This document shows, piece by piece, positions 1 through 10,836 of a stretch of DNA of 10,836 bases. The DNA lies in NCBI GenBank assembly GCA_021822995.1, contig JAKAPN010000010.1, positions 1 to 10,836 of the forward strand, read 5' to 3'. Origin of the DNA: an archaeon. GTDB lineage: Archaea; Thermoproteota; Nitrososphaeria; Nitrososphaerales; Gagatemarchaeaceae. A program made the position numbers and the translations under genes. The notes under the pieces are model-generated. The model was given only the letters and a program-made list of their open reading frames with translations. It was not told where the DNA came from and ran no database searches. The stretch's first letter is position 1. The number at the start of each line of letters is the position of its first letter.

Positions 1-738
1 GACTTCGACGCCGTGGTCCACATGGCGGCGATAACAGAGATCAAGAAGACTGTGGAAGACCCCAGGCTCTGCTTCGACGTGAACTGCATGGGGAGCCTGA
101 ACGTGCTCGAGCTCGCCCATCGCAAAAAGGTGTCCAGGATCCTCTGCACTTCCTCCGCGAACGTCTACGGGGCGCCGAAGACCAACCCGGTGACCGAAGC
201 GACCCCCTTCGACCCGAGGGTCCCTTACGACTACTCGAAGGTCATACTTGAGAACATGGCCATGAGCTTCTTCAAGACAAAGGCGTTGCCCGTGTCCCTG
301 ACCCGGAGCTGGCTCCTCTTCGGCGAGCACGACCAGCCCTCCAGGGCGACGATCAGGTTCATCAGGGCGTGCCTCAAAGACGAGCCCCTCACCCTGTTCA
401 ACGGCGGGAGGGACACGACGTCTCCGACTCACGCAATCAACTTCGCGAAGCTCGCCCTGACGATACTGAGCGACGACAGGGCCCTGGGGAAGGCGTTCAA
501 CTTCGGAGGCGAAGGGCCCGTGTCGGTCAAGGAACTGGCCGAGAAGATCAAAGAGCTCACCGGTTCGAAGTCCAAGCTGGTGCTCGCGCCCCCGAGGACC
601 GCCCTCGAGGCGGAGCCTCAGATCAGCTATCCTTCGCTCGAACGGGTGAAGACCGTGCTTGACTACAGGCACGAGCTGACGCTGGAGCAGGGGCTCCAGA
701 GGACGATTGACTGGGTGAAAGCCCAGCCTCAGGCCTGA
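1..738 (+). CDS. NAD-dependent epimerase/dehydratase (extended SDR), 5' truncated by the window edge
   Basis: The reading frame is open from base 1 and ends at TGA 736-738, so only about 245 C-terminal residues are visible. The N-terminal Rossmann glycine motif lies outside the window. Seen: the VVHMAA strand typical of extended SDRs, the serine region LCTSSANVYGAP, and the catalytic YDYSK (YxxxK) about 50 residues before RSWLLFGEHDQP. The C-terminal substrate half contains FNFGGEGPVSVKELAEKI. This pattern is that of UDP-glucose 4-epimerase/dTDP-glucose dehydratase-like enzymes, which act in the cytosol on nucleotide sugars for surface polysaccharides or protein glycans. Substrate cannot be decided from this fragment. 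The sequon-rich surface proteins encoded further right make a role in glycan supply conceivable, but that link is inference. Family assignment is firm and the exact activity is open. Confidence 0.9.
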   Translation, partial: DFDAVVHMAAITEIKKTVEDPRLCFDVNCMGSLNVLELAHRKKVSRILCTSSANVYGAPKTNPVTEATPFDPRVPYDYSKVILENMAMSFFKTKALPVSLTRSWLLFGEHDQPSRATIRFIRACLKDEPLTLFNGGRDTTSPTHAINFAKLALTILSDDRALGKAFNFGGEGPVSVKELAEKIKELTGSKSKLVLAPPRTALEAEPQISYPSLERVKTVLDYRHELTLEQGLQRTIDWVKAQPQA

Positions 739-761
739 AGTCGGGTCCGGACCTCGTCCCT

Positions 762-769
762 CTTATATG
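762..769 (+). promoter_or_regulatory. TATA box for the VOC-family gene (leaderless)
   Basis: CTTATATG is centred about 25 bases before ATG 791. In archaea the TATA centre lies about 25-27 bases before the transcription start, so the mRNA should begin at or next to this ATG. There is no Shine-Dalgarno motif before 791. The upstream in-frame ATG at 767 lies inside the TATA box, which argues against it as the start. Confidence 0.65.
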
Positions 770-790
770 GGGCGGTGCTTCTCTGCCGTC

Positions 791-1207
791 ATGGACAACC
801 TGCTCTCTCCCTACCTTACCTTCAACGGGAACGCCCGCGAGGCGATGAAATTCTACCAGTCTGTGCTCGGGGGCGAGTTGAAGATGACGACGTTCGGCGA
901 GTCGAAGATGGCCCAGTCCCCTGACCAGGAGGATCTGATCATACACGCGGTCCTCAAGGCTGAAGGAGTGACGTTCATGGCCAGCGACTCCATGCCAACC
1001 GCGCAGGCGAAGTTCGGGGACAACATACACATGAGCCTCTCAGGTTCTGACAGCGCCAGGCTCACCAAGATATTCAATGAACTCGCGAAGGACGGCCGGG
1101 TCGACTTGCCGCTTGCAAAGCAGTTCTGGGGAGACGTCTTCGGTCAGCTTACGGACAAGTTCGGCGTGAACTGGATGGTAAACGTCGCTTCTGGGAGGTC
1201 GACCTAA
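791..1207 (+). CDS. VOC superfamily (PhnB/glyoxalase-like) protein
   Basis: A 138-residue protein beginning MDNLLSPYLTFNGNAREAMK. It carries the PhnB-like hallmarks in order: YLTF-GNAREAMKFYQSVLGGE at the N terminus, then IIHAVLKAEGVTFMASD in the middle. The end has LAKDGRVDLPLAKQFWGDVFGQLTDKFGVNWMVN. PhnB-like members of the vicinal-oxygen-chelate fold are small cytosolic dimers. Most have no proven reaction, and names such as 3-demethylubiquinone methyltransferase for this group are misleading. The start at 791 is preferred over 767 because the latter lies in the TATA box. The stop TAA overlaps the uS10 stop on the other strand. Family is clear and substrate unknown. Confidence 0.9.
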   Translation: MDNLLSPYLTFNGNAREAMKFYQSVLGGELKMTTFGESKMAQSPDQEDLIIHAVLKAEGVTFMASDSMPTAQAKFGDNIHMSLSGSDSARLTKIFNELAKDGRVDLPLAKQFWGDVFGQLTDKFGVNWMVNVASGRST

Positions 1208-1515
1208 GAAGTAAGTATCAGCTCTACCTTCACGTCTTCAGGGATCCTCAGCTTCGTGATCTGCCTCATGGTCCTGTCGTCAGGCTGAACGTCTAGGATC
1301 CTCCTGTGGACCCTGAGCTGCCAGTGGTCGAAGGTATGGCTCCCCTCGCCCGTCGGCGCCTTCCTGGTCGTGATCTTCAGCTTCTTCGTAGGGAGCGGCT
1401 GAGGGCCCCGGACCTTGACCCCTGTCTTGTCCGCGATCTCCCTGATGTCGCTGGCGACCTTCTCGAGCTCCGGGAGGTTGGTGCTGGTGAGCTTTATCCT
1501 GGCGAACTGGGCCAT
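1204..1515 (-). CDS. rps10: 30S ribosomal protein uS10 (archaeal S10)
   Basis: A 103-residue protein, the normal size for archaeal uS10. It starts MAQFARIKLTSTNLPELEKV and contains the family core KTGVKVRGPQPLPTKKLKI, then the TRKAPTGEGSHTFDHW loop region. It ends with HRRILDVQPDDRTMRQITKLRIPEDVKVELIL. uS10 sits in the head of the small subunit. In many archaea its gene follows the elongation factor 1-alpha gene, whereas here it stands alone with its own TATA box 30 bases upstream. The upstream neighbour is a sugar-isomerase-like gene. The ATG start fits the family N terminus. The stop TAG (complement of 1204-1206) overlaps the TAA of the convergent VOC gene. Confidence 0.97.
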   Translation of the reverse strand: MAQFARIKLTSTNLPELEKVASDIREIADKTGVKVRGPQPLPTKKLKITTRKAPTGEGSHTFDHWQLRVHRRILDVQPDDRTMRQITKLRIPEDVKVELILTS

Positions 1516-1540
1516 TTTCTTTCATCGGCGCCCGGGAAGT

Positions 1541-1548
1541 CTATTTAG
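1541..1548 (-). promoter_or_regulatory. TATA box for rps10
   Basis: On the minus strand CTAAATAG is centred about 30 bases before the rps10 ATG at 1515, in the 58-base gap after the sugar-isomerase-like gene. The predicted transcription start lies only a few bases before the ATG, giving a very short or absent leader. Confidence 0.55.
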
Positions 1549-1573
1549 ATGTTGCCCGGTCTGCGAATGCCCG

Positions 1574-2374
1574 TCAGCGCAGCCGGTCGAACTTCGCCCT
1601 GGTGGCCTCGAACCCCCACAACACTTCCCGCTCCCCATAGACGTGCGGGTTGAGCTCAAGGCAGACGAGCGCGTCTGTCCCCGCGACTCTTTTCATGAAT
1701 CCCTCCAGCGGAGCGCTCCCCTGGCCTGGGATCAGGTGGTCGTCAGCCGTCCCTGAGTTGTCGCTCAGGTGGGCTTCGGTCACCTTGGCCCCGAGCCTGT
1801 CCAAGACCTCCTTCGGGTCCAAACCGCTCGCGTGGGCGTGGCCTGTGTCGACCGTGCACTTCGCCCCCCCGACGCCCGCGAGAAGCCCCTCGAGCGACTC
1901 CAGAGTGCTCCCAAGCGGGTAGTGGTACATGGACGTGCTCTTCGCCTGGTTTTCCACGTTCACAGACAGCGCCCCTCCCGCGGCTTCCACCATCCCCTTG
2001 ATGGTGGCTATGGCTGCCTCCGCGGACCCTCCCACGAGCTTTTCGCTGTGCACGCTCCCTGGGTGCACCGTCATAATGCTCGCCCCTATCCTCGCCGCCA
2101 TCTCTACCGACCTCACCAGCGCCTTTCCGATGGCCTTCCTCAGCTCGGGGTCGGGGGACGCGGGGTTGAGGTCGGTGAATGGGGCGTGCACCGACACGGT
2201 CATGCCATACGGCGACAGCGCGTCGCGCAGCCGTTTCTCGTCGACCCATCCAGGGTAGGCGTGCGGGAACTCTCCCCAGAGCTCTACGTATCCGATCCCC
2301 GCGTCTCCGATGGATTTCACCGCAGAGTAAACGTCAATGCCGAGGAGCGACCAGGTGCTCAGCCCAAGCTTCAA
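1574..2374 (-). CDS. Sugar phosphate isomerase/epimerase-like TIM-barrel protein (AP endonuclease 2 / xylose isomerase-like family)
   Basis: A 266-residue protein starting MKLGLSTWSL at a TTG codon preceded by GGTGGGATC. It has the spacing of barrel-strand motifs seen in this family: YVELWGEFP (about 30-37), VSVHAPFTDLNPAS (60-73), IMTVHPGS (100-107), LSVNVENQ (136-143), CTVDTGHAHASG (173-184), AHLSDN (201-206), DDHLIPGQG (211-219) and LVCLELNPH (236-244). Candidate metal ligands are Glu141, Asp176, His179, His202, His213 and Glu240. Family members isomerise or epimerise sugars and inositols, and some cleave DNA at abasic sites. The cytosolic sugar role is more likely here but the substrate is unknown. 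It follows the cyclic-nucleotide-binding gene by 32 bases with no TATA box between, so the two are probably co-transcribed. Confidence 0.88.
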   Translation of the reverse strand: MKLGLSTWSLLGIDVYSAVKSIGDAGIGYVELWGEFPHAYPGWVDEKRLRDALSPYGMTVSVHAPFTDLNPASPDPELRKAIGKALVRSVEMAARIGASIMTVHPGSVHSEKLVGGSAEAAIATIKGMVEAAGGALSVNVENQAKSTSMYHYPLGSTLESLEGLLAGVGGAKCTVDTGHAHASGLDPKEVLDRLGAKVTEAHLSDNSGTADDHLIPGQGSAPLEGFMKRVAGTDALVCLELNPHVYGEREVLWGFEATRAKFDRLR

Positions 2375-2383
2375 GATCCCACC
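2375..2383 (-). promoter_or_regulatory. Shine-Dalgarno motif deciding the TTG start of the TIM-barrel gene
   Basis: GGTGGGATC directly precedes the TTG at 2374, with the GGTG core five bases from the start codon. It matches the archaeal anti-Shine-Dalgarno well enough to support this TTG rather than a later codon. Confidence 0.5.
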
Positions 2384-2406
2384 GTTGCCTCAAGAGAGGT
2401 TCTGCT

Positions 2407-2832
2407 TCAGGCCGAGGGCGAGCTCTGCGCTGCCCTGAGCCGCTTCGTGAGCTCCTTGAGCATGGGAATGGCCACCTCCGGGTGTCCCTTTATGAGGCCC
2501 GAGAAGCTCCACGCCGGCAGGACCCAGCACCGGGTGTCTCCCAAAGCGACAACGTCCGCCGACCTGGGCTGGCCGTCTATGACCGACATCTCTCCAAAGA
2601 ACTCCCCTTTCCCCAGCTTTGTCAGGACCTTGCCGCCCTTGCGGACTTCTGCGGTGCCGTCAAGGATGAGATAGAACCCCACGCCAAGCCCCCGCTCTCC
2701 TACTATCATCTCGCCTGGCTTGAATGAGACCTCTTTCCCTTCCGCGGCGATCGCCTTGCGGGTCTTCTCGTCGAGCCCTTCGAAGAAAGGCACGGCGGCG
2801 ATCATCATCACAGCGTCGGAGGGACCCGCCAT
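2407..2832 (-). CDS. Stand-alone cyclic-nucleotide-binding-domain protein
   Basis: A 141-residue protein from ATG 2832. A single CNBD/CRP-like beta-barrel fills almost the whole chain: VPFFEGLDEKTRKAIA (14-29), KPGEMIVGERGLGVGFYLILDG (38-59), then the phosphate-binding cassette GEFFGEMSVIDGQPRSADVV (76-95). Within it Glu81 is the expected ribose contact and Arg90 the expected cyclic-phosphate contact. The C-terminal helix PMLKELTKRLRAAQ follows. No DNA-binding helix-turn-helix, channel or kinase domain is attached, so it would have to act through a partner. An upstream in-frame GTG at 2868 exists, but the TATA box 28 bases before ATG 2832 places that GTG upstream of the mRNA. Ligand identity is unknown and cNMP signalling in archaea is poorly described. 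Likely co-transcribed with the downstream TIM-barrel gene. Confidence 0.9.
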   Translation of the reverse strand: MAGPSDAVMMIAAVPFFEGLDEKTRKAIAAEGKEVSFKPGEMIVGERGLGVGFYLILDGTAEVRKGGKVLTKLGKGEFFGEMSVIDGQPRSADVVALGDTRCWVLPAWSFSGLIKGHPEVAIPMLKELTKRLRAAQSSPSA

Positions 2833-2856
2833 CAGGCGCTCAGGACCGGGTAGCGG

Positions 2857-2863
2857 ATTTAAA
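2857..2863 (-). promoter_or_regulatory. TATA box for the cyclic-nucleotide-binding gene (leaderless)
   Basis: TTTAAAT on the minus strand, centred 28 bases before ATG 2832, lies in the 45-base gap between the end of the surface operon (2878) and that ATG. The spacing predicts a leaderless mRNA, and no Shine-Dalgarno motif precedes the ATG. Confidence 0.65.
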
Positions 2864-2877
2864 CCCACCGAGGGTTC

Positions 2878-4509
2878 TCACGAAACTCTCCCCTCTCTGT
2901 AGGCGGCCTTCCTCGCAAAATAGGCCCGCCAAACGAGCAAGTTCAGCGCCGCTCCCACCGCCAGGATGGCCGCCGCCAGGTAGACGACGTATGGGAATGC
3001 CGCGGACCCGAGGTCGATGGTCTCCAACACCGAACCTCCAGCGGAGACAGTCACGCTCACGGTGGAGGTGCCGCCGGAAGAAGACGCCGTAAGGTTGTAC
3101 GCCCCGGGCGGGAGGAAGAGCGTCAAGGTCCCCGCGTCGCTCGTGTGGAATGTCGGGAGATCAGAGCCCTGCCCTGCGAGCGGGGTCGCCACGACGCTCG
3201 CGTTGGCCACCGGAGCACCCTGCGCCGAGGTGAGGACGTGGACCGTCCCGACCGGGACCTTCAGGGTCGTGGCGGAGTTTGGAGACGCGACGGTGACCGA
3301 GAAGGTCTGCTGCACGATCCCTTCGAAGTCGACCCCCACCGTCACGTTCATCGGGAACGCTGACCCGATGATGTACACCCCGCTCGCGAACTGCTCCCAC
3401 GACTGTATCCCCTGGCCGCTGGCGCTCAAGGAGACTCCGGCCAGCCTTTCATCCTGGGTCGCGCTCCTGACGTCGATCCTCGCCTCCGTGGTGGGGATGC
3501 GGGTGATCGTGAAATTGTCTATCCCATTGTAATCGAACATCGTGATCAGGAAACTGGGCCACGTCGAGCTCGGGCCGTCCAGGTTCGTGTTCATGACGAA
3601 CTGCGAGGCGGTGACGGTGGAGAGCTCTGTGCACCCGTCCAGCGGGATCCATGGGGGGGAACCGGTGTTCAGCAGCTGGCTTTCGTAAGTGCTGAGCCCA
3701 GACGGCCCGTTGACGAACGCGAGAAGCTCGTACCGCCCCGGTCTGAGGTAGAGCTGGTCGTTCAGCTCGATGGACTGTGCGGTGCCGGACTGACCTCCGC
3801 TCCCCACCCCCGAGTCTGCCGCGAGGGTGGACGTGTAGACCAGGCTTCCGCCTTCATAGTACCCCCGGAGCGAGTAGAGCTCGAACCAGAAGCTGAACGG
3901 GGAGAGCGCCGGCGAGGTCCTGACGGAGACGTTGTTCCCCGAGACGGCCACGACCATCGACCCGCCGAGGCTCGCCGGGAAGCGGAATGTCAACGTGGTG
4001 TTCACCAAAGGACCGACGCTGCACGCCTGGATGTTGTAGGCTGGGGTGGGGGGGAGGTCGAAGCCGAGGGCCAGGTTGTTGTTCGAGAGGGTCGCCCCCG
4101 AAAAGGCAGGAGTCAGTCCCTGCGTGGGAGCCTGGAGCGTCACAGTGGTGTTGCTGCTCTCCCCGGTAGATGCGACAGTCGCTTCGAGGGTCCACTGTCC
4201 TGGGGAGTCGCCAACTCCGAACGTGTAAAGGCTCACCAGCCCGCCCGGCCCCAGATAGGCGCTCGGCGTCAGGGTGCCGTTCGGAGCCAGCAGAGACAGC
4301 AGCAGCAAAGACGACGTTTCATACGATCTCACCCAGAGCGAGTCGCCCGAGGCGAACACAGGGGACCCAACGCTCACGGGTACGATGCTCAGGGGGCCGA
4401 AACCGATTCCGATCGGTATCACGGGGGAGTAGGTGACGGACTGCGCGAGCGCGGAGGCTGGGGCGAGCAGCAGCGCCAGCGCGAGCACGGCCAGTATCTT
4501 ATTGCCCAC
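2878..4509 (-). CDS. Large secreted, membrane-anchored surface protein with carboxypeptidase-regulatory-like domain
   Basis: A 543-residue protein from GTG 4509. It has a Sec signal peptide (residues 1-22, hydrophobic LAVLALALLLAPASALA, probable cleavage ALA|QS). A long Ser/Thr/Gly/Val-rich beta-type ectodomain with at least eight N-glycosylation sequons follows, for example NTT, NVS, NFT, NVT, NAS and NLT. Residues about 417-495 read as a carboxypeptidase-regulatory/Ig-like fold (GTVHVLTSAQGAPVANASVV, then DAGTLTLFLPPGAYNLTAS). A C-terminal membrane helix (about 505-527) ends in the basic tail RAYFARKAAYREGRVS. The expected topology is outside-facing with a short cytosolic tail. It is the last gene of the MoxR/DUF58 operon, overlaps the preceding gene by 11 bases and has its own GGTGG motif. 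It is a plausible client or structural surface component. No enzymatic motif seen, and I do not recognise the first 400 residues. Confidence 0.85.
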   Translation of the reverse strand: MGNKILAVLALALLLAPASALAQSVTYSPVIPIGIGFGPLSIVPVSVGSPVFASGDSLWVRSYETSSLLLLSLLAPNGTLTPSAYLGPGGLVSLYTFGVGDSPGQWTLEATVASTGESSNTTVTLQAPTQGLTPAFSGATLSNNNLALGFDLPPTPAYNIQACSVGPLVNTTLTFRFPASLGGSMVVAVSGNNVSVRTSPALSPFSFWFELYSLRGYYEGGSLVYTSTLAADSGVGSGGQSGTAQSIELNDQLYLRPGRYELLAFVNGPSGLSTYESQLLNTGSPPWIPLDGCTELSTVTASQFVMNTNLDGPSSTWPSFLITMFDYNGIDNFTITRIPTTEARIDVRSATQDERLAGVSLSASGQGIQSWEQFASGVYIIGSAFPMNVTVGVDFEGIVQQTFSVTVASPNSATTLKVPVGTVHVLTSAQGAPVANASVVATPLAGQGSDLPTFHTSDAGTLTLFLPPGAYNLTASSSGGTSTVSVTVSAGGSVLETIDLGSAAFPYVVYLAAAILAVGAALNLLVWRAYFARKAAYREGRVS

Positions 4510-5290
4510 GGGCGATCCACCACGAAACCCCGGCGACTGCGATGCTCGGGGGGAGCAGCAAGATTATCGGCGTCCCGGCCAGCGGCAGCAGGGCGAACAC
4601 CCACACCAGGGTGACCGCGGTTGCCGCCACCGACATGGCCAACCCCCTCACCCTGCTCAGCATAACGCCAGCGCCGAGGCCGAGGACCGCGTAGAGCAGT
4701 AAAGATCCATAGACGTCGGCGAGAGCGGCGAAGGTCAGCGCGCCTCCCGACACAACCGATCCCCTTCCGAGCAGCGCGGAGACCGCGATTCCTGCCACTC
4801 CTGCCAGCCCCGTGTGCGATTTTGCCGCCGTAGCCGCCGCGCTTACGAACAGGACCCCGAACTCTGAAGTTGCGACCGCGGCTGGGAGGACCGAAGACAG
4901 CGGCGCCGACCTCGCCATCGACCTTCCGATCCTGAAAGCGGCGTACGGGAGGCCCGCGAAAGCCACCCCGGCCATCCAGCCCAGGAAGAGCTGGGTAAGC
5001 AGCGACCCAACGGGCCCGAGGCCCACCGCGAACGACGCGGCGAGCAGGACGGGCATCGCAAGCGCCTCGGCCCCATAGATGTCCACGGCGAGCGAGGGGC
5101 CGCCGTTGCGTATCCGCTTCACCCCCAGTACCAGCACTGTCTTTACGAACTGCGCGCCGAACACCGCCAGTTCGAAACTGGACGCGAGGCGCAAGATGTC
5201 TGACTGCAGGAAGCTCGCAGCAAGGCTGACGTCAAGAGCGAGGAGTCCCGCTGCGGCCGCGATTGCGACGGCTAGGTTCGTCCGCGTCAC
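4499..5290 (-). CDS. Multi-pass membrane protein of unknown function
   Basis: A 263-residue, strongly hydrophobic protein from GTG 5290 (first residues VTRTNLAVAIAAAAG) with roughly eight predicted membrane helices. Few charged residues occur; they lie in short loops such as GVKRIRNGG, RIGRSMARS and SRVRG, suggesting cytosolic loops by the positive-inside rule. I recognise no transporter or enzyme signature. The open frame runs further upstream to 5386, but that part is an out-of-frame shadow of the DUF58 gene. GTG 5290 forms a four-base GTGA overlap with the DUF58 stop and has a GGGGGTG motif eight bases away. It ends 11 bases inside the next gene. By position it could be the membrane channel, scaffold or polytopic partner of the MoxR/DUF58 pair (inference). 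Confidence 0.82.
   Translation of the reverse strand: MTRTNLAVAIAAAAGLLALDVSLAASFLQSDILRLASSFELAVFGAQFVKTVLVLGVKRIRNGGPSLAVDIYGAEALAMPVLLAASFAVGLGPVGSLLTQLFLGWMAGVAFAGLPYAAFRIGRSMARSAPLSSVLPAAVATSEFGVLFVSAAATAAKSHTGLAGVAGIAVSALLGRGSVVSGGALTFAALADVYGSLLLYAVLGLGAGVMLSRVRGLAMSVAATAVTLVWVFALLPLAGTPIILLLPPSIAVAGVSWWIARGQ
4514..4521 (-). promoter_or_regulatory. Shine-Dalgarno motif for the large surface protein
   Basis: GGTGGATC lies four bases before GTG 4509, inside the end of the preceding gene. It supports the GTG as the real start and is consistent with the clean signal peptide that begins there. Confidence 0.5.
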
Positions 5291-6333
5291 CTGCTCAGCA
5301 CCCCCGCTACCAGCCCGCTGACGTCCTCCTGCCCGGTGAAGAAGACCACGCCCGCGACCCTCGCCCCCTTCCTCTGCGACCCCCATGCCAGAAGCACTGC
5401 GGGCTTCTCCATGACCGCGCCCATGACCTCAGGGGTCGACGCCTCGGATTCGGGCGCGATTATCAGGTCAGCCGACGCCGGGCCGTCCTTCGTCCTGTCC
5501 TTCGGGCCGTGGTCGCCCCACAAGCCTACGAGGGCGGACGCGAGCTCGCCGACGTCCTTCGCTTCGGCCGAAGTCGACGAGCCGTCCACAGTGTGGATCA
5601 GCCTGAGCTTCGTACCGGTCGAGATCACTGAAAGGCCGACCCTGGCTATCGCTTCGGATGCGAGGTCCATCCAGCGGGGGGTCCGCCTTTCGTCTTTGTC
5701 CCGCGGCTCCATGAAGCAGACCGTGAGCCTCTCGGGGATGTTAGCCTCGCCTACCCTGGACATCAGCACGTCTCCCGGGAGCTTCGCGAACCTCTTCCAG
5801 AGTATGTCTTTCGAGCTGCTGGACGGCGCATACACCTCGACCGAGTAGAACTCCTGGCCGAACCCCCTCCGGCCTGCGGGGTAGTCGCCAAGTATCGCTG
5901 CCGAGACCATAAGGGGCTCCCTGCGCTCGAGGAGGGAGGCGGGGAGGAACTCGAAGGAGAGCTCCAGCTCACGGACTTCGGTCCTTGAAAACAGCGCCAG
6001 AGGCTCCGTGAAGCCGACCCTCACCTTCAGCCCGGTGAACACGCCCGCGTATCTCGAGGTCGCAGTAAGCACCCGCCGAGGACCTTCGCCTTCCATCGCC
6101 ACTTCGAGGCCGTCGGGGAAGGACACTACTTCGAGCTCGGCGACCGGGGAGGCCCGCCCCGACGCGAGCAGGAGCTCCATGCTCGCCTTCTCTCCTTTGA
6201 ACGCCCTCGACCTTGACTGGTTGACTGTGAGGGCGAACGCCTCTCTAGGGTAAGCGGCCACCCGCAAGAGCGAGAAGAGCGTGACCACCGCGAGGGCGAA
6301 CCCGAGCGCCATCCCCCACCCGAACCCTGCCAA
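5287..6333 (-). CDS. Divergent DUF58-family membrane protein, MoxR partner (start uncertain; probably extends to 6399)
   Basis: From TTG 6333, the first conventional start codon, the protein has 348 residues: a hydrophobic N-terminal helix (about 5-28), then a beta-rich region (30-135). A degenerate DUF58 core follows: GRRGFGQEFYSVEVYAPSSS (154-173), KDILWKRFAK (175-184). DUF58 proteins are encoded beside MoxR ATPases and are thought to be membrane-anchored adaptors in chaperone-like complexes. In this copy the usual REY-x-PGDD-x-R-x-I-W core is reduced to VEVYAPSSSSKDILW, with Trp and the following basic residues kept. A VWA metal site (DxSxS) is not visible. Twenty-two further codons upstream read IRLTRRGRDLVEAE, the normal DUF58 N terminus, so the true protein is probably about 370 residues. 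The stop overlaps the next gene as GTGA. Confidence 0.82.
   Translation of the reverse strand: MAGFGWGMALGFALAVVTLFSLLRVAAYPREAFALTVNQSRSRAFKGEKASMELLLASGRASPVAELEVVSFPDGLEVAMEGEGPRRVLTATSRYAGVFTGLKVRVGFTEPLALFSRTEVRELELSFEFLPASLLERREPLMVSAAILGDYPAGRRGFGQEFYSVEVYAPSSSSKDILWKRFAKLPGDVLMSRVGEANIPERLTVCFMEPRDKDERRTPRWMDLASEAIARVGLSVISTGTKLRLIHTVDGSSTSAEAKDVGELASALVGLWGDHGPKDRTKDGPASADLIIAPESEASTPEVMGAVMEKPAVLLAWGSQRKGARVAGVVFFTGQEDVSGLVAGVLSR
5299..5305 (-). promoter_or_regulatory. Shine-Dalgarno motif for the multi-pass membrane protein
   Basis: GGGGGTG lies eight bases before GTG 5290. Together with the GTGA stop/start overlap it decides the start in favour of 5290 over the longer upstream frame. 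Confidence 0.5.
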
Positions 6334-6399
6334 GCCCCCGACGACCGAGACCAGTACTTCGGCCTCGACGAGGTCCCGCCCGCGCCGAGTCAGCCTTAT
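6334..6399 (-). other. Probable N-terminal extension of the DUF58 gene with a possible ATA start
   Basis: Twenty-two in-frame codons upstream of TTG 6333 read IRLTRRGRDLVEAEVLVSVV plus two glycines. LTRRGR near the N terminus, followed by a hydrophobic hairpin, is characteristic of DUF58 proteins. None of these codons, nor those I read further upstream back to about 6460 inside moxR, is ATG, GTG or TTG. ATA at 6399-6397 shares bases with the moxR TAA stop (ATAA), the same geometry as a common ATGA overlap. The nearest ribosome-binding candidate, AGTGA at about 6410-6414, is weak. Confidence 0.5.
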
Positions 6400-7340
6400 C
6401 GTGGCGGCTTCACTTTGGTCAAGATGTCGCGCACGACCTGCCGCGGGTCCGTGGCTGTTCCGACGAGGATCGCCGACTGGTCAAGCTTGACCCTGTGTCC
6501 GAGTACGAACACCGCCACTTCCTTGATGTCTTCAGGGACCACGTAGTCCCTCCCGTCCAGGAACGCGACAGCCCTGGCGCAGTGCGTCAGCTGGACGAGC
6601 GCCCTCGGGCTCGCCCCCAGGCTGAGCCGTCCCTCCTTCCTTGTCTCCAGCCCCAGGACCGCCAGGTAGTCTACTATCTCGTCCGAAACCTTCACGCTTG
6701 CCACTTCCTGGAGGGACTTCGCCAGCTCGTCCACGCCAACCACCACCTCGACCTGGGTGGTCGACATGTCGCTCAGGTTCCTTTTGAGAATCGCCGACTC
6801 CGTGCCGAGGTTCGGATAGCCAAGCTCGATGCGCATCAAGAAGCGGTCCAGCTGGTTCTCAGGGAGCGGGTACACTCCCTGGAACTCCTGCGGGTTCTGG
6901 GTGGCGATGACCATGAACGGGTCCGGGAGCGGCTCGGTCCGCCCCTCCACCGTCACCTGGGTCTCCTGCATCGACTCCAGCAGCGCGCTCTGGACCTTCG
7001 GGGGAGCCCTGTTTATCTCGTCTGCGAGGAGGAGGTTGGTGAACACCGGGCCCTTCCTGAACTCGAACTCCCGGTCTTTCATGTTGAAGATGAAGCCACC
7101 TAGCATGTCCATCGGGAGCATGTCTGGCGTGAACTGGATGCGCTTGAACTCGACTCCCATGCACCTGGCGAACGACTTCGCCAAGATGGTCTTGGACACG
7201 CCCGGCACGCCTTCAAGCAGGACGTGCCCACGGGCCAGGAAGGAGACCAAGAGGAGCTCCGTCTCCTTCTCCCTCCCCACGACCACCCTCCCTACCTGGT
7301 CAAGCACTCTTTGTTTTAGTTCCCTTTCCAACAAGTCCAC
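6396..7340 (-). CDS. MoxR-family AAA+ ATPase
   Basis: A 314-residue protein with the complete MoxR set. Walker A is GVPGVSKT (44-51), followed by the family signature FKRIQFTPDMLPMDMLGG (65-82). Walker B is LLLADEINRAPPKVQSALLE (103-122), sensor 1 is VIATQNP (144-150) and the arginine-finger region is LPENQLDRFLMR (159-170). Sensor 2 is GASPRA (242-247), and the C-terminal lid ends before KVKPPR. MoxR ATPases are cytosolic hexameric chaperone-like motors that remodel or mature partner proteins, usually with DUF58 or VWA proteins. Here the DUF58 gene follows directly, and the upstream gene overlaps by 41 bases. The GTG at 7340 has little ribosome-binding support. The GGAGTGG just after it would suit the TTGs at 7334 or 7331, so the start may be two or three codons later. 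Confidence 0.96.
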   Translation of the reverse strand: MDLLERELKQRVLDQVGRVVVGREKETELLLVSFLARGHVLLEGVPGVSKTILAKSFARCMGVEFKRIQFTPDMLPMDMLGGFIFNMKDREFEFRKGPVFTNLLLADEINRAPPKVQSALLESMQETQVTVEGRTEPLPDPFMVIATQNPQEFQGVYPLPENQLDRFLMRIELGYPNLGTESAILKRNLSDMSTTQVEVVVGVDELAKSLQEVASVKVSDEIVDYLAVLGLETRKEGRLSLGASPRALVQLTHCARAVAFLDGRDYVVPEDIKEVAVFVLGHRVKLDQSAILVGTATDPRQVVRDILTKVKPPR

Positions 7341-7689
7341 TCCCCAGTTTTACCGCGAGAGAAATCACGTCCTCCTGCCCCGCCTTGGGCTCCTCTCTCC
7401 CTCCATATCTGTAGGCTTCGTAGGCCGCCAGCCTCCCCCGCACCTTCTCCCAGTCCGTCCTGACCCCCGCCTCCCTCATCCGCTCGAAGGCCTCTTCCCA
7501 GGTGTATCCCTGCGAAAGGTCCGGGAGGAACTTTGCGATCGTCCGGTCCAGCATCTCGAACGCTTCTTTCAGGTCCATCGAGTCAGCGGGCCTGATCCTC
7601 CGCATCAGGGCGTATCCCACGGCAACGGCGCCCAACACCGCCGCATCAGCGACGGCCAGCCAGGTCTCCAGCAGGATCTCACCCGTCAA
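7300..7689 (-). CDS. Small single-pass membrane protein with DUF4129-like cytosolic tail
   Basis: A 129-residue protein from TTG 7689. A single membrane helix (about 7-29, ending MRRIRP) is followed by a soluble tail containing GYTWEEAFERMREAGVRTDW and, a few residues on, LAAYEAYRYGGREE. The tail resembles the DUF4129 segment found at the C terminus of membrane transglutaminase-like proteins that cluster with MoxR and DUF58. No transglutaminase Cys-His-Asp core is present, so it would be the adaptor piece alone. The basic RRIRP after the helix points to a cytosolic C-terminal tail, which could contact MoxR (inference). The start has a good GGTGAGG motif. It overlaps the gene before by 11 bases and moxR by 41. 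The DUF4129 resemblance is read by eye and is moderate. Confidence 0.75.
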   Translation of the reverse strand: MTGEILLETWLAVADAAVLGAVAVGYALMRRIRPADSMDLKEAFEMLDRTIAKFLPDLSQGYTWEEAFERMREAGVRTDWEKVRGRLAAYEAYRYGGREEPKAGQEDVISLAVKLGSGLVGKGTKTKSA

Positions 7690-8491
7690 TGGTCCTCACC
7701 GTCGAGTTGGCCACATATTCGAGGATCCCCAGGGAGGTCGTCGGGAGCGCTCCATATGGGCCGCTGGGGGAAAGCACAACGGTCGTCCCTCCAGGCGAGC
7801 TATAGTACCCTACCACGGTGGCGTTGATCTCCAGCTGCTGAATGCTGAATACGGCGTAGGATGCGTTCTCCGGCAACGTAGCCTGGCCCAACCCCACCAC
7901 CTGGTAGAGGCTGTACCTGTCGTAGCTGAAGGAGCCTTGCACTTCTGCGTACAACAACCCTCCCGGCTGCAGGCCGTATGACTGGTCGGGGTTGACGACA
8001 GACAGCGCAGTCAACCTGGTCAGCTGAGGCGCAACCACGATGACAAGCTCGGTCGTCGCGTTCCCGCTGAAGCTGATCGGGCTCGTGAAGTTGAACTCCG
8101 GCGTCGCCGCTTCTATGGAATAGTTCCCCGCCGTCACCGCGATGGAGCTGGCTCCTGACGAGTTGGTGATCGCGTAGTAGGTGAGCGGCCTTCCTAGCCT
8201 TGACAGGGCGACTTCGGTGGCCGTGAGCGTGAAAAGGAGGTTCGTCATCGGCTCTCGCCGGGAATCGTTCGACCCTGGGCTTGACGTGAACGTCAGCTCC
8301 CCCCCGGGGACGGAGAACGCCTCCACGAGAAGGTGAGGGAACTTCCCGTTCAGCGTCGAGCTCTTCCCTCCTCCGCCGAACCCGCCTGCGCCCACCCCGC
8401 CCAGTCCGGTGGCGTCGAAGGTAAGCCCCATGGCCACGGTCGCTATCACGAATATGATAAGCAGCAGCGCCGCCGTCAACCGGGAGCTCAA
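7679..8491 (-). CDS. N-terminally anchored, sequon-rich surface protein, first gene of the MoxR/DUF58 operon
   Basis: The most likely start is TTG 8491, giving 270 residues beginning (M)SSRLTAALLLIIFVIATVAM. It has one N-terminal membrane helix or uncleaved signal anchor, then a glycine-rich linker (GLGGVGAGGFGGGG) and a beta-rich Ser/Thr ectodomain. At least eight N-x-S/T sequons are present (for example NDS, NSS, NYS, NFT, NAT, NAS, NST). There is no C-terminal anchor and I recognise no catalytic motif or named family. The open frame continues upstream to 8899 but only as a shadow of the aldehyde dehydrogenase gene. The TATA box centred at about 8528 predicts a transcription start near 8501, leaving about ten bases of leader before TTG 8491. 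TTG 8479 is an alternative. It is probably a surface subunit or client of the MoxR/DUF58 system (inference). Confidence 0.72.
   Translation of the reverse strand: MSSRLTAALLLIIFVIATVAMGLTFDATGLGGVGAGGFGGGGKSSTLNGKFPHLLVEAFSVPGGELTFTSSPGSNDSRREPMTNLLFTLTATEVALSRLGRPLTYYAITNSSGASSIAVTAGNYSIEAATPEFNFTSPISFSGNATTELVIVVAPQLTRLTALSVVNPDQSYGLQPGGLLYAEVQGSFSYDRYSLYQVVGLGQATLPENASYAVFSIQQLEINATVVGYYSSPGGTTVVLSPSGPYGALPTTSLGILEYVANSTVRTIDG
7694..7700 (-). promoter_or_regulatory. Shine-Dalgarno motif deciding the TTG start of the small membrane protein
   Basis: GGTGAGG lies four bases before TTG 7689, within the last codons of the preceding gene. It is one of the best ribosome-binding matches in the window and supports the unusual TTG start. 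Confidence 0.55.
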
Positions 8492-8523
8492 CGGGATACG
8501 GTGCGTCGACGGGGCGCGACCGA

Positions 8524-8531
8524 CTAAAAAG
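8524..8531 (-). promoter_or_regulatory. TATA box of the six-gene MoxR/DUF58 operon
   Basis: CTTTTTAG on the minus strand is preceded by AACAAT, which fits a purine-rich BRE. The similar ACAAATCTTATAC occurs at the aldehyde dehydrogenase promoter. It lies about 37 bases before TTG 8491, and no other TATA box is evident at the junctions between here and 2878. The T-run may also act as a termination signal for the upstream gene. Confidence 0.55.
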
Positions 8532-8532
8532 A

Positions 8533-8542
8533 TTGTTAACAA
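8533..8542 (-). repeat. Perfect 10-base palindrome next to the operon TATA box
   Basis: TTGTTAACAA is a perfect inverted repeat one base upstream of the TATA box (minus-strand sense), covering the expected BRE position. A regulator bound there would block TFB/TBP, so it is a candidate operator. At this length chance is possible. Confidence 0.35.
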
Positions 8543-8543
8543 G

Positions 8544-8571
8544 ACCGGCGCGGCGCCGGTCCACCGCGCCG
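8544..8571 (-). terminator. Possible hairpin terminator after the aldehyde dehydrogenase gene
   Basis: Directly after the TAG stop, the minus strand holds the palindrome 8560-8544 (arms ACCGGCGC and GCGCCGGT around one base). An alternative stem pairs 8571-8564 (CGGCGCGG) with 8553-8546 (CCGCGCCG). The two are mutually exclusive. The T-run at 8530-8525 follows about 14 bases later. Archaeal termination depends mainly on the T-run, so the role of the hairpin is uncertain. Confidence 0.4.
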
Positions 8572-10038
8572 CTAGCTTATCGGGAACGCCCACTTCTTGC
8601 CGTTGGCGTATTCGAGCACCTGGATGCTCTTTGTCTCGTAGTAGTGGTCCAGCCCCTCTAGCCCGAGCTCCCTCCCGAACCCGCTCTGCTTGAACCCGCC
8701 GAACGGTACTTCGGCCCTCGAAATCGGCGGGGAGTTGACCCAGGTGGTCCCCGCCTGTATCCTCTCGGCCGCGTGGTACGCCCTCTCGACGTCCCTGGTC
8801 CAGACCGACGACCCCAGGCCAAAGGGGGTGTCGTTGGCGCGCTCCAGGGCTTCCTCGAGGTCCTTCACGACGAATATCGGGAGCGCAGGCCCGAAGCACT
8901 CCTCCTTCGCCATCTGAGCGTCATACCCGACGTCGGTGAGGACCGCGGGGTTGTAGAAGTTCCCCTTCTCCAGCCCGTTCCCTGCCGCCCTCCCTCCCTT
9001 TACGAGGTCCTTGGCCCCCCTGTTCTCCGCGTCCTCGACCATGGACTCGACCTTGGCCCTCTGCTCCTCGGTGTGGACTGGTCCCATGTGGGTCCCCTTG
9101 TCCATCCCGTTGCCTATCCTGATCGTCTTCACCTTCTCCGCGAACGCCCTGATGAACTCGTCAGCGATCGACTCGAAGAGGAAAAGCCGCTTTACCGAGG
9201 TGCACGACTGGCCGCAGTTCCTGAACCTCCCCCAAGCGGCGCCTTCCACCGCCAGTGCAAGGTCAGCGTCGTCGCAGACTATCATAGGATCCGACCCTCC
9301 GAGCTCCAGCGTCAGCCGCTTGATGTGCTTGGCCGAGCCCTCCATTATCCTCCGCCCTGTGCCTGTCTCCCCGGTGAACGCTATCTTCGCCACCTTCGGG
9401 TTGTCCAGCAGCTCCTCTCCCACCACCGCTCCGGGTCCCGTGACCACGTTGACCGCTCCGGGGGTGAGCCCCGCCTTCACCATGAGGCTTCCTACCTTGA
9501 TGTCCGTTATCGGGGTGGTGCTCGCGGGTTTGACAACGAAAGTGTTCCCCGCAGCGAGCCCTGGGGCGACCTTCCACCCCATCAGCGAAACGGGGAAGTT
9601 CCACGGCAGGATGGCGCCGACAACCCCGAGCGGCCGCTTCGTCACTATGAAGAACCCCTCGCCGGTCGAGAAGCGCGTGTGCGCCCCCCGCTCCCTGCCG
9701 ATCAACCCTGAGTAGTACTCGCAGGTGTTCGCGAACGAGTTGACCTCGCCCCGCGCTTCGCCCAGCGGCTTCCCCTGCTCGAGGGTCAGCGTGGTCGCTA
9801 GGTCCTCGACGTTGGCCCGCACCAGCTCCGCTATCTTGAGAAGGGTACGGGACCGCTCTATCGCAGGCTTCTCCGACCAGACCTTGTATGCGTCGCTCGC
9901 CGCGTCAATCGCCCGCTTCGCGTCCTCCCTCGTCCCCTTGGGGACTGAGTCCACGACCTCCCCGGTGGCCGGGTTCGACACCTTGATCACGTCCGCCCCC
10001 TGGGCGTCCGCAGGCTGTCCTTCGATGAGCATCTTCAT
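8572..10038 (-). CDS. NAD(P)-dependent aldehyde dehydrogenase, succinate-semialdehyde-dehydrogenase-like
   Basis: A full-length 488-residue ALDH from ATG 10038. Seen: oxyanion-hole Asn147 in LPWNFP, cofactor Lys170 in VVKPAS, the FTGETGTGRRI cofactor turn (221-231), general-base Glu245 in LELGG, nucleophile Cys279 in NCGQSC, and KEECFGP (378-384) contacting the nicotinamide ribose. It ends with the PFGGFKQSGFGRELG segment. The stretch TLEQGKPLGEARGEV (85-99) is typical of the succinate-semialdehyde/glycolaldehyde/lactaldehyde dehydrogenase group. It oxidises an aldehyde to a carboxylic acid in the cytosol. The exact substrate is open, and archaeal non-phosphorylating glyceraldehyde dehydrogenases look similar. 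It has its own TATA box but lies directly behind an iron alcohol dehydrogenase gene, suggesting linked alcohol-aldehyde-acid chemistry. Confidence 0.93.
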   Translation of the reverse strand: MKMLIEGQPADAQGADVIKVSNPATGEVVDSVPKGTREDAKRAIDAASDAYKVWSEKPAIERSRTLLKIAELVRANVEDLATTLTLEQGKPLGEARGEVNSFANTCEYYSGLIGRERGAHTRFSTGEGFFIVTKRPLGVVGAILPWNFPVSLMGWKVAPGLAAGNTFVVKPASTTPITDIKVGSLMVKAGLTPGAVNVVTGPGAVVGEELLDNPKVAKIAFTGETGTGRRIMEGSAKHIKRLTLELGGSDPMIVCDDADLALAVEGAAWGRFRNCGQSCTSVKRLFLFESIADEFIRAFAEKVKTIRIGNGMDKGTHMGPVHTEEQRAKVESMVEDAENRGAKDLVKGGRAAGNGLEKGNFYNPAVLTDVGYDAQMAKEECFGPALPIFVVKDLEEALERANDTPFGLGSSVWTRDVERAYHAAERIQAGTTWVNSPPISRAEVPFGGFKQSGFGRELGLEGLDHYYETKSIQVLEYANGKKWAFPIS

Positions 10039-10070
10039 GTTGATTCCTGCCTCGCACCCTCCGCCCGCAC

Positions 10071-10077
10071 GTATAAG
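10071..10077 (-). promoter_or_regulatory. TATA box for the aldehyde dehydrogenase gene
   Basis: CTTATAC on the minus strand is preceded by ACAAAT (BRE-like) and centred about 36 bases before ATG 10038. The predicted leader is about ten bases. It lies just after the alcohol dehydrogenase stop codon (10087-10089), so the aldehyde dehydrogenase can be transcribed independently. Confidence 0.6.
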
Positions 10078-10086
10078 ATTTGTCGC

Positions 10087-10836
10087 CTAAGAGTCGAGGC
10101 TCCCCTTCCACATCCGTCCGTACAGGGCAGCCATGCTCTTCGCGTCGAAGACGAGCGGGCTGTTGGGCCGAGGATACATGGTCACGCACTCGTCTGCAAG
10201 GGCAGGGAGGTCGCCTTCGGCGACCCCGAGGGCTTCCAGGGTAGTCGGGATCTTCAGGTGCGCAGCCATTGCCATCACCCTGGCGCCAATGGCCTTTCCA
10301 AGTTCAGCGGGGTCTTCGGTCCCGGACACCCCGAAAGCATCCGCGAGCTTCTTCATCTTCGGCGCGCACGCGACAGCGTAGTTAGATATCACGTAAGGCA
10401 GGGGGAGCCCGCACGACACCCCGTGGGCGAGCTTGAAGCGGGTGGCGATCGTGTATCCAATCGAGTGGCCGTAGACCATCTTAGCCTGCAGGGCGATCCC
10501 TCCCAGGAGCGCGCCCAGGCTCATGGCTTCCCTTGCCTCGCGGTCTCCCCCGGAATCGTAAGCCCTTTCGAGGCTCTGGGCTATCACCCGGATCCCTTCC
10601 AGCGCCGCCGAATCTGTGATGGGGCTGGCCAGGGCGGACAGGTAGGCTTCCGTGTTGTGGCAGAGGGCGTCCATCCCAGTGGCTGCGGTCACCCCCTGAG
10701 GCATCGACAACGTGAGCTCCGGGTCCACTACGGCGACCGAAGGAAGGAGGAGAGGGCTGTTTATCCACTGCTTGTGGCCGTCGACGGTCACCATCGAAGT
10801 GACCGTCAGCTCTGCGCCGGTGCCGGCTGTGGTGGG
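10087..10836 (-). CDS. Iron-containing alcohol dehydrogenase, 5' part outside the window
   Basis: The frame is open to the window edge; 249 C-terminal residues are visible, beginning PTTAGTGAELT, the family's nucleotide/substrate-site motif. Next come SPLLLPSVAVVDPELTLSMP and GVTAATGMDALCHNTEAYLS, which supply two expected metal ligands (Asp and His of DALCH). Two further His ligands lie 14 residues apart in GHSIGYTIATRFKLAHG, the spacing of His263 and His277 in FucO. The His four residues after the first of these (His267 in FucO) is replaced by Tyr. These cytosolic enzymes interconvert alcohols and aldehydes or ketones with NAD(P)H. Family members include 4-hydroxybutyrate dehydrogenase and succinic semialdehyde reductase, which would fit the downstream aldehyde dehydrogenase, but the substrate is not proven. 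Confidence 0.94.
   Translation of the reverse strand, partial: PTTAGTGAELTVTSMVTVDGHKQWINSPLLLPSVAVVDPELTLSMPQGVTAATGMDALCHNTEAYLSALASPITDSAALEGIRVIAQSLERAYDSGGDREAREAMSLGALLGGIALQAKMVYGHSIGYTIATRFKLAHGVSCGLPLPYVISNYAVACAPKMKKLADAFGVSGTEDPAELGKAIGARVMAMAAHLKIPTTLEALGVAEGDLPALADECVTMYPRPNSPLVFDAKSMAALYGRMWKGSLDS

Follow-up and report, generated by a model that had tools for sequence, protein, structure and literature searches.

In the window, the whole stretch of 10,836 nucleotides from an uncultured archaeon analysed here, six minus-strand open reading frames (A–F) at 2878-8491 place a MoxR ATPase among membrane and surface proteins. This raises the question of what the ATPase works on, and of how the gene that follows it, D, is translated. 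We give an even chance to the reading that all six products belong to a single complex across the membrane, in which MoxR would assemble or remodel A and F, with D made without ATG, GTG or TTG. The six genes are:

A, 7679..8491 (-): surface protein anchored in the membrane at its N-terminus, with 8 sequons and a beta-sandwich of TTR/CarboxypepD_reg-like type (hydropathy, profile match)
B, 7300..7689 (-): small membrane protein, diverged DUF4129-like (stepwise profile matches)
C, 6396..7340 (-): MoxR AAA+ ATPase, GTG start, ends PPR-stop (AAA_3, AAA_lid_2)
D, 5287..6399 (-): membrane protein with two TM segments at its N-terminal end, DUF58-like but divergent (hydropathy, profile comparison)
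E, 4499..5290 (-): polytopic membrane protein, GTG start in the D overlap (hydropathy, alignment)
F, 2878..4509 (-): large surface protein with a signal peptide, an array of beta-sandwiches and a TM helix at the C-terminus (CarboxypepD_reg, structure model)

A conserved, overlapping six-gene unit

Neighbouring genes overlap by 11 bases (A/B, 7679-7689), 41 bases (B/C, 7300-7340), 4 bases (C/D, 6396-6399), 4 bases (D/E, 5287-5290) and 11 bases (E/F, 4499-4509). These values, re-derived here, agree with an earlier note made from the sequence alone. The C/D overlap holds only if D begins at the ATA at 6399-6397; the first ATG, GTG or TTG in frame is a TTG at 6333. In both H. volcanii and E. coli, heteromeric-complex subunits are reported to be over-represented among the products of genes with short overlaps (available text of PMC10666635). 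In family f9 together with genome G166, D/E overlaps are not always canonical (4 of 10 loci with E). Neither an Rfam family nor a tRNA was found in the window.

One further feature precedes A:

Conserved promoter element AACAATCTTTTTAG, 8524..8537 (-): includes the TATA-like box at 8531-8524; a similar element lies upstream of A in own-genus loci

The TATA-like box CTTTTTAG scored 8.5; in a background of 308 windows the 95th percentile was 6.2. Read by eye, 8 of the 9 own-genus loci examined carry AACAA and then (C)TTTTAG upstream of A (the exception is L121; L117 and L118 are not given), and the best box of the scan agrees with the by-eye element in 6 of the 9. Both the score and this recurrence uphold the TATA box proposed earlier at 8524-8531. 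Together with the translational overlaps, the putative promoter element is consistent with co-expression of the unit.

The six-gene unit is real and conserved. Among 36 close loci, 31 hold all six genes in order, an arrangement kept also in another family and another taxonomic order; two of the other five are cut by contig ends and three lack A. The earlier note had named, as a refutation of its reading, surface and polytopic proteins missing from the loci of relatives; these loci did not refute it. A search of the phylum with F returned, among the matches listed, mostly the CarboxypepD_reg region (profile about 420-530); the seven N-terminal F matches among those listed define distant loci, in all of which MoxR-DUF58-E-F occur together, with E assigned by position and hydropathy only. 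A and B precede MoxR in six of these seven listed loci, A not being seen in L221, and profile recognition found all six genes in none of eight distant loci. Given its absence from three close loci and from view in L221, A may be dispensable. Because the gene order recurs in other genomes, chance does not explain it. The loci share descent, and their counts are not independent trials.

In a tree, the MoxR proteins of the unit form one clade (support 100/99). The unit is accessory: D is present in 28 of 46 family genomes and in 8 of the 15 that are near-complete, and is missing from G019, a genome on a single contig. We found no report of the six-gene unit or of D's start codon in the open-licence PMC literature.

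The own-genus flanks of the unit look metabolic and ribosomal. A cyclic-nucleotide-binding-like gene with its own TATA-like box (by eye) adjoins the unit; most own-genus stretches have it after F, and none of the stretches of other genera showed it. A defence role was considered and dropped given these flanks and the lack of matches: at E up to 0.01, PADLOC matched none of five products, and MoxR gave only weak IetA/DolB/TRIP13 matches.

Identity of the six products

C is a MoxR ATPase, as first labelled, with both core and lid domains above curated cut-offs (AAA_3, PF07726, E 9.6e-63, 210 bits, cut-off 27; AAA_lid_2, PF17863, E 3e-22, 78.6 bits, cut-off 22.7). It is the sole match above the AAA_3 cut-off in its own, incomplete genome. 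Across the six products, Pfam, NCBIfam and PADLOC gave little beyond MoxR and one domain of F.

The DUF58 and DUF4129-like labels given earlier to D and B called for profile comparison. Pfam detected neither family in the six products at E up to 1, and DUF58 (PF01882) matched 0 of 22 D members at the same threshold. Profile comparison (hhalign) supports the label for D, aligning it with DUF58 proteins at 98.8% and E 6e-17 over 290 columns; the comparison set comprised 11 rows, 4 Pfam-confirmed and 7 picked by position after MoxR. As D fails the curated Pfam score, we call it DUF58-like and do not file it as a Pfam member. For B, direct profile comparison with DUF4129 (PF13559) was not significant (0.9%), and the label is reached only stepwise through an intermediate family (93.4% and 98.2%; the DUF4129 set had three rows, one of them, from L186, Pfam-confirmed). 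A distant B (L218) reached 20.6 bits against PF13559, below the cut-off of 24.8. The best match of D's profile in a PDB sequence search had E 0.059. D has no MIDAS motif (0 of 22), but this was dropped as a distinguishing feature, 10 of 11 classical DUF58 proteins also being without the strict motif.

A and F each carry 8 sequons, with anchors assigned by hydropathy, in line with the two anchored proteins described before. The profile of A matches a domain of F (95.0%, 3.8e-8). CarboxypepD_reg was detected in F (E 2e-8) and in 8 of 18 aligned A relatives at E up to 0.1, and not in the window's own A. The structure model of F (pLDDT 87.5) matched Ig/MG-like, generic beta-sandwich arrays with whole-chain TM-scores of 0.10-0.16 among the 50 matches listed; being generic and low-scoring, these indicate no function. 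A PDB sequence search with F's profile again found mainly the CarboxypepD_reg region, and a protein database search with F gave 6 matches, 4 of them full-length, the query included. E of the window matched no Pfam family.

The ectodomain folds of A and F gave adhesin- and pilin-like beta-sandwich matches, and conserved gene order ties them to a cytosolic MoxR, which would suit a sensor: A and F would bind something outside the cell and send a signal to MoxR by way of B, D and E, and MoxR would then act on cytosolic clients. We regard this as improbable. Kinase, receiver and regulator families found no match among the six products, and the adjoining cyclic-nucleotide-binding-like gene, which by eye has a TATA-like box to itself, did not turn up in the stretches of other genera.

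D lacks a canonical start codon at the MoxR junction

Two features mark the C/D junction:

Inferred non-AUG first codon of D, ATA, 6397..6399 (-): overlaps the MoxR stop TAA (6398-6396)
GTGA, Shine-Dalgarno-like, 6410..6413 (-): ends 10 nt before D codon 1; present in 11/11 own-genus loci and 29/36 six-gene loci

The conserved N-terminus of D contains no ATG, GTG or TTG ahead of the TTG at 6333. In 29 of 36 loci, the first codon of D, inside the MoxR stop, is ATA, GTA, CTA or CTG, and in 27 of 36 no ATG, GTG or TTG occurs from -3 to at least +23 of D. In D's frame ahead of any canonical start, pN was 0.08 and pS 0.41 (nine pairs pooled out of eleven computed, three of the nine coming from one trio, L114/L115/L116); the two pairs left out, window/L117 and L119/L113, also had pN below pS. 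By this substitution measure, the N-terminal stretch of D is under protein-level selection. All 109 database homologues examined lack it, some of which may be contig-end fragments (of 110 matches, P0116, a classical DUF58 protein at E 6.6e-6, was excluded from the start count). The earlier note had overlooked the absent start codon.

We lean slightly towards the view that the MoxR-DUF58 junction is a conserved control point, where D would be made only via rare initiation at AUA, GUA, CUA or CUG (less likely by a frameshift fusion) and at a low ratio to MoxR. Translation of D would most likely proceed by termination-coupled initiation at the NUA codon in the MoxR stop, aided by GTGA. Non-AUG initiation may hold the amount of D below that of MoxR. 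The synonymous codons GTG, CCA and CGA are fixed at the junction in 11/11 own-genus loci (CCA makes up 78 of 663 Pro codons, CGA 32 of 655 Arg codons). Against this reading, GUA and CUA are very poor initiators, and GTGA is absent from 5 of the 29 non-canonical loci. Within family f9, loci with NTG starts are interspersed with NTA ones in the MoxR tree (by eye).

The same junction could instead host a -1 frameshift at the end of moxR, yielding a MoxR-DUF58 fusion by which MoxR would be held at the membrane, with no separate D. D does lie in the -1 frame without ATG, GTG or TTG, and the GTGA 10 nt upstream and the rare CGA before the stop resemble frameshift stimulators. Frameshifting of this type is documented in archaea for fucA1 (PMC8211752, in the part available). 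However, no slippery heptamer was seen by eye, CCN CCA CGA TAR re-pairs poorly in the -1 frame, the first Pro codon varies, and relatives show standard overlaps, ATGA or GTGA, at this position, which leaves the fusion rather unlikely. L187 combines the PPR end with a normal ATG start, which means that PPR does not by itself signal recoding, and single folds of five junctions, judged by eye, revealed no shared structure. Coupled initiation, our preferred reading, would if true be a non-AUG start that recurs in archaea and escapes gene callers, and the junction offers a natural, repeated case for testing such starts.

Proposed mechanism and related systems

Gene content, order, conservation, the shared promoter element and the homologies of A, C, D and F, and more tentatively of B, are shown at the sequence level; from them we infer a physical complex, its topology and its direction of action. 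The products of A–F would form a single membrane-spanning assembly. MoxR, in the cytosol and probably hexameric like its relatives, would act on the cytosolic parts of D and B, force or conformational change would be transmitted by the membrane segments of D, B and E, and the anchored beta-sandwich ectodomain proteins A and F would be assembled or remodelled at the cell surface. It is plausible that MoxR matures A and F, and the six-gene set supplies a client hypothesis for an archaeal MoxR system in these two anchored surface proteins. For comparison, the VWA domain of NorD has been assigned to the pore of the NorQ hexamer, and the NorQ/NorD remodelling mechanism is proposed to be general (available text of PMC9976466). 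Both systems would pair a ring of MoxR AAA+ subunits with a partner of VWA type; the target of NorQD is nitric oxide reductase (PMC9976466), whereas the unit's partner D is divergent and membrane-anchored by hydropathy.

The closest published kind is the predicted arCOG01314 MoxR/vWA/S-layer complex for secretion or membrane remodelling. This 2015 prediction, in the sections available, brings together an archaeal MoxR, a vWA/Ig protein, S-layer Ig proteins and polytopic proteins (PMC5898192). The unit likewise combines MoxR with membrane-anchored Ig-like surface proteins and a polytopic membrane protein, arCOG identity aside; D, DUF58-like by profile, is its candidate for the vWA/Ig partner. 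Unlike the arCOG01314 system, which includes DUF4350, it has no PF14258 match among its six products and shows a fixed six-gene order with a DUF4129-like protein; one relative carries a separate DUF4350 locus (L184) besides the unit. The unit would add to the model a separate architecture without DUF4350.

An export role was proposed for the arCOG01314 complex (PMC5898192), and the similar parts list (its section 3.2 and Table 2) lends itself to reading the unit as an export machine, with A, E and F as conduit or gate and MoxR/D powering secretion of unlinked cargo. We hold this to be rather unlikely. DUF4350 is unmatched among the six products, genome G040 has a DUF4350-MoxR-DUF58 locus besides the unit and so two distinct loci, and no cargo gene is evident beside the unit. 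Assembly or remodelling of A and F is our preferred function.

In the 2015 table the partner of MoxR, arCOG02742/02747, is entered as a protein with both Ig and vWA (PMC5898192). As the earlier note stated, VWA and transglutaminase families have no match among the six products (Pfam, NCBIfam). We take arCOG02742/02747 to be DUF58; as these are listed with vWA, the missing VWA may not be a real difference. Bat (aerotolerance) operons also pair MoxR with a DUF58-type partner, but have the VWA proteins BatA/BatB, for which the six products show no VWA family match. The suggestion that the layout differs from known bacterial ones has to be narrowed, given the related archaeal layout predicted in 2015 (PMC5898192) and a known bacterial MoxR-DUF58-FN3 operon (PMC8430577). 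The latter, the bifidobacterial PFNA operon (pkb2-fn3-MoxR-duf58-tgm), resembles the unit in joining MoxR and DUF58 with a large secreted FN3-domain surface protein. It differs in its Ser/Thr kinase and transglutaminase, neither matched among the six products, and the available part of PMC8430577 names no counterpart of B or E.

Classical MoxR-DUF58 loci (L184, L185 and L186) share the pairing of MoxR and DUF58 with the unit, and L186 also has DUF4129. Their DUF58 and DUF4129 proteins pass Pfam cut-offs, whereas D and B do not, and the profiles of A, B, E and F found no match in these three loci at E up to 1e-3. In L186 a polytopic gene follows DUF58, and a surface protein encoded in L184 matches CarboxypepD_reg below the threshold.

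Gene layout and conservation of the six-gene unit

The window is the entirety of contig C286, from an assembly of 1.49 Mb that is ~70% complete. It carries six minus-strand ORFs, each overlapping the next.

Genes of the unit, with membrane segments from hydropathy
A, 8491-7679, minus strand: N-anchored surface protein; TTG start; one N-terminal segment
B, 7689-7300, minus strand: DUF4129-like protein; TTG start; one N-terminal segment
C, 7340-6396, minus strand: MoxR; GTG start; no membrane segment
D, 6399-5287, minus strand: DUF58-like protein; ATA first codon; two segments near the N-terminus
E, 5290-4499, minus strand: polytopic protein; GTG start; many segments
F, 4509-2878, minus strand: C-anchored surface protein; GTG start; N- and C-terminal segments

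By the positive-inside rule, A and F would have their large domains outside, while B and D would face inside. Family searches identified an aldehyde dehydrogenase in the upstream flank and uS10 as a downstream neighbour; in our reading, an alcohol-dehydrogenase-like gene also lies upstream, and the other downstream neighbours are a cyclic-nucleotide-binding-like and a sugar-phosphate-isomerase-like gene.

The order A-B-C-D-E-F was recovered by tblastn in the first loci fetched from relatives. With one profile per gene, all six genes were found in order in 31 of the 44 loci examined: 31/36 close loci versus 0/8 distant loci, several parts of which have diverged beyond the reach of these profiles. 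The ordered co-occurrence that the earlier note had put forward as a check on its proposal, an ATPase unit that assembles or loads A and F, was thus found in close relatives, and an ordered six-gene unit is very likely. Among the five incomplete close loci, two (L114 and L180) are truncated by the contig boundary and three (L127, L131 and L132) have no recognisable A. The latter three retain B to F and cluster in the MoxR tree (94/93; not a starred branch). Most own-family loci were also used to build the profiles; among L170-L183, which contributed nothing to the profiles and take in another family of the order (f9) and a genome outside it (G166), 13/14 were complete, the exception being L180.

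D is present in 28/46 genomes of the family and was matched in 46/151 genomes sampled from the order (many matches being weak and partial) and 20/250 sampled from the class. Within the genus, the one-contig genome G019 has no D, while G032 has four copies (L126, L183 and contigs C20 and C140). Given this distribution, the unit is a patchy, accessory system. Both G032 copies that were read out, L126 and L183, contain the full six-gene unit.

Promoter and extent of the unit

AACAA followed by (C)TTTTAG occurs ~30-40 nt upstream of A in 8/9 own-genus loci examined (9 of 11 were compared; L121 deviates); in L120 and L036 the element was seen by eye, the scan having put another box first. In the window, no box of this quality precedes B, C, D, E or F, whose starts score 2.6-4.3 against a background 95% level of 6.2. 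Downstream, TTTAAAT ~31 nt upstream of the ATG (2832) of the cyclic-nucleotide-binding-like gene (2830-2863, by eye) suggests a separate promoter for this gene and F as the last member of the unit.

D lacks a canonical start codon

The junction in the window (6396-6413) offers D no ATG, GTG or TTG, and ATA overlaps the MoxR stop. The N-terminus of D is conserved, mostly as xxLTxxG(R/K), and begins within that stop. Across the 36 six-gene loci, the first codon is ATA in 14, GTA in nine, CTA in five, CTG in one, ATG in two and GTG in five. Among the 29 non-canonical loci, L125 and L183 carry a canonical codon at 0 and +3; the remaining 27 reach their next one 24 to 171 nt downstream. At the D-to-E overlap of the same operons, ATG/GTG/TTG stands at -3 in 23/25 own-family loci and in 4/10 f9 and G166 loci with E. 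The overlap codon there is ATA in L171 of f9 (next ATG at +21) and CTG in L179 of G166 (ATG at 0).

As a control, we used 77 adjacent same-strand ORF pairs from seven ~20 kb stretches of relatives. Twenty-four pairs share the MoxR-D frame, with a canonical codon at -3 in 12, nearby in two and absent in ten; seven of these ten are the MoxR-D junction itself, one per stretch. The other three lie on the minus strand of L036 and L037 (around 1600-2150 in that strand's numbering), have CTA at the overlap with a canonical start only beyond +21, and may be ORF-calling artefacts.

Ahead of any canonical start, D's frame gave pN 0.08 and pS 0.41, compared with 0.13 and 0.40 for the rest of D (nine pooled pairs), while pN exceeded pS in the other two frames; translation of this stretch therefore runs in D's frame. 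In a database search restricted to candidates sharing most words with the query, 0/109 homologues begin at the true N-terminus (109 of 110 hits); the window's own D is annotated 22 residues short, and in the copy matched to G040 D starts at position 59. That D is made without a standard start codon is well supported by these comparisons.

Possible decoding of the MoxR-D junction

The moxR 3' end reads GTG-(AAG/AGG)-CCN-CCA-CGA-TAR in 11/11 own-genus loci. Counted over three genes of these loci, CGA and CCA are rare (32/655 Arg and 78/663 Pro codons) yet fixed, so their use looks selected; because the rows share descent, we attach no probability. With these codons, GTGA comes to lie 10 nt ahead of ATA, and position -3 is an A. 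The motif GTGA occurs at 29/36 junctions (24/29 non-canonical, 5/5 GTG, 0/2 ATG). D may instead be reached by a -1 frameshift at the moxR end, but the junction holds no slippery sequence. The placement and distribution of GTGA favour initiation of D following MoxR termination.

Distant relatives and known systems

A phylum-wide search of 398 genomes with F gave some match in 156; among the matches listed, most covered the CarboxypepD_reg region and seven fell in F's N-terminal part. At all seven of these loci, MoxR, a DUF58-type gene and a polytopic gene (recognised by position and hydropathy only) precede F. A- and B-type genes, recognised by profile in some loci and by position and hydropathy in others, lie ahead of MoxR in 6/7; L221 shows no A, and its B is unsure. 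Two loci are seven-gene versions, perhaps the older state, in which a further DUF4129-like gene separates A from B:

L187, 2649-3161: extra DUF4129-like gene
L222, 3090-3662: extra DUF4129-like gene

L187 is a bridge, since its DUF58 passes the Pfam cut-off and its F matches at 1e-23. All 27 six-gene rows group in a single clade (support 100/99) of a MoxR tree built from 50 chosen rows.

The nearest published system is the predicted arCOG01314 complex (PMC5898192), which comprises MoxR, a vWA/Ig protein, S-layer Ig proteins and polytopic proteins; unlike it, the six-gene unit shows no DUF4350. The bifidobacterial PFNA operon likewise joins MoxR-DUF58 to a surface protein, there a secreted FN3 protein (PMC8430577). 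A mechanistic precedent is NorQ/NorD, where a VWA domain has been assigned to the pore of the MoxR ring (PMC9976466). Subunits of heteromeric complexes are enriched among short gene overlaps in H. volcanii and E. coli (PMC10666635). The six products likely form one complex, and it is plausible that MoxR acts on A and F.

G040 has, besides its six-gene unit, a second locus, L184 (440-5530), of the DUF4350-MoxR-DUF58 kind (PF14258, 6.4e-9; DUF58, 2.7e-8), so both kinds coexist in one genome. L184 also encodes a surface-type protein whose CarboxypepD_reg match, at 28.2 bits, is below the cut-off.
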